From the NCBI GenBank assembly GCA_023384575.1, contig JAHDVP010000005.1:1-64000 (forward strand): DNA of 64,000 bases, written 5' to 3'. This document shows positions 1 through 64,000 of this stretch, piece after piece. The notes under the pieces were generated by a model. The model was not told the origin of the DNA and did not search any database. It was given only the letters and a program-made list of their open reading frames with translations. The position numbers and the translations under genes are program-made. Within the stretch, counting starts at the first letter, position 1. Each line of letters begins with the position of its first letter. This DNA comes from Acidobacteriota bacterium. Its GTDB lineage: Bacteria; Acidobacteriota; Vicinamibacteria; Vicinamibacterales; JAFNAJ01.

Positions 1-1224
1 GATGCCGATCGAGAAGATCAGCGCGAAGAGCGTGATGCGGTTGAGCGTGTAGCCGTACAGGTAGAACGTGAAGAGCGTCAGCGCCAGCGTCACCGGGATG
101 GCGATCAGCACGACGGCCGCCTCGCGGCGCCCCAGGGCGATCCAGATGAGCAGCGACACCGAGAAGACCGCGAGCGCCATGTGGAACAGGAGCTCGTTGG
201 ACTTCTCCGCTGCCGTCTCGCCGTAGTCGCGCGTCAGGGTGACCTCGACGTCCGACGGAATGAGGGTGCCGCTGAGCGAGGCCACCCTGGCCTCGACCCG
301 GTGAACGACGTCGATGGCGTTCGTGCCCTTCCGCTTCGCGACGGCGAGCGTCACCGCCGGGTGGGATCCGCGGTCGCTCGAGTGGAAGCGGACATAGGTC
401 GTGGGGTCGGCGTCGCCGTCGACGACCGTCGCCACGTCACGAACCAGCACCGGCCGACCGAGCGGCGATGCGACGACGACGTTGGCGATGTCGTCAGCCG
501 ACTGCAGCCTGGCGCCGGCCTGCAGCAGCGCCGTCGTGTCGGCTCGGGTTTCGCCGCTGGCAGCGAACCGAACGTTGGCGCCATCGAGCGCGCGCTTCAC
601 CATGAGCGCGTCGACTCCGGCCGACGCGAGACGGGCCGGGTCGAGCTCGACCCGCGCTTCCCGTGGCCGGCCGCCGATCAGCGTGACCTCGGAGACGTCG
701 GTCACCTCCTTGATCGCGTCGCCGAGCTGGCCCGCCAGCAGCCGCAGCTGGTGATCGTCGTACCGCTCACCCCACAACGTGATGGCCAGCACCGGCACGT
801 CGTCGATGGATCGGGGCTTGACGAGCGGCGGCGACGCGCCAGGGGGGATGCGGTCCATGTTCGCCGCGAGCTTCTGGTTCAGGCGGACGAGCGCCTTCTC
901 CTCGTCCTCGCCGACCTCGAAGCGGACGATCACCATCGAGAGACCGGGGCTCGACGTCGAGTACAGGTACTCGACACCGGGAATCTCCCACAGCAGCTTC
1001 TCCATGGGACGCGTGACGCGCTGTTGAACGTCGGCGGGTGTCGCCCCCGGCATCTCGACGAACACGTCGATCATCGGCACGATGATCTGCGGCTCCTCCT
1101 CGCGCGGGAGGGCGATGACGGCGAAGAGCCCGAGCGCCACCGAGGCCAGGATGAACAGGGGCGTCAGCTTCGATCTGATGAAGGCGGCCGCCATGCGGCC
1201 GGCCATCCCCTCGGCACCGATCAT
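1..1224 (-). CDS. RND efflux pump inner-membrane subunit (AcrB/CusA type), truncated by window edge
   Basis: This is the N-terminal 408 codons of a resistance-nodulation-division transporter, which continues off the left edge. The start is an ATG at 1224 that overlaps the stop of the adaptor gene as ATGA (1221-1224), so the two are translationally coupled. The visible protein begins with a short basic stretch and TM1, then a porter domain with family phrases such as EEEPQI and PGATPADV, and returns to a membrane segment at [18 protein letters not shown] pumps use the proton-motive force to export drugs, metals or solvents through a TolC channel. The adaptor and TolC genes lie immediately upstream in the same operon. 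The metal- or drug-determining transmembrane residues are outside the window, so the substrate cannot be assigned. Confidence 0.93.
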
Positions 1225-2399
1225 CGCGAGGCTCCTTCCCGGCGTCCGCCGGCGGCCGGCTGCCCGTCGAGCAGGCCCGGGGGCGGCGCGACCACGACGA
1301 CGTCACCGGCGCTCACGCCGGAGAGCACCTCGACCAGGTCGGCGTTCACGCGGCCGAGGCTCACGAGCCGGAGCCGCACGACGCCTTCGTCGACCGTGTA
1401 GATCGACGTCACCTGTCCGCGGCGCACCACGGAAGAGAGCGGCACCTGCACGGTCGGCCGCGAGGGGCCGGCGAACCGCAGGCGGGCGAACGTGCCCGGC
1501 CGCGCGGGCGCGTCCGCCGGGAGACCAACCTTCAGGCGGAAGGCCCGGCTGTCGGAGTCGACCGCGCGGGCGATCTCGACGACCTTCCCCTCCACGATCC
1601 GCTCCTGCCCGTCGTCGGCAACGAACACCACCTGCACGCTGCTGCCGGGCGAGACGGCCGACGCGCGCGATTCGTCGAGACGCGCTTCGACTTCGAGGCC
1701 GGACGTGTCCTCGATGCGCAGCAGCGGCGTGCCGGGCGACGCCATGTTGCCCGGCTCGACGAGCTTCTCGGTGATGACGCCATCAAACGGTGCCGTGAGG
1801 CGCGCGAACGAGGCCGTCACGGCCGCGGCGTCGTCGGCGGCGCGCGCGGTCGCGAGGCCGGCCCCCGCCTCCTCGACGCGGGCAGCGGCGCCCTGGGCGC
1901 GCGCCTCGGCCGCGCGGAGGGCCGCCACGGCCTCGTCGAGCTCCTGGGTCGTCGCGGACCTCCGTTCGTGGAGCCCGGCGATGCGATCGTGGGTCGCCTG
2001 CGCCAGCGCGAGGGCGGCCGCCGCGGCCTGGCGCTCGCTCTCGGCGGCGCGCGAGGCCTGCTCGACCACCGACACGCCTGCCGAGGCCCGGCGGGCCTGC
2101 GCGGACAGGTCCCGACCGTCGAGCACCACGAGCAGTTGGCCACGGCGGACGCGGTCGCCCGGCGACACACGCACCTCGGCGACAGGCGCCATGATACGGC
2201 TCACGAGCAGGGCACTCGATCGCGCCCGCACGACGCCCCCCGCCTCGAGCCGATCTGGCAGCTCGATGGCGGCGACCGTCGTCGTCGACACCGCGGCGGC
2301 GGGCAGCGCGGCCTTGGGAGGTGGGCTGCCACTGCAGCCGGCCGCGGCGAGCGCGCCCGCGAGGGGCAGCAACGTCAGCGTACGTGCGAGGTGGGTCAT
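1221..2399 (-). CDS. RND efflux periplasmic adaptor (membrane fusion protein), lipoprotein
   Basis: The 392-residue product starts with a lipoprotein signal peptide (hydrophobic residues 7-21, lipobox LAAAGC with the lipidated Cys at 22). It then shows the HlyD/AcrA order: a short first barrel-sandwich half, a long Ala/Glu/Arg-rich alpha-helical hairpin (about 95-175), the second lipoyl-like half around [11 protein letters not shown], and a beta-barrel region. It should bridge the RND pump and the TolC channel in the periplasm. It lies 57 bp downstream of the TolC-type gene and overlaps the pump gene by four bases, so the three genes form one operon. No heavy-metal-binding motif is obvious. 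Confidence 0.92.
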
Positions 2400-2456
2400 G
2401 GTTCGACTCTCGGTCAGTCCAGTCTGGTCAATGAAGGTGAAGATCGGGTCACGCGG

Positions 2457-3776
2457 CTACAGCCGGCCGCGGGCCCGATCGAGTGCCGCGCGACGCACGA
2501 GGACGTCGACGCGTGCGCCGATCTCCTGGAACTCGGCCTGCAGCGTGGCCTGGGCCGCGCGAAGCACGTCGGTCACGGTGGCCATGCCGCTCTCGTAGCG
2601 GTCGCGCACGATGCGCTGGGTTTCGCGTGCCTGCGCGACGGCCATGCGGCCCACGCGCTCTCGGGCCGTCGCGGCGTCGAGCCGGGCCCGGGCCGCGTGG
2701 ACCTCCACGCGGGCATCCGTTTCGGCCTTCTCGCGCGAGAGCGCGGCTCGCTTCGCGGCTTCGCGCGACTCCATCAGCCGGCCGGCGTCGGCGAGGCCCT
2801 TGAAGAGGTTCACCCTGACCTGCGCGCCCACGATCCAGCCCGACACGCGGTCACCGAAGGTACCGCCGTTGAACTCGTAGGCTCCCTGAAAAGTCACGTG
2901 GGGCAGATACGCCCCGCGGGCCGCCGATTCGGCGGCGGCCGCGATCGTCTCGCGGAGCCGGGCCTGCTGCACCTCGGGCCGCGACAGGGCGTCGGCGTCG
3001 AGCCCGGTGGCGTCGGGCGCGGTGGACTCCGCGGCGGCCGGCAGGACCAGGGAGAACCGGGCGTCGAGTGGTGCCCCAATCACCTGGTTCAGCTGTGCGC
3101 GCGCGACCGTAGCCTCCCCGGACGCGGTGATGTGTTGCTCGCGCATCTGGGCGAGGTGCACCTCGAGCGCCAGCACGTCCGCGTCGGTCACGAGCCCGGC
3201 GTCGCGCCGGTCGCGAGCGCGGGCAGCGTCAGCCTCTGCGGCCTCGACGGCCGCAGCGGCGGCGGCCTCCTGGGCCTCGATGAGCAGCACACGGCCGTAG
3301 GCGCCCGTCGCGGCTTCGGCAAGCGCCGCCTCGGCCTGCGCGCGACCCGAGGCCGCGAGGCTCCGTCCGGCCCGGGCTGCCCGCACGGCCGCGCGGGTGG
3401 CGCCCCCGTCGAACAGCGCCTGTTCGACGAGGAACGCCGTGCGGAAGTTGTTCACGGGGTCGGGTTGGTTGAGCGACTCGATCAGGAAGTTGCTCTCGGT
3501 GAAGCGCCGCTGCGTCAGGAGCGAGCTGAAGACGAACACCGGCTGGTCGCCGCGCTGCCAGCCTTCCACGTAGTCGACCCTGGGAAACCATCCGGCGCGG
3601 GCCTGCTGGAGGCGCGCCTCGGCCTCGCGCTCGGCCGCGACGGCGCTGCGCGCGTCCGGGTGCTGACCGCGCGCGCGGGCGATGGCGTCTTCGAGGGTGA
3701 GGAGTCCGTCGGCGTCGGCGGATGCAGCCAGCCCGGCGGTCAGAGCAAGGACGACGAGGATTGGTGGCACTCGCAT
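2457..3776 (-). CDS. TolC-family outer-membrane efflux channel
   Basis: This 439-residue protein has a cleavable signal peptide (about 1-22, ending ADA) and two repeats rich in long Ala/Glu/Arg helices. Each repeat holds the outer-membrane-efflux pattern (ARGQHPDARSA near the start, DVLRAAQATLQAEF near the end). It would form the trimeric outer-membrane exit duct for the downstream adaptor and RND pump. A GGAG Shine-Dalgarno lies 5 nt before the ATG at 3776. The gene is the first of the efflux operon and is divergent from the ECF sigma factor, with only about 50 bp between the starts. Confidence 0.92.
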   Translation of the reverse strand: MRVPPILVVLALTAGLAASADADGLLTLEDAIARARGQHPDARSAVAAEREAEARLQQARAGWFPRVDYVEGWQRGDQPVFVFSSLLTQRRFTESNFLIESLNQPDPVNNFRTAFLVEQALFDGGATRAAVRAARAGRSLAASGRAQAEAALAEAATGAYGRVLLIEAQEAAAAAAVEAAEADAARARDRRDAGLVTDADVLALEVHLAQMREQHITASGEATVARAQLNQVIGAPLDARFSLVLPAAAESTAPDATGLDADALSRPEVQQARLRETIAAAAESAARGAYLPHVTFQGAYEFNGGTFGDRVSGWIVGAQVRVNLFKGLADAGRLMESREAAKRAALSREKAETDARVEVHAARARLDAATARERVGRMAVAQARETQRIVRDRYESGMATVTDVLRAAQATLQAEFQEIGARVDVLVRRAALDRARGRL

Positions 3777-3817
3777 GTCGACTCCAGAGATGCGACCCGG
3801 CGAAAAAGGTGACAGGG

Positions 3818-3823
3818 TAGAAT
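3818..3823 (+). promoter_or_regulatory. Candidate -10 box (TAGAAT) for the sigma-factor gene
   Basis: TAGAAT matches the sigma-70 -10 consensus at 5 of 6 positions and ends 7 nt before the GTG start at 3830. Transcription would then begin at or beside the start codon, giving a leaderless mRNA. No good -35 hexamer is visible at the right spacing, so this is a weak call on sequence alone. Similar spacing occurs before the genes at 24635 and 27676. Confidence 0.35.
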
Positions 3824-3829
3824 GCCCGC

Positions 3830-4453
3830 GTGACGAAATCCGCCGGCGTGCATCTGAAGGAACAGGCCGCGGCCGACGGGGGCCGGGAGTATGCCAGGCT
3901 CGTGTCGGCGGCGGCGGGCGGAGATCGAGCGGCGCTCGAGCGCCTGCTGATGCGGGCGCAGGAAGTCGCCTACCGGTTCAGCATGCTCGTGTGCGGCCAC
4001 GCCGAGGACGCGGAGGACGTCATGCAGGAAGCGCTCATCAAGACGTACCGGCACGTCGGCCGGATCCGGGAACCCGGCGCTTTCAGGCCCTGGCTGTACA
4101 AGACCGTGCGCAACGCCTGCCTGATGCGCCGTCGGCGACGGGTCGACGAGCCGACGTCGATCGCCTCGCTCGACGAGCTGATGCCGTCGCCCGAGGGTGG
4201 ACGCCCCATCGACGTGCCGGATCGCGGCCGCTCGCCCGAGGATCTGGCGGTCAACAGCCGACTCCGGAGGCGTTTGCGCGAGGCGCTCGCGCGTCTGCCC
4301 GGGCCGTACCGCCTGGTGGTCTTCCTCCGGGAGATGGAAGGGTTGTCCACACGAGAGGTGGCGACGGTGATGCGGATCTCCGAGGCGAACGTCAAGACCC
4401 GGCTGCATCGGGCGCGCCTCTTCCTGCAGCAGCAGCTCGAGGACCGGCGATGA
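3830..4453 (+). CDS. ECF-type RNA polymerase sigma factor
   Basis: The 207-residue protein has sigma region 2 at about 25-95 (core-binding phrase HAEDAEDVMQEALIKTYRH, with FRPWLYKTVRNACL following). A linker of about 50 residues leads to region 4 (about 140-200: LPGPYRLVVFLREMEGLSTREVA, then the helix-turn-helix SEANVKTRLHRARLFL). It directs RNA polymerase to a specific regulon. The start is GTG; no upstream Shine-Dalgarno is visible, but a TAGAAT box lies just before it. The stop overlaps the ATG of a zinc-finger anti-sigma gene (ATGA, 4450-4453). It is divergent from the RND efflux operon, which is a plausible target; this is inference. Confidence 0.92.
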   Translation: MTKSAGVHLKEQAAADGGREYARLVSAAAGGDRAALERLLMRAQEVAYRFSMLVCGHAEDAEDVMQEALIKTYRHVGRIREPGAFRPWLYKTVRNACLMRRRRRVDEPTSIASLDELMPSPEGGRPIDVPDRGRSPEDLAVNSRLRRRLREALARLPGPYRLVVFLREMEGLSTREVATVMRISEANVKTRLHRARLFLQQQLEDRR

Positions 4454-4773
4454 CGCGCGTGGCGGCCCGCCGCGCGCGGTGCCTCGACCTGCTGGCCGAG
4501 CTCTCATCCTACATCGACGGGGAGCTGTCGGCCACCCGGTGCCGGCAGATCGAGCGCCACCTCGAGGCGTGTCCGTGCTGCGACGATCTCGCCGCGCGCC
4601 TGCGTCGCGCCGTGCTGGTGTGCCGGCAGGCCGGGCAGCGCCACCTGCCGCGTGCAGTGCGGCAGCGTGCGCGGGAGCGGATCGAGGCGTTGCTCGATGG
4701 CGCGGCGTCGAAGACCCGTCCGGCGGGGCGCACGGTGACGAAGCGCCGCGGGAGGGGTGCGGGCAAGGCGTGA
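4450..4773 (+). CDS. Soluble zinc-finger anti-sigma factor
   Basis: This 107-residue protein carries the zinc anti-sigma (zf-HC2) signature near residues 30-45: a His three residues before a Cys, then a second Cys (HLEACPCC), preceded by the helix SSYIDGELSATRCRQIERHL. Such proteins bind and silence a cognate ECF sigma, often releasing it on oxidation or zinc loss. The start codon overlaps the sigma-factor stop, the usual coupling for such a pair. No transmembrane segment follows; the C-terminus is short and strongly basic. It is therefore probably a cytoplasmic sensor rather than a membrane-spanning one. The start follows from the ATGA overlap; an upstream in-frame extension reads through the sigma gene and is not credible. 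Confidence 0.85.
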   Translation: MTRVAARRARCLDLLAELSSYIDGELSATRCRQIERHLEACPCCDDLAARLRRAVLVCRQAGQRHLPRAVRQRARERIEALLDGAASKTRPAGRTVTKRRGRGAGKA

Positions 4774-4840
4774 GTCCGGGCGCACTACGGCCCCGACTGG
4801 TGCCTTTCGGCGGCGCCGAGCGTCGGGCGACGAATCGCGG

Positions 4841-5833
4841 TCAGACCCGCCAGGTCTGCAGGATTCTGGTGTAGTTCGCGCGCTCGAAGGCGGCCGGGTC
4901 GGGACAGCGCTCGAGGCTCATGCTGCCGCACATCTGCCCGACCGACTCGTATTCGTGATCTTCCATCCAGCGCACGAACTCGCGATGGATCTCCCGCAGT
5001 TTCTCGGGACCATGATTGAGGATGACCGACACGAGCTGGATGCCGCTGGCACCCGCCATGACGGCCTTGATGGCATCGAGGCCGGTGTGGATGCCTCCGG
5101 TCGCTGCGAGCGAGGCCCTGACCCGGCCGGCAAGGATCGCCAGCCAGCGCAGGCGGAGCAGGAGCTCCGACGAGTCCGACAGCTGCAGTCTCGGGGCGAC
5201 GTCGAGGGCCTCGACGTCGATGTCCGGCTGGTAGAAGCGGTTGAAGAGCACGAGGCCGTCGGTGCCGACCGCGTCGAGGTTGCGGGCGAGGTGGGGCAGC
5301 GAGGTGAAGAACGGCGAGAGCTTCACCGCCACGGGGATGGACACGGCCTCCTTCACCGAGCCCGCGATGTTGACCACCCGCGCCTCGATCGACGCGCTGG
5401 TCTCGTTGGCGTCGGTGGCGAGGAAGTAGACGTTCAGCTCGATTGCGTCGGCGCCCGCCTGTTCGATCAACTTGGCGTACTCGACCCAGCCCCGCCCCGT
5501 CGACCCGTTGAGCGACCCGATGACGGGCACGTCGACCATCGACTTGATCCGACGGATCTGCTCCAGGTACGACTCGGGCCCGAGCGCGTAGTCGTCGGGA
5601 GCGGGGAAGTACGACAGGGCTTCGGCGTAGGCCTCGGCGTGCGTCTCGATGTGACGCACGGTGGCGACCTGCTCCATGGCGATCTGCTCTTCGAAGATCG
5701 AGTGCATGGTGATGGCCGCCGCGCCCGCGTCTTCGAGCTGTCGCACCAGGTCGAGGCGACCGACGAGAGGTGAGGCGCCCGTCATGAACGGGTGGGCCAG
5801 GGGCAATCCGAGGTAGTGGGTCGAGAGGTTCAT
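4841..5833 (-). CDS. Dihydroorotate dehydrogenase-like flavoprotein linked to PFOR
   Basis: A 330-residue TIM-barrel protein of the PyrD (FMN-binding) superfamily. FMN-site phrases are conserved: GSLNGS (107-112), VKLSPF, and the phosphate loop TGGIHTGLDAIKAVMAGASG in the last third. The DHOD catalytic loop, which normally reads N-x-S-C/S-P-N, is N-V-Y-F-L-A at 134-139, so the catalytic Cys or Ser is missing. It is therefore unlikely to oxidise dihydroorotate. It lies 53 bp downstream of nifJ on the same strand and is probably co-transcribed with it. I recall similar DHOD-like genes next to nifJ in other phyla, where they remain uncharacterised. An electron-transfer or maturation role for PFOR is possible but unproven. 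Confidence 0.85.
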   Translation of the reverse strand: MNLSTHYLGLPLAHPFMTGASPLVGRLDLVRQLEDAGAAAITMHSIFEEQIAMEQVATVRHIETHAEAYAEALSYFPAPDDYALGPESYLEQIRRIKSMVDVPVIGSLNGSTGRGWVEYAKLIEQAGADAIELNVYFLATDANETSASIEARVVNIAGSVKEAVSIPVAVKLSPFFTSLPHLARNLDAVGTDGLVLFNRFYQPDIDVEALDVAPRLQLSDSSELLLRLRWLAILAGRVRASLAATGGIHTGLDAIKAVMAGASGIQLVSVILNHGPEKLREIHREFVRWMEDHEYESVGQMCGSMSLERCPDPAAFERANYTRILQTWRV

Positions 5834-5886
5834 CGCCGTAATGTCTCCATCAGCGAAACGAAGGTCGGACGCGGGGCCGCACGCCC

Positions 5887-8800
5887 CTACTGGCTCCCGC
5901 CGGGCGGCGGCGCCGGGCCATCGGTCATCGCGCTCGTCGGCCCAGCCAACTCGGTGTAGAGGGCAAAACGCCTGTCGGCCTGCGCCTGCGCGCGCTTCAG
6001 CAGTTCACCGAAGCGCTCGGGATCCTGCTGTTCGACCAGACGGAACCGGGTCTCGTTGCGCATGTATTTGCCGAGGTCGAGCTTCGGCGTCGCCGAGTCG
6101 AGCCGGAAGGCACTCTGTCCCGGGCCGGCCTGGCGCGGGTCGTAGCGGTAGAGCGGCCAGTACCCGGTGTCGACCGCGAGCTTCTGCTGATCGAGACCGT
6201 ACGCCATGTCGTACCCATGCGCGATGCAGTGGCTGAACGCGATGATGACCGACGGCCCTGGGAACGACTCGGCCTCGAGGAAGGCCCGCATCGTCTGGGT
6301 GTCCTTGGCGCCGAAGGCGATCTGCGCCACGTACACGTGACCGTAGGCGAGCGCCATCAGGCCCAGGTCCTTCTTGCCGACGCCCTTGCCGGCCATCGCG
6401 AACTTGGCGGCCGCACCGAGCGGCGTCGCCTTCGACTGCTGCCCTCCGGTGTTCGAGTAGACCTCGGTGTCGAGCACCAGGATGTTCACGTCCTTCCCCA
6501 GCGACAGCACGTGATCGAGGCCGCCGTACCCGATGTCGTAGGCCCAGCCATCGCCGCCGACGATCCAGACACTCTTCTTCACGAGGTAATCGGCGATCTC
6601 CGCGAGGCGCTGCGCCTCCGGCGAGCCCTGGCCGTCGAGGGCGCGGCGCATGGCCGCGACGCGATCGCGCTGCGCGGCGATGCCGGCCTCCGTGGACTGA
6701 TCGGCACCGAGCAGGGCCTCGGCGAGCCCTTCGCCGACGACCGTCGCGAGCTCGGTGACGAGCACGCGCGCCTGCGCCTGCTGCGTGTCGACGGCCAGGC
6801 GGAAGCCGAGCCCGAACTCGGCGGTGTCCTCGAAGAGTGAGTTCGACCAGGCCGGTCCCCGGCCGCACGGGTCGACCGCGTAAGGCGTCGTGGGCAGGTT
6901 TCCGCCGTAGATCGACGAGCACCCCGTCGCGTTGGCGATGAGCAGTCGGTCGCCGAAGAGCTGCGTCATCAGCTTCACGTACGGCGTCTCGCCGCAGCCG
7001 GAGCACGCGCCCGAGTACTCGAACAGCGGCTGCAGGAACTGCGCCCCCTTCACGTCGAGCTTCACCTTCGTGCGGTCGGCTTCGGGCAGTGCGAGGAAGA
7101 ACGCGTAGTTGTCACGCTCGGGGACCCGCAGGGGCGCCTGGGGCACCATGTCGATCGCCTTGTGCTTGGGGTTCGACTTGTCCTTGGCCGGGCACACCAT
7201 GACGCAGAGCGTGCACCCGGTGCAGTCCTCGGGCGCCACCTGGATGGTGTACTTCATGCCCTTGAACTCGTTGCCCTTGAAGTCGACCGCCTTGAACGTC
7301 GCCGGCGCTCCCTCGAGGCCGTCCGGCGCGTACACCTTGGCGCGAATCGCCGCGTGCGGGCAGACCAGCGCGCACTTGTTGCACTGGATGCAGAGCTTCG
7401 CGTCCCACTCGGGAATCTCGAGCGCGATGTTGCGCTTCTCCCACTGAGCCGTCGCCGTGGGCCACGTGCCATCGATCGGGAAGGCCGACACCGGCAGCAG
7501 GTCGCCCTTGCCGGCATAGATGACGGCCGAGACCCGCTTCACGAAGTCGGGCGCCGCGTCCGACACGATCGGTGGCATGAACTTCGACGAGGTGGCCGCC
7601 GCCGGCACGAGCACCTCGTGCAGGTGCGCCAGTGTCTCGTCGACGGCCGCGTAGTTCTTGCGCACGACCTCCGCGCCGCGCTTGCCGTAGGTCTTCTCGA
7701 TGGTGTCCTTGATGTGCGCGATGGCCTCCTCGCGCGGGAGGACGCCGGAGATCGCGAAGAAGCACGTCTGCATGATCGTGTTGATGCGCGTGCCCATGCC
7801 CGTGTGCTTGGCCACGGTATAGCCGTCGATGACGTAGAACCGGAGCTTCTTCTCGATGATCTGCTGCTGGACCTCGCGCGGGAGCTCGTTCCACACCTCG
7901 TCGGGCCCGAAGGGGCTGTTGAGCAGGAACACGGCGCCAGGCGCCGCGTACGACAGGACGTCGTACTTCTCCAGGAAGACGAACTGGTGACAGGCCACGA
8001 ACTGGGCGTTCTTCACGAGGTACGGCGACCGGATGGGGTCCGGGCCCATCCGCAGGTGCGAGATCGTGACGGCCCCCGACTTCTTCGAGTCGTAGACGAA
8101 ATAGCCCTGCGCCCAGAGGTCGGTGCCCTCGCCGATGATCTTGATCGAGTTCTTGTTCGCCCCCACCGTGCCGTCGGCCCCGAGCCCGAAGAACACCCCG
8201 CGGACGACCGACGCGGGCTCGATGTCGAGCTCGTTGTCCCACGGCAGCGAGAGGTGCGTCACGTCGTCGGTGATGCCGACGGTGAAGTGGTTGCGCGGCA
8301 TCTCCCGTGCCGCCTCCTCGAACACCCGCACGACCATCGCGGGGGTGAACTCCTTCGACGACAGCCCGTACCGGCCGCCGACGACCTTCGGTTCGGCCGC
8401 GAAGGGCGATCGCCCGGTCGTCCGGGCCTCGTGCAGCGCGGTGACGACGTCGAGATAGAGCGGATCGCCGAGCGCGCCCGGCTCCTTCGTCCGGTCGAGC
8501 ACGGCGAGCGCGCGGACCGTCGGTGGCAGCGCCGCGAGCAACGCGCCCGGCGCGAACGGGCGGCACAGCCGGACCTTCAGCAAGCCGACCCGCTCACCCT
8601 TCGCGACCAGCCAGTCGACCGTGCTCTGGACGGTCTCGAGGCCCGAGCCCATGATCACGATGACCCGCTCGGCCTCGGGGTGCCCGTGGTAGTCGAACAG
8701 GCGGTACTGCCGGCCGGTGCGTGCCGCGAACTGGTCCATCACCTCCTGCACGACCTCCGGGCACGCCGCGTAGAAGCTGTTGCAGGCCTCGCGCGCCTGG

Positions 8801-9477
8801 AAGAAGACGTCGGGGTTCTGGGCCGTGCCGCGAAGGACCGGCCGATCCGGCGTCAGGGCTCGCGCCCGATGTGCGGCGACGAGATCGTCCGGCAGCATGA
8901 ACCGCAGGTCGTCGTCGGAGAGATACGCGATCTTCTGGACTTCGTGCGACGTGCGGAAGCCGTCGAAAAAGTGCAGGAAGGGGATGCGGGTGCGGAGCGT
9001 TGCCGCCTGGCCGATGAGCGCGAAGTCGTGGGCCTCCTGCACCGACCCGGACCCGAGCAACGCGATCCCCGTCTGACGGCAGCTCATCACGTCGGAGTGG
9101 TCGCCGAAAATCGAGAGCGCGTGCGTCGCGACGGTCCGAGCCGCCACGTGCATGCAGAACGACGTCAGCTCGCCCGCAATCTTGTAGAGATTGGGGATCA
9201 TCAGCAGCAGCCCCTGGCTCGCCGTGAACGTCGTCGAGAGGGCCCCGGCCTGCAGTGCGCCGTGCACGGCCCCGATCGCGCCGGCCTCCGACTGCATCTC
9301 GGTCACTTCCGGCACGTTGCCCCAGATGTTGGTCTTGCCCTTCGCCGACCACTCGTCGGCGAGTTCGCCCATGTTGGACGACGGCGTGATGGGGTAGATG
9401 GCGATGACTTCGTTCGTCCGATGCGCAACGGACGCAGCAGCCTCGTTGCCGTCGATGGTGATCCAGGTGGGCTTCAT
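5887..9477 (-). CDS. nifJ: Pyruvate:ferredoxin (flavodoxin) oxidoreductase, single-chain
   Basis: The 1196-residue single polypeptide has the full PFOR order: pyrimidine-binding domain I (AIYPITPSSNMGELADEW at the N-terminus), the gamma-like domain starting near FFGLGADGTVGANKNSIKI, a two-[4Fe-4S] ferredoxin domain (CIQCNKCALVCP and CTGCTLCVMVCP), and the TPP-binding domain (GDGWAYDIGYGG). Cluster ligands also lie in SGACSGCGETPYVK. It converts pyruvate and CoA to acetyl-CoA and CO2 with reduction of ferredoxin or flavodoxin. The ATG at 9477 is chosen because a GAGAAGG Shine-Dalgarno precedes it and the family N-terminus begins there; an open frame extends 45 codons further without family similarity. 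It is followed by the DHOD-like gene. Confidence 0.96.
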   Translation of the reverse strand: MKPTWITIDGNEAAASVAHRTNEVIAIYPITPSSNMGELADEWSAKGKTNIWGNVPEVTEMQSEAGAIGAVHGALQAGALSTTFTASQGLLLMIPNLYKIAGELTSFCMHVAARTVATHALSIFGDHSDVMSCRQTGIALLGSGSVQEAHDFALIGQAATLRTRIPFLHFFDGFRTSHEVQKIAYLSDDDLRFMLPDDLVAAHRARALTPDRPVLRGTAQNPDVFFQAREACNSFYAACPEVVQEVMDQFAARTGRQYRLFDYHGHPEAERVIVIMGSGLETVQSTVDWLVAKGERVGLLKVRLCRPFAPGALLAALPPTVRALAVLDRTKEPGALGDPLYLDVVTALHEARTTGRSPFAAEPKVVGGRYGLSSKEFTPAMVVRVFEEAAREMPRNHFTVGITDDVTHLSLPWDNELDIEPASVVRGVFFGLGADGTVGANKNSIKIIGEGTDLWAQGYFVYDSKKSGAVTISHLRMGPDPIRSPYLVKNAQFVACHQFVFLEKYDVLSYAAPGAVFLLNSPFGPDEVWNELPREVQQQIIEKKLRFYVIDGYTVAKHTGMGTRINTIMQTCFFAISGVLPREEAIAHIKDTIEKTYGKRGAEVVRKNYAAVDETLAHLHEVLVPAAATSSKFMPPIVSDAAPDFVKRVSAVIYAGKGDLLPVSAFPIDGTWPTATAQWEKRNIALEIPEWDAKLCIQCNKCALVCPHAAIRAKVYAPDGLEGAPATFKAVDFKGNEFKGMKYTIQVAPEDCTGCTLCVMVCPAKDKSNPKHKAIDMVPQAPLRVPERDNYAFFLALPEADRTKVKLDVKGAQFLQPLFEYSGACSGCGETPYVKLMTQLFGDRLLIANATGCSSIYGGNLPTTPYAVDPCGRGPAWSNSLFEDTAEFGLGFRLAVDTQQAQARVLVTELATVVGEGLAEALLGADQSTEAGIAAQRDRVAAMRRALDGQGSPEAQRLAEIADYLVKKSVWIVGGDGWAYDIGYGGLDHVLSLGKDVNILVLDTEVYSNTGGQQSKATPLGAAAKFAMAGKGVGKKDLGLMALAYGHVYVAQIAFGAKDTQTMRAFLEAESFPGPSVIIAFSHCIAHGYDMAYGLDQQKLAVDTGYWPLYRYDPRQAGPGQSAFRLDSATPKLDLGKYMRNETRFRLVEQQDPERFGELLKRAQAQADRRFALYTELAGPTSAMTDGPAPPPGGSQ

Positions 9478-9583
9478 GACCTTCTCTCTCGATGCGACAC
9501 GGTTCGGCCCCCGGCCGGGGCGGGGGCGAAGGGAACGGACACTCGTCTGACAACTGTAAGCAGGCTTCGTGCTCAACGCATTC

Positions 9584-9611
9584 TGGCCAAATTTCCTCCG
9601 AAATTCGGCCA
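9584..9611. promoter_or_regulatory. AT-rich interrupted palindrome upstream of nifJ (candidate operator)
   Basis: Two 12-base arms (tggccaaatttc at 9584-9595 and gaaattcggcca at 9600-9611) are inverted around a CTCC spacer with a single mismatch. It lies 107 bp upstream of the nifJ ATG in a gene-free stretch (9478-9756), and its AT core stands out in this GC-rich sequence. There is no following T-run, so it does not look like an intrinsic terminator. A binding site for a dimeric repressor or activator of nifJ is the simplest reading. A second, short GC palindrome (CCCCGGCCGGGG, 9509-9520) lies in the nifJ leader. I recognise nothing else in the gap. Confidence 0.5.
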
Positions 9612-9756
9612 ATCACGCCGGAGACCGCAGATGGGCTGCCGGATTCCCGGCAGCCGCGCCGCTGGGAGGTGCGGATTGGCCGCGAGTTGACAAGCCGGAG
9701 GCCGGGCGAAAGAATCGTGAGGATTGGAGCGCCGAGGGGCGCTCGCGGGGAGGGGC

Positions 9757-10230
9757 ATGATGACGTGGAACATGTGGGGATCGCTCGTGGTGGCAGTGGC
9801 CGTGGCTGGGGGCGTGCCGGCCGCGGGCGAGGGGCAGAAGTACGGCGATGGCGTCACGCTGACCGAGGCGACGTCGATCCAGCAGCTGTTTGCGGCACCG
9901 GAAGCGCACCTCGGCCAGACCGTGCGGGTCGACGGGATCGTCTCGGCGGTGTGCGAGAACATGGGCTGCTGGATCGAGTTGAAGGAGCCTGGTGACGGCC
10001 CGGGCATCCGCTTCAAGGTCGACGACGGGGTGATCGTGTTCCCGATGAGCGCGAAAGGGAAGCGGGCATCGGCCCAGGGCGTGTTCGAGAAGATCGACCC
10101 GGTCGCCGAGGCCGAACACCACGCGGCGCACGCCGCCGAGGCCGCCGGCGAGCACGCCGGGCACGCGGCCGCCGCCGACTCGCCAGCCGCGCTGTATCGG
10201 GTGAAGGCCACCGGGGCCGTCGTGTACTGA
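9757..10230 (+). CDS. DUF4920-family secreted protein
   Basis: A protein of 157 residues with a signal peptide (about 1-24) and a small beta-rich domain. Its features (GQTVRVDGIVSAVCENMGCWIELKE, then FPMSAKGKRASAQGVFEKI) match the DUF4920 family, whose function is unknown. Two cysteines near the middle (CENMGC) could form a disulfide or bind metal. A His/Ala-rich segment (EHHAAHAAEAAGEHAGHAAA) is inserted before the last strand; a metal-binding role is possible. The start is one of two adjacent ATGs (9757 or 9760), both directly after a GGGGAGGGG ribosome-binding site. The rhomboid gene starts one base after its stop, so the two are probably co-expressed. Confidence 0.8.
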   Translation: MMTWNMWGSLVVAVAVAGGVPAAGEGQKYGDGVTLTEATSIQQLFAAPEAHLGQTVRVDGIVSAVCENMGCWIELKEPGDGPGIRFKVDDGVIVFPMSAKGKRASAQGVFEKIDPVAEAEHHAAHAAEAAGEHAGHAAAADSPAALYRVKATGAVVY

Positions 10231-10231
10231 C

Positions 10232-11089
10232 GTGGGACTGCTTTCACGCCAGACGAGCGGGTCGGTCGTCTGCACCTCGTGCGGCTCGCTCGTCGGCGTG
10301 AACGACGAGACCTGCTACAACTGCGGCCGGCGCAACCCCGGCCTGTGGGGGTACGCGCCGGTCATCCGCCGGCTCGGGGCCGATCTGGGCTTCGTGAAGC
10401 TCATCCTGATCGTCTCCGTCGGTCTCTACGTGGTGAGCCTGCTGCTCTCGGGCAGCAACATCGGCATGGGCGGGTTCTTCTCGTTGCTCTCGCCCAACCC
10501 GCTCGTCCTGTTCTTCTTCGGAGCGAGTGGAGGGATTCCGGTCTTCGGCTACGGCCGATGGTGGACGGTGCTCAGCGCGGGCTGGCTCCACGCGAGCCTC
10601 CTCCACGTGGCCTTCAACATGATGTGGGTCCGGCAGTTGGCACCCGCCACGGCCGAGCTCTTCGGGCCGGGCCGGCTGGTCATCATCTACACCATTGGGG
10701 GCATCGCCGGCTTCGCGCTGAGCACGGCGGCCTGGGCCGTGCCGCTCGTGCCGTTCCTCCGCGGCGCGGGGTTCACCGTCGGGGCGTCGGCGCCCGTCTT
10801 CGGCCTGCTCGGTGCGCTCGTGTGTTACGGGCGTCGCAGCGGCAGCCAGGTCGTCCACAGCCAGGCCTTGAGCTGGGCGCTGCTGCTCGGCATCTTCGGC
10901 TTGATCATGCCCGGCATCGACAACTACGCCCACGCGGGAGGCTTCATCGGCGGGTACGCGGCCGCGCGCGTGCTCGACCCCCTGAAGCCGGAGCGTCTCG
11001 ATCACGTGGTCATCGCGCTCGTGTGCCTGGTGGCGACGGCGGTGGCCGTCGTCGCGTCGATGGTTCACGGGGTGCAGTTCCTGCCCTGA
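10232..11089 (+). CDS. Rhomboid-family intramembrane serine protease with N-terminal zinc ribbon
   Basis: The 285-residue protein begins with a Cys4 zinc-ribbon (C14, C17, C28, C31). A six-segment rhomboid core follows. Visible signature elements are HASLLHVAFNMMWV (His 120 and 125, Asn 129), the nucleophile loop GAS (Ser 186) and the catalytic His 234 in YAHAGGFIGG. It should cleave transmembrane substrates within the membrane. The GTG start at 10232 lies one base after the stop of the DUF4920 gene, which suggests translational coupling. The nucleophile motif is G-A-S-A rather than G-x-S-G, a variation seen within the family. The substrate is unknown. Confidence 0.9.
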   Translation: MGLLSRQTSGSVVCTSCGSLVGVNDETCYNCGRRNPGLWGYAPVIRRLGADLGFVKLILIVSVGLYVVSLLLSGSNIGMGGFFSLLSPNPLVLFFFGASGGIPVFGYGRWWTVLSAGWLHASLLHVAFNMMWVRQLAPATAELFGPGRLVIIYTIGGIAGFALSTAAWAVPLVPFLRGAGFTVGASAPVFGLLGALVCYGRRSGSQVVHSQALSWALLLGIFGLIMPGIDNYAHAGGFIGGYAAARVLDPLKPERLDHVVIALVCLVATAVAVVASMVHGVQFLP

Positions 11090-11105
11090 GCGCGAGGCCT
11101 GCGTC

Positions 11106-12188
11106 ATGCTCACCCTCGGGCGATGTGGCGTGCGGGGCGCAGCCGTCGGGCTGGCGGCCGTCGTGGTCGCCGTGGCGGCAGAGGCCCAGAATCCGCCATC
11201 CGGGCCTGCGGGCTTCCATCCGTTTCTTGCAACGGGCATCGGGCTCACGGCCGGAGAGGTGGCGTCGCTCGTACAGGGCCGCGTTGTCGTGAAGACGCTC
11301 GACCCGGGCGACCGGCGCGAGGTCGGCCTCGCCGGCGTCGTGCGCATCGAGGCACCGCGCGAGCGCATGGTCGACGGCTGGCGGGACATCGTGGCGTTCA
11401 GGAAGAGTGACGTGGTCCTCGAGATGGGGACCTTCGGCGAGCCGCCCCGGCCGGGCGACCTCGCGGCCCTCACCGTCGACCGCCAGGACATCGACGACCT
11501 CGCGCAGTGCCGCCCCGGCTCCTGCAAGGTGCAGCTGTCGGCTGCCGACATCGGACGCTTTCAACGGGAGATCGACTGGCGGGCCGGCGATCGCACGGCG
11601 AAGGCGGCGGCGTTGATGCACGACGTTCTGCTCACGCACCTGCAGCGGTATCGGGCGCAGGGACTTGACGGGCTCGGCACGTACGACGACCGCCGCGACC
11701 CGGTCGTGATTGGCGACGAGCTGCGCTCGATCCTGGCGCAGTCGCCCTCGCCGCTCGACCTCGTCCCCGAGTTGCGCGACCACGTCGTCGCCTATCCTCT
11801 CCGGCCGCTGACCGCGGCCGAAGAGGGGTTCTACTGGTCGAAGGAGCGGTTCGGCTTCAAGCCGGTGACCGGGATCACACACACGACCATGTACGTCGAG
11901 CCGTCGCGCGGGGGCGTCGCCCTGCTCGTGTCGCGCCAGATCTACGCCAACCACTACTTCGACGGCTCGGTGGGTGTGTCGGCGCTGCTCGACGTGCCAG
12001 GGCGCGAGGGGGAGGCCTTCGATCTGCTCTACGTCAACCGGACCCGGAGCGCGCGGGTGACCGGCTTCTTCGGCGGCATCGCCCGCTCCATGGCCACGGG
12101 GCGCGCGCGCGACGCCATGGGGCGTTTGCTCGACGGGCTGAAGCGGCGCACCGAGCGGGCACCTGCTACCGGGAGTACAGGTCGATGA
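11106..12188 (+). CDS. Secreted protein of unknown function
   Basis: I do not recognise a family for this 360-residue product. It has a signal peptide (about 1-28, ending AEAQ), no later transmembrane segment, and one Cys pair (QCRPGSCKV, near residues 138-144). The mature part alternates helices and strands, and its most distinctive stretch is EEGFYWSKERFGFKPVTG followed by HTTMYVEPSRGGVALLVSRQIY. The gene follows the rhomboid gene by 16 bp and may be in its operon. Its last 23 bases overlap the 3' end of the convergent M64 peptidase gene, so the two ends are unusually tight. Confidence 0.75.
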   Translation: MLTLGRCGVRGAAVGLAAVVVAVAAEAQNPPSGPAGFHPFLATGIGLTAGEVASLVQGRVVVKTLDPGDRREVGLAGVVRIEAPRERMVDGWRDIVAFRKSDVVLEMGTFGEPPRPGDLAALTVDRQDIDDLAQCRPGSCKVQLSAADIGRFQREIDWRAGDRTAKAAALMHDVLLTHLQRYRAQGLDGLGTYDDRRDPVVIGDELRSILAQSPSPLDLVPELRDHVVAYPLRPLTAAEEGFYWSKERFGFKPVTGITHTTMYVEPSRGGVALLVSRQIYANHYFDGSVGVSALLDVPGREGEAFDLLYVNRTRSARVTGFFGGIARSMATGRARDAMGRLLDGLKRRTERAPATGSTGR

Positions 12189-13635
12189 CCCGTTCGATGC
12201 CCCGCTGGCACACCGGGCAGAAGCCGACGTCGTTCCGGCTGAACATCAGGCAGTCCGCTGCGGGACGGTACAGGCCCACGGCTTCGTAGCTCGCGCCCTC
12301 GAACGCGCCGACGATACCGGCGTGAGGCCCCTGGCCGAGCAGGGTCGTTTCGCGTGCCCGCTGTCGTTCGAACAGCGCCGTCATCTCGTGCTCGGGCGCG
12401 CCGGCGGCGCGCAGTTCCCGCCGCGTCTGCTGGTACTCCCGCTGGGCGGCCTCGAACTCGCTCTTCGGCCACGGGGTGGGCAGGGGGGTGCCCGGCGTCA
12501 CGAGGTCGGCCCACTTGAGGCGTTGCGGGTCCTTCAGGGCCGTGACGTTCGGCTCCCATGGCTCGGCGTGCTCGGTGCCGCCGGTGGCATAGGCGACATC
12601 CGACGTGTAGTACTCGTCGGCGAGCGCGGCGAAGTGGTGACCGAACTCGTGGATGAACAAGTATTCGGCGAAGGCGTTGCCCGCGGCCGCCGTGGCATGC
12701 GCCCCGAAGATGCCGCCGCCGCCGTAGTGCTCCTCGTTGACGAAGATCTGGAGGAAGTCGTAGGGCGCGACCGAGGCCGCCTCGCGCAGGGCGCGGTTGT
12801 CCTGCACGAGAAGATATCGCTCGCTGTCGAAGATGTTGTATTCGGCCGAGAGCGGGGTGCGCCGGGAGGTCCCGGCCTGAGGGCGATGCACCCCGGACGT
12901 CTCGGACGGCAGGTCGAGCGCACGGACGTTGAAATCTGCGCGACGCGTCTTGAATGGCTCCGTGGCGAAGAGTGCGTCGACCAGGTGCCGGACCTGTGCG
13001 TGGAACTTCGGCAGCTCCGCCTCGGTGTACCCCTCGCCGATGATGAGCAGGTCGACCTTGGTCGCCGGCGACCCGTGCTCGAACACCGTCCAGAGGCGGC
13101 CTCGCGGCACCGGCGGCGCCTGGTTCACGAAACGCGACGCGGGGTCGACGAGCGTCGACCAGATCTCGCGGAAGCCCTGGTCGGCCTCGCGGCGCTTGAT
13201 CACCACCTGCACGGGATTGACCGGCCACGGGAACCGCAGGCTGTCGTGGAAGGTGCGCCACTCGCTTCGCGCCTCCGGCGTCGTTTCCCATTCGCCGTAC
13301 AGCGACGCGAACCCACGAGAGAACACCACCTGGTTCGTGGCCCGATCGATCACCTCGACGAGGAACTTCCCGAGGTTCGTGTCGTCGATGAGGCGGGTGC
13401 GGCTGCCGGCCCACACGCCGTCGTCGACGATCCGATCGAGGGTGATGAGGCGCTCACCGGCGCGACCGGTGTGGAAGTAGTCGACCCGCATGGTCCGTCC
13501 GGTGAACGCCGCGTCGAACGCGGTGGCGGGCGCCGTGGCGGCCGGAGCGGGCCCCTGCGTGTGCGCCGCGAGACCGAGGAGTGACAGGACGGTGCAGAGC
13601 GACAGGGCGGCCACGCGGCGTGACATGTCGCTCAT
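12166..13635 (-). CDS. M64-family (IgA peptidase-like) secreted metallopeptidase
   Basis: A 489-residue exported protein with a signal peptide (about 1-27). The zinc-binding motif HEFGHHFAALADEYY is the HExxH-type signature of peptidase family M64, and it is followed by a glutamate-rich tail typical of that family. An N-terminal beta-sandwich domain (residues 40-170, FHTGRAGERLITLDRIVDDGVW and following) precedes the peptidase domain. It ends with a CLMFSRNDVGFCPVCQRGIE segment that may bind a second metal or form disulfides. It probably degrades extracellular protein. ATG codons at 13635 and 13626 are both possible; neither has a good ribosome-binding site. It is divergent from the gene at 13738. 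Confidence 0.87.
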   Translation of the reverse strand: MSDMSRRVAALSLCTVLSLLGLAAHTQGPAPAATAPATAFDAAFTGRTMRVDYFHTGRAGERLITLDRIVDDGVWAGSRTRLIDDTNLGKFLVEVIDRATNQVVFSRGFASLYGEWETTPEARSEWRTFHDSLRFPWPVNPVQVVIKRREADQGFREIWSTLVDPASRFVNQAPPVPRGRLWTVFEHGSPATKVDLLIIGEGYTEAELPKFHAQVRHLVDALFATEPFKTRRADFNVRALDLPSETSGVHRPQAGTSRRTPLSAEYNIFDSERYLLVQDNRALREAASVAPYDFLQIFVNEEHYGGGGIFGAHATAAAGNAFAEYLFIHEFGHHFAALADEYYTSDVAYATGGTEHAEPWEPNVTALKDPQRLKWADLVTPGTPLPTPWPKSEFEAAQREYQQTRRELRAAGAPEHEMTALFERQRARETTLLGQGPHAGIVGAFEGASYEAVGLYRPAADCLMFSRNDVGFCPVCQRGIERVIDLYSR

Positions 13636-13737
13636 GGTAGCGCGAAAGGCCGGCGCGCGCCGGGTCGCGGCGGGCCGGAGGCGCGGCCGCCGACTTTTGG
13701 CACGGCTGACCTTGACCAGTGGTAGGATTAAGGGGCC

Positions 13738-14808
13738 ATGGCCTCGTCCAGGTTCAGGACGGCCGTCGTGTTGTCAGCGTGGCTCGTGGCGGGCGGTGCC
13801 GTGCCCGCCGCCGCGCAGGACTTCGTCGTGGCGCGCTTCGAGCAATACATGGAGGCGCTCCGGCAGCAGACCGGCATTCCCGGCCTCGCCGCCGCCATCG
13901 TGCACGACGGCGCGATCGTCTGGGAGAAGGGTTTCGGCTTCGCCGACGTCGATCGCGGCGTTCCCGCGATGCCCGACACGCTCTTCCACGTCGGGGGCCT
14001 CACCCAGAGTTTCTCGAGCGTCCTCGCCCTCCAGTGCGTCGAGATGGGGCGCATCCGGCTGACCGACCCCATCCAGCCGTTTGGCGTCACCGTGCCAGAG
14101 GCCGGCGCGGCGGTTGGTCACATCCTGACCCACACGTCCGAAGGGGCGCCCGGAGTGGCCTTCAGGTACAGCCTGGAGCGCATCGCGGCGCTGACGCCGG
14201 TCGTCGACTCGTGCCTCGGGCGCTATCGCGAGATCCTGGCCGAGAACATCCTCGAGCGGCTCGCCATGTTCGATTCGGTCCCCGGTCAGGACCTGGCGCT
14301 CGGGCTGGCGGCCGTCCCGCCGGACATGTTCAACGAAGGGATGGTGGCACGGTACGTCGGCGCCCTGCAGCGGCTGGCCGTGCCGTATCGTGTCGACGCG
14401 CGCGGGCGCGCGTCGGCCTCGGCGTACCCGGAAGCCGGGATCAACGCGGCCATCGGGCTCGTCTCGACCGTGCGCGACCTCGCGCGGTTCGACGCAGGTC
14501 TCGACCAGGCCGTGCTGCTGCGGCCGGAAACGCTGACGGTCGCCTGGGCCAATCCGCTCGGGCTCGACGGGCAGCGCCTGCCGCACGGCCTCGGCTGGTT
14601 CGTGCAGACCTACAACGGCACCACACTCGTCTGGCAGTACGGTCATTTGCCCGACGCCGGATCGGCGCTGGTGATCAAGGTGCCCGCACGGCGCCTGACG
14701 CTGGTCCTCCTCGCCAACAGCGACGGTCTGGCCGCGCCCTTCCAGTTGAGCCGGGGAGACGTCACGACGTCGCTCTTCGCCCAGGTCTTCCTGCGTCTCT
14801 TCCTGTGA
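13738..14808 (+). CDS. Beta-lactamase/PBP-fold protein lacking catalytic residues (probable pseudoenzyme)
   Basis: The 356-residue product has a signal peptide (1-27) and the overall order of class C beta-lactamase-like serine hydrolases. It shows TGIPGLAAAIVHDGAIVWEKGFGFAD, DTLFHVGGLTQSF, HILTHTSEG and the late HGLGWFV and YGHLPDAGSALV blocks. The S-x-x-K motif aligned to residues 87-90 reads G-L-T-Q, so both the nucleophilic Ser and the general-base Lys are gone. The Y-x-N motif reads Y-S-L at 144-146. It is therefore probably not a hydrolase but a binding or structural protein. The stop overlaps the GTG start of the beta-barrel gene, suggesting they work together. An AAGGGG element sits very close to the ATG. 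Confidence 0.85.
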   Translation: MASSRFRTAVVLSAWLVAGGAVPAAAQDFVVARFEQYMEALRQQTGIPGLAAAIVHDGAIVWEKGFGFADVDRGVPAMPDTLFHVGGLTQSFSSVLALQCVEMGRIRLTDPIQPFGVTVPEAGAAVGHILTHTSEGAPGVAFRYSLERIAALTPVVDSCLGRYREILAENILERLAMFDSVPGQDLALGLAAVPPDMFNEGMVARYVGALQRLAVPYRVDARGRASASAYPEAGINAAIGLVSTVRDLARFDAGLDQAVLLRPETLTVAWANPLGLDGQRLPHGLGWFVQTYNGTTLVWQYGHLPDAGSALVIKVPARRLTLVLLANSDGLAAPFQLSRGDVTTSLFAQVFLRLFL

Positions 14809-15464
14809 CTCCTGGCGTGGCCCCCACCTGCCCGGTGCGCCACGGGCGACGCCCCGCTTCGAGGTGCGTGGTCCTCGTCTTCGCGCTCGGCGTGTTGCTG
14901 CCGGCGCCCGCGCGCGCCGACTGGCACATCATGCCGTACCTCGCCGTGGCGTTCGGCGGCGACACCAACATCATCAAGCTGGGCCTCGATCCCGGCGGGG
15001 CCGTGAAGAAGCGGCACAACGGCTTCGGCGTCTCGGCCGGGTGGATCTCCAGCGGGTGGTTCGGGGTTGAAGGGGATCTGGCGTTCGCGCCCGCGTTCTT
15101 CGGCGACAGAAGCGAGACGGTGGCGACGAGCCGGCTGACGACGCTCTCTGGCAACATCGTCGTTCTCGTGCCCCGCCGGGTCGTTGGCGATTCGCTGCGC
15201 CCCTACGCGACCGGTGGCCTCGGGCTCGTCCGCGCGGGAGTGAGCTTCGACAGCGATGCCCTGGAGCCGCTGGCGCGCAACCTGGTCGGATTCAACGTCG
15301 GAGGCGGCGTCACCGGGTTCCTGACCGATCGGGCGGGTGTGCGGTGGGACCTCCGCTACTTCCGGGGCACGAGCGGAGACGACGACCTGTCGGTCACCGG
15401 CGGCACCGGCACGCCGACACTCAGCTTCTGGCGCCTCAGCATGGGCGTCGTGCTCAGGTACTGA
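14805..15464 (+). CDS. Small outer-membrane beta-barrel protein
   Basis: A 219-residue protein with a signal peptide (hydrophobic core CVVLVFALGVLLPA ending ARA) and eight or so amphipathic strands. It ends in an aromatic outer-membrane signature (LSMGVVLRY). Phrases such as YLAVAFGGDTNI, GWFGVEGDLAFAPAFFG and PYATGGLGLVRAGV resemble OmpA/OmpW-like eight-stranded barrels. The start is taken as the GTG at 14805, which overlaps the stop of the preceding gene as GTGA; in-frame GTGs at 14817 and 14835 are alternatives, since none has a strong ribosome-binding site. It is coupled to the inactive beta-lactamase-fold gene. Function unknown. Confidence 0.8.
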   Translation: MTPGVAPTCPVRHGRRPASRCVVLVFALGVLLPAPARADWHIMPYLAVAFGGDTNIIKLGLDPGGAVKKRHNGFGVSAGWISSGWFGVEGDLAFAPAFFGDRSETVATSRLTTLSGNIVVLVPRRVVGDSLRPYATGGLGLVRAGVSFDSDALEPLARNLVGFNVGGGVTGFLTDRAGVRWDLRYFRGTSGDDDLSVTGGTGTPTLSFWRLSMGVVLRY

Positions 15465-15477
15465 CCAGCAAGAACAC

Positions 15478-15501
15478 GGGGACGGCCCGATGGCCGTCCC
15501 C
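15478..15501. terminator. Bidirectional terminator-like hairpin
   Basis: A perfect 10-bp stem (GGGGACGGCC and its complement) closes a CGAT tetraloop between the convergent beta-barrel and TonB-receptor genes. No T-run follows on either side. The position in a 61-bp convergent gap supports a terminator role, but a U-less stem would act differently from a canonical intrinsic terminator. Confidence 0.7.
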
Positions 15502-15525
15502 GCAACACGCCCTGGCGGGCGCGGA

Positions 15526-18402
15526 TCAGAACCTGAAGCCCATCGCGATCTGCCAGCGGCGCGCCGTCGCGTAGTTGGCGGTGGACGTGGCCTGGCCGTA
15601 GAGCGGCCCGAGCGTGTAGCCGGTGGGCAGGCCGAGGCCGTCGAGCGCGCTGGTGTTGTCGGCACGGACGACGGTGTTCCACGTGACCAGCTTGCGGTGG
15701 TTGAACACGTTGAACACGTCGAACTTCAGGTACGGGCGCAGGCTCTTGAACACCGGCACCTCGTAGTTGAGGCCGAAGTCGAACAGATGCGCCGCGTCGA
15801 AGAGCTCCGACCCGCGATCGCCGAAGTAGAGCGTCTGGTTGCTGGGCCGTGAAGCATAGGCGGCGAGCAGGTTTCGCTGTACCGCGCTCAGCGGGACGTT
15901 CGAGGCCGCGAGGCTGTAGCTGAGCGGTGAGTCGTAGCGGTAGAGCAGCGACAGGTCCGCGTTCCCGAGGCGGAACGGCAGATTGGTGTTGTAGGTCGTC
16001 CACAGGCGGACCTTGTGGCGCTGGAAGTCGTTCAGCCGCCCGTCAGGATAGTGGCGCGACTCGTTGAAGGCCTCGGGGTAGTCGCCGAAGACCGACGAGA
16101 TGCCCGGCGTGTTCGTGCCTTCGCCCTCGAAGTTGCCGTCGTTCTCGATCTGCAGCGTGTAGTTCCCCGTGACCGACCAGCGGGCCGTGATGGGGTAGCG
16201 CCCGATGAACTGCAGCGCCTTGTAGTCGCGCTTCGGGTCGTCGCTGTTGCGGTAGATCTGGTTGGTGAACGTTCCGAAGGTGATGCCGTCTCGCGTCACC
16301 GTCGTGCGGCCTCCGTCGAGGGTGTAGAAGTCCTCGACGAAGTTCGACATGCTGCGCTGCACGTAGGTGCCCTTGACATACCCCCGACCGAACTGCCCGC
16401 CGAGCGAGAGGGTGATCTCCTTGGTCACCGGCGACGAAAGCCCGCTGTCGAAGAACACGTTCGCGGTGGGGAAGCTGCCGGTGTAGATGACGTAGTTGTC
16501 GGGGTCGAACCCGGGCGCGAAGTCGCGGCCCTGGCCCTCTGGACCCACGTAGTAGGCGAAAACGCCCGCCGGGTTGCCGACGTCGGTGTTGCTGGCAAAC
16601 TGCGCCTCGCTGTACTTGCCGGAGTACCAGGCGTAGGTCGCCTGTGCCACGTAGCGGCCATCACCCTTGAGGTCGTAGCTCGCGGCGAGCCGCGGTACCC
16701 AGGTGTCGGTGTCGACCGTCACGATGTCGCCGGTGGCTTCGCCACGGACCTTCTCGTAGCGCACGCCGAGGTCGAAGGAGAGGTTGCGCCCGGCCTGCCA
16801 GCGATCCTGCAGGTAGAACGACGTGGTCTTGATGTCGATCTGCGCGCCGCGCGTCGCGAGCCAGAGCTCGTACTCGGATGCGAACGGCTCGAAGACGGGA
16901 ATGAAGAAGCCGTTGGCGTCGAACAGGGGCTGGCCGGCGGCGTTGGTGGCGTAGTCGGCGATGAAGACGTAGTTGGTCGGCGACTGCGAGTTGCCGCCCG
17001 TGCGCGTGCTGTTGTAGATTTCGACGCCGCCCTTGAAGTCGTGGCTGCCGGCGTTGGTGGTCGTGAGGAAGTACGACAGGCTGCCCGCGAGCTGGTAGTT
17101 GTTGCGATCTTCCGGGTCGGTCGCGTCGAAGTAGGGAGCGTTGAAGTGCACGAGCTGCGACAGACCGATGAACGGCGAGTCGACGATGCTCGTGCTCGTG
17201 CCGCCCGTGTTACGGAAGCCGAACGACTTGCGCGACCAGCGCGCCTCGGCGAAGGCCCGCGACCCGAGCACGCCGCGATAGCCCGCCACCCAGCGGTCGT
17301 TCGGGAAGCTCGGTTCCTCGGCGACCTTCGGGTCGATCGAGAAGCCGAAGGCGACGCGCTTGGCGTCACGCGCGAGCTTGAAGTAGCTGCCCGTGAAGGT
17401 GTGGTTCTGCGCGACCGTGCCCGTCAGCTTGATCTCGCCGCGCTTCTCCTCGTTGGTCGACGTGAAGGGCACACCGCTCGTCGGCAGCGTCGCCTCGGTC
17501 TCGGTCGACAGCCAGCGGCCTGCGCCGAAGAACCAGAGTTTCGTCCGGAGGATCGGGCCGCCCGTCGTCGCTTCGTAGACCTGATTGAGCTTGTCGTTGC
17601 GCTCGATGTCCCGCACCTTCTCGAACGGCGACTGGCGCTGCCACTTGTCGTTGGTGAGGTTGGCGCGGAAGCTGCCGGAGAAGAGGTCGCCGCCGCTCTT
17701 GGTCACCGCATTGACGACGCCGCCCGAGAAGCGGCCGTACTCGGCCGAGATGCCCGAGGTCAGGACCTGGGTCTCCTCGATGGCATCCTCGATGAAGAGG
17801 TTGTTGGCGGTGCCGAAGAGGTTGTCGTTGATGTCGACCCCATCGACGAGGAACACGTTGTCGTACGCGAAGGCGCCGGAAATCGTGACCTGGCCGGCGT
17901 TGGGGGTGTTGGTCGTCAGGCCGGGCGCCAGCGTGGCCACGCCCTGGAGCGTGCGCGCCGCCGGCAGGCTGTTGATCTCCTCGTAGCGCAGGTTCTGGCC
18001 GGTGGTCGTGGCCGTGACCGTCGACGCCACGGTGCTGGCGGTCACCTCGACGGTTTCGGTCAGGCCGCCGACCCCGAGGGCCGCGCTGACGTCGCTCGGT
18101 TTGCCGAGCTCGACCGTGGTGGTCCGTTCGAGGGGCTCGAAGCCCGCGAGCTCGAAGAGCACCGTGTAGATTCCGGGGGGGAGGCCGCGGAGGACGTAGA
18201 CGCCGTTGCCGTCAGTGACGGTGGTGCGCGTGCCTTGGAGAGCAGACGAGGCGACGGTGACCGTGACCCCTGGCAGGACGAGGTTGCCCGTGTCGCGCAC
18301 GGTACCCTGGATGATGCCCGTCTGGACACCCTGGGCCATCGCCGTGTTCGACCAGGAGAGCGCCGCCAGTGCCACGAGGCAGGTCAGAGCGAAGCGCTTC
18401 AT
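15526..18402 (-). CDS. TonB-dependent receptor with N-terminal carboxypeptidase-regulatory domain (Oar-like)
   Basis: The 958-residue outer-membrane protein has a signal peptide (1-24). A carboxypeptidase-regulatory-like beta-sandwich follows (about 28-110: IIQGTVRDTGNLVLPGVTVT through LAGFEPLER). Next come a plug domain (about 125-260, with the phrase DNVFLVDGVDINDN) and a long TonB barrel ending in the aromatic signature MGFRF. These receptors import large substrates or anchor surface proteins; the substrate cannot be named. The ATG at 18402 is preceded by AAGGAG at good distance, so the longer open frame upstream is not used. No transporter partner genes are adjacent. The family is expanded in Acidobacteriota. 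Confidence 0.93.
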   Translation of the reverse strand: MKRFALTCLVALAALSWSNTAMAQGVQTGIIQGTVRDTGNLVLPGVTVTVASSALQGTRTTVTDGNGVYVLRGLPPGIYTVLFELAGFEPLERTTTVELGKPSDVSAALGVGGLTETVEVTASTVASTVTATTTGQNLRYEEINSLPAARTLQGVATLAPGLTTNTPNAGQVTISGAFAYDNVFLVDGVDINDNLFGTANNLFIEDAIEETQVLTSGISAEYGRFSGGVVNAVTKSGGDLFSGSFRANLTNDKWQRQSPFEKVRDIERNDKLNQVYEATTGGPILRTKLWFFGAGRWLSTETEATLPTSGVPFTSTNEEKRGEIKLTGTVAQNHTFTGSYFKLARDAKRVAFGFSIDPKVAEEPSFPNDRWVAGYRGVLGSRAFAEARWSRKSFGFRNTGGTSTSIVDSPFIGLSQLVHFNAPYFDATDPEDRNNYQLAGSLSYFLTTTNAGSHDFKGGVEIYNSTRTGGNSQSPTNYVFIADYATNAAGQPLFDANGFFIPVFEPFASEYELWLATRGAQIDIKTTSFYLQDRWQAGRNLSFDLGVRYEKVRGEATGDIVTVDTDTWVPRLAASYDLKGDGRYVAQATYAWYSGKYSEAQFASNTDVGNPAGVFAYYVGPEGQGRDFAPGFDPDNYVIYTGSFPTANVFFDSGLSSPVTKEITLSLGGQFGRGYVKGTYVQRSMSNFVEDFYTLDGGRTTVTRDGITFGTFTNQIYRNSDDPKRDYKALQFIGRYPITARWSVTGNYTLQIENDGNFEGEGTNTPGISSVFGDYPEAFNESRHYPDGRLNDFQRHKVRLWTTYNTNLPFRLGNADLSLLYRYDSPLSYSLAASNVPLSAVQRNLLAAYASRPSNQTLYFGDRGSELFDAAHLFDFGLNYEVPVFKSLRPYLKFDVFNVFNHRKLVTWNTVVRADNTSALDGLGLPTGYTLGPLYGQATSTANYATARRWQIAMGFRF

Positions 18403-18645
18403 GAAGACTCCTTTGAGAGAATGGAAACGTCGGTCGTGCATTAGACATTTGACGTAAAAGCAAATACTTCGCCACATAAGGACAAAAATACAACGAAGGT
18501 CACAAGTTGCATGAATACAACTATTTAAGCTGTCATACATGTGTTCAGTGTTCAATAACAGAACGGTCAGTGTGCAACATGTCCAAACGATTGAACTATG
18601 AAACCAAACTGCTGGATCCACTCCCAGGGGAGAAGAGCATTCCTC
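18403..18645. other. AT-rich divergent intergenic region
   Basis: This 243-bp stretch between the TonB receptor and the ferredoxin gene is markedly AT-rich compared with its surroundings, especially from 18440 to 18600. It holds two ACATGT hexamers (at about 18536 and 18578) and short GTTCA repeats between them. No promoter with a good -35/-10 pair could be assigned with confidence on either strand. It is probably the control region for both genes. Confidence 0.4.
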
Positions 18646-19053
18646 ATGGCCACTGACCACAAGACCCCCTCTCGCCGGCGCCGCCAGCAGCGAGCGGCAC
18701 GCGCCGCCGGCCTGCCGGCCTCCAGCCGTCACATCTTCCTCTGCGGCGATGACGACAAGCAGAAGTGCGCCAGTCGTGAGCGACTGCGCGCCGCCTGGAA
18801 GCTGCTCAAGCGACGGCTCGACGAGCTCGGGCTGGCCGACGCGGGCACCGTGGCGCGAACCCGGACGCACTGTCTCCGCGTCTGCGAGGCGGGCCCCATC
18901 GCCGTCGTCTACCCGGAGGGCGCCTGGTATGGTGAGTGCGATGCCGAGAGGCTCGAGCGGATCGTCCGCGAGCACCTGGTGGGTGGGCGAGTCGTCGACG
19001 ATCTGCTGATCCTGGCGAGGCCACTGGCGCCCGACGCGCCGTCGGAGCCATGA
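18646..19053 (+). CDS. Thioredoxin-like [2Fe-2S] ferredoxin
   Basis: A 135-residue protein with a basic N-terminus, followed by a thioredoxin-fold ferredoxin domain. The four cluster cysteines lie in the order LC-GDDDKQKC-(about 35 residues)-HCLRVC, and the block CEAGPIAVVYPEGAWYG is typical of this family (NuoE-like or shethna-type ferredoxins). It would shuttle electrons in the cytoplasm. The start at 18646 is favoured over the upstream ATG at 18598 because a purine-rich GGGGAGAAG stretch lies before it, but this is not certain. It is convergent with apaG. Confidence 0.82.
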   Translation: MATDHKTPSRRRRQQRAARAAGLPASSRHIFLCGDDDKQKCASRERLRAAWKLLKRRLDELGLADAGTVARTRTHCLRVCEAGPIAVVYPEGAWYGECDAERLERIVREHLVGGRVVDDLLILARPLAPDAPSEP

Positions 19054-19073
19054 GCGGACGCGGCCGGCCGGAG

Positions 19074-19463
19074 TCAGTGGACCGTATAGGGACCGCGCAG
19101 CGTGAACGGCGCGATCTCGGCGTCGAACTGATCGCCGGCCGGCGTCAACATCTGGTAGGTCCCGCGCATGGCGCCGATCGGGTTCGTCAGGGGACAACCC
19201 GAGGTGTATTCGAAGGTGTCGCCCGGCTCGAGGATCGGCTGCTGGCCGACCACCCCGGGACCCTGAACCTCTTCGGTGTGCCCCGCCGCGTCGGTGATAA
19301 TCCAGTGTCGGGTGACGAGTTGCACCGTCTCGTCGCCCTCGTTGGCGATCTCTATCGTGTAGAGGAAGAACCAGCGGTTCTGCTGCGGGTGCGAGTGCTC
19401 GGGCGAATACTCGGCCCGGACGCGCACGCGAATGCCCCGGGTGACCGCTTCCGACGTCGACAT
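19074..19463 (-). CDS. apaG: ApaG-domain protein
   Basis: The 129-residue protein is a complete ApaG (DUF525) domain, a fibronectin-III-like beta sandwich. Signature stretches include RHWIITDAAGHTEEVQGPGV, VGQQPILEPGDTFEYTSG and GAMRGTYQM. ApaG is linked to magnesium and cobalt handling, but its biochemical activity is not settled. The ATG at 19463 gives the usual family length; an open frame further upstream has no similarity to the family. This ATG and the ATG of the opposite gene overlap in CATG (19461-19464), so the two starts are head to head. Confidence 0.9.
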   Translation of the reverse strand: MSTSEAVTRGIRVRVRAEYSPEHSHPQQNRWFFLYTIEIANEGDETVQLVTRHWIITDAAGHTEEVQGPGVVGQQPILEPGDTFEYTSGCPLTNPIGAMRGTYQMLTPAGDQFDAEIAPFTLRGPYTVH

Positions 19464-19686
19464 GCCGCCATCATACCGCAGCCCGTTGCCGGTCCCGGCT
19501 GGCCTCTGCGGCGCCTGCCGCCACGCGCGGCTCGTGCCGAACGACCGCGGGCACGTGTTCGTGATGTGTCGCCTCTCCGCCACCGACGCCGCGTTCGCCA
19601 GGTACCCGACCCTGCCCGTCGTGGCCTGCCGGGGGTTCGCCTCCTCGACAGGCACGCCGCGAACGGGCGAGGGGGGCGCATCGTGA
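19462..19686 (+). CDS. Small conserved Cys4 protein
   Basis: A 74-residue protein with four cysteines in the pattern CGAC...MC...AC. The core GLCGACRHARLVPNDRGHVF resembles a small conserved bacterial family of unknown function whose members share a CxxC, RG and YPxLPV pattern. Zinc binding is likely but not shown. Coding is supported by this pattern and by the absence of a better frame. The start is uncertain: ATG at 19462 overlaps the start of apaG on the other strand, and a longer form from 19432 is possible. Confidence 0.6.
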   Translation: MPPSYRSPLPVPAGLCGACRHARLVPNDRGHVFVMCRLSATDAAFARYPTLPVVACRGFASSTGTPRTGEGGAS

Positions 19687-19798
19687 GCGGCACCCGATAC
19701 TGCGGCGAAGGGAGATGGCGTTTGAGCCGCCCTGACCTTCCCGGGGGCAGGCCGGTCGCGGCAGCCGGGGACAGGCGCGCCGGGCGCGCGGAGGGCAC

Positions 19799-21613
19799 AT
19801 GAGGCGTGAACGTGGGTTCCCCGACCTCCGGTCGTTCATCGATCGACTCCGGCGCGACGGCGACCTCGCCCGCGTCGAGGTGCCGGTCGACCCGGTGCTG
19901 GAGGTGGCCGAGATCCACCGGCGCGTGATTGCCGCCGGGGGTCCGGCGCTGCTCTTCACGAACGTGAAGGGCGCCGCGTTTCCGCTCGTCACGAACCTCT
20001 TCGGCACGTCGCGGCGTGCCGCCCTCGCGTTCGGCGAGCGACCCCAGCGGCTGATCAGGCGCCTCGTGCACCTGGTCGACACGCTGCTGCCGCCCACCCC
20101 TCGCAAGCTGTGGGACGCCCGTGACGTGGCGCTCGAGGTTCGTCGCATCGGCCTGTCGCGCGGCAGCCGCGGCCCGGTCTCCGAGGTGGTGACGACCGAC
20201 GTCAGGCTCGACCGACTGCCGGCGATCACCTGCTGGCCGGACGATGGCGGGCCGTTTGTGACGTTGCCGCTCGTCTACACCGAGCACCCCGACAAGCCCG
20301 GCCACAACCTCGGGATGTACCGGTTGCACGTGCACGACGCGTCCACGACCGGCATGCACTGGCAGATCGGCAAGGGCGGCGGGTTTCACCATGCCGTCGC
20401 CGAGGCTCGCGGCGAGCGCCTCCCGGTCACCGTGTTCCTCGGCGGCCCGCCCGCGCTCATGCTGTCGGCCATCGCCCCGCTGCCCGAGAACGTGCCCGAA
20501 CTGATGCTGGCCTCGCTCATCGCGGGCGAGCGGCTGCGCCTCGTCGAGGGCCATGGCCCGCACCCGTTGGTCGCGCAGGCCGAGTTCGCCCTCATGGGCA
20601 GCGTGCCACCGCACGTGCGACGTCCGGAAGGTCCCTTCGGGGACCACTACGGCTACTACTCCCTCCGGCACGACTACCCGGTCTTCGAGGTCGAACGGAT
20701 CGCGCATCGTCGCGATGCCATCTACCCGGCGACCGTCGTCGGTAAACCGCGCCAGGAGGACTTCTTCATCGGCGACCTGCTGCAGGACCTGCTGTCGCCA
20801 CTCTTTCCGCTCGTCATGCCGGCAGTGCTCGACCTCTGGTCGTATGGCGAGACGGGCTACCACTCGCTCGCGGCGGCCATCGTCAAGCAGCGGTACAAGC
20901 GGGAGGCGATGGCGAGCGCGTTTCGCATCCTGGGTGAGGGACAACTGTCGCTGCAGAAGTTCGTCCTGGTGACCGACCAGCACGTCGACCTGCGCGACTT
21001 CAAGGCCACGCTCGTGCATCTGCTCGAGCGCACGAACCCGGAGACCGACCTGTACGTGTTCTCCAACCTGGCCATGGACACGCTCGACTACACGGGCCCC
21101 GTGGTCAACGAGGGGTCGAAGGGCGTGTGGCTCGGCCTCGGCGACCCGGTGCGCCGGCTGCCGGGCGCCTTCCAGGCCACCGACGTGCCCGCTGGTGTCG
21201 CCGACGTGCGGGTGTTCTGCCCGGGCTGCCTCGTCGTTGGGGTGCCGGCCTACAGCGAAGAGCCCGGCGTCGCCGACCGCATCGCGGCGCATCCTGCCTT
21301 CGCCGGCTGGCCGCTCGTGGTTCTGAGCGACGAGCCGCGCCGGGCCGTGGCGAGCGCCATGAACTTCCTCTGGACCACGTTCACGCGCTTCGAGCCGGCG
21401 GCCGACATCCATGCCGCGGACGTGCGGGTGGTCCGCAACCACCTGGCCTATTCGGCACCAGTCGTCATCGACGCGCGGATGAAGCCCTGGTATCCGGCCG
21501 AAGTCAGTTGCCGACCCGACATCGCCGCGCGCGTGTCGGCACGCTGGCGCGAGTACTTCCCGGGCGGTGTCGAGATGGGCGACTCGGAGGCCGGCCATCT
21601 CGATCCGGCCTGA
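19799..21613 (+). CDS. UbiD-family (prenylated-FMN-dependent) decarboxylase
   Basis: A 604-residue protein of the UbiD family with the FPDLRSFIDRLRRDGDLARV start. The central block contains the conserved E-G-PFGDHYG motif (RRPEGPFGDHYGYYS) and the metal/prFMN region near NLGMYRLHVHD. It should catalyse reversible decarboxylation of an aromatic or quinone precursor such as polyprenyl-hydroxybenzoate, or of a futalosine-pathway intermediate. No UbiX prenyltransferase is in the window. The ATG follows a CGGAGGG ribosome-binding site. The specific substrate is not assignable from sequence alone. Confidence 0.9.
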   Translation: MRRERGFPDLRSFIDRLRRDGDLARVEVPVDPVLEVAEIHRRVIAAGGPALLFTNVKGAAFPLVTNLFGTSRRAALAFGERPQRLIRRLVHLVDTLLPPTPRKLWDARDVALEVRRIGLSRGSRGPVSEVVTTDVRLDRLPAITCWPDDGGPFVTLPLVYTEHPDKPGHNLGMYRLHVHDASTTGMHWQIGKGGGFHHAVAEARGERLPVTVFLGGPPALMLSAIAPLPENVPELMLASLIAGERLRLVEGHGPHPLVAQAEFALMGSVPPHVRRPEGPFGDHYGYYSLRHDYPVFEVERIAHRRDAIYPATVVGKPRQEDFFIGDLLQDLLSPLFPLVMPAVLDLWSYGETGYHSLAAAIVKQRYKREAMASAFRILGEGQLSLQKFVLVTDQHVDLRDFKATLVHLLERTNPETDLYVFSNLAMDTLDYTGPVVNEGSKGVWLGLGDPVRRLPGAFQATDVPAGVADVRVFCPGCLVVGVPAYSEEPGVADRIAAHPAFAGWPLVVLSDEPRRAVASAMNFLWTTFTRFEPAADIHAADVRVVRNHLAYSAPVVIDARMKPWYPAEVSCRPDIAARVSARWREYFPGGVEMGDSEAGHLDPA

Positions 21614-21631
21614 TGGGCGGGCGGTCGTCCG

Positions 21632-22192
21632 TCAGCTTCGGAACGATCGGGCAAACAGTGCGTGGATCGCCTCCCGGCCGCGGTCGTTGAGCGACCGCGT
21701 CCCCGTGCCGGTGAAGTGGGCGTGGCCCACCCTCGGCAGGTCGCTCGCGGAGCGCTCGCGCCACTCGCTCTCGGCCCAGGTGAACCAACGGCCGCGGTCC
21801 TGGTCGAAGACGTGCAGGGGCTTGTTGCACAGTTTGGCGAACTCGGCGCCCCAGCCGGTCCCGCCCTTCACGGTCTGGTCGGGGAGGATCGAGCCAACGA
21901 CGTAGATCTCCTGGCCGTTGTTGATCTGGTACCAGATGCTCTGCAGGATCTTCCGCAGGGTCGGGCTGTCGGTGTACCGCCGCGCCATCAGGCGCGACAC
22001 GTAGGCGAGGCTGACGTCGCCGGCCAGGAGTTCCTCGTGATTGAGGGAACGGAGCCCTCGGCGTCGCGCGGGCGCATGGCCCTCGAAGGTGAAGTTGACT
22101 TCTTCGATGCCGAAACGCTCGGCGGTCTCGCCGAACTCGGCTTCGGCGCCCGGGGCGCCCCCACTGAACAGGATGTAGTCGGATCGCGTCAT
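21632..22192 (-). CDS. SLOG-superfamily-like nucleotide-binding protein (putative)
   Basis: The 186-residue protein opens with a Rossmann-like strand and a glycine-rich loop (YILFSGGAPGAEAEFGE). It has a second signature GGTGWGAEFAKLCNKPLHVF before the last strand, matching the layout of the SLOG/lysine-decarboxylase-like fold. These proteins bind nucleotides or nucleotide-sugar ligands. No catalytic activity or partner can be assigned from the neighbours. A strong AAAGGA ribosome-binding site precedes the ATG at 22192, so the long upstream frame is not used. It is divergent from a metallophosphoesterase, with a shared 154-bp region. Confidence 0.65.
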   Translation of the reverse strand: MTRSDYILFSGGAPGAEAEFGETAERFGIEEVNFTFEGHAPARRRGLRSLNHEELLAGDVSLAYVSRLMARRYTDSPTLRKILQSIWYQINNGQEIYVVGSILPDQTVKGGTGWGAEFAKLCNKPLHVFDQDRGRWFTWAESEWRERSASDLPRVGHAHFTGTGTRSLNDRGREAIHALFARSFRS

Positions 22193-22346
22193 CGGAGTCC
22201 TTTCACGGCCAGTCAGTTTACCCTGAACCGCCGGAGTGCGTGTCGGCCCGCCGGGCCGAGGCGCCGGACCGCACCGTCCCCTCGGGGCGCTGCGTTCCGT
22301 CGCCGTGCGCGGCGGGTCGTGTCTTCTCGGACGCAGGAGTTCCCAG

Positions 22347-22844
22347 GTGTCGAACGCCACATCACCGATCCTCGTCGGGCTCATCGCCGACACACACGGG
22401 CTCGTTCGTCCCGAGGTGGCGCCGGCCCTGGCGGGCGTCTCTCGAATCCTGCACGCTGGCGACGTGGGCGGCACGGGCGTGCTGTCCGCCCTCGCCGCCA
22501 TCGCGCCCGTCTCGGCCGTATGGGGCAACACCGATCCACTGGGTGAGCCGGGACTTCGCGCTGCGATCGAACTCGAGATCGGTGGCGTTCGGATCCACGT
22601 GAGTCACGGCCACGAACTCGGCGCCCCAACGCCGGTCCGGCTCGTCGAGCGGTACGACGCGGACGTGATCGTCTTCGGCCACACGCACCAGCCGCTCGTC
22701 GAGCGGATCGGCCGGCAGGTCGTCGTGAACCCCGGCGCGGCCGGCCCGGCGCGGTTCCGCCTCGTGCCGAGCGTGGCGAGGCTCGTCATCGCAGCCGGCG
22801 AGGTGCGCGTCGAGCACGTCGCGCTCGTTCCCGGCGCCCGGTAG
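22347..22844 (+). CDS. YfcE/MJ0936-type metallophosphoesterase
   Basis: A 165-residue phosphoesterase with the full set of calcineurin-like motifs: LIADTHG, HAGDVGG, WGNTD, SHGH and FGHTHQP. Proteins of this small family hydrolyse phosphodiesters with a di-metal centre; the substrate is not predicted. GTG at 22347 is the start: an AGGAG Shine-Dalgarno is 7 nt upstream and the first motif begins 12 residues in. Longer in-frame forms lack such a site. The gene is divergent from the SLOG-like gene. Confidence 0.92.
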   Translation: MSNATSPILVGLIADTHGLVRPEVAPALAGVSRILHAGDVGGTGVLSALAAIAPVSAVWGNTDPLGEPGLRAAIELEIGGVRIHVSHGHELGAPTPVRLVERYDADVIVFGHTHQPLVERIGRQVVVNPGAAGPARFRLVPSVARLVIAAGEVRVEHVALVPGAR

Positions 22845-22905
22845 TTCGACGGGGAGAGATCACGCTCCCGCGGCGGCAGCCCGCGCCGCGGGGTCGCGCC
22901 GCCGG

Positions 22906-24546
22906 TCATTGCCGTCGTTCACGCAATCCGGCGAGCAAATCGAGATAGGCCGCGTTCGTCCACCCGAACCCGATCTCGTTCGAGCTGTATCCGAAGGTGA
23001 TGCCCGCCGAGACCTCCGACTCCCTCGCGACGACGTCGTACTTCTCGACGATGACCCGGTGTTCCTCGAACTCCTTGGTGACGAGTTCGAGGAACTTCGA
23101 CGCGATGCGGTCGGCGTCGTCGTCGAAGCCGTAGCGGCGGAGGCCTCGGACGGCAATCAGCTGCAGCGGGGCCCAGCCAAACGGCGCATCCCACTGGCTG
23201 CCACTGCGCACGGTGGAGGTCAGCAGGCCGCCGGCCGCTTCGAGACGCGGCAGGCTGGTCACGACGCGGCGCGCCTGGTCAGGCGAGGCGGCGCCCACCC
23301 AGAGCGGGTAGAAGGTCGTCGCGAACTCGTACGGCCGCCGCCGGCCGTGTCGGACGTTGAAGTCGAAGTACAGCCCGGCCTCCTCGTCCCAGAGGTACCG
23401 GCCGATGGCGGCGCGGCGCCGTTCGGCGCGTTGGTGCCAGATCGTCACGTCGTCGCGACCGAGCTCCGCCGCGATGGCGGCTGCGTCGACCTCCATCTGG
23501 TAGAGGAGGCTGTTCAGGCAGACCGGCGCATAGTGGACGATGTCGACGCTGAACGGACCGAATCGGTTCGACGGGTCGAAACCCGACTCGCGCATCGATC
23601 GGTCGCCCTTGTAGAAGAGCGGGGTGAGCCGGTCGGCCGCCCGATCGTAGAACTCGGTCACGTCGTAGTCGTCAATGGGCGTCGTGCGGTAGAAGGCCTT
23701 GACGCGGTCGTAGTGCGTGCGACCCGCCTCGTCCTTCTCGTCACTCACGACCTCGGGCGCGGGTCCCTCGCCGGTGTCGTAGTACCGCGACAGGCCGGTC
23801 GTGGCGTCGAGGTGCGGCGGTGTCGTCCAGAACGCGTAATAGCGCTCGATGGCCTGCCACGTGCCCGCCAGCCAGGTCCGGTCGAGGGTGTGCCGGTACA
23901 CGTCGCGCACCATCGGCGTCAGCAGCGGTGGCTGCGACCGCGTGAGGTAGTACGTGCGGTTCGCGTTGAGGATGGTGCCGTAGTGGGTGACCTGGTACAC
24001 GAAGTTGTCGACCATGTCGCGGGCGCGTGCGATCTCACCGTCGTGCAGCAGGCCCACGTTGATGAAGTAACTGTCCCAGCCGTACATCTCGTTGAATCGG
24101 CCTCCTGGAACGACGTACGGCCTGGGCAGGTAGAGCAGGCCATGACGCTCGACGGAGGTCGCCTGCGCGGGCAACGAGAGGAGGGTCACGGCGGCACGCC
24201 GCTCGCCCTCGAGGATGGCGTCGATCGTCCGGCGCACGTCGTCGAGACGTTCCGACCGGGCCACGTACACCGGCCAGGCCTCGCCAGGTCCCAGGGGCAT
24301 CTTCGGGTCGGCGGCTGCCTCAGGCAGGTCGGCCAGCGACCGCGACAGCGTCGTCCAGCCGGTCGCGATGTAGGCGCGGACGGCGGCCACGCGGTCGGCC
24401 GAGGGTGGGGCGACCGCGGGCGGGGTGGCGACCTGCGCGGCGCGCAGGCCCGCCGCAAGCAGCACGCACGCGACGGCAAGCGCCAGCCATGCCGCGGGGT
24501 GCTGACGCAGACGGGAGGGTGAGAACCCGGGGGGGCGCGGGGGCAT
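22906..24546 (-). CDS. treA: Periplasmic alpha,alpha-trehalase (GH37)
   Basis: A 546-residue glycosyl hydrolase of family GH37. Both signature motifs are present: PGGRFNEMYGWDSYF and QWDAPFGW. The likely acid is the Asp in ESGFDPSNRFG, with a Glu in SSNEIGFGW as base. It hydrolyses trehalose to glucose. A signal peptide (hydrophobic AAWLALAVACVLLAAGL after a basic start) indicates export. The ATG at 24546 is chosen because the signal peptide begins just after it; the longer frame is not supported. Its start overlaps, in CATG, an in-frame ATG of the divergent pepF frame, although pepF probably starts further in. Confidence 0.93.
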   Translation of the reverse strand: MPPRPPGFSPSRLRQHPAAWLALAVACVLLAAGLRAAQVATPPAVAPPSADRVAAVRAYIATGWTTLSRSLADLPEAAADPKMPLGPGEAWPVYVARSERLDDVRRTIDAILEGERRAAVTLLSLPAQATSVERHGLLYLPRPYVVPGGRFNEMYGWDSYFINVGLLHDGEIARARDMVDNFVYQVTHYGTILNANRTYYLTRSQPPLLTPMVRDVYRHTLDRTWLAGTWQAIERYYAFWTTPPHLDATTGLSRYYDTGEGPAPEVVSDEKDEAGRTHYDRVKAFYRTTPIDDYDVTEFYDRAADRLTPLFYKGDRSMRESGFDPSNRFGPFSVDIVHYAPVCLNSLLYQMEVDAAAIAAELGRDDVTIWHQRAERRRAAIGRYLWDEEAGLYFDFNVRHGRRRPYEFATTFYPLWVGAASPDQARRVVTSLPRLEAAGGLLTSTVRSGSQWDAPFGWAPLQLIAVRGLRRYGFDDDADRIASKFLELVTKEFEEHRVIVEKYDVVARESEVSAGITFGYSSNEIGFGWTNAAYLDLLAGLRERRQ

Positions 24547-24634
24547 GTCAGTACGATACCCGATCGGCCCGGCCACGGGGCGCTGCCGGCCCGGCGTGCC
24601 GGACCCGAGGGGCCTCGTGGCGCCGGCGAGTAGA

Positions 24635-26488
24635 ATGAAGCCGATGCCGAGTCCACCCACCCCGACGCGTTCCGCGGCCCCGCGGCGCCGCGAAGACATC
24701 CCGACGGCGTTCACCTGGAACCTCTCCGACATCTATGCCGACTGGCCCGAGTGGCAGGCGGGGTGCACGGCGTTGGCCGAGGGCATCGACCGCTACGCGG
24801 CGCTTCAAGGGACGTTGGCGCGCGGCGCCGATCGCCTGCTGGCGGTGCTCGAGCTCTCGGACGTGCTCGGCCAGCTGGCCTACAAGGTCTACTACTACGC
24901 GGCGCTGAAGCACGACGAGGACCAGCGCGACAACGAGGCCAACGGCCGGCGACAGCAGGTGCAGGCCCTGCTCGCCCGCTGGAGTCAGAGCATCGCCTGG
25001 TTTCACCCGGAGCTGCTGAGAATCCCCCTCGACATCGTGCGCGCCTGGATGGAGGCCCAGCCGAAGCTGGGGGTCTACCGCTTCGCGCTCGAGGAGGTGT
25101 ACCGGCTCCAGGCGCACGTGCTCGATCACGACGGCGAGCGTTTGCTGTCGCTGGCCAACCGCCTCGAGGAGGCACCGCACGAGGCTTACGAGGCGCTCTC
25201 GACCGCGGATGTACGGTGGCCGACGATCACGCTGAGCACCGGAGAGCCGGTGGAGGTGACCTACGGCCGGTATCGCGCCATCCTCGAGACGAACCGGGTC
25301 CAGGCCGACCGGGCACTGGCGTTCCGCGCGCTGCACGAGACGTTTGCGAGCGACCAGAACACGTACGCCGCCCTGTACCACGGTGTGCTGCAGCGTGACT
25401 GGTTCGTGGCGCGGGCGAGACGCTACGAGACCACGCTCGATGCGGCGCTCTTCGGCAATGCCATTCCTCCTGCCGTGGTGGAGAACCTGCTGGCGGCGAC
25501 GCGGGCGGGCGTTGCGCCCCTGCAGCGGTACCACCAGCTGCGAAGGCGGGCGCTCGGGCTCGAGACCTACCACATGTACGACGGCTCGGTGCCGATCGTG
25601 GAGTTCGATCGGAAGTACGAGTACGCGGAGGTCCTCGACTGGCTCGTCGCCTCGGTCGCGCCGCTCGGCCTCGACTACCAGGCCGACATGCGTCGGGCCT
25701 TCGACGGCCGGTGGATCGACGTGTACGAGAACCCGGGCAAGCGGAGCGGAGCCTACTCGGCGGCCGTCTACGGCGTGCACCCGTACATGCTGCTCAACTA
25801 CAACGAGACGCTCGACGCGGTGTTCACGCTCGCCCACGAGATGGGCCACTCGATGCACACGCTGCGGTCGCACGCGCACCAGCCATTCGTCTACTCCGAC
25901 TACACGATTTTCGTCGCCGAGGTGCCGTCGACGTTGAGCGAGGCGCTGTTCCTGGAGTTCATGCTGCAGCGTGCCGACGACCCGCGCGAGCGCGTCGTGC
26001 TGCTGCAGCACGCCATCGACTCGATCGTCGGCACCTTCTACACCCAGGTGCTGTTCGCCGACTTCGAGCTCGAGGCGCACCGGCTCGTCGAACGAGGCGA
26101 GCCGGTGACGGCCGACGTGCTCGGCGCGCTCTACATGGAGCGTCTGCGCGCGTACCACGGCGATGCCGTCGACTACGACGACCTGTCGCGGGTGACGTGG
26201 GCGAGGATTCCGCATTTCTTCAACTCGCCCTACTATGTCTATCAATACGCCACCTGCTTCGCGAGCACGGCCCGGCTGGTGGCCGACCTGCTCGGTGACG
26301 ACGCGGGCCGCCGCGAGGCGACCGTCGCGCGCTATCTCGGTCTGTTGAAGGCGGGCGGAAGCGATCAGCCGATGATCCTGCTCGAGCGGGCCGGCGTCGA
26401 CCTCAGCGAGCCGGCGACGGTCGGGGCGGTCGTCGACGAGCTCGACCGGCTCGTGTCGAAGCTCGAGGCCGCGGTGGCCGAGTTGTAG
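24635..26488 (+). CDS. pepF: M3-family oligoendopeptidase F
   Basis: The 617-residue peptidase has the M3 core with the zinc motif HEMGHSMHT and flanking helices typical of oligoendopeptidase F (FVYSDYTIFVAEVPSTLSEA, then a downstream Tyr/His region near FNSPYYVYQYATCFAS). It degrades short peptides in the cytoplasm. Start options are the ATG at 24635 or 24644; a TAGAAT box (24631-24636) directly before 24644 would give a leaderless mRNA beginning there. The longer form from 24545 is unlikely because its extra residues are Pro/Arg-rich and unlike the family. No signal peptide is seen. Confidence 0.92.
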   Translation: MKPMPSPPTPTRSAAPRRREDIPTAFTWNLSDIYADWPEWQAGCTALAEGIDRYAALQGTLARGADRLLAVLELSDVLGQLAYKVYYYAALKHDEDQRDNEANGRRQQVQALLARWSQSIAWFHPELLRIPLDIVRAWMEAQPKLGVYRFALEEVYRLQAHVLDHDGERLLSLANRLEEAPHEAYEALSTADVRWPTITLSTGEPVEVTYGRYRAILETNRVQADRALAFRALHETFASDQNTYAALYHGVLQRDWFVARARRYETTLDAALFGNAIPPAVVENLLAATRAGVAPLQRYHQLRRRALGLETYHMYDGSVPIVEFDRKYEYAEVLDWLVASVAPLGLDYQADMRRAFDGRWIDVYENPGKRSGAYSAAVYGVHPYMLLNYNETLDAVFTLAHEMGHSMHTLRSHAHQPFVYSDYTIFVAEVPSTLSEALFLEFMLQRADDPRERVVLLQHAIDSIVGTFYTQVLFADFELEAHRLVERGEPVTADVLGALYMERLRAYHGDAVDYDDLSRVTWARIPHFFNSPYYVYQYATCFASTARLVADLLGDDAGRREATVARYLGLLKAGGSDQPMILLERAGVDLSEPATVGAVVDELDRLVSKLEAAVAEL

Positions 26489-26558
26489 GGCCGGATCGAG
26501 AGCCGACCGACGTGCGCCACCTCGTCACATCGACCGTGCCCCCCACAGGAGCCGCTCC

Positions 26559-27587
26559 ATGATCCGGAAACCCGTCGTCCTCATCACCGGTGCCGGCGGC
26601 GAGATCGGCCATGGCCTGATCGAGGCGCTCGCCAGCGACGGCGCACGGCGCATCATCACGCTCGACGTCAACCCGCTCCACGCCTCCCTGCGCGAGAAGG
26701 TGGCCCGGGAGTTCACCGGCTCGATCCTCGACGGCTCGCTGCTCGAACGCATCCTGGCCGAGTACGAGGTCGAGCTGGTGTTCCACCTGGCGGCGCTGCT
26801 CTCGACGCGTTCGGAGTTCACGCCCATCACGGCGCACCACGTGAACGTCGAGGGGACGTTGAACCTGCTCGAGTTCGCGCAGAAGGAAGGGGAGTCGCAC
26901 GGGCGCCCCGTGGTGTTCGTCTACCCCTCATCGATTGCCGCCTATGGGCTGCCCGACCTCGCCACGCGCGAGCAGGCGGGCAAGGTGAAGGAAGACGAGT
27001 ACAACCAGCCGACCACGATGTACGGGTGCAACAAGCTCTACTGCGAGCAGCTCGGCCGGTACTACGCGCGGCACTACAAGCAACTGGCGGCCGATCGCCC
27101 GCCCGGACGGGTCGACTTCCGGGCCGTGCGGTTTCCCGGCCTGATTTCGGCGATCACCCTGCCTTCCGGAGGAACGTCCGACTTCGCTCCGGAGATGATC
27201 CACGCGGCCGCACGCGGTGAGGCGTACGCGTGCTTCGTGAGGCCGGACACGAGGATTCCCTTCATGGCCATGCCGGATGGCGTGGACGCGCTGCTCGGGC
27301 TCGCCGCAGCGCCGGCCGAGCGGCTCAGCCGGACGGCGTACAACCTGTCGGCGTTCAATCCTTCCGCCGACGAAGTGCGCCGGGTCGTCATCGAGAGCTT
27401 CCCGGGGGCCAACGTCACCTGGCGCGTCGACGAACGCCGGCAGGGCATTGTCGATTCGTGGCCGGCCGACGTCGACGACAGCGCCGCCAGGACCGACTGG
27501 GGCTTCTCGCCGAGGTACGACTTCTCGCGGGCGTTCTCGGAGTACCTCATCCCGACCATCCGCCAGCGATACCAGCGACACGGCTGA
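26559..27587 (+). CDS. tdh: NAD-dependent L-threonine 3-dehydrogenase, short-chain (SDR) type
   Basis: A 342-residue extended SDR with the NAD motif TGAGGEIG and the catalytic Ser/Tyr/Lys (VYPSSIAAYG, YGCNKLYCE). Two blocks match short-chain L-threonine dehydrogenases rather than sugar epimerases: GGTSDFAPEMI and DTRIPFMAMPDGVDALL. The expected reaction is oxidation of L-threonine to 2-amino-3-ketobutyrate. A KBL lyase partner is not in the window. An AGGAG ribosome-binding site is 7 nt before the ATG. Epimerase activity cannot be excluded on sequence alone. Confidence 0.8.
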   Translation: MIRKPVVLITGAGGEIGHGLIEALASDGARRIITLDVNPLHASLREKVAREFTGSILDGSLLERILAEYEVELVFHLAALLSTRSEFTPITAHHVNVEGTLNLLEFAQKEGESHGRPVVFVYPSSIAAYGLPDLATREQAGKVKEDEYNQPTTMYGCNKLYCEQLGRYYARHYKQLAADRPPGRVDFRAVRFPGLISAITLPSGGTSDFAPEMIHAAARGEAYACFVRPDTRIPFMAMPDGVDALLGLAAAPAERLSRTAYNLSAFNPSADEVRRVVIESFPGANVTWRVDERRQGIVDSWPADVDDSAARTDWGFSPRYDFSRAFSEYLIPTIRQRYQRHG

Positions 27588-27645
27588 CGCCGGACCCGAG
27601 CGGGGAGACCGGCCGGCGGAGCCGTGGCGCCCGGCGTGGCCCACC

Positions 27646-27677
27646 TTGCATCAATTCATCTATCAATGTAGATTGAT
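27646..27677 (+). promoter_or_regulatory. Promoter with overlapping inverted repeat for the metH operon
   Basis: TTGCAT (27646-27651) and TAGATT (27669-27674) are 17 bp apart and form a sigma-70-like promoter. An exact inverted repeat, ATCAAT-GTAG-ATTGAT (27662-27677), overlaps the -10 box. A related ATCAATT lies just upstream (27650-27656). The start codon at 27676 or 27682 is within a few bases of the likely transcription start, so the mRNA would have little or no leader. The repeat is a good candidate autoregulatory operator for the ArsR-type protein encoded just downstream; this is inference. Confidence 0.55.
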
Positions 27678-28655
27678 GGATATGAAGGAGGTCGCCGCGG
27701 CGTGCCGGCTGCTGGGTGACGAGGCGCGGCTCCGCCTGCTCCGGCTGTTGTCGGTCGAGCGGCTGAACGTGTCGGAGCTCACGGCGATTCTCGGTCTCGC
27801 CCAGTCGGGCGTCTCGCGGCATCTCGGGCTGCTCCGTGACGCGGGCCTCGTCGCGGAGTCGCGAGAAGGAGGCTTCGCGTACTACCGGCTCGCCGGTGAG
27901 GCGAGCGCAGGCCCCCTCTGGGCCGCGCTCGCGCCGGTCGTGGCCGCCGACGGCAGCGCGGCCACGCGCGCGGACCAAGCGAGGCTCAAGGAAGTGCTCC
28001 GGCTGCGCCGGGAGCGGTTCGACGCGCATCGCATCGACGGCGGCCAGCTCGTGCCCGGGCGGAGCTGGGCCGCGTGGGCGAGGGCGCTCGGCCACCTGCT
28101 GCCGCCGCTGCGGGTCGCCGACCTCGGCTGCGGCGAGGGGTACCTGACGGTCGAGGCGGCGCGCTGGGCCGCGGAGGTCGTCGCCGTGGATCGCTCGGCC
28201 GAGGCGCTGCGCGAAGCGCGGGCGCTCGCCGCACGCCGCGGGGCGGGCAACATCGTCTGGAAGCGCGGAGAGATCGAGGATCTGCCCCTTGCGGCCCGGA
28301 GCGTCGACGTGGCTCTGCTCTCGCAGGCCCTGCACCATGCGGAGCGGCCCGAGCGCGCGATTGGCGAGGCGGTGCGCGTGCTGGCCCCCGGCGGCCGCCT
28401 CCTCGTGCTGGAGCTCCGGACGCACGACCAGGCCTGGGTGCGCGAGCGGCTCGGCGACCGCTGGCTGGGCTTCGACGAGGCGACGCTGGCGGGCTGGCTG
28501 GGGGACGCCGGTCTCTCCAACGTGCGCGTCGAGGTCGGTGCCCGCCTGCGCGGCAATCCCTTCACCGTGCTGGTGGCGAGCGGTGGGAAGCCGGCCGTCG
28601 GCCCGCCGCGCACCCGATCCCCGAAGCGACGCGCCTCGATGAGAGAGACCGCAGC

Positions 28656-28659
<4 letters not shown>
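27676..28659 (+). CDS. ArsR-family HTH / SAM-methyltransferase fusion regulator, metH-linked
   Basis: A 327-residue fusion. The N-terminal ArsR-type winged helix (about 1-80; [27 protein letters not shown]) is followed by a linker. A class I methyltransferase-like SAM-binding domain comes next (about 125-300; [36 protein letters not shown]). This architecture is known from SahR-like regulators of methionine and SAM-cycle genes in Proteobacteria, whose signal is S-adenosylhomocysteine. The stop overlaps the metH start (ATGA, 28656-28659), which strongly supports control of metH. Start codons at 27676 and 27682 are both possible. It may retain SAM/SAH binding without methyl transfer. Confidence 0.88.
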
Positions 28660-32357
<3,698 letters not shown>

Positions 32358-32378
32358 TCGAGAGAGCGGAGGGGCGAC

Positions 32379-33461
32379 ATGCGAACGTGGATCGTGACGG
32401 GCGGAGCCGGGTTCATCGGCTCGAACTTCGTGAGACTGGCGGCCGGGCTGCCCGATCGGCGCCTGGTCGTGTTCGACAAGCTGACGTACGCCGGCAGCCT
32501 CGAGAACCTGCGCGGCGTGCTCGACGGCGAGCGGGTGGTGTTCGTCGAGGCCGACATCGCCGACCGGCGGGCCGTCGTCGACGCCTTCGAGACGTACCGG
32601 CCCGAGGCGGTGCTGAACTTCGCCGCCGAGACACACGTCGACCGGTCAATCGACGGGCCGGGCGCGTTCGTCCAGACCAACGTCGTCGGCACCTTCGAGC
32701 TGCTCGACGCCGCCCGCGGCCACTGGGCCGGCCTCCAGGGCGACGCGCGCACCGCGTTCCGGTTCCTTCACGTATCGACCGACGAGGTCTACGGGTCGCT
32801 CGGCCCCGAGGGCGCGTTCAGCGAGGAGACGCCCTACGCACCGAATTCGCCCTACGCCGCCAGCAAGGCCGGCGCCGACCACCTGGTGCGGGCCTGGTTC
32901 CACACCTTCGGCCTGCCCGTCGTCATCACGAACTGCTCGAACAACTACGGCCCGTACCAATTCCCCGAGAAGCTGATTCCCCTGATGATCCTCAACGCCC
33001 TCGAGGCGCGACCGCTGCCGGTCTACGGCGACGGCCTCAACGTGCGCGACTGGCTGCACGTCGACGACCATTGCCGCGGCATCCTGCTGGCCCTCGAGCG
33101 TGGCGCCCCCGGCGAGAAATACAACATCGGCGGCCGGAACGAACGCACCAACCTCGAGGTCGTCGACACCCTCTGCGACGCGCTCGACCGGCTGGCGCCG
33201 GCGGCCGACAACCCCGCCATGGTCGCCGCCGGGCACGCGAGCTACCGCGCCCTCAAGGCCTTCGTCGCCGACCGGCCCGGACACGACCGCCGCTACGCGA
33301 TCGACGCCGAGAAGATCAGGCGCGAGCTCGGGTGGCAGCCCCACCACGACTTCGCCAGCGGCATCGAGCAGACAGTGCGCTGGTACCTCGAACACCGCGA
33401 CTGGTGCCAAGGGGTGCAGGCTGGCAAGTACGAGCGGCAGCGTCTGGGCGTCGCTCGCTGA
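32379..33461 (+). CDS. rfbB: dTDP-glucose 4,6-dehydratase
   Basis: A 360-residue extended SDR with GGAGFIGSNFV, the active-site STDEVYGSLG and YAASKAG (Tyr/Lys), and the RmlB-typical NNYGPYQFPEKLIPLMI. It converts dTDP-glucose to dTDP-4-keto-6-deoxyglucose, the second step of dTDP-rhamnose synthesis. It is 21 bp downstream of metH with its own GGAGGGG ribosome-binding site, so it may be co-transcribed; there is no metabolic link to methionine. Other rml genes are not in this window. Confidence 0.93.
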   Translation: MRTWIVTGGAGFIGSNFVRLAAGLPDRRLVVFDKLTYAGSLENLRGVLDGERVVFVEADIADRRAVVDAFETYRPEAVLNFAAETHVDRSIDGPGAFVQTNVVGTFELLDAARGHWAGLQGDARTAFRFLHVSTDEVYGSLGPEGAFSEETPYAPNSPYAASKAGADHLVRAWFHTFGLPVVITNCSNNYGPYQFPEKLIPLMILNALEARPLPVYGDGLNVRDWLHVDDHCRGILLALERGAPGEKYNIGGRNERTNLEVVDTLCDALDRLAPAADNPAMVAAGHASYRALKAFVADRPGHDRRYAIDAEKIRRELGWQPHHDFASGIEQTVRWYLEHRDWCQGVQAGKYERQRLGVAR

Positions 33462-33510
33462 GACCGCCGCGGTCGGTGCCCTCGGTCCGGATCGAAGACG
33501 ATCGGCTCTG

Positions 33511-33552
33511 ATTCGGACCGGCTTCCATTCGGACACCGGCTCCGATTCGGAC
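33511..33552 (+). repeat. Three direct ATTCGGAC repeats upstream of the ahcY-linked regulator
   Basis: ATTCGGAC occurs at 33511-33518, 33527-33534 and 33545-33552, each preceded by a degenerate CGGCT element, so that the unit repeats every 16-18 bp. It lies just upstream of a TTGACA -35 box. The spacing is close to two helical turns with a slight drift. It may be a binding array for an activator, or residual tandem duplication. Confidence 0.55.
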
Positions 33553-33600
33553 TTGACAGGCGCGGCCAGCCATTGTAACCTTCTATCCGGATTTACGGAT
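33553..33600 (+). promoter_or_regulatory. Promoter and inverted repeat for the ahcY-linked regulator
   Basis: A perfect TTGACA (33553-33558) is followed 17 bp later by TAACCT (33576-33581), a modest -10 match. An inverted repeat ATCCG-GATTTA-CGGAT spans 33585-33600, directly downstream, where the transcription start and leader would be. A repressor bound there would block initiation or early elongation. The repeat differs from the one upstream of the first regulator. The ATG at 33604 would have a leader of about 15 nt or less and no strong Shine-Dalgarno. Confidence 0.55.
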
Positions 33601-33603
33601 TGA

Positions 33604-34554
33604 ATGCTGACCGCCACCCCCTCGAGCTTGCTCGACCAGCTCGTCGTCCTTTCCGACGGCACGCGGAGCCGCCTGCTGGTCCTCCTCGAGCGCCACGAGC
33701 TGACCGTCTCGGAGCTGTGCGACGTGCTGCAACTGCCGCAGTCGACCGTCAGCCGGCACCTGAAGACGCTCGGTGACGGCGGCTGGGTGGCGTCGCGGCG
33801 CGATGGAACGAGCCGGCTCTACTCCGCACCACTCGACGGGCTCGAAGACGACTCGCGGCGCCTGTGGCAGCTCGTTCGGGCGCACGTGGCGTCGACCGCG
33901 GTGGCTGCGCAGGACGATCACCGGTTGAAGGGGGTGCTCGTCCGCCGCCGGACGAAGTCCGAGGAGTTCTTCGCCTCGGCTGCGGGGCAGTGGGATCGGC
34001 TCCGGGCGGAGCTGTTCGGCGCCTCGAGCCACCTGCACGTGCTGCTGGGGCTCGTCGACGAGCAGTGGGTGGTCGGCGACCTCGGGTGCGGCACGGGGCA
34101 GGCAGCCGAGGCCCTGGCGCCGTTTGTCGCACGCGTCGTCGCCATCGATGCGTCGGCCGACATGCTCGAGGCGGCGCGCCTGCGGCTGCGAGACGTGGGG
34201 AACGTGGAGTTCCGGCGCGGCGGGCTCGAGCACCTGCCGCTCTCCGACGCCTCGCTCGATGCCGCGTGCCTGCTCCTCGTCCTCCACCACGTCGCCGAAC
34301 CGGCCCGCGTCCTGTTGGAAGCGGCGCGCGTCGTGAAGCCGGGGGGGCGGGTGCTCGTCGCCGACATGCTCCCGCACGACCACGACGACTACCGTCAGAC
34401 CATGGGGCACGTGTGGCTCGGATTCCCGGAGGCCCAGCTCGCCCGCTGGCTGGCTGCGGCGGGCTTTGCCGAGATCAGGACGGTGAGCCTTCCGCCGACG
34501 CCGGGTGCGAAGGGGCCGGCCTTGTTCGTCGCGGCTGGCCGCCGTGGCGTGTGA
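33604..34554 (+). CDS. ArsR-family HTH / SAM-methyltransferase fusion regulator, ahcY-linked
   Basis: A 316-residue fusion of the same architecture as the regulator at 27676. The ArsR winged helix (about 8-80; VSELCDVLQLPQSTVSRHLK) leads through a linker with many Arg/Lys to a methyltransferase-like domain (about 155-300; VVGDLGCGTGQAAEALAP, DASADMLEAARLRL). Sequence identity to the other fusion is moderate by eye, not near-identical. It is followed by ahcY 104 bp downstream on the same strand. The expected role is SAM/SAH-responsive control of ahcY, by analogy to SahR; the effector is not shown. It has its own promoter and inverted repeat. Confidence 0.87.
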   Translation: MLTATPSSLLDQLVVLSDGTRSRLLVLLERHELTVSELCDVLQLPQSTVSRHLKTLGDGGWVASRRDGTSRLYSAPLDGLEDDSRRLWQLVRAHVASTAVAAQDDHRLKGVLVRRRTKSEEFFASAAGQWDRLRAELFGASSHLHVLLGLVDEQWVVGDLGCGTGQAAEALAPFVARVVAIDASADMLEAARLRLRDVGNVEFRRGGLEHLPLSDASLDAACLLLVLHHVAEPARVLLEAARVVKPGGRVLVADMLPHDHDDYRQTMGHVWLGFPEAQLARWLAAAGFAEIRTVSLPPTPGAKGPALFVAAGRRGV

Positions 34555-34562
34555 GCGCTGAC

Positions 34563-34586
34563 GCGCCGCGACCGCATACGCGGCGC
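34563..34586 (+). promoter_or_regulatory. GC-rich hairpin between the second regulator and ahcY
   Basis: An 8-bp perfect stem (GCGCCGCG/CGCGGCGC) with an 8-nt loop lies immediately after the regulator stop and before ahcY. No T-run follows. It could be a weak terminator, an attenuator, or a processing site that sets the ratio of regulator to AhcY. It does not fit the known SAH-riboswitch consensus. Confidence 0.4.
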
Positions 34587-34658
34587 CGGTGCCGTGTGGA
34601 CCACCAGCGTCGGGGGCTTCCCTCCGGCGGCAGGGATTGACGAAAGGAACGAACGACC

Positions 34659-36185
<1,527 letters not shown>

Positions 36186-36200
36186 TTCGTGGGAGAGGCC

Positions 36201-36224
36201 GCCGCCGGGGGACGCCCCGGCGGC
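36201..36224. terminator. Terminator-like hairpin between ahcY and the convergent ChaN gene
   Basis: A perfect 10-bp stem (GCCGCCGGGG and its complement) closes a GACG tetraloop 16 bp after the ahcY stop. There is no U-tract (the following bases are ACGTTCTCC). The location in a convergent gap supports termination in both directions. Confidence 0.7.
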
Positions 36225-36297
36225 ACGTTCTCCACGCCGCAGGCCGTGGCGCCGATCGAGGCGAACCTGCACACCAGCCGAGTCGGCGGGTCCGGCT

Positions 36298-37530
36298 TCA
36301 GTGCGGAGAGCGCGGCTTCGGCGGAGGGCGCCGGAACACGGCCGTCAGCGTCTGCTCCGCGCCGTCGCGCGTCACCACGAACGTCGCCGAATCTCCCCAC
36401 TGCTTGGCGGCCATCAGGTCGTTCAGCGTCTCTCGATCCCGGACACTTCGGCCGTCCATCGACACCAGGACATCGTTGAGCGCGAAGCCCGCGGCGGCGG
36501 CGACCGACTCGCGCGAGACCTGAATCACCTGACGCCTGCCGTCGTCGAGCGCCCGGGTGGAGATGCCGAGCGTCGGGAAGAGCGTCGCCGGCTCCCCGGG
36601 CACGCCCCAGACGAAGTCGGCATACGAGGCCTGCACCTCGGCGATCGGCGTATCGTCGGACCCCACGATTGGCACGGGGATCATCGTGGCGATGCCGTCG
36701 TCGAGCCAGCGGCGGGCCTGGCGTTCGATCCCGACCCCGTAGGCGACGTGGCCCGAGCCGACCAGGACGACCATGATGCTGCGCTCGTTGCCGTCCCGTT
36801 TGAGGGCCTGCACGGCGTTGTATCCCATGGAGGCGTCCCACGTGGCCTGCGCGCTCAGCATCCCGCGCCATGCCTGCTCCGACAGGCCCCCGTGAATCAT
36901 GTCGCCTTCCTCGAACGATGCCTTGAAGAAGGTCATGTGGTCGTCACTGTCGACGTCGATGTCTGCCGGGACGTGCGCCGCCTGTTCCGGCGTGAGGTTC
37001 GCGAGGCCCTTCATGCGCACCGCGGCGACGACGTCCCGCGGCGAGTTGACCGCGTACATCCGGATACCCTGGTCGCGCGCGTAGAGGAAGATGTCCCGGT
37101 AATAGCGCCAGTGATAGCCCCAGTGCTCGTACCACCGGGCCAGCCTGACGAAGCCCGCCTCGGTCAGCAGCCCGTCGTGCCACTGGTCGAGCGACGCCTG
37201 CTCGGTGGACGGGAACATCTCGAGGCCGATCATGACGTGGCGCCCGGCTTCGTGCAGCGCACGGATGATGCGCAACTGCGCGCGGTGGAACTCGATGCTC
37301 GTGTGCGACTCGCCGGCGAGCAGCAGCCGCGTCGCCGCGAGCCGGGCGGCGACCTCGTCCGGCGTGAGCACGTCGCCCGTGCGCGTGTCGACGATGCCAT
37401 CGAGCACGACGGGGACGGTGCGGTCCCTGCGTGCGGGGTCCCCAATCGGGAGATGGTAGGTACGCACCTGCGCGTCGGCCGCGAGGACCGGGAGCAGGAG
37501 CAGGGCGAGGCACGACACGAATCGGCGCAT
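36298..37530 (-). CDS. ChaN-like (DUF399) exported protein with C-terminal PDZ domain
   Basis: The 410-residue product has a signal peptide (about 1-19) and no lipobox. A ChaN-like domain (about 55-300) follows, with the conserved LLLAGESHTSIEFHRAQL and IGLEMFPSTEQ stretches; this fold binds haem or iron-porphyrin in ChaN. A PDZ domain occupies the last 90 residues (QVIQVSRESVAAAAGFALND through TLTAVFRR). The fusion may present a haem-binding domain together with peptide recognition in the periplasm. The ATG at 37530 begins the signal peptide; the upstream open frame is not supported. It is divergent from the esterase gene. Confidence 0.83.
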   Translation of the reverse strand: MRRFVSCLALLLLPVLAADAQVRTYHLPIGDPARRDRTVPVVLDGIVDTRTGDVLTPDEVAARLAATRLLLAGESHTSIEFHRAQLRIIRALHEAGRHVMIGLEMFPSTEQASLDQWHDGLLTEAGFVRLARWYEHWGYHWRYYRDIFLYARDQGIRMYAVNSPRDVVAAVRMKGLANLTPEQAAHVPADIDVDSDDHMTFFKASFEEGDMIHGGLSEQAWRGMLSAQATWDASMGYNAVQALKRDGNERSIMVVLVGSGHVAYGVGIERQARRWLDDGIATMIPVPIVGSDDTPIAEVQASYADFVWGVPGEPATLFPTLGISTRALDDGRRQVIQVSRESVAAAAGFALNDVLVSMDGRSVRDRETLNDLMAAKQWGDSATFVVTRDGAEQTLTAVFRRPPPKPRSPH

Positions 37531-37703
37531 CAGGCGGACTCCAGGGCGGCATGGTATCACCGACGTGGCTCCCGACCCCGCGGCGCAGCCACGCGCCCGG
37601 GGCCGCCGGACCCGCGTTACCATGCTGCCCATGGAATACGCGCATCCCGGCCGCTGCGCTGTGAAGGTCTCGCGGGTGTGCCGCGGCATGACATAGGACG
37701 ACC

Positions 37704-38585
37704 GTGCCAGCACCGCCAGGCTTCCGCAGGGTCCGCTTCACCGCCGGACGTCGCGCGCCGCTCGGCCACACGCTCACCGGGGATATCCGCCGGCACAGGA
37801 TCTCGGGCGCGGCGGGCACGGGGCGCCCCCGCCAGGTGCTCGTCTACCTGCCGCCCGCCTACGAACAGGAGACGGCTCGCTATCCCGTGCTCTACGTCAA
37901 CGACGGCCAGAACGTCTTCGACGGCGCGACGGCGTTCGTTCCGGGGCAGGAGTGGGAACTCGACGAGACAGCCGAGCGGCTGATCCGGGCGGGCCGGATC
38001 GACCCGCTGATCGTGGTGGCCGTCGACCACGCGGGCGAGTCCCGGTTCGACGAGTTCGGGCCGGTGCGCGACGCCGGGCGGCGGGCCGGCGGCGGGGCCG
38101 ACGCATACGGCCGGTTTCTCGTCGGACGGGTGAAGCGCTTCGTCGATCGCACCTACCGCACGCGCGCCCATCGGGAGCACACCGGCCTCTTGGGGTCGTC
38201 GCTCGGCGGGGTCGTGACGTTGCACCTGGGGTTGACCCGTCCCGATGTCTTCTCACGGCTGGCGGTGATGTCGCCGTCGGTGTGGTGGGGCCAACAGGCC
38301 ATCGTGCGCCAGGTGCGCGCCCTTGCCGAGCGGCCACCGCTCCGCGTGTGGCTCGACATGGGGACGGCCGAGGGCGAGCGGGCGCTCACCGATGCACGCG
38401 CCTTGCGCGATGCGATGCTGGCGAAGGGATGGCGACTCGGTGACGACCTCGCGTACGAGGAAGTCGAGGGTGCGCCGCACACCGAGTCGGCCTGGGCGGC
38501 GCGGGCCGACCGCGTCCTCGAGTTCCTGTTTCCCCCGGTCAGCCCTCGAGCAGCAGATGTCCCGGGTCCTCGAGGAACTCCTTGA
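37704..38585 (+). CDS. Putative esterase of the esterase D / enterochelin-esterase family
   Basis: A 293-residue alpha/beta hydrolase of the D-type esterase family. The nucleophile elbow GSSLGG is present ([16 protein letters not shown]), with the [11 protein letters not shown] block near the N-terminus and a possible catalytic His in [15 protein letters not shown]. It probably cleaves carboxylesters of unknown type. The GTG start at 37704 follows an AGGA. No export signal is seen. Its last 47 bases overlap the 3' end of the sucB-type gene on the opposite strand. Confidence 0.82.
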
Positions 38586-39810
38586 CCTTGACGAGGAACT
38601 GCACGGCTTCCATGCCGTCGACGATGCGGTGGTCGTAGGTGAGCGCGACGTACATCATCGGGCGGATCACCACCTGACCGCCGAGCGCGATCGGCCGATC
38701 CTCGATCTTGTGGAGGCCGAGGATGCCGACCTGCGGGGGGTTGAGGATGGGGGTGCTCAGCATCGACCCGAACACGCCGCCGTTGGTGATGGTGAACGTA
38801 CCGCCGCGCAGGTCCTCGAGCGTCAGCGTGCCGTCGCCCGCGCGCCTGGCGAAATCGCGGATGGCCGACTCGATGGCCGCAAACGACAGGTGTTCGGCAT
38901 GACGCAGGACCGGAACGACGAGTCCCTGCGGGGCCCCGACCGCGACGCCGATGTCGTAGTAGTGCTTGAGCACCATCTCGTCGCCCTGGATCTCCGCGTT
39001 GATCCTCGGAAACGCCTTCAGGGCTCCAACCGAGGCCTTCACGAAGAACGACGCGATGCCGAGGCCCACGCCGTGGCGCTTGCGGAACGATTCCTTGCGG
39101 CGCTCGCGGAGGGCCATCACCTCGCTCATGTCGATCTCGTTGAACGTGGTGAGCATCGCCGCCGTGCGCTGGGCCTCGACGAGGTTCCGCGCGATCGTGG
39201 CGCGGCGTTTCGACATCCGGACCCGTTCCTCACGGCGGTCACCGGTGGCGGGCGCCGGTGGGGCAGCGGCCCGCGGTGGGGCCACCTCGTCGGCGCCAGG
39301 GGCCGGCGAGGGTGTGGTCGCTCTTGCGACGAACGACTCGACGTCACGCTTCACGACGCGCCCGGCCTCGCCGCTCGGGGCCACCCGGGAGAGGTCGACG
39401 GCGTGCCGCTCGGCCATCTTGCGCGCCGCCGGCGTCGCGCGATCCTTCGCCGCGAGGGCGGTGTCGGATCGCGACGTCGCAACCGGGGGCGCTCCCGTGT
39501 CGCCGCCCGCAGGGGCGGGAGCGGACGCCGGAGGTTCCGCCCGGGGCGCCGACCGGAGGTGCTCGGCCACCTCGCCAGTCTTGATCACGCCGAGCACCTC
39601 GCCCACCTTGACGTCGTCGCCCTCGGGGCGGGTGATCTCTGCGAGCACGCCGTGCTGTTCGGCGCCGACCTCGAGGTCGATCTTCTCGGTTTCGAGTTCG
39701 ACGAGCGGCTCACCGGCGGCGACGACCTCGCCTGGCTGCTTGAGCCACCGGGCGACACGGGCCTCGACGACGGACTCACCGAGCTGGGGCACGACGATGT
39801 TGGCAGACAC
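38539..39810 (-). CDS. sucB: Dihydrolipoyl succinyltransferase (2-oxoglutarate dehydrogenase E2)
   Basis: A 423-residue E2 with one lipoyl domain (Lys 43 in ETEKIDLEV), a Pro/Ala-rich linker, a peripheral-subunit-binding domain near [20 protein letters not shown], and the catalytic core with YDHRIVDG (His about 394). It carries the succinyl group to CoA. The GTG start at 39810 follows AAGGAG with 7 nt spacing; the longer open frame is not used. It is 23 bp downstream of the E1 gene in one operon. The E3 subunit is not in this window. Confidence 0.95.
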
Positions 39811-39833
39811 GATGGCTCCTTGACGACGACGGC

Positions 39834-42671
39834 CTACGACCTGGCGAACGCGCGGGCAGCCGGCGCCGCGATGGGCGCCGCGGCAAACGCCTCCTCGACG
39901 ATCGCACGCTGGTTCAGGGTGTGCCACGCGGCCGAGCCCTCGGCCGGACTGGCGCTGCGCGGCCGGCCGATGTAACGCGGCCGAGCGCGGTCCGCCGCGA
40001 GGGCGTCGAGCAGCGGCCGGTAGTACTCCCAGGGTCCCATGTTCTCTGGCTCCTCCTGGAGCCAGACGAGGTCGTTCAGCGCCGGGTACCCGTCGAGCAC
40101 GGCTCGCACCTCGTCCCCGGGGAAGGGATACAGTTGCTCGACCCGGACGACGGCCACCGACTGGTTCGACTGCCGCTGCGGCGACGACACCAGATCGACG
40201 TAAACCTTGCCGCTGCACAGGACGACGCGCGTGATGCGGGCGGCCCGCCCCCGGGCCTCGGCGTCGTCGATGACCGGGAGGAAGCGGCCCTCGGCCAGCT
40301 CACGCGGCGCCGATGCGGTCATGGGATGCCGCAGCAGGCTCTTGGGGGTCAGGACGAACAGCGGCAGCGGGTCGGTCTCGAGCAGTCGAGCCTGACGCCG
40401 GAGCAGGTGGAAGAACTGGGCGGCCGTCGTGCAATTGGCGAGGCGCAGGTTGATGTCGGCGGCGGCTTGCAGGAATCGCTCCGGTCGCGCGCTCGAGTGC
40501 TCGGGGCCCTGGCCCTCGTACCCGTGCGGCAGCAGGAACACCAGTGACGGCCTCTGCCCCCACTTGGCGCGTGACGACGTGACGAACTGGTCGATGACGA
40601 CCTGCGCCACGTTGATGAAGTCGCCGTACTGCGCCTCCCAGATCACCAGCCGACACGGCGCCTGGACGTTGTAGCCGAACTCGAAGCCGATGGTGGCGAG
40701 CTCCGTGAGCGGGCTGTTGTGAATCTCGAAGGCCGCCGTCGCCTGCGGGAGAGCCGCGAGCGGGACGTAGCGCTCGCCGGTGTCGGTGTCGAAGAACACG
40801 GCGTGCCGGTGGCTGAAGGTGCCGCGGCCGACGTCCTCGCCCGTGAGCCGGACGCCGATGCCATCGGCGAGAATCGAGGCGTAGGCCAGCTCCTCCGCGC
40901 TCGCCCAATCGACGGTGCGTTCGTCGGTCGAGCCGAATATGCCGCGCCGCCGCTCACGTCCCCGTTCGAGCTTGCGATGGCCCTTGAATCCCTCGGGACG
41001 CGCCAGCAGCGCGTCGTTGAGCGCCCGCAGCGTCTCGAGCGGCACGGCCGTCTCGACCAGTCGCGCCGCTCCGGCGGGGGGCTCCTTCGGCACCGGCTCG
41101 ACCAGGTCGTCGTCGGGACGCAGCGAGGCCAGCGACTCCTCGAGTACCGTCATTCGGCGCTGCACGAGCCGTTCGGGCGTCGCGCGGTCGACGAGGCCGC
41201 GCCGGCAGAGCTCCTCGGCCCACAGTTCGCGCACGCTCGGGTGAGCGGCGACCTTCCTGTACATGACGGGCTGTGTGAAGCTCGGCTCGTCGCCCTCGTT
41301 GTGACCGTGGCGTCGGTACCCGAGCAGATCGATGACGAAGTCTCGCTTGAACCGCGCGCGGTACGCCCACGCCACCCGCGCGGCTTCGATACAGGCCTCA
41401 GGGTCGTCGGCGTTGACGTGCACGATCGGGATCTTGAAGCCACGCGCCATCCCGCTCGCGTACGACAGGCTGTACGACTCCTTCGGCGTGGCGGTGAAGC
41501 CGAGCTGGTTGTTGGCGATGATGTGGATGGTCCCGCCCGTCGTGTACCCGGCCAGGTGCGACAGATTGAGCGTCTCGTACACCACCCCCTGGCCGGGGAA
41601 CGCCGCGTCGCCGTGAATCAGAATCGGCAGGATGCGCCTCGGATCGAACTCGGGCGGCCCGGGGCGGTCGACGCGCGTGCCCGCGGCACGCGCCATGCCC
41701 ACGACGACCGGATTGACGAACTCGAGGTGGCTCGGATTGGGCGCCATCGCGATCACCAGCTCGCTCGCCGCCCCGCCCTTCAATCGCGTCCGCGCGCCCC
41801 AGTGATACTTCACGTCGCCGGCCCACCCGAGGTCGATGCGGTAGGCCGTCCGCTTGCGGACCGGATCCTTGAACTCGGCCAGAATCTGGGCGTAGGGCTT
41901 CTGCAGCACGTGCGCGAGCACGTTCAGCCGGCCTCGATGCGCCATGCCGAGCAGCACGTGCTCGGTGCCAGCGTCGGCCGCGTCGGAGATGACCTCGTCG
42001 AGCACCGGGACCATCACGTCGAGCCCCTCGATCGAGAACCGCGTCTTGCCGGGAAACGCCCGGTGGAGGAACCGTTCGAAGGCCTCGACCTGCGTCACGC
42101 GCTCGAGCAGTTCAATCGCGTCGATGGGATCGGCCGGAGGCCGGAACTGGCCGAACTCGGCCGCGTGCCGCAGCCACTCGCGCTCTTCGGGCACGAAGAT
42201 GGCCGCGTAGTCGTAGCCCGTCGTCGAGCAGTACACGCGGCGGAGCTGCTCGATGGCCTCGAACGCGTTGGCGGACCGGTCCGCCACGGGGCCGCCGACG
42301 AGGCTCGCGGGCAGCTGGCGAAGGTCGTGTTCCGTGAGCCCGTGGGAGGTCACATCGAGCGACGGATCGCCGATCGGCGGCGTTCCGAGCGGGTCGAGCC
42401 GTGCGGCGAGGTGGCCGTAGCGACGGATGCACTCGGCGAGGTTCACCGCCCCGACGATCGCACGGACGTCGGCCGCCGCACCCGCGGCGGGGGGAGCGCC
42501 CGGCGTGGCGGCGACACGAGCCCGCTCGAAGCTCTCGCGCGAGACCGGGTCGACCGACGACGGGTCGACGAGGTACCGCTCGTAGAGCTCCGCGACGTAT
42601 CCCGCGTTGATACCGCCCACGCCCTGCCAGCCGCTCGTCTCGCTCATCACCTGCCCGCCATCGCCGGCCAA
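39834..42671 (-). CDS. sucA: 2-oxoglutarate dehydrogenase E1 component
   Basis: A 945-residue homodimeric E1 with the usual N-terminal [14 protein letters not shown], the TPP-binding phrases [18 protein letters not shown] and [11 protein letters not shown], and the C-terminal transketolase-like domain ([19 protein letters not shown]). It decarboxylates 2-oxoglutarate and passes the succinyl group to E2. The start could be the ATG at 42671 or 42647; the family pattern begins just after the second. It is followed by sucB and preceded by a thioesterase gene on the same strand. Confidence 0.95.
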
Positions 42672-42731
42672 CAGTGGCCAAAGCCTTTCATTCTACCCCG
42701 GGTTCCGAGATGCCGTGGTTGCTGGACCGGG

Positions 42732-43127
42732 TCACGCCTTCGTCACTGGTGCCCTCGGAATCGGCGTCGGCCGCCCGTGCTGGTCGACCGCCACGAGCAC
42801 GACCTCCGCCTCGGTCACCTTGACACGCTCGCCCTCACCGCCGCTCCAGCGTTCGGCTTCGACCGACACGCGTACGGCAATCGACGTCGTGCCGATGCGC
42901 AACGTCTCCGTGTAGAAGCTGACCGTGTCGCCGAGGAACACGGGCGAATGGAACTCCACCTCGCGCATGGCCTTGGTCACGTAGCGGCAGGGCGCGGTCT
43001 TCCGAGCCTCGTACGCCGAGGCCAGGTCGATGTGCGACAGGATGACCCCGCCGAAAATCGTGCCGAGAGCGTTGGTGTCCTTCGGGAGCAGAATGACCTT
43101 GATGGCGGGAACGCGTGCTGAGGGCAT
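42732..43127 (-). CDS. YciA-type hotdog acyl-CoA thioesterase
   Basis: A 131-residue single hotdog-domain protein. The catalytic block NALGTIFGGVILSHIDLASA is typical of the acyl-CoA thioesterase II/YciA group, and the strands YVTKAMREVEFHSPVFLGDTV and VRVSVEAERW follow. It would hydrolyse short to medium acyl-CoA. It is 60 bp upstream of sucA on the same strand, so co-transcription is possible. Confidence 0.9.
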   Translation of the reverse strand: MPSARVPAIKVILLPKDTNALGTIFGGVILSHIDLASAYEARKTAPCRYVTKAMREVEFHSPVFLGDTVSFYTETLRIGTTSIAVRVSVEAERWSGGEGERVKVTEAEVVLVAVDQHGRPTPIPRAPVTKA

Positions 43128-43139
43128 GCTCTAGCTTAA

Positions 43140-43344
43140 CCTCAATTCGACATTCGGCTTGCGACGACCGGCCAGCGGCTACCGGCCAACACGATGACGA
43201 TCGCCGTCTTCTCCTTGACCGGTCGGCTCACTGGCAGTGAAGCGACGGCCCAGTCGTTCAATCGTCGATGTCTCCAACCAGGCCGCAAGCCACCAGCCTG
43301 TAGCCGCCAGCCAGATTGTCGGATCAGGACTCACCTCAATTCGA
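43140..43344. repeat. Non-coding region with flanking 11-bp direct repeats
   Basis: CCTCAATTCGA occurs at 43140-43150 and again at 43334-43344. The segment between (about 183 bp) is rich in short CCAGCC, GGCCGC and GCGGCTA/TAGCCGC elements and has no convincing ORF. This may be a small repeat or a decayed insertion, but no terminal inverted repeats were found. The rest of the gap (43128-43402) shows nothing else recognised. Confidence 0.4.
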
Positions 43345-43402
43345 AGATCCGACCGGCGGCGGGCGGCCTCCTCGGCCTGTCGGCGGCGCGTCCGGGTCGG
43401 CC

Positions 43403-43648
43403 TCACTCGGTCCAGAGCTCGACGGGGACCGACAACAGGGGATAGCGCCGCCGGACGCTGACGACGAGGCTGGCGTAATCGCGTCGCGCGAGCTCGCGAC
43501 GAAGCACCTGACCGCGAAGCTGCCGGAGCTCGTACCGGTAGAGTTGGCTCAGGTAGTCGCGGACCCGCATCGGCGGTGTGTCGGCCGTGGGCCGGACACC
43601 GTGACGGGCGAGTTGCTCGAGGACGCCGGGGCGGTAACGATACGACAT
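43403..43648 (-). CDS. Small conserved Arg-rich protein
   Basis: An 81-residue helical, Arg-rich protein (PGVLEQLARHGVRPTAD, then TPPMRVRDYLSQLYRYELR). It ends in a short strand-like VVSVRRRYPLLSVPVELW. The ordered hydrophobic pattern and lack of low complexity suggest a real gene; I believe close relatives occur in other Acidobacteriota but cannot name a family. The ATG at 43648 is favoured over 43684 because the conserved-looking part begins there. No ribosome-binding site is strong. Confidence 0.55.
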   Translation of the reverse strand: MSYRYRPGVLEQLARHGVRPTADTPPMRVRDYLSQLYRYELRQLRGQVLRRELARRDYASLVVSVRRRYPLLSVPVELWTE

Positions 43649-43790
43649 CGGAGCATGAGCCGAACAGCCGACCGACCACGACACGGCTCGCTCACGGCAC
43701 GATACGAGGCGGAGGCGCCGCCGTCAATCGCCTTGGGCGCCGGCGCGCCGCCGATGAACCGAGGACGCCGCTCGGTGCGTCACACGGGTC

Positions 43791-44336
43791 GTGAACAGAA
43801 AGTGGCTGTTGATCGTGGCCGTGCTGGTCGCTGCGGCCACGGCGGCCAACGTGACGACCGAGGAGGGACACCCCGTGCAGGTTGGAGACCTCGCGCCACC
43901 GTTCACCCTCGTGGGATCGGACGGCCTGACGTATACGCTCGGGGACTTCCGCGGCCGCCAGGTGGTCGTCCTCGCCTGGTTCCCGAAGGCCTTCACGAGC
44001 GGGTGCACGGCCGAGTGCAAGGCGCTGCGAGAGGCGGGCGAAGAGCTGCGGCAGTTCGATGTGGCGCACTTCGCCGCGAGCACGGACGAACCGGCCACGA
44101 ACGAGCGGTTCGCGAAATCGCTCGAGGTCGACTACCCGATCCTCAGCGACCCGACCAAGCGCGTCGCGCGGGCGTACGGGGTGGTCGGGGGTCTGCGGTT
44201 CTGGCCCGCCCGGTGGACGTTCTACATCGGCCTCGACGGCCGCATCCTTCACATCGACAAGTCGGTCAACACCGCCACCGCCGGTCGCGACATCGTCGCG
44301 CGTCTCGAGAGCCTCGGCGTGGCGAAGCGTCCCTGA
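43791..44336 (+). CDS. Exported peroxiredoxin (BCP/AhpC-TSA type)
   Basis: A 181-residue thioredoxin-fold peroxidase with an N-terminal signal or anchor segment (about 4-19). The peroxidatic Cys 72 lies in AFTSGCTAEC with a second Cys at 76. It probably reduces peroxides in the periplasm with electrons from a thiol partner; the resolving residue is not clear. The GTG start at 43791 gives the signal segment. No partner reductase is adjacent. Confidence 0.88.
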   Translation: MNRKWLLIVAVLVAAATAANVTTEEGHPVQVGDLAPPFTLVGSDGLTYTLGDFRGRQVVVLAWFPKAFTSGCTAECKALREAGEELRQFDVAHFAASTDEPATNERFAKSLEVDYPILSDPTKRVARAYGVVGGLRFWPARWTFYIGLDGRILHIDKSVNTATAGRDIVARLESLGVAKRP

Positions 44337-44598
44337 CGCCGCGCTGAGGTCGCCTCGGCCCGCGGCACGACCGCACCGGCGCGCGGGCCAGCGGCATCCG
44401 TCCCGTCCGGCCGTCTGCCTGGAGTGTGATCGGCCCGACCGCCTCGCCGCAGTCCGGCGCGCTCGGCGGTCGCAATCCTGAGCCGCCCGGCGTAGAATGC
44501 CCCCGATCGGGAAGCCGGTCCGCATGTGGCGTCGCTCCGGTGCCGGACGCGCCGCCATCATCACGGTGCGGGCGTTCCTGCGACAGGGAGGCGGCACG

Positions 44599-45648
44599 AT
44601 GACACGGACGATCGCAGCGGGATGGACGCTCGTGGCGCTCTGCGCAGCGCTGGTCGGGTGTGGAGGCTCCGAGCAGAGCGCGCGCCGGGCCGAGTCACGA
44701 CAGCCGCCGGCGGTGAGGGTAGGCCTGCTGCTCGACGACCTGCACGAGCGGTGGGAGCGGGACCGCGACCTCTTCGTCGAGGTCGCCCACGAACTCGGCG
44801 CCGAGACCCTCGTCGAGGCGGCCGAGGGCGACCACGCGCGGCAGGTGGCGCTGGCCGACAAGCTGCTCGGGGCGGGCATCCACGTGCTGGTCCTGATCGC
44901 GCACGACACCGAGCGGGCCGCCACGATTGTCGAGAGCGCCAAGGGACGGGGCGTGCCGGTCGTCGCCTACGACCGCCTCGTCCAGAATTCCGACGTCGAC
45001 TTGTTCCTCGGCTTCGACGTCCCGCGCATCGGCGAGATGCAGGCGCAGGTGCTGCTCAGGCAGGCCCCCAAGGGCAACTACCTGCTCATTGGCGGTTCGG
45101 GAACCGATCACAACGCGAAGTTGCTCAGGGAAGGCCAGATGAAGGTCCTCCAGCCCGAGATCGCCGCTGGCCACATCCGCATCGTCGGCGACGGATGGGC
45201 CGACGGGTGGCGGGCCGAGGAGGCCGTCAAGCTCACCGAGACCGCACTCGATCGGACGCGGAACACCCTCGCGGCGATCGTTGCCTCGAACGACGTCACG
45301 GCCGGCGGCGCCATCGAGGCCCTGGCGAAGAGGGGCCTCGCCGGCAAGGTGGCCGTGTCGGGACAGGACGCCGAACTCGAGGCCGCCCGCCGCATCGTGG
45401 CTGGGACCCAGACGATGACGGTGTACAAGTCGCTGCGCACCCTGACTCGCCTGGCCGCCCGGTCGGCGGTTTCGATGGCACGCGGGGAGAGTGTCGACAG
45501 TGGTACGGCCATCAACAACGGCTTCAAGGACGTGCCGACGATGATGTTCGACCCGATTGCCGTCGACAAGAGCAACCTCGAGGGCGTGCTGATCGCCGAC
45601 GGCTTCCACACCCGCGACGCCGTGTACGGAGCCGCCCCCGGGTCGTAG
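44599..45648 (+). CDS. Xylose-binding-type (XylF-like) substrate-binding lipoprotein
   Basis: A 349-residue periplasmic-binding protein of the sugar (type I) family with a lipobox ALVGC (lipidated Cys 21). The arrangement VGLLLDDLHERWERDRDLF, LIAHDTERA, YDRLV and ASNDVTAGGAIEAL resembles D-xylose-binding XylF. It would bind a sugar and pass it to an ABC permease. No ATPase or permease gene is nearby, so it may act with a distant transporter or as a chemosensory or signalling receptor. GGGAGG 7 nt before the ATG supports the start. The 262 bp upstream hold a TAGAAT -10-like box at 44493-44498 and nothing else I recognise. Confidence 0.85.
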   Translation: MTRTIAAGWTLVALCAALVGCGGSEQSARRAESRQPPAVRVGLLLDDLHERWERDRDLFVEVAHELGAETLVEAAEGDHARQVALADKLLGAGIHVLVLIAHDTERAATIVESAKGRGVPVVAYDRLVQNSDVDLFLGFDVPRIGEMQAQVLLRQAPKGNYLLIGGSGTDHNAKLLREGQMKVLQPEIAAGHIRIVGDGWADGWRAEEAVKLTETALDRTRNTLAAIVASNDVTAGGAIEALAKRGLAGKVAVSGQDAELEAARRIVAGTQTMTVYKSLRTLTRLAARSAVSMARGESVDSGTAINNGFKDVPTMMFDPIAVDKSNLEGVLIADGFHTRDAVYGAAPGS

Positions 45649-45731
45649 CCGCCCTGAGGATCTGCGCGACGTTCGCAAGCGCCTGGCGGTGACTCGCGTA
45701 AGGGTTTACGCCGCCCGAAAGCCCCGACGGC

Positions 45732-45753
45732 GGGCTGCGGCCATGGGCAGCCC
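45732..45753 (+). terminator. Hairpin after the XylF-like gene
   Basis: A perfect 7-bp stem (GGGCTGC/GCAGCCC) with an 8-nt loop lies 84 bp after the stop and is followed by ATTCTCG. It lies between two co-oriented genes and could terminate the first transcript. A canonical U-tract is absent. Confidence 0.45.
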
Positions 45754-45813
45754 ATTCTCGACTGGAATCCTCTTTGCTGGGAAGACGATTGAGTCTTTCG
45801 CTGGAGGAGTTCC

Positions 45814-46245
45814 ATGGCGCAGCGACGAAGGGTTCCCGGCGCGCGGTGCGCGTTGGTGCTGGCGGCGCTCGGCATCGGCTGTGGCGGATCGGGCGGAGGA
45901 GGCTACCAGGCGCCGTCGGCGCCGTCCGCGGCCACGCCGCCCCCTGCGGGGGCGATCACCATCACCATCGTTCGGCAGGATGGCGCGCAGTCGTTCTCGC
46001 CCAATCCCGCCGATGCCGGCGGGGAGGTGGTGGTCTTCCGCAACGCCGACACCATCGTGCACCGCGTCCGATTGAACGACGGTTCGATCGACACGGGCGA
46101 CATCGCACCGGGGGCCACAAGCCGACCCATCCAGATGCCGCCCGCCGGCACCAACTACCACTGCCCGATCCATCCGGACATGATCGGCAGCGTCAACACG
46201 GCCGGGGGTGAGCCTCCACCGCCGTGCGATGGACCCTATTGCTGA
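45814..46245 (+). CDS. Cupredoxin-domain lipoprotein (plastocyanin-like)
   Basis: A 143-residue lipoprotein (lipobox LGIGC, Cys 23) with a Pro/Gly/Ala-rich linker. A single cupredoxin domain follows, with copper ligands in the correct order: His 83 in IVHRV, Cys 117, His 120 and Met 123 in YHCPIHPDM. It is likely a small blue-copper electron carrier anchored to a membrane. GGAGGAG precedes the ATG. The Gly/Pro linker may act as a tether. Redox partners are not adjacent. Confidence 0.85.
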   Translation: MAQRRRVPGARCALVLAALGIGCGGSGGGGYQAPSAPSAATPPPAGAITITIVRQDGAQSFSPNPADAGGEVVVFRNADTIVHRVRLNDGSIDTGDIAPGATSRPIQMPPAGTNYHCPIHPDMIGSVNTAGGEPPPPCDGPYC

Positions 46246-46272
46246 CGTCGGGGTCGAGTCTGGACCGCGGGC

Positions 46273-46893
46273 TCAGTCGGGTTTGACCTCCGGCTCCTGA
46301 TCCGGGGGGTCGAGCGCGAAGTAGAGTCGCCGGATCAGCGAATGCCACCCGTCTTCGATCTCGAGGCGCGGGTCCATCTCGTTCCAGGCGGCCGTGCCGG
46401 TCACACGCCACCCGAACTCGTAGTAGGCCTGCCGTGGCGCGTCTCGGCGCACCTTGCCCCACATCGATCCGTCGCGCCGGACGCCGCGTACGACGAGTTC
46501 GTTCGAGGCGCCGAGCGGCGGCGAGGTGAACTCGAAGAGCTCCGTCAGGGAGGGCTGGAAACTCCGGAGCCGGACGTCGACCACGTCGTTGCACCGGTTG
46601 CAGACGTGCCAGTGCGCGGTGAAGTCCCGGTACGTCAGGAGCGTCGGCAGTTTGTCGGCCGTGACGACCGTCGCCTGGCAGACACCAGCGGCATCGGGTG
46701 CGAGTTCGATGACGACGAGGTGGAAGCCGGAGGGGGGACATTGAGGAGGGGCGGCTTCGACCGGCTGCTGCTCCCGCGGTGTCGGCTCCCGCCCGGCGTC
46801 GGGCGGCGAGGGGGCGCACCCCGCGAGCATCGCCAGGGCGAGCCCCAGCGTGGCAACGCTCGAACCATGACGGCCGCAACGTGTGTGACGCAT
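46273..46893 (-). CDS. Lipoprotein of unknown function paired with Ser/Thr kinase
   Basis: A 206-residue protein with a lipobox (LAGC, Cys 26) and a compact beta-rich domain. The phrase HWHVCNRCNDVVDVRL holds two cysteines in a C-x-x-C pattern, and the last third (RRDAPRQAYYEFGWRVTGTAAW) looks like a beta-sandwich edge. I do not recognise a family. GGAGG before the ATG at 46893 gives the best start; ATG at 46899 is an alternative. It begins only 17 bp after the kinase stop, so the two are probably co-transcribed. Confidence 0.7.
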   Translation of the reverse strand: MRHTRCGRHGSSVATLGLALAMLAGCAPSPPDAGREPTPREQQPVEAAPPQCPPSGFHLVVIELAPDAAGVCQATVVTADKLPTLLTYRDFTAHWHVCNRCNDVVDVRLRSFQPSLTELFEFTSPPLGASNELVVRGVRRDGSMWGKVRRDAPRQAYYEFGWRVTGTAAWNEMDPRLEIEDGWHSLIRRLYFALDPPDQEPEVKPD

Positions 46894-46910
46894 GCGCATT
46901 CCTCCTCGGC

Positions 46911-49514
46911 TCACTGCCCGTGACCGGCACGCAGCTCCGCGTACTGCGGAAGCTGCCTGACTGCTGCGAGATCGGCATCCTGTTCGATCCAGGACCAGGA
47001 GTACCCGTGCTCGACGGCCTGCCGCAGCGCGTCGACCGCTTCGGTCGTCCGGTTGGCGAGGGCGAGCACGACCACGCGCTCGTACCACACGTCCTTGTCG
47101 CGCGGCGCGAGCGACACCGCTCGAGCGCTCAGCACGTCGGCATCGTCGGCGTTCCCCAGCCGGGCCGCGCAAAACGCCTGCAGCGCGAGTGCCGCCGCGT
47201 CGTTCGGGTTCACCGCGAGCGCCCGGCGGGCAAGGTCGCCGGCCCGCTCGAACGCCGCGCGTGCGTCCTGCCGGCGGTCGAGCCGCCAGTAGGCATCGCC
47301 GAGGTTGCGATGGGTCAGCGGCTCGTTCGGCCGGAGCGCGAGGGCATGTTGGTACGCGGTCACGGCGTCGGCGAACTCGCCGCGCTGGTAGTGCACCGTG
47401 CCGATGTTCGACCACGCTCTCGCGTTGGGCGCACGCGCCAACGCCTCGCGATAGTTGGCGAGGGCCTCGTCGAGGTGTCCCACCGCATGGTGCGCCGTGC
47501 CCAGGGTCTGGAACCCCCAGGCGCTGTCTGGCTGGAGTTCGGTGAGCCGCGTGAACGCCTCGATCGCAGCCTCGAACTGGCCGGCGCGGAAGTGGCACAG
47601 CCCGAGGGCCCGGTAGGTGTCCCAATAGCCCGCGCGCAGCCGACGGGCCTGGTCGAGGTGCCCGAGGCCCTGTGCGGTGTGGCCGCCGTCGCACAGGATA
47701 CGACCGAGCAGGCGGTGCGCGTCATCGATCGAGGGGGAGGTCGCGAGCACCGCGTTCAGTTCCTCCACGGCCGCCTCGGTGCGTCCGGAGCCGTGGTAGA
47801 TCTGCGCGACCAGGATGCGCACCTCGGGCACGCCGGGGGCGAGTCGCAGGGCCTCGAGCGCGCTCAGCCGCGCCCGCTCGGCCCAGACCGGATCCCGAGT
47901 CGACGAGAACAGACTCCAATGCGCGCGGCCGAGTGCCGCGTGCGCCAGGGCGAAGGTCGGCTCCCGAGCGATTGAGCGCTCGAACAGCGTCGTGGCCCGC
48001 TCAAGGTTGCCGGGGACATCCGGCCGCTGCAGCAGTACCCGCCCCTGCGAGTACTCCTCGAACGCCTCGAAGCTGCCGACGCTCTGCGGCGATGCCGGGT
48101 CGGGCGCGCTTGACGCGGAGGCCTGCGCCGCCAGCCCGTGCTGTGCGAGGGCCGCGCTCGCCGCATCGCCCAGCTGGCGTTGGAGGGTCGCGACATCGAG
48201 GGGGCTGCCCGTCACGACCTCGCCCCACATCACCGCCCCGTCGCTCACGCGCTGCAAACGAACGCCGAGCTGCACCGTCTGCGCGTCGAGCCGCTGCACG
48301 GTGGGTTCGAGGACATGAGAGGCACCCTGTTCAGCGGCCTGCATCGCCACCGAACCGGCCGCACCGCCCTGCGGCGCAACGACGACCAGCCCGGGGGTCC
48401 CGGCGAGTCTGGCTGCCAGCAGGCCGGCCAGGCCGGTCGACATCGCGTCGTTCGGCCGAGCCTCCGCGGTCGACGCCGCGACGAGCACCACCGGCAGTCC
48501 CAACGCGGCCTCGCCTCGGCCGGCCCCGCCGCTCCCGAAGTACCTCTGGCCGACAGGGACGGCGAGCACCGCCAGGCAGGTGGCGGCGACGAGGAGAACA
48601 CCCGCCGGGCGGATCCACGCGCCGGCCGCCCTTCGCCCCGGCCAGGCGGGCGTGGTGGTGGGAGCGGTCTGGCTGGCCAGCTCGGCCAGGTTCTCGGCGA
48701 GGGACGTGGCCGTCGCCGGCCGATGCTCCGGCCGACGCGACAGTGCGCCGAGGATGAGGCGGTCGAGCTCGGGTCCGCCGTCGGGTCGACGCGCTGACGG
48801 CGGCACGGGGGCCGCGCCCATGACCTGGAGGACGTGCTCGAGACGATCGGCAGACGGGAACGGGCGGGTGCCCGTGGCCATCTCGTACAGAATGACGCCG
48901 AGGCTGAAGATGTCCGCCCGCTCGTCGGGGCTGCGCCCGGCGAGCACCTCAGGGGCCATGTAGGCGAGCGTCCCGCGGACGGCAGGCGCCGGCGGCCGCG
49001 GCGACGGCGATGCGGCATGGATCGACGCCGACGTGCGGGTCATCGAGTCGATGATCCTGGCGAGGCCGAAGTCGAGGACCTTGGGGGTCCCGTCGCGCTG
49101 GATGATGACGTTGGCCGGCTTCAGGTCGCAGTGCACGACGCCGTGCGCGTGGGCGTGTCCGACGGCGTCGCAGATGGCGGCGGCCAGCGTGAGGAAGTCC
49201 CGCGTCGGCAGGGCCTGCGGGCCAAGCCGCTGCGACAGCGGGACACCCTCGACGTACTCCATCACGAGGTGCAGGCGCCCGTCCCATTCGAGGACGTCGT
49301 AGACGGCAGCGATGTGCCGGTGCGATAGCCTGGCGGCGGCGCGCGCCTCGGCGAGCAGCTCGGCGTGGTGGTCGTCCATCGCGTCGCCGACGAGCAGCGT
49401 CTTGATGGCGACGCGCCGGCCGAGACGGGTGTCTTCCGCGAGGCACACCTCACCCATCCCGCCGGAACCCAGACTCGAGAGCACGCGGTATGGACCGATG
49501 ACTCCGGCGGCCAT
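46911..49514 (-). CDS. Membrane Ser/Thr protein kinase with C-terminal TolB-like and TPR domains
   Basis: A 867-residue protein. An N-terminal PknB-like kinase domain (about 8-265) has the glycine loop GSGGMG, the ATP Lys 38, the catalytic H-C-D (128-130, a HRD variant) and DFG (148-150). One transmembrane segment (about 295-320) follows. A periplasmic TolB-like/FlgO-type domain comes next (about 345-470). A long array of tetratricopeptide repeats (about 490-850) completes it. It probably senses an extracytoplasmic signal or scaffold partner and phosphorylates cytoplasmic proteins. The downstream lipoprotein gene is likely a partner. The kinase residues appear intact. Confidence 0.9.
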   Translation of the reverse strand: MAAGVIGPYRVLSSLGSGGMGEVCLAEDTRLGRRVAIKTLLVGDAMDDHHAELLAEARAAARLSHRHIAAVYDVLEWDGRLHLVMEYVEGVPLSQRLGPQALPTRDFLTLAAAICDAVGHAHAHGVVHCDLKPANVIIQRDGTPKVLDFGLARIIDSMTRTSASIHAASPSPRPPAPAVRGTLAYMAPEVLAGRSPDERADIFSLGVILYEMATGTRPFPSADRLEHVLQVMGAAPVPPSARRPDGGPELDRLILGALSRRPEHRPATATSLAENLAELASQTAPTTTPAWPGRRAAGAWIRPAGVLLVAATCLAVLAVPVGQRYFGSGGAGRGEAALGLPVVLVAASTAEARPNDAMSTGLAGLLAARLAGTPGLVVVAPQGGAAGSVAMQAAEQGASHVLEPTVQRLDAQTVQLGVRLQRVSDGAVMWGEVVTGSPLDVATLQRQLGDAASAALAQHGLAAQASASSAPDPASPQSVGSFEAFEEYSQGRVLLQRPDVPGNLERATTLFERSIAREPTFALAHAALGRAHWSLFSSTRDPVWAERARLSALEALRLAPGVPEVRILVAQIYHGSGRTEAAVEELNAVLATSPSIDDAHRLLGRILCDGGHTAQGLGHLDQARRLRAGYWDTYRALGLCHFRAGQFEAAIEAFTRLTELQPDSAWGFQTLGTAHHAVGHLDEALANYREALARAPNARAWSNIGTVHYQRGEFADAVTAYQHALALRPNEPLTHRNLGDAYWRLDRRQDARAAFERAGDLARRALAVNPNDAAALALQAFCAARLGNADDADVLSARAVSLAPRDKDVWYERVVVLALANRTTEAVDALRQAVEHGYSWSWIEQDADLAAVRQLPQYAELRAGHGQ

Positions 49515-49657
49515 GCTGGGGATGCCTCGTCTGGGAATGCGCGTTTCGTCCGATTATGGGCGAGGGCGGGGGGTTGTCAAGCGCGAAGGGCTCTGCGATA
49601 GTGCTGGAGCGACCCGCCCCGAGGCCCGTGGCCGCCCCACGCCAAGCTGAGGTTCCC

Positions 49658-50611
49658 ATGTCCGGAGTGCGCATCCTGTGGTCGTCCCTGCTGCTCGGGG
49701 CGCTGCTCGGCGGGGCCGCCTGCTCCCGCGACGCGTCGGTCTCCGACGGTCGTCCCCGGGTGGCGCTGGTGCTGAAGACGCTCAACAGTCCGTTCTTCAT
49801 CGAGATGGCCCGGGGTGCGGAGGAGGCCGCACGCCGCCTCGACGTGCAGCTCGTCGTGCAGGCGGCCGAGCGCGAGGTCGATGTCGAGCGGCAGTTGCAG
49901 ATTGTCGAGAACGTGATTCAGGCGCGCGTCGACGCGATCGCGCTGACCCCATCGGGATCGCGCGAGGCGGTCGCGGCCGTGGCCAAGGCCAATGCCGCCC
50001 GGATTCCGGTCGTCATCGTCGACACGCGGCTCGATGCCCGCGCGGTGGCCGAGGCTGGCGTGTCCATCGACAGCTTCGTCGGGTCGGACAACTACCAGGG
50101 CGGCCTCCTGATCGGGCGGCACCTCGTGGAAGCGACCGGCGGCCGGGCGCGAGTCGCCATTCTCGAGGGGATTCCCGGTCACGAGACGGGCGACTCGCGC
50201 ATCCGGGGGTTTCGCGAGGCGATCGGCGCGACGCCGGGCATCGTGATCGTGGCCTCGCAGACGGCCAACTGGGAGCGCGAACAGGGGTTCACCGTCTTCC
50301 AGAACCTCATGCAGGCGCACCCCGACGTCGACACGGTGTTCGCGTGCAACGACATGATGGCGCTCGGCGCGATCGAGGCCATCGCGGCGGCCCGCCGCAC
50401 CGGCCGCATCCGCGTGCTCGGCTTCGACGCCGTTCAGGACGCGCGGCGGGCGCTGCAGGCCGGCACCCTGCAGGCGACGGTTGCTCAGTATCCCGATGAG
50501 ATGGGGCGCGTGGCGGTCGAGACCGCCGTCAGGCGGCTCAAGGGGGAGGACGTGCCTCCCGAGACGGTCGTGCGGATCGGTCTCGTCACCAAGGAGAATG
50601 CGGACCAATGA
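49658..50611 (+). CDS. RbsB-like sugar-binding lipoprotein
   Basis: A 317-residue type I periplasmic-binding protein with a lipobox (GGAAC, Cys 22). VALVLKTLNSPFFIEMARGAEEAA and CNDMMALGAIEAI resemble ribose/galactose-type binding proteins. The stop overlaps the start of an inositol-dehydrogenase-like gene, suggesting that ligand and enzyme are linked. A GAGG ribosome-binding site is 6 nt before the ATG. No ABC ATPase or permease is adjacent. Confidence 0.87.
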   Translation: MSGVRILWSSLLLGALLGGAACSRDASVSDGRPRVALVLKTLNSPFFIEMARGAEEAARRLDVQLVVQAAEREVDVERQLQIVENVIQARVDAIALTPSGSREAVAAVAKANAARIPVVIVDTRLDARAVAEAGVSIDSFVGSDNYQGGLLIGRHLVEATGGRARVAILEGIPGHETGDSRIRGFREAIGATPGIVIVASQTANWEREQGFTVFQNLMQAHPDVDTVFACNDMMALGAIEAIAAARRTGRIRVLGFDAVQDARRALQAGTLQATVAQYPDEMGRVAVETAVRRLKGEDVPPETVVRIGLVTKENADQ

Positions 50612-51642
50612 CCGCCATGCCTGCGGCGCGTGCGCGCCTGAGTGTCGGGCTGATTGGCCTCGGCCGTCTCGGCCGGGTGTACGCCCGCGACCTGTCGAGC
50701 CGCCTCGCCGAGACACGCCTCGCCGCGGTCGCCGACGTCGATGGCCCGACCGCGGACGCGGTCGCCGGCGAGTTCGGCGCGCCCCGTGCGTATCACGATC
50801 CACGCGACCTCATCGCCGACCCCACGGTCGAGGCGATCGTCGTCGTCAGCCCCACCCACACGCACAAGGACCTGGTGGTCGCCGCGCTCGAGCGGGGCAC
50901 ACCCACCTTCTGCGAGAAGCCGCTCGCGCTCGGGCTCGACGAGTGCCGGGCGGTCGAGGACGCGGCCGCGCGCTCGGGGACGTTCTTTCAGATGGGATTC
51001 ATGCGGCGGTTCGACCCGGGGTACGCCGCGGCGAAGCGCCAGGTCGAGGAGGGCCGGATCGGATCCCCGGTCGTCTTCAAGTCGACCTCGCGCGACCCCT
51101 TCCGGCCGAGCCTCGAGTACGCCAACCCGGCGAGCAGCGGCGGGATCCTCGTCGACATGGGCATCCACGACTTCGACCTTGCGCGGTGGTTCATGGGTGA
51201 GGTCGAAACCGTATCGGCCGTCGGCGGGACGCTCGCGTACCCTGAACTGGCCGAGGTCGGGGATCTCGACAACGCCATCGCGTCGCTCGTGTTCGCCTCC
51301 GGCCGGCTCGGCGTCATCGACCTCACGCGCAACGGCTTCTACGGGTACGACATCTCGACGGAACTGCTCGGCACCGCGGGGACGCTGCGCATCGGCTACC
51401 TCCGCGAGACCCCCGTCCTGCTGATGACGCAGAACAGCGTGGCGCACGACACCGTGCCGTATTTCATGGAGCGGTTCGAGCGGGCCTACACCCTGCAGTT
51501 GCAGAACTTCGCGCAGAACGTGCTGCAGCAGCGCGAGCCGCCCGTGGTCCTGGCCGACGGCGTCGAGGCCCTCCGCGTCGCCCTCGCCGCCACTGCGGCG
51601 TGCCGGACCGGGCAGCCCGTGTCGGTGCGCAGCATCAGCTGA
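50608..51642 (+). CDS. Gfo/Idh/MocA-family oxidoreductase, inositol 2-dehydrogenase-like
   Basis: A 344-residue NAD(P)-dependent dehydrogenase with the Rossmann motif GLIGLGRLGRVYA, the EKPLAL motif, and the FQMGFMRRFDPGYAAAKRQV block. The catalytic region GGILVDMGIHDFDLARWFM resembles IolG-type inositol dehydrogenases. It would oxidise a cyclitol or sugar. Its ATG overlaps the stop of the binding-protein gene (ATGA, 50608-50611). The exact substrate is not fixed by sequence. Other iol genes are absent here. Confidence 0.88.
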   Translation: MTAMPAARARLSVGLIGLGRLGRVYARDLSSRLAETRLAAVADVDGPTADAVAGEFGAPRAYHDPRDLIADPTVEAIVVVSPTHTHKDLVVAALERGTPTFCEKPLALGLDECRAVEDAAARSGTFFQMGFMRRFDPGYAAAKRQVEEGRIGSPVVFKSTSRDPFRPSLEYANPASSGGILVDMGIHDFDLARWFMGEVETVSAVGGTLAYPELAEVGDLDNAIASLVFASGRLGVIDLTRNGFYGYDISTELLGTAGTLRIGYLRETPVLLMTQNSVAHDTVPYFMERFERAYTLQLQNFAQNVLQQREPPVVLADGVEALRVALAATAACRTGQPVSVRSIS

Positions 51643-51673
51643 GGTCCCCACCCCGGGCGAGCAGGCTCTGGAC

Positions 51674-52603
51674 ATGCCGACCGGCCCGTCGACGACCCGC
51701 GCCGACGCCCACCGCGACCAGTGGTTCGCGATGCGGCTGTCGCTCGGCTTCGGGGTCGTCATGCTCGCCGGGAAGGGGGGCGCGTACCTGCTGACCGGCT
51801 CGGCGGCGATCCTGTCGGACGCCGTCGAATCGGTCATCCACGTGATCGCGGTGGCGTTTGCCGCGTGGAGCCTGGTGCTGAGCGCACGTCCCGCCGATCG
51901 TCGTTACCCTTACGGGTACGAGCGCATCGCCTTCTTCTCGGCCGGCTTCGAAGGCGCGATGATCGTGATTGCGGCCGTCGGCATCATCGTCGCGTCGGTG
52001 CGCAAGTGGCTCGGCGGGATCGAGCTGGAACAGCTCGGGCTCGGCACGTTGATTGTCGCCGCTGCCGCGGGCGTCAACGCGCTGCTCGGCTGGTACCTGG
52101 TCAGCACCGGCCGCCGGACGCAGTCGCTCATCCTCGAAGCCAACGGCAAGCACGTGCTGACCGACAGCTGGACGAGCGTCGGGGTCATCGGTGGCCTCGT
52201 GCTCGTCATTGCGACAGGATGGAAGCCCTTCGATCCGATCTTCGCGATGGCCGTCGCCCTCAACATCCTGTGGTCGGGGGCGCAGCTCATGGGGCGATCC
52301 GTCGGCGGCCTGATGGACCGTTCGGACCCGGCGGTCGAGCGCGCGCTCGGCGAGCAGCTCGACACCCTGTCGGCCGAGCTGGGCATCGAGTACCACGCGC
52401 TGCGATTCCGGCACACCGGACAGCGCGTGCTCGTCGAGGTCCACCTGCTGTTTCCCTACGATCTCGCGCTCGGCGAGGCCCACCGTCTGGCGACGACGGT
52501 CGAGGAACGGCTCCCGCGAGGCATCGGCCGCGACGTGGAGGTGATCACGCACCTCGAGGCGCTCGAGGACCATCAGGACGTGCACCGCGCAGGGCCGCAC
52601 TGA
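51674..52603 (+). CDS. Cation diffusion facilitator (CDF) metal transporter
   Basis: A 309-residue CDF protein with six predicted membrane segments and a C-terminal cytoplasmic metal-binding domain. Site A reads SDAVESVIH, where many Zn-type CDFs have DxxxHSxxD, and site B reads HVLTD (NGKHVLTDSWTSVGV). This combination is known in some groups but the metal (Zn, Fe, Mn, Co) cannot be fixed. It should export divalent metal in exchange for protons. It follows the dehydrogenase gene by 31 bp and is convergent with parE. Confidence 0.88.
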   Translation: MPTGPSTTRADAHRDQWFAMRLSLGFGVVMLAGKGGAYLLTGSAAILSDAVESVIHVIAVAFAAWSLVLSARPADRRYPYGYERIAFFSAGFEGAMIVIAAVGIIVASVRKWLGGIELEQLGLGTLIVAAAAGVNALLGWYLVSTGRRTQSLILEANGKHVLTDSWTSVGVIGGLVLVIATGWKPFDPIFAMAVALNILWSGAQLMGRSVGGLMDRSDPAVERALGEQLDTLSAELGIEYHALRFRHTGQRVLVEVHLLFPYDLALGEAHRLATTVEERLPRGIGRDVEVITHLEALEDHQDVHRAGPH

Positions 52604-52626
52604 CCGGGGCGCCGCCTGCCGGTCAG
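52600..52626. terminator. Hairpin overlapping the stops of the CDF and parE genes
   Basis: CTGACCGG (52600-52607) and CCGGTCAG (52619-52626) form an 8-bp stem around an 11-nt GC-rich loop. Both stop codons lie inside the stem arms. It sits exactly between two convergent genes. No U-tract is present. Confidence 0.65.
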
Positions 52627-54527
52627 ACGTCGAGCTCGCGCGCGTCCTCGGCCCGTTCCATGATGAAGCGGAAACGGGCAGAGGCGTCCTTGCCCATCAG
52701 CTCGTTGATGACCCGGTCGGTGACGATCGGGTCGACCACGTCGACGCGCAGCAGGCGCCGCGTTTTCGGGTTCAACGTCGTCTCCCAGAGCACCTTCGGC
52801 ATCATCTCGCCAAGGCCCTTGAACCGGGTGATCTCGGGTCGTGCCCGGCCCGACACCCGGGCGAGGATGTCGGCCTTGTGCGCTTCGTCGAGCGCCCAGT
52901 AGGTGTCCTTGCCGGCGTCGATACGGTAGAGCGGCGGCTGCGCGACAAAGACCTTGCCCGCGGTGATGAGCTGAGGGAGGTGCCGGTAGATGAAGGTGAG
53001 GAGGAGCGTCGCGATGTGATGACCGTCGGAGTCGGCATCGGCGAGGATGATGACCCGGCCGTACCGCAGTCGCGCGAGGTCGAAGGTCTTGCCGAGGCCG
53101 CAGCCGAGCGCCGTGACGAGGTCGGTCAGCTCCTTGTTCTCGAGCACGCGCGCGAGCGACGCGCTCTCGGTGTTGAGCACCTTGCCACGCAGCGGCAGGA
53201 TCGCCTGGCGCGTGCGGTCCCGCCCCTGCTTGGCCGACCCCCCGGCCGAATCGCCTTCGACCACGAACAGCTCGCTGTCGTGCGCCCCCGGTGACGTGCA
53301 GTCGCTCAGCTTGCCCGGCAGGTTCAGGCGGTTCGACGTGGCGGTCTTCCGCACGACGTCCTGCTGCGCGGCCCGGCTCGCTTCCCGTGCCCGGGCCGCC
53401 AGGATGATCCGGGCGACGATGGCCTCGGCCACCGAGATGTTGTGATTCAGCCAGTGCTCGAGCGCGGGCCGCACCAGCGAGTCGACGAGTGAGAGCACCT
53501 CCGGGTTGTTCAGCCGGTCCTTCGTCTGCCCCTGGAACTGCGGCTCGGCGACGAACAGGCTCAGGACGCCCACGAGCCCCTCGCGGATGTCGTCGGCCGA
53601 CAGCGTGACGCCCTTGGGCGACAGGTTGTGCGTCTCGATGAAGTTCCGGACGGCCTTGCCGATGCCCGCGCGGAGCCCGTTTTCGTGCGTCCCGCCCGAG
53701 CCGGTCGGAATGCCGTTGACGTAGCTGCGCACGTGCTCGTCGGTGGCCTCGGTCCACTGCAGGACGAGGTCGAGCCGCAGCCCGTTGTCACGCGAGACCG
53801 AGAAGGCGACATCGTGCACCGGGCGGGCCCCTCGCTCGACGAGGATCTTCCTGACGTAGTCGACGAGCCCGTCGTGGTGCTCGAAGACCGTCTTCTCCCC
53901 GGCGACCTGATCGTCGAAGGTGATCCTGAGGCCCTTGTGGATGAAGCTCGCGATCTCGAGGCGCTCGCGGATGACGGCGGCCTCGAACTCGACCTTCGGA
54001 AAGACGATGGGATCGGGATGGAAGTACACGGTCGTGCCCGTGCCCCGGGCCGCTCCGAGCCGCTTGATCGGGCCGAGCGGCCGTCCCTGCCTGAAACGCT
54101 GCTCCCACAGCGCGCCATCGCGCTTCACCGTGGCGACGAGCTCCTTCGACAGGGCGTTGACCACGCTCGCCCCGACGCCGTGCAGGCCGCCGGCCGTCTT
54201 GTAGCTCGAGTGCTCGAACTTGCCGCCCGCGTGCAGCATCGTGAAGATCACCTCGAGCGCGCTCTTGCGCGTCTTGGGGTGGGGGTCGACCGGGATGCCG
54301 CGACCGTCGTCGGCGATGGTGATCGACGACCCGTCGCGATGCAGCGTCACCATGATGGTCGACGCGAAGCCGTTCATCGCCTCGTCGACGGCGTTGTCGA
54401 GGATCTCCCAGACGAGGTGGTGCAGCCCGGCGGTGCCGACGCCGCCGATGTACATGCCCGGGCGCTTCCGTACCGGCTCGAGGCCCTCGAGCACGGTGAT
54501 GTCTCTTGCGGTATACGAACGGCTCAT
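52623..54527 (-). CDS. parE: DNA topoisomerase IV/gyrase subunit B (ParE-like)
   Basis: A 634-residue type II topoisomerase B subunit. The GHKL ATPase domain has GLEPVRKRPGMYIG, the DNAVDEA motif and ADDGRGIPVD. The transducer follows, and the TOPRIM domain has SELFVVEGDSAGGSAKQGRDR and ADADSDGHH. The length is that of the shorter ParE/GyrB form. It supplies ATP-driven strand passage with the A subunit encoded at 60319-62721. It is 161 bp downstream of glnN. Gyrase and topoisomerase IV cannot be separated on this sequence alone. Confidence 0.9.
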   Translation of the reverse strand: MSRSYTARDITVLEGLEPVRKRPGMYIGGVGTAGLHHLVWEILDNAVDEAMNGFASTIMVTLHRDGSSITIADDGRGIPVDPHPKTRKSALEVIFTMLHAGGKFEHSSYKTAGGLHGVGASVVNALSKELVATVKRDGALWEQRFRQGRPLGPIKRLGAARGTGTTVYFHPDPIVFPKVEFEAAVIRERLEIASFIHKGLRITFDDQVAGEKTVFEHHDGLVDYVRKILVERGARPVHDVAFSVSRDNGLRLDLVLQWTEATDEHVRSYVNGIPTGSGGTHENGLRAGIGKAVRNFIETHNLSPKGVTLSADDIREGLVGVLSLFVAEPQFQGQTKDRLNNPEVLSLVDSLVRPALEHWLNHNISVAEAIVARIILAARAREASRAAQQDVVRKTATSNRLNLPGKLSDCTSPGAHDSELFVVEGDSAGGSAKQGRDRTRQAILPLRGKVLNTESASLARVLENKELTDLVTALGCGLGKTFDLARLRYGRVIILADADSDGHHIATLLLTFIYRHLPQLITAGKVFVAQPPLYRIDAGKDTYWALDEAHKADILARVSGRARPEITRFKGLGEMMPKVLWETTLNPKTRRLLRVDVVDPIVTDRVINELMGKDASARFRFIMERAEDARELDV

Positions 54528-54688
54528 CGTGTCCTGGTGCGTCCCTGCGGCCGCGCGCACCACCGGGCTGGCCAGGCGGCGCGCGGCCCGGCCGGGCCCG
54601 CCGGCGGGCGGCGATCGGCCCATGGTACACGAAGCGGAGAGCAGGGGCCCGGCGCGCCTGCGGACGGAGCGCGGCCGGACCCCGGCGG

Positions 54689-56869
54689 TCACTTGATGAA
54701 GAGCATCTCGCGGTACGTCGGAAGGGGCCACCGGTCTGAAGGCACGACGATCTCCAGGCGGTCGCCCGTCTCGCGCAGGGCGTTCATCGCCGGGATGACC
54801 TTGTCGCGAAAGTAGCGCGCGTGGTCCTCCGGCGCTCCCCCGTTGGCGTGCTCGAGCAGCTCCGCGAGAGCGTCGGTCCGAACGCGGAACGCATCGACGA
54901 GGCCCGACAGGCCCTCGAGCGTCTTCAGCCCGCCCGTCGCGGAGAGGCCCGCCTGCTTGACCGCCGCGACGTTCTCGGCCACCGCCCGCTGGTAGTCGAG
55001 GGCGGCCGGCAGGATGTAGCGGTTCGCCATGAGGACCATCAGCTGCGCCTCGACGTTGATGGTCTTGGAGTACGCCTCGAGGTTGACGTCGTACCGGGCC
55101 CGGAGCTCCCTGGCGTTGAGCACGCGGTACTTCTCGAACGTGGCGATGACCTCTGGCTGCACGAGCTGCGGCAACGCGTCGACCGTGTTCCGGAGGTTGA
55201 GCAGGCCTCGCTGCTCGGCCTCGCGCTGCCACTCCGCGGAGTAGCCGTTGCCGTTGAAGACGATGCGCTTGTTCTCGGCGGTGAGCTGCGCGAGCAGTGA
55301 GCCGACGGCCTCGGCGAGCGTGGTCCCCTTGGCGAGATCGCTCTCGAGGGTCGTGGCGATGTGGTCGAGCGCTTCGGTGACGGCGACGTTGAGCGCGATG
55401 GTGGGAAAGGCGACGTTCTGATTGGACGAGACCGCACGGAACTCGAACTTGTTCCCCGTGAAGGCGAAGGGACTGGTGCGGTTGCGATCGCCGGCATCGC
55501 GCGTGAGCTTCGGCAGCACCGAGACGCCGGTCTCGAGCAGGCCACCCTGGCGGGTGCTCTTCGCGCCGCCGTTCTCGATCTGCTCGAAGATGTCGGTCAG
55601 CATGTCGCCGAGGAAGATCGACATGATGGCCGGCGGCGCCTCGTTCGCTCCTAGCCGGTGGTCGTTGCCGGCGCTGGCGATGGCGGCGCGCAGCAGCCCC
55701 TGGAACCGGTTGACCGCCCGCAGCACGGCAGCGCAGAAGACGAGGAACTGGAGGTTCTCGTGCGGCGTGTCGCCGGGGTTGAGCAGGTTGTAGCCGAACT
55801 CGTCCGAGAGGCTCCAGTTGAGGTGCTTGCCCGAGCCGTTGACGCCCGCGAAGGGCTTCTCGTGCATCAGGCAGGCGAGCCCGTACCGCGGCGCCACGCG
55901 CCGCAGCGTCTCCATGGTCATCATCTGGTGGTCGGTCGCCACGTTCGCGTTCTCGAAGATCGGCGCGACCTCGTACTGACCCGGCGCGACCTCGTTGTGG
56001 CGCGTCTTCACCGGCACGCCGCACTTGTAGAGCTCGTTTTCGACCTCCATCATGCAGGCCAGCACCCGGTCGGGGATGGCGCCGAAGTACTGGTCTTCCA
56101 TCTCCTGCCCCTTGGGCGGCCGCGCCCCGAACAGGGTCCGCCCGGCGTTGATGAGATCCGGGCGCGCGAAGTAGAAGTGGCGATCGACGAGAAAGTACTC
56201 CTGCTCGGGACCGCAGGTCGTGTGCACGCGCTCGGCCGTCGACCCGAACAGCCGCAGGACGCGGACGGCCTGGTGCGACAGCGCTTCGATCGAGCGGAGC
56301 AGCGGGGTCTTCTTGTCGAGGGCATCGCCGGTCCAGCTCACGAACGCGCTCGGGATGACGAGGGTCGTGCCGTTCGCACTGCGGAGGAGCCAGGGCGGGC
56401 TCGTGGGGTCCCACGCCGTGTAGCCGCGGGCCTCGAAGGTCGAGCGCATGCCGCCAGACGGAAAGCTCGAGGCGTCCGGTTCGCCCTTGATGAGCTCCCG
56501 GCCGTTGAACTCCGCCACCGCCTTGCCGTCGTGCGTCGGAACGAGGAAGGAGTCGTGCTTCTCGGCCGTGATGCCCGTCATGGGCTGGAACCAGTGGGTG
56601 TAGTGCGTGGCGCCGTGCTCGACGGCCCAGTCCTTCATCGCCGTGGCGATCGTGTCGGCCACCGACTCCTCGAGCGGCTGCCCGCGGGTCACCGTCAGGC
56701 GCAAGGCCCGGAAGACGTCCTTCGGCAGCCGGGCCTTCTGGATGGCCTCGTTGAACGCCAGCGAACCGAAGGTGTCGGTGGCCCGCGACGGCGCATCACC
56801 GACGGGCCGGGCCGTGCGGTTCCAGTGGAGTACGGCGTTGATCGCGTCACGAGAAGCAGCGGAACCCAT
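54689..56869 (-). CDS. glnN: Type III glutamine synthetase (GlnN)
   Basis: A 726-residue GS of type III. Diagnostic blocks include RHNEVAPGQYEVAPIFEN, HEKPFAGVNGSGKHLNWS and NRTSPFAFTGNKFEFR. It assimilates ammonium into glutamine with ATP. The ATG at 56869 follows AAGGAT and gives the usual N-terminus. It has its own promoter-like element with an embedded palindrome and is divergent from the KOR operon. Type III enzymes are typical of Bacteroidota, cyanobacteria and some other phyla. Confidence 0.95.
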   Translation of the reverse strand: MGSAASRDAINAVLHWNRTARPVGDAPSRATDTFGSLAFNEAIQKARLPKDVFRALRLTVTRGQPLEESVADTIATAMKDWAVEHGATHYTHWFQPMTGITAEKHDSFLVPTHDGKAVAEFNGRELIKGEPDASSFPSGGMRSTFEARGYTAWDPTSPPWLLRSANGTTLVIPSAFVSWTGDALDKKTPLLRSIEALSHQAVRVLRLFGSTAERVHTTCGPEQEYFLVDRHFYFARPDLINAGRTLFGARPPKGQEMEDQYFGAIPDRVLACMMEVENELYKCGVPVKTRHNEVAPGQYEVAPIFENANVATDHQMMTMETLRRVAPRYGLACLMHEKPFAGVNGSGKHLNWSLSDEFGYNLLNPGDTPHENLQFLVFCAAVLRAVNRFQGLLRAAIASAGNDHRLGANEAPPAIMSIFLGDMLTDIFEQIENGGAKSTRQGGLLETGVSVLPKLTRDAGDRNRTSPFAFTGNKFEFRAVSSNQNVAFPTIALNVAVTEALDHIATTLESDLAKGTTLAEAVGSLLAQLTAENKRIVFNGNGYSAEWQREAEQRGLLNLRNTVDALPQLVQPEVIATFEKYRVLNARELRARYDVNLEAYSKTINVEAQLMVLMANRYILPAALDYQRAVAENVAAVKQAGLSATGGLKTLEGLSGLVDAFRVRTDALAELLEHANGGAPEDHARYFRDKVIPAMNALRETGDRLEIVVPSDRWPLPTYREMLFIK

Positions 56870-57216
56870 GGAGATCCTTTCGTACGGAAACAGCAACGAC
56901 GCAACGAACTCGGACGAGCAGGAGAAACTGCAATCGACGGGAGATTATGGCGCACGAGGTGCGTGATGGCAAGTGGTGAGATCGCATGAAAGCGTTCCTA
57001 CGAACTCTATAGTGCAAAGTGATGCGTGAAGTGTCTTGGGCGCAACCTGGCGCGAACGCCGACGCGGTACCGGTCGGGCAGAATCCCGACACACCTCGCT
57101 TGGCCTGTTTCGTGCTTAACTTGACCAAGTAGCCTCAGGTCGCCGGATTCTCGGCGCCCCCTCGAGGCTGAGTCGTGTACGGAATCCCGTCACTCGGGCT
57201 TTCGTCGAGGAGCGCA
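56870..57216. other. Divergent intergenic region between glnN and korAB
   Basis: This 347-bp gap has no convincing coding frame. Toward glnN it holds a well-formed promoter (56944-56972). Toward korA it holds a short inverted repeat ACTTG-AC-CAAGT (57019-57030 offset +100, i.e. 57119-57130) but no strong -35/-10 pair. AT content rises from about 56940 to 57020. A sigma-54-like GG-N10-GC pair at 56949-56962 was considered and not accepted. Confidence 0.5.
56944..56972 (-). promoter_or_regulatory. Promoter of glnN with palindrome in the spacer
   Basis: On the minus strand TTGCCA (56967-56972) and CATAAT (56944-56949) are 17 bp apart; each matches the sigma-70 consensus at 5 of 6 positions. Within the spacer is an exact inverted repeat CGCAC-GAG-GTGCG (56951-56963), placed where a repressor could occlude polymerase. 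The predicted start would be about 65-70 bp upstream of the glnN ATG. The regulator is unknown. Confidence 0.6.
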
Positions 57217-59007
57217 ATGACCAGGGATCTTGTGATTGGGATGGCGGGCTCAGGAGGCGACGGCGTCGTCGCTGCCGGCGAGGCGCTGATGACGGCCGTC
57301 GCCCTTGACGGCTATTACGCGATGCTCACGAAGAGCTTCGGCCCGCAGATCCGCGGGGGCGAGTCGTCTTGCCGCCTGCGCGTGGCCACGGTGCCCGTCC
57401 CGAGCCCGGGCGGCACGCTCGACGTCGCCATCGCGCTCAACTGGGACGACTTCCTTCGCTTCGGCGGCGAACTGCCGATTGGGGGGCACACGGTCGTCAT
57501 CTACGACAGCGCGACGGGGGTGGCCCCCGACCAGATTCCGGTCGCTGGCGTCAGACCGGCGGAGGTGGTGCCGGTCGCCATTGGCGAGATGGCGCGAAAG
57601 GCCGCCGGCACCGACAAGGCCAAGAACACGATCGTGCTCGGACTCTTGGCGGGCTGGTTCAACCTGGCGCCTCAGCACATCGTCTCGGGCATTCGGAAGC
57701 GGTTCGCCAAGAAGAGCGCCGAGGTGGTCGCGCAGAACGAGCGGGCGTTCCAGAGCGGGCTCGAATACGCCGAGGCGCACCCCCTCACCTCCGATTGCCG
57801 ACTGGAGGGTGCCCCCGCTGACGCGCCGCCGAAACTGGTGACCGACGGCAACGACATGTGCGCGGCCGCCGCCATCTTCGCCGGGTGCGAGTTCTTCGGC
57901 GGGTACCCGATCACGCCGTCGTCGGAGATCATGCACTTCTTCAACCGGGAAATCTGGAAGCACGGTGGGACGATGCTGCAGGCGGAGGACGAGATCGCCG
58001 GCATCGGCGCCGTGGTGGGCGCGTCGTTCGCCGGCAAGAAGGCGATGACGGCCACCTCCGGCCCCGGGATGTCCCTCAAGACCGAGATGCTGGGCCTCGC
58101 GACCATCGCCGAGTTGCCGCTCGTGTGCGTGAACGTCCAGCGCGGAGGGCCCTCGACCGGCATCCCGACCAAGAGCGAGCAGTCGGATCTCTGGCAGGCC
58201 GCCTTCTCGGCGCATGGGGACGTCGTCCGCCCGGTGCTGGCGCCGGTCGACGTCGCCGATACGTTCGGCGTCACGATCGAGGCCTTCAACATCGCCGAGC
58301 ACTACCAGACGCCGGTCGTCGTCCTCTCCGACCAGGACATCGCCCAGCGCAAGGAATCGTTCGACGCCATCGACACGTCGGTCTTCACGCTCGAGCAACG
58401 CCGCCGGCCCACCGAGGACGAACTGCGCGACTACCTGCGCTACCGCTTCACCGAGTCGGGCATCAGCCCCATCAGCCACCCAGGCATGAAGGGCGGCAAT
58501 TATCTCGCGGCGGGCATCGAGCACAACGAGTCGGGCGCTCCGACGGCCAACGGCGAGATGCACGCGAAGATGAACGACAAGCGGATCCGCAAGTTCCGCC
58601 CCCTGGCCGGCCGGCACGACCTCTTCGTCGTGGATGGTCCCGACGATGCGACGCTGGCGCTCGTCGGCTGGGGGAGCCTCGCCGGAGTGCTCGGCGAAGC
58701 GGCGGCCGCGGCGCGCGCCGAAGGGCTTCGCGTGAAGACGCTGGTGCCGAAGCTGCTCTACCCGGTCGCTGCCGACGTCTACGCGCGGTTCTTCCGCTCG
58801 GTGCAGGCCGGTCTCTTCATCGAGCAGTCCCACCAGGGGCAACTGCACCGCCTCGTGCGCATGTTCGTGGACCTGCCGCCCGGCATCGAGTCGCTGGCGC
58901 GAAGCGGATCCAACCCGATCGACGCCGGGCTCGTGCTCGCCCGGGTGCGCCAGCTGGCGCGCGGCCTGCAACAGGCCCGCGCGCCAATGGTCGAACAGGT
59001 CGGATGA
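57217..59007 (+). CDS. korA: 2-oxoacid:ferredoxin oxidoreductase, fused gamma-alpha subunit
   Basis: A 596-residue protein with an N-terminal gamma domain (DLVIGMAGSGGDGVVAAGE, then KSFGPQIRGGESSCRLRV) fused to an alpha domain with the pyrimidine-binding core (FFGGYPITPSSEIMHFF) and CoA-related C-terminal region. With KorB it forms an oxidoreductase most like the 2-oxoglutarate-specific KorAB. It uses ferredoxin rather than NAD. The ATG at 57217 is preceded by GAGGAG; GTG at 57175 is a possible longer start. It is divergent from glnN and followed by korB. Confidence 0.93.
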   Translation: MTRDLVIGMAGSGGDGVVAAGEALMTAVALDGYYAMLTKSFGPQIRGGESSCRLRVATVPVPSPGGTLDVAIALNWDDFLRFGGELPIGGHTVVIYDSATGVAPDQIPVAGVRPAEVVPVAIGEMARKAAGTDKAKNTIVLGLLAGWFNLAPQHIVSGIRKRFAKKSAEVVAQNERAFQSGLEYAEAHPLTSDCRLEGAPADAPPKLVTDGNDMCAAAAIFAGCEFFGGYPITPSSEIMHFFNREIWKHGGTMLQAEDEIAGIGAVVGASFAGKKAMTATSGPGMSLKTEMLGLATIAELPLVCVNVQRGGPSTGIPTKSEQSDLWQAAFSAHGDVVRPVLAPVDVADTFGVTIEAFNIAEHYQTPVVVLSDQDIAQRKESFDAIDTSVFTLEQRRRPTEDELRDYLRYRFTESGISPISHPGMKGGNYLAAGIEHNESGAPTANGEMHAKMNDKRIRKFRPLAGRHDLFVVDGPDDATLALVGWGSLAGVLGEAAAAARAEGLRVKTLVPKLLYPVAADVYARFFRSVQAGLFIEQSHQGQLHRLVRMFVDLPPGIESLARSGSNPIDAGLVLARVRQLARGLQQARAPMVEQVG

Positions 59008-59035
59008 CCAGACGGATCACGTGAGAGGAACGGCG

Positions 59036-59914
59036 ATGACGACAGTTGTGGACGTGTACGTCGCGAAGGACTACAAGAGCGATCTCAAGCCGATCTGGTG
59101 CCCGGGGTGCGGCGACTTCGGCGTCGTGCAGGCCATCTACCGGGCCTTGGCCAACATCGGCCGCGCGCCGCACGAGATTGCCTTCATCTCGGGTATCGGC
59201 TGTTCGAGCCGGATCCCGGGCTACACCACCGCCTACGGGTTCAACACCGTGCACGGGCGTGCCCTGCCCATCGCGCAGGGCATCAAGCTGGCCAACCCCG
59301 AACTGCTCGTGCTCGTGGCGGGCGGCGACGGCGACGGGTTCTCGATCGGCGGCGGGCACGTGGCCCACGCCATCCGGCGAAACCTCGACCTGACGTACAT
59401 CATCATGGACAACCAGATCTACGGGTTGACCAAGGGACAGCTCTCGCCGACGTCACCGAAGGGCATGAAGACCGCTTCGTCGAGTTTCGGGAGCATGGAG
59501 GATCCGGTCAATCCGCTGCTGTACGTGCTGGGATACGGCGCGCGTTTCGTCGCACAGGGCACCCCAGCCGACATGGCGGGCCTCGCGGCGGTCGTCGAGG
59601 AGGGCATCCGCTACCCGGGCTTCGCGTTCATCAACGTCCAGTCGCCGTGCATCACCTACGGCGAGGCCGACCAGCAACTCAAGGCGCAGAAGCAGCGGCT
59701 CGAGCCGCTCGCGTCGCTGGGGCACGACCCGTCGAACCGGCTGGCGGCGATGGAACTCGCGCAGGCCTACGGCACGAAGCTCTACACGGGAGTGTTCTAC
59801 CGCGACCCCGCGCCGGGGCCAACCTTCGAGGATCTGGCCCGCGAGCGTCAGGCGCAGCTCGAAGGCCAGCGTGTCACTCGGGAGCACGTGCTCGACGCCT
59901 TCCGCCCGGAGTGA
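59036..59914 (+). CDS. korB: 2-oxoacid:ferredoxin oxidoreductase beta subunit
   Basis: A 292-residue TPP-binding subunit with WCPGCGDFGVV near the N-terminus (cluster and TPP contacts) and GGDGDGFSIGGGH, the TPP motif. It supplies the thiamine diphosphate site and one [4Fe-4S] cluster to KorAB. AGAGGAA before ATG 59036 supports this start over 59021. It is 28 bp downstream of korA. No separate delta (ferredoxin) subunit is visible, so soluble ferredoxin is the likely acceptor. Confidence 0.94.
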   Translation: MTTVVDVYVAKDYKSDLKPIWCPGCGDFGVVQAIYRALANIGRAPHEIAFISGIGCSSRIPGYTTAYGFNTVHGRALPIAQGIKLANPELLVLVAGGDGDGFSIGGGHVAHAIRRNLDLTYIIMDNQIYGLTKGQLSPTSPKGMKTASSSFGSMEDPVNPLLYVLGYGARFVAQGTPADMAGLAAVVEEGIRYPGFAFINVQSPCITYGEADQQLKAQKQRLEPLASLGHDPSNRLAAMELAQAYGTKLYTGVFYRDPAPGPTFEDLARERQAQLEGQRVTREHVLDAFRPE

Positions 59915-59987
59915 CCGGCGTCCCAGGCGCACACGGCGGTGCGCGGCGGCACGCGTACCCTGCCGACTGCGTGCTCGATCCGCGGCG

Positions 59988-60287
59988 TCAGTTCGAGACG
60001 GACCGGGTGTGGAAACCGGCGAGTTCGAGCGTGGCGCGTACCGTGTCGAAGATCGTGCGCGCCTCGGGTGGCAGCGACGCCTCCCGCTCGTGCAGGTGCC
60101 GTCCCAGGGTGAACATCCGGAACCGGATGGCCTCCATGTGAAACGCGGTGATGGCCTGCTGCAGCGGGCCGATGGCCTCCACGAGCGGGGCCGTGACCGT
60201 CGCGTCCGGCTGCGCCCTCAGCAGGGTCTCGAGCTCGCCGAGCAGGCGCCGGGCCTGATCTCGATGTGTCGTGTCACGTGGGGACAT
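59988..60287 (-). CDS. Small helical protein of unknown function
   Basis: A 99-residue, mostly alpha-helical, Leu/Ala/Arg-rich protein (QARRLLGELETLLRAQPD and LQQAITAFHMEAIRFRMF). It has no Cys, signal peptide or known motif. It lies 31 bp downstream of the topoisomerase A gene on the same strand and may be co-transcribed with it. The regular amphipathic pattern suggests a real gene. No function is proposed. Confidence 0.6.
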   Translation of the reverse strand: MSPRDTTHRDQARRLLGELETLLRAQPDATVTAPLVEAIGPLQQAITAFHMEAIRFRMFTLGRHLHEREASLPPEARTIFDTVRATLELAGFHTRSVSN

Positions 60288-60318
60288 GGTCGATGGTCCT
60301 CGTGTGAACGGGAGCGCT

Positions 60319-62721
<2,403 letters not shown>

Positions 62722-62846
62722 GCGGGCGCCTCCAGAGACAACCCCTCATGATACGTGCGGCGCCGGTGCCAGGGAAAGGCGGTCGGGCAGGCGTTCACGT
62801 TCGGGCGGGCGCGGCCGATTCCCCTCGAAGAGATCTGGCGGGCACG

Positions 62847-64000
62847 ATGCTGCCGGGCTTCGAGGTCGTGATGCCCGTTGTCGAACCCACGCTGCTGCCG
62901 GCCTTCGTGGGCCGCCAGCCCATCTTCGACGCCCGCCAGAAGGTACAGGGCTACGAGCTGCTGTTCCACCTCGCCGAGCCCAATCCGGCCGGCGACGTCG
63001 ACGGTGACCAGCGCACCGCCGAAGTCGTCATGAACGCCTTCGTCGAGATCGGCCTCGACCAGGTCGTCGGTCCCCACGCCGCTTTCGTCAACGCGACCCG
63101 GAGGTTCCTCGTGGGCGGTTTCGCCCGCGACCTGCCGCCCGATCGGGTCGTCGTCGAGGTCCTCGAACAGGTGCCTCCCGACGAGTTCGTCGTGGCCGAG
63201 CTTCGCGCGTTGCGCGACGCCGGATTCCGTGTCGCACTCGACGACTTCGTGCCCGGCGGCCCGAGCGAGGCCCTGCTCGACCTGGTGCAGATCGTGAAGC
63301 TCGACGTCGAGGCCCTCGGCCCGGTGGATCTGCCCCGCCACGTGCGCGCCCTTCGGGGGCGGAAGACGCTCGTGGCGGAGCGTCTCGAGACCCAGGCCGA
63401 TTTCGAGCGCGTGCGCGAGCTGGGGTTCGACCTGTTCCAGGGGTTCTTCCTCGCCCGCCCGACGGTGATGGCGAGGCAGCGCCCCTCGGCGAACCGCCTC
63501 GCGGCGCTGCGTGTGCTGACGCTGCTCGACGAGCCCAACGTGTCGTACGACCGTCTCGAAGAAGCCATCAGCTGTGACGTGACGCTGGCGATGAAGGTGC
63601 TGCGGGTCATCAATTCCGCCGCGTTCGGCCTGTCCCGCCAGGTCGAGTCGCTCAGACAGGCCCTGGTGCTGCTCGGGCAGCGGCGGGTCCACACCTGGGT
63701 GGCGCTCACGGTGCTCGCGGGGCTCAACGACAAGCCCGCCGAGCTGCTGACGACCGCGCTCGTTCGGGCCAAGATGTGCGAAGGGCTCGGGCACCGCTCG
63801 CAGCCCGAACGCGACCACTCCTACTTCACGGTTGGCCTGCTGTCGGCGCTCGACGTGATGCTCGACGCGCAGCTCGATGACGTCGTGGCGTCCCTGCCGC
63901 TGACGGAGGACGTGGCGTCGGCCCTCACCGATCGGGCGGGCCCGATGGGGCAGGCGCTCTCGACGGCGCTCGCCTACGAGAACTGCGACTGGGAAGGCGT
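62847..64000 (+). CDS. EAL-HDOD domain protein (YuxH family), truncated by window edge
   Basis: An N-terminal EAL-type domain (about 10-210) is followed by an HDOD domain (about 215 to the end). The EAL tripeptide reads ELL in GYELLFH. The other c-di-GMP-phosphodiesterase positions are visible: Asn in FVNATRRF, Glu in VVEVLE, DD in VALDDF, Lys in VKLDV, Glu in AERLET and Gln in FQGFFLARP. It may hydrolyse or sense c-di-GMP. The start is ATG 62847 or ATG 62871 (with GAGG upstream). The gene continues beyond 64000. It is divergent from parC. Confidence 0.87.
   Translation, partial: MLPGFEVVMPVVEPTLLPAFVGRQPIFDARQKVQGYELLFHLAEPNPAGDVDGDQRTAEVVMNAFVEIGLDQVVGPHAAFVNATRRFLVGGFARDLPPDRVVVEVLEQVPPDEFVVAELRALRDAGFRVALDDFVPGGPSEALLDLVQIVKLDVEALGPVDLPRHVRALRGRKTLVAERLETQADFERVRELGFDLFQGFFLARPTVMARQRPSANRLAALRVLTLLDEPNVSYDRLEEAISCDVTLAMKVLRVINSAAFGLSRQVESLRQALVLLGQRRVHTWVALTVLAGLNDKPAELLTTALVRAKMCEGLGHRSQPERDHSYFTVGLLSALDVMLDAQLDDVVASLPLTEDVASALTDRAGPMGQALSTALAYENCDWEG

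Follow-up and report, generated by a model that had tools for sequence, protein, structure and literature searches.

The window, by which we mean the whole stretch of DNA analyzed, comprises 64,000 nt of an Acidobacteriota bacterium (Vicinamibacteria; Vicinamibacterales; GCA_023384575.1, contig JAHDVP010000005.1, positions 1-64,000). Two overlapping genes on its forward strand are considered here, together with their flanking genes on the opposite strand. The features are as follows:

12166-13635, opposite strand to the pair: M64 peptidase gene, flanking the pair on the pseudoenzyme side
13738..14808, + strand: pseudo-beta-lactamase gene (P0001), 356 aa, PF00144 fold with the catalytic motifs lost
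13738..13815, + strand: putative Sec-type signal peptide of P0001, approximately residues 1-26 (ending in PAAA, before QDF), read by eye in a region of low pLDDT
13996..14007, + strand: S-x-x-K site, where residues 87-90 read GLTQ
14035..14037, + strand: Cys100, present in 69/69 members of the order that have the position and in 0/7 aligned sisters
14167..14175, + strand: Y-x-N site, where residues 144-146 read YSL (Tyr retained, Asn gone)
14212..14214, + strand: Cys159, with the same distribution as Cys100 (69/69 and 0/7)
14635..14643, + strand: K/H-x-G site, where residues 300-302 read QYG
14805..14808, + strand: GTGA overlap of the pseudoenzyme stop (TGA, 14806-14808) and the barrel start (GTG, 14805-14807)
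14805..15464, + strand: outer-membrane beta-barrel gene (P0002), 219 aa, GTG start, PF13505, eight strands in the model
From 15526, opposite strand to the pair: large barrel gene with carboxypeptidase-regulatory and plug domains, flanking the pair on the side of the paired barrel

The overlap of the pseudoenzyme stop with the GTG of the barrel gene had already been described in a previous sequence-only reading of this DNA, and the GTGA arrangement makes translational coupling of both genes likely. Both proteins are apparently exported. The signal peptide region of P0001 contains no cysteine; an early N-terminal cysteine (query positions 6-17) is found in 9 of 42 members of the family.

P0001 matches PF00144 over residues 34-333 (Pfam, 4.2e-35), and this domain was found in all 37 members scanned. 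The AlphaFold2 model of P0001 with 12 relatives (pLDDT 86.0, pTM 0.85) has Pab87 as its best solved match (2qmi_C; Z 32.9, rmsd 2.4, 291 aligned residues). Further PBP-like hydrolases, together with LACTB and AmpC, come next (Z ~29-31), the Z range being 29-33 among the 50 structure matches listed. The final helix of the fold (346-355 of 356) closes the protein. The permanence of the fold blocks, as well as the likeness to class C enzymes for which structure prediction had been recommended in the sequence-only reading, thus hold in both profile and model, and the predicted structure supports describing P0001 as a pseudoenzyme with a class C/PBP-like fold. Pab87 (CubicO), Flp, LACTB and AmpC, which share this fold with the P0001 model, belong to the serine hydrolases or the penicillin-binding-like proteins and carry Ser and Lys; we know of no barrel partner for any of them.

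None of the motifs of an active class C beta-lactamase or S12 peptidase (S-x-x-K, Y-x-N and K/H-x-G) is found in P0001. Alignment of the family profile with solved structures places GLTQ, YSL and QYG on SITK, YLN and HSG of PDB 2qmi, and SNTK of Flp also falls on the GLTQ site. The same reading had noticed the substitution of Ser and Lys by Gly and Gln and that of Y-x-N by Y-S-L, and both are confirmed (the former at codons 13996-14007); the third motif, which it did not mention, is altered too. With Ser and Lys of S-x-x-K gone, the usual acyl-enzyme cannot form. Furthermore, no alternative alignment can recover a Ser/Lys pair, since the lysines of P0001 are just two (64 and 314) and S-x-x-K occurs nowhere in its sequence. 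A rescued pair elsewhere in the fold was also rejected for the family, as S-x-x-K is absent from any place in 38/42 rows of the dead clade, and the stray copies in the other 4 lie at four different places. The NCBIfam class C matches of P0001 are far below their cut-offs and were not used as a classification.

The loss of S-x-x-K is uncommon, not unique, in the source genome, where the motif is retained in 14 of the 16 PF00144 genes. Besides P0001, the exception is G000:C11:107343-108332 (L145/L004), which reads TASA at the site and does not group with the pair's clade in the tree described below. In G001, a short PF00144-like ORF of 258 aa (L117, G001:C560) contains S-x-x-K and gives a profile match from which the central part of the fold is missing.

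A family-profile search (E <= 1e-40) of 162 genomes of the source order retrieved the pseudoenzyme from 70 of them, in one copy each, belonging to 46/86 genera and without internal stops. Motifs were counted in 69 of the 70 copies, as one is a fragment lacking the site (G483); two others are partial (G484, G496). Lysine is absent from position 90 in 69/69 (over 70 copies: Q 54, E 11, G 3, S 1, missing 1), and serine from position 87 in 67/69 (G 39, D 23, N 3, S 2, E 1, A 1, missing 1). The two holders of Ser87 (G446 and G497) are of the same genus and both read SLTQ, with Gln at position 90. The orthologue survey proposed in the earlier reading thus gave 0/69 copies retaining S-x-x-K; relatives with the motif lie outside the clade, and no barrel of the paired type was seen beside them. 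Position 146 is P (45/69), A, L, T, E, S, R or Q, and N in 0/69; the K/H-x-G site is mixed (n = 69: QFG 33, HFG 17, TFG 8, HFS 4, others 7). Phylum-wide, 30/396 genomes match, 22 from the source order and 8 from other families. Among the named records 13 match, 12 of them from Acidobacteria or Vicinamibacteria and one, weakly, from a gammaproteobacterium (L084); this last protein (25% identity) and five duplicates were left out of the family alignment.

The ancestry of the pseudoenzyme was addressed with a midpoint-rooted maximum-likelihood tree of 62 rows (42 of the 70 dead proteins, 8 sisters and 12 other PF00144 proteins of the order). The 42 dead rows form one clade (100/99), with the sisters and the other PF00144 proteins outside. 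The nearest relatives outside the order are active-type sisters (loci L106, L107 and L109-L114; E 1e-104 to 1e-45), all of which retain S-x-x-K (8/8 loci read); G123 carries additional copies beyond these. Sister column counts exclude L113, which has an inserted SnoaL domain and whose S-x-x-K was read separately. The 7 aligned sisters carry G at position 146, also lacking the Asn, so Y-x-N alone cannot separate dead from active proteins. Both groups share a short stretch from HTS to Y-x-x, together with His, Trp, Asp and Asn residues, whereas the sisters differ from the dead clade in having S-x-x-K and in lacking Cys100 and Cys159. No barrel of the paired type was found near the sisters in nine regions of 8.5-19 kb, one of which (G144) ends 1 base past the gene while the others extend 1.5-11.7 kb downstream. 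A C-terminal DUF3471 occurs in 3/5 sisters scanned, once below Pfam's cut-off.

Broadly, the active-site residues drift in the dead clade, whereas structural residues and the C-terminal segment are conserved (in one conservation alignment most rows end one residue short at the C-terminus). Residues common to the dead clade and the active sisters are His132, Tyr144 (Phe in some), Tyr217, Asp247, Trp287, Trp299, Ser309 and Asn327, several with high counts in the order (Tyr144 62/69; Tyr217 and Asp247 70/70; Trp287 and Asn327 69/69). New residues, shared by 90% or more of the dead clade, are Tyr37, Gln44, Gly46, Pro82, Cys100, Cys159 and Phe301, from which P0001 itself deviates at two positions (Leu82 and Tyr301). 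No set of new residues resembling another catalytic site was found among the conserved columns of the dead clade, and the new near-invariant polar or reactive residues are limited to Cys100, Cys159, Tyr37 and Gln44. The two cysteines are the only ones of P0001 and the sole cysteines of the mature part in 69/69 members (two rows partial), and are placed by the model within helices 89-102 (Cys100) and 152-160 (Cys159). Their exclusivity and clade-specific gain make a Cys100-Cys159 disulfide probable. To judge by these columns, the fold core was kept, the reactive center was made inert, and a bond joining both helices was probably added.

The pseudoenzyme is under purifying selection, with dN/dS values of 0.145-0.40 in the 14 closest pairs. 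In the simplest history compatible with the tree and the alignments, Ser and Lys were lost once, the two cysteines were acquired once and the barrel was joined once, each of these events preceding the spread of the clade; under this single-loss history, the Ser87 of G446 and G497 would have reappeared later. Most simply, a two-gene unit would have been kept after a single loss of catalysis.

The second protein, P0002, matches PF13505 (4.9e-10; 40.3 bits vs. a cut-off of 28.7), the sole Pfam family at E <= 1, and is modeled with eight strands (pLDDT 81.8, pTM 0.72). The solved structures nearest to this model are OmpA, NspA, OprF, Ail and OmpW; P0002 resembles OmpA/NspA/OmpW-type barrels in predicted topology and size, with ~12-20% identity in the best matches listed. 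To our knowledge, no lactamase-fold partner has been described for such barrels. The claim that the pseudoenzyme has its own barrel partner is borne out across the order, since a paired barrel directly follows it on the same strand in 67/67 loci with a continuing contig; to follow means here a same-strand match to the barrel profile starting <=163 bases past the stop or overlapping the gene end, or, in one fused case, in frame. In the three remaining copies the contig ends 6 (G069) or 145 (G490) bases past the gene, or inside it (G484). In the fused case (G035; C17, L019/L125/L173), pseudoenzyme and barrel share one 526-residue frame, from which the final helix of the lactamase fold and the start of the barrel have been lost; as this is an assembled genome and the last helix is missing, a deletion in the assembly is possible. 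Furthermore, 41 paired barrels (excluding that of L072, whose match stops early in the record) form one clade (100/100), separate from 11 unpaired paralogues, and their sub-groups, compared by eye, largely mirror those of the pseudoenzymes. The unpaired paralogues, without a pseudoenzyme beside them, are found at G000:C23:453-1022 (L118) and 10 other loci, forming a group of their own.

No third gene is generally conserved near the pair among the families listed for 29 loci, which were built by single linkage; this procedure merged the genes of the pair with overlapping frames, and the list was limited to 45 families, so a diverse neighbor may be hidden. Neither was a recurring signaling gene seen beside the pair among these families and loci. 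Apart from the pair itself and overlapping opposite-strand frames, the top shared neighbor is an RND pump gene (6/29 loci, its partner genes in 5/29), and nothing was found in favor of the immunity-like inhibition that had been put forward for the pseudoenzyme from the sequence. Surface binding and peptidoglycan recognition, the other two roles suggested there, are candidate functions. An RND efflux set (AcrB-type, OEP and HlyD genes, with a single representative of each of these three families scanned against Pfam) lies ~0.6-7 kb from the pair in five of the 29 loci (L079, L081, L168, L170 and L173), four of which are related; L156 has an RND gene too. A DUF4390 gene adjoins the pair downstream in two loci (L083:7602-8141 and L125:5949-6491).

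The pair has a known counterpart in the MipB-MipA system (mipBA) of Pseudomonas aeruginosa, a beta-lactamase-fold protein and an outer-membrane barrel encoded in a two-gene operon, with the lactamase gene first to judge by its name. According to the published account, SXXK is missing from MipB and its YXN and KTG motifs are degenerate, both proteins reside in the envelope and co-purify, and polymyxin co-sensing upstream of ParS is proposed by the authors; MipB is a lipoprotein whose two 8-stranded C-terminal domains are predicted to contact the barrel, and MipA is a 12-stranded barrel of the MipA/OmpV family (PMC10936184). The likeness lies in a lactamase fold without SXXK encoded beside an outer-membrane barrel. 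On the other hand, the Acidobacteria barrel belongs to PF13505 and has eight strands, not 12; no lipobox cysteine is seen in P0001, and the extra C-terminal domains of MipB are missing from it. PF06629 (MipA) was found in 2/100 relatives (G038 and G050), both without the pair, and the Acidobacteria pair is not known to be linked to polymyxins or ParRS. Given the other barrel family, the lipobox not being seen and the missing C-terminal domains, the Acidobacteria pair compares with MipBA as an analogue and not as a member. This analogue points to envelope sensing rather than immunity-like inhibition, and the RND set near some pairs is suggestive only because MipBA affects an RND pump. Among the matches listed, no published account of the Acidobacteria pair was found in the open-licence literature.

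On these grounds, we give an even chance to a reading in which both genes constitute an envelope unit, with the dead hydrolase docked on its barrel as an outer-membrane receptor or co-sensor. The first protein would be exported to the periplasm, where its class C/PBP-like serine hydrolase fold would be stabilized by the clade-specific Cys100-Cys159 disulfide; the second, translated from the overlapping next gene, would form the 8-stranded outer-membrane barrel. The barrel's periplasmic side would then be the docking site of the pseudoenzyme, which would act as the ligand-binding or signal-relaying half of the receptor, as has been proposed for MipB on MipA. The parts of this reading differ in strength. 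The adjacency of the genes, their invariant pairing wherever it is visible, their co-descent and their apparent export make a physical complex most likely, and we hold it with good confidence; a sensing role is a tentative proposal, to which we lean less than to its absence. From the fold, a peptidoglycan fragment or an envelope-active compound would be a natural guess for the ligand. The fused frame of G035 speaks for such a unit, but it is a single case among 67 and possibly an assembly deletion. Against a receptor stand the presence of Ser87 in G446 and G497, the lack of a recurring signaling gene among the neighbor families listed, and the predicted barrel contact of MipB, which uses C-terminal domains absent from P0001.

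The same data can be read in other ways. The dead PBP-like domain could bind peptidoglycan without cutting it while the barrel anchors it, tethering the outer membrane to the peptidoglycan as a two-protein OmpA. Such a role would suit the PBP/DD-peptidase-like fold of the P0001 model, the OmpA-like model of the barrel and the maintenance of residues shared with the sisters (Tyr144, Tyr217, Asp247, Trp287 and Asn327); however, the Pfam scan detected an OmpA-type peptidoglycan-binding domain in neither P0001 nor P0002, and the variation at the motif positions (G, D, N, S, E or A at 87; P in 45/69 at 146) indicates that the former substrate site has not been preserved in the way a kept ligand would lead one to expect. 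We regard this tether as rather unlikely, though deserving of consideration. A ligand-free role is more doubtful still: the fold would be a mere scaffold, a dedicated factor escorting the barrel during assembly or closing it as a plug. Invariant pairing and co-descent agree with it, as does the drift of active-site residues against conserved structural residues and C-terminal segment, but 11 barrel paralogues lie without such a neighbor in the loci covered, and OmpA, OmpX and other small 8-stranded barrels are not known to require a private factor.

The two remaining explanations concern the pseudoenzyme itself. That it has remained enzymatic by means of a remodeled active site could be argued from the conservation of His132, Tyr144, Tyr217, Asp247, Ser309 and Asn327 and from Ser87 in two related genomes. 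Nevertheless, these retained residues are those common to the active sisters, lysine at position 90 is found in 0/69 copies, both Ser87 genomes read SLTQ, and S-x-x-K is either missing altogether (38/42) or scattered over four different places (the other 4), leaving this explanation very improbable. Least credible of all, indeed close to discarded, is a pseudogene caught in the middle of its decay: the degeneration of all three catalytic motifs is what such a gene would display, but its presence in 70 genomes of 46 genera without an internal stop, its dN/dS of 0.145-0.40, and two cysteines found throughout the dead clade and in no aligned sister speak against it.

Returning to the receptor reading, the MipBA precedent means that the idea of a dead lactamase fold with a barrel is not unheard of. 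What is new here is its wide fixation in one order, the single loss inferred by comparison with active sisters, the cysteine pair and a different barrel. Active sisters, a dead enzyme and its constant barrel partner together make up a clean natural series in which catalysis was apparently lost once, and this makes the role of a beta-lactamase fold that does not cut testable. Moreover, a clade devoid of the known catalytic residues implies that a PF00144 match in environmental DNA is not in itself grounds to suspect resistance. Placed beside MipBA, the pair suggests that beta-lactamase folds may have been repeatedly recruited into outer-membrane receptors. It is possible, although we would not yet favor it, that the serine beta-lactamase fold was independently turned more than once into the dead periplasmic half of a barrel receptor, in Pseudomonas and in an ancestor within the Acidobacteria order, with descendants in several of its families; if this convergent-receptor reading is true, the Acidobacteria pair would represent a new and widely kept class of outer-membrane sensors.
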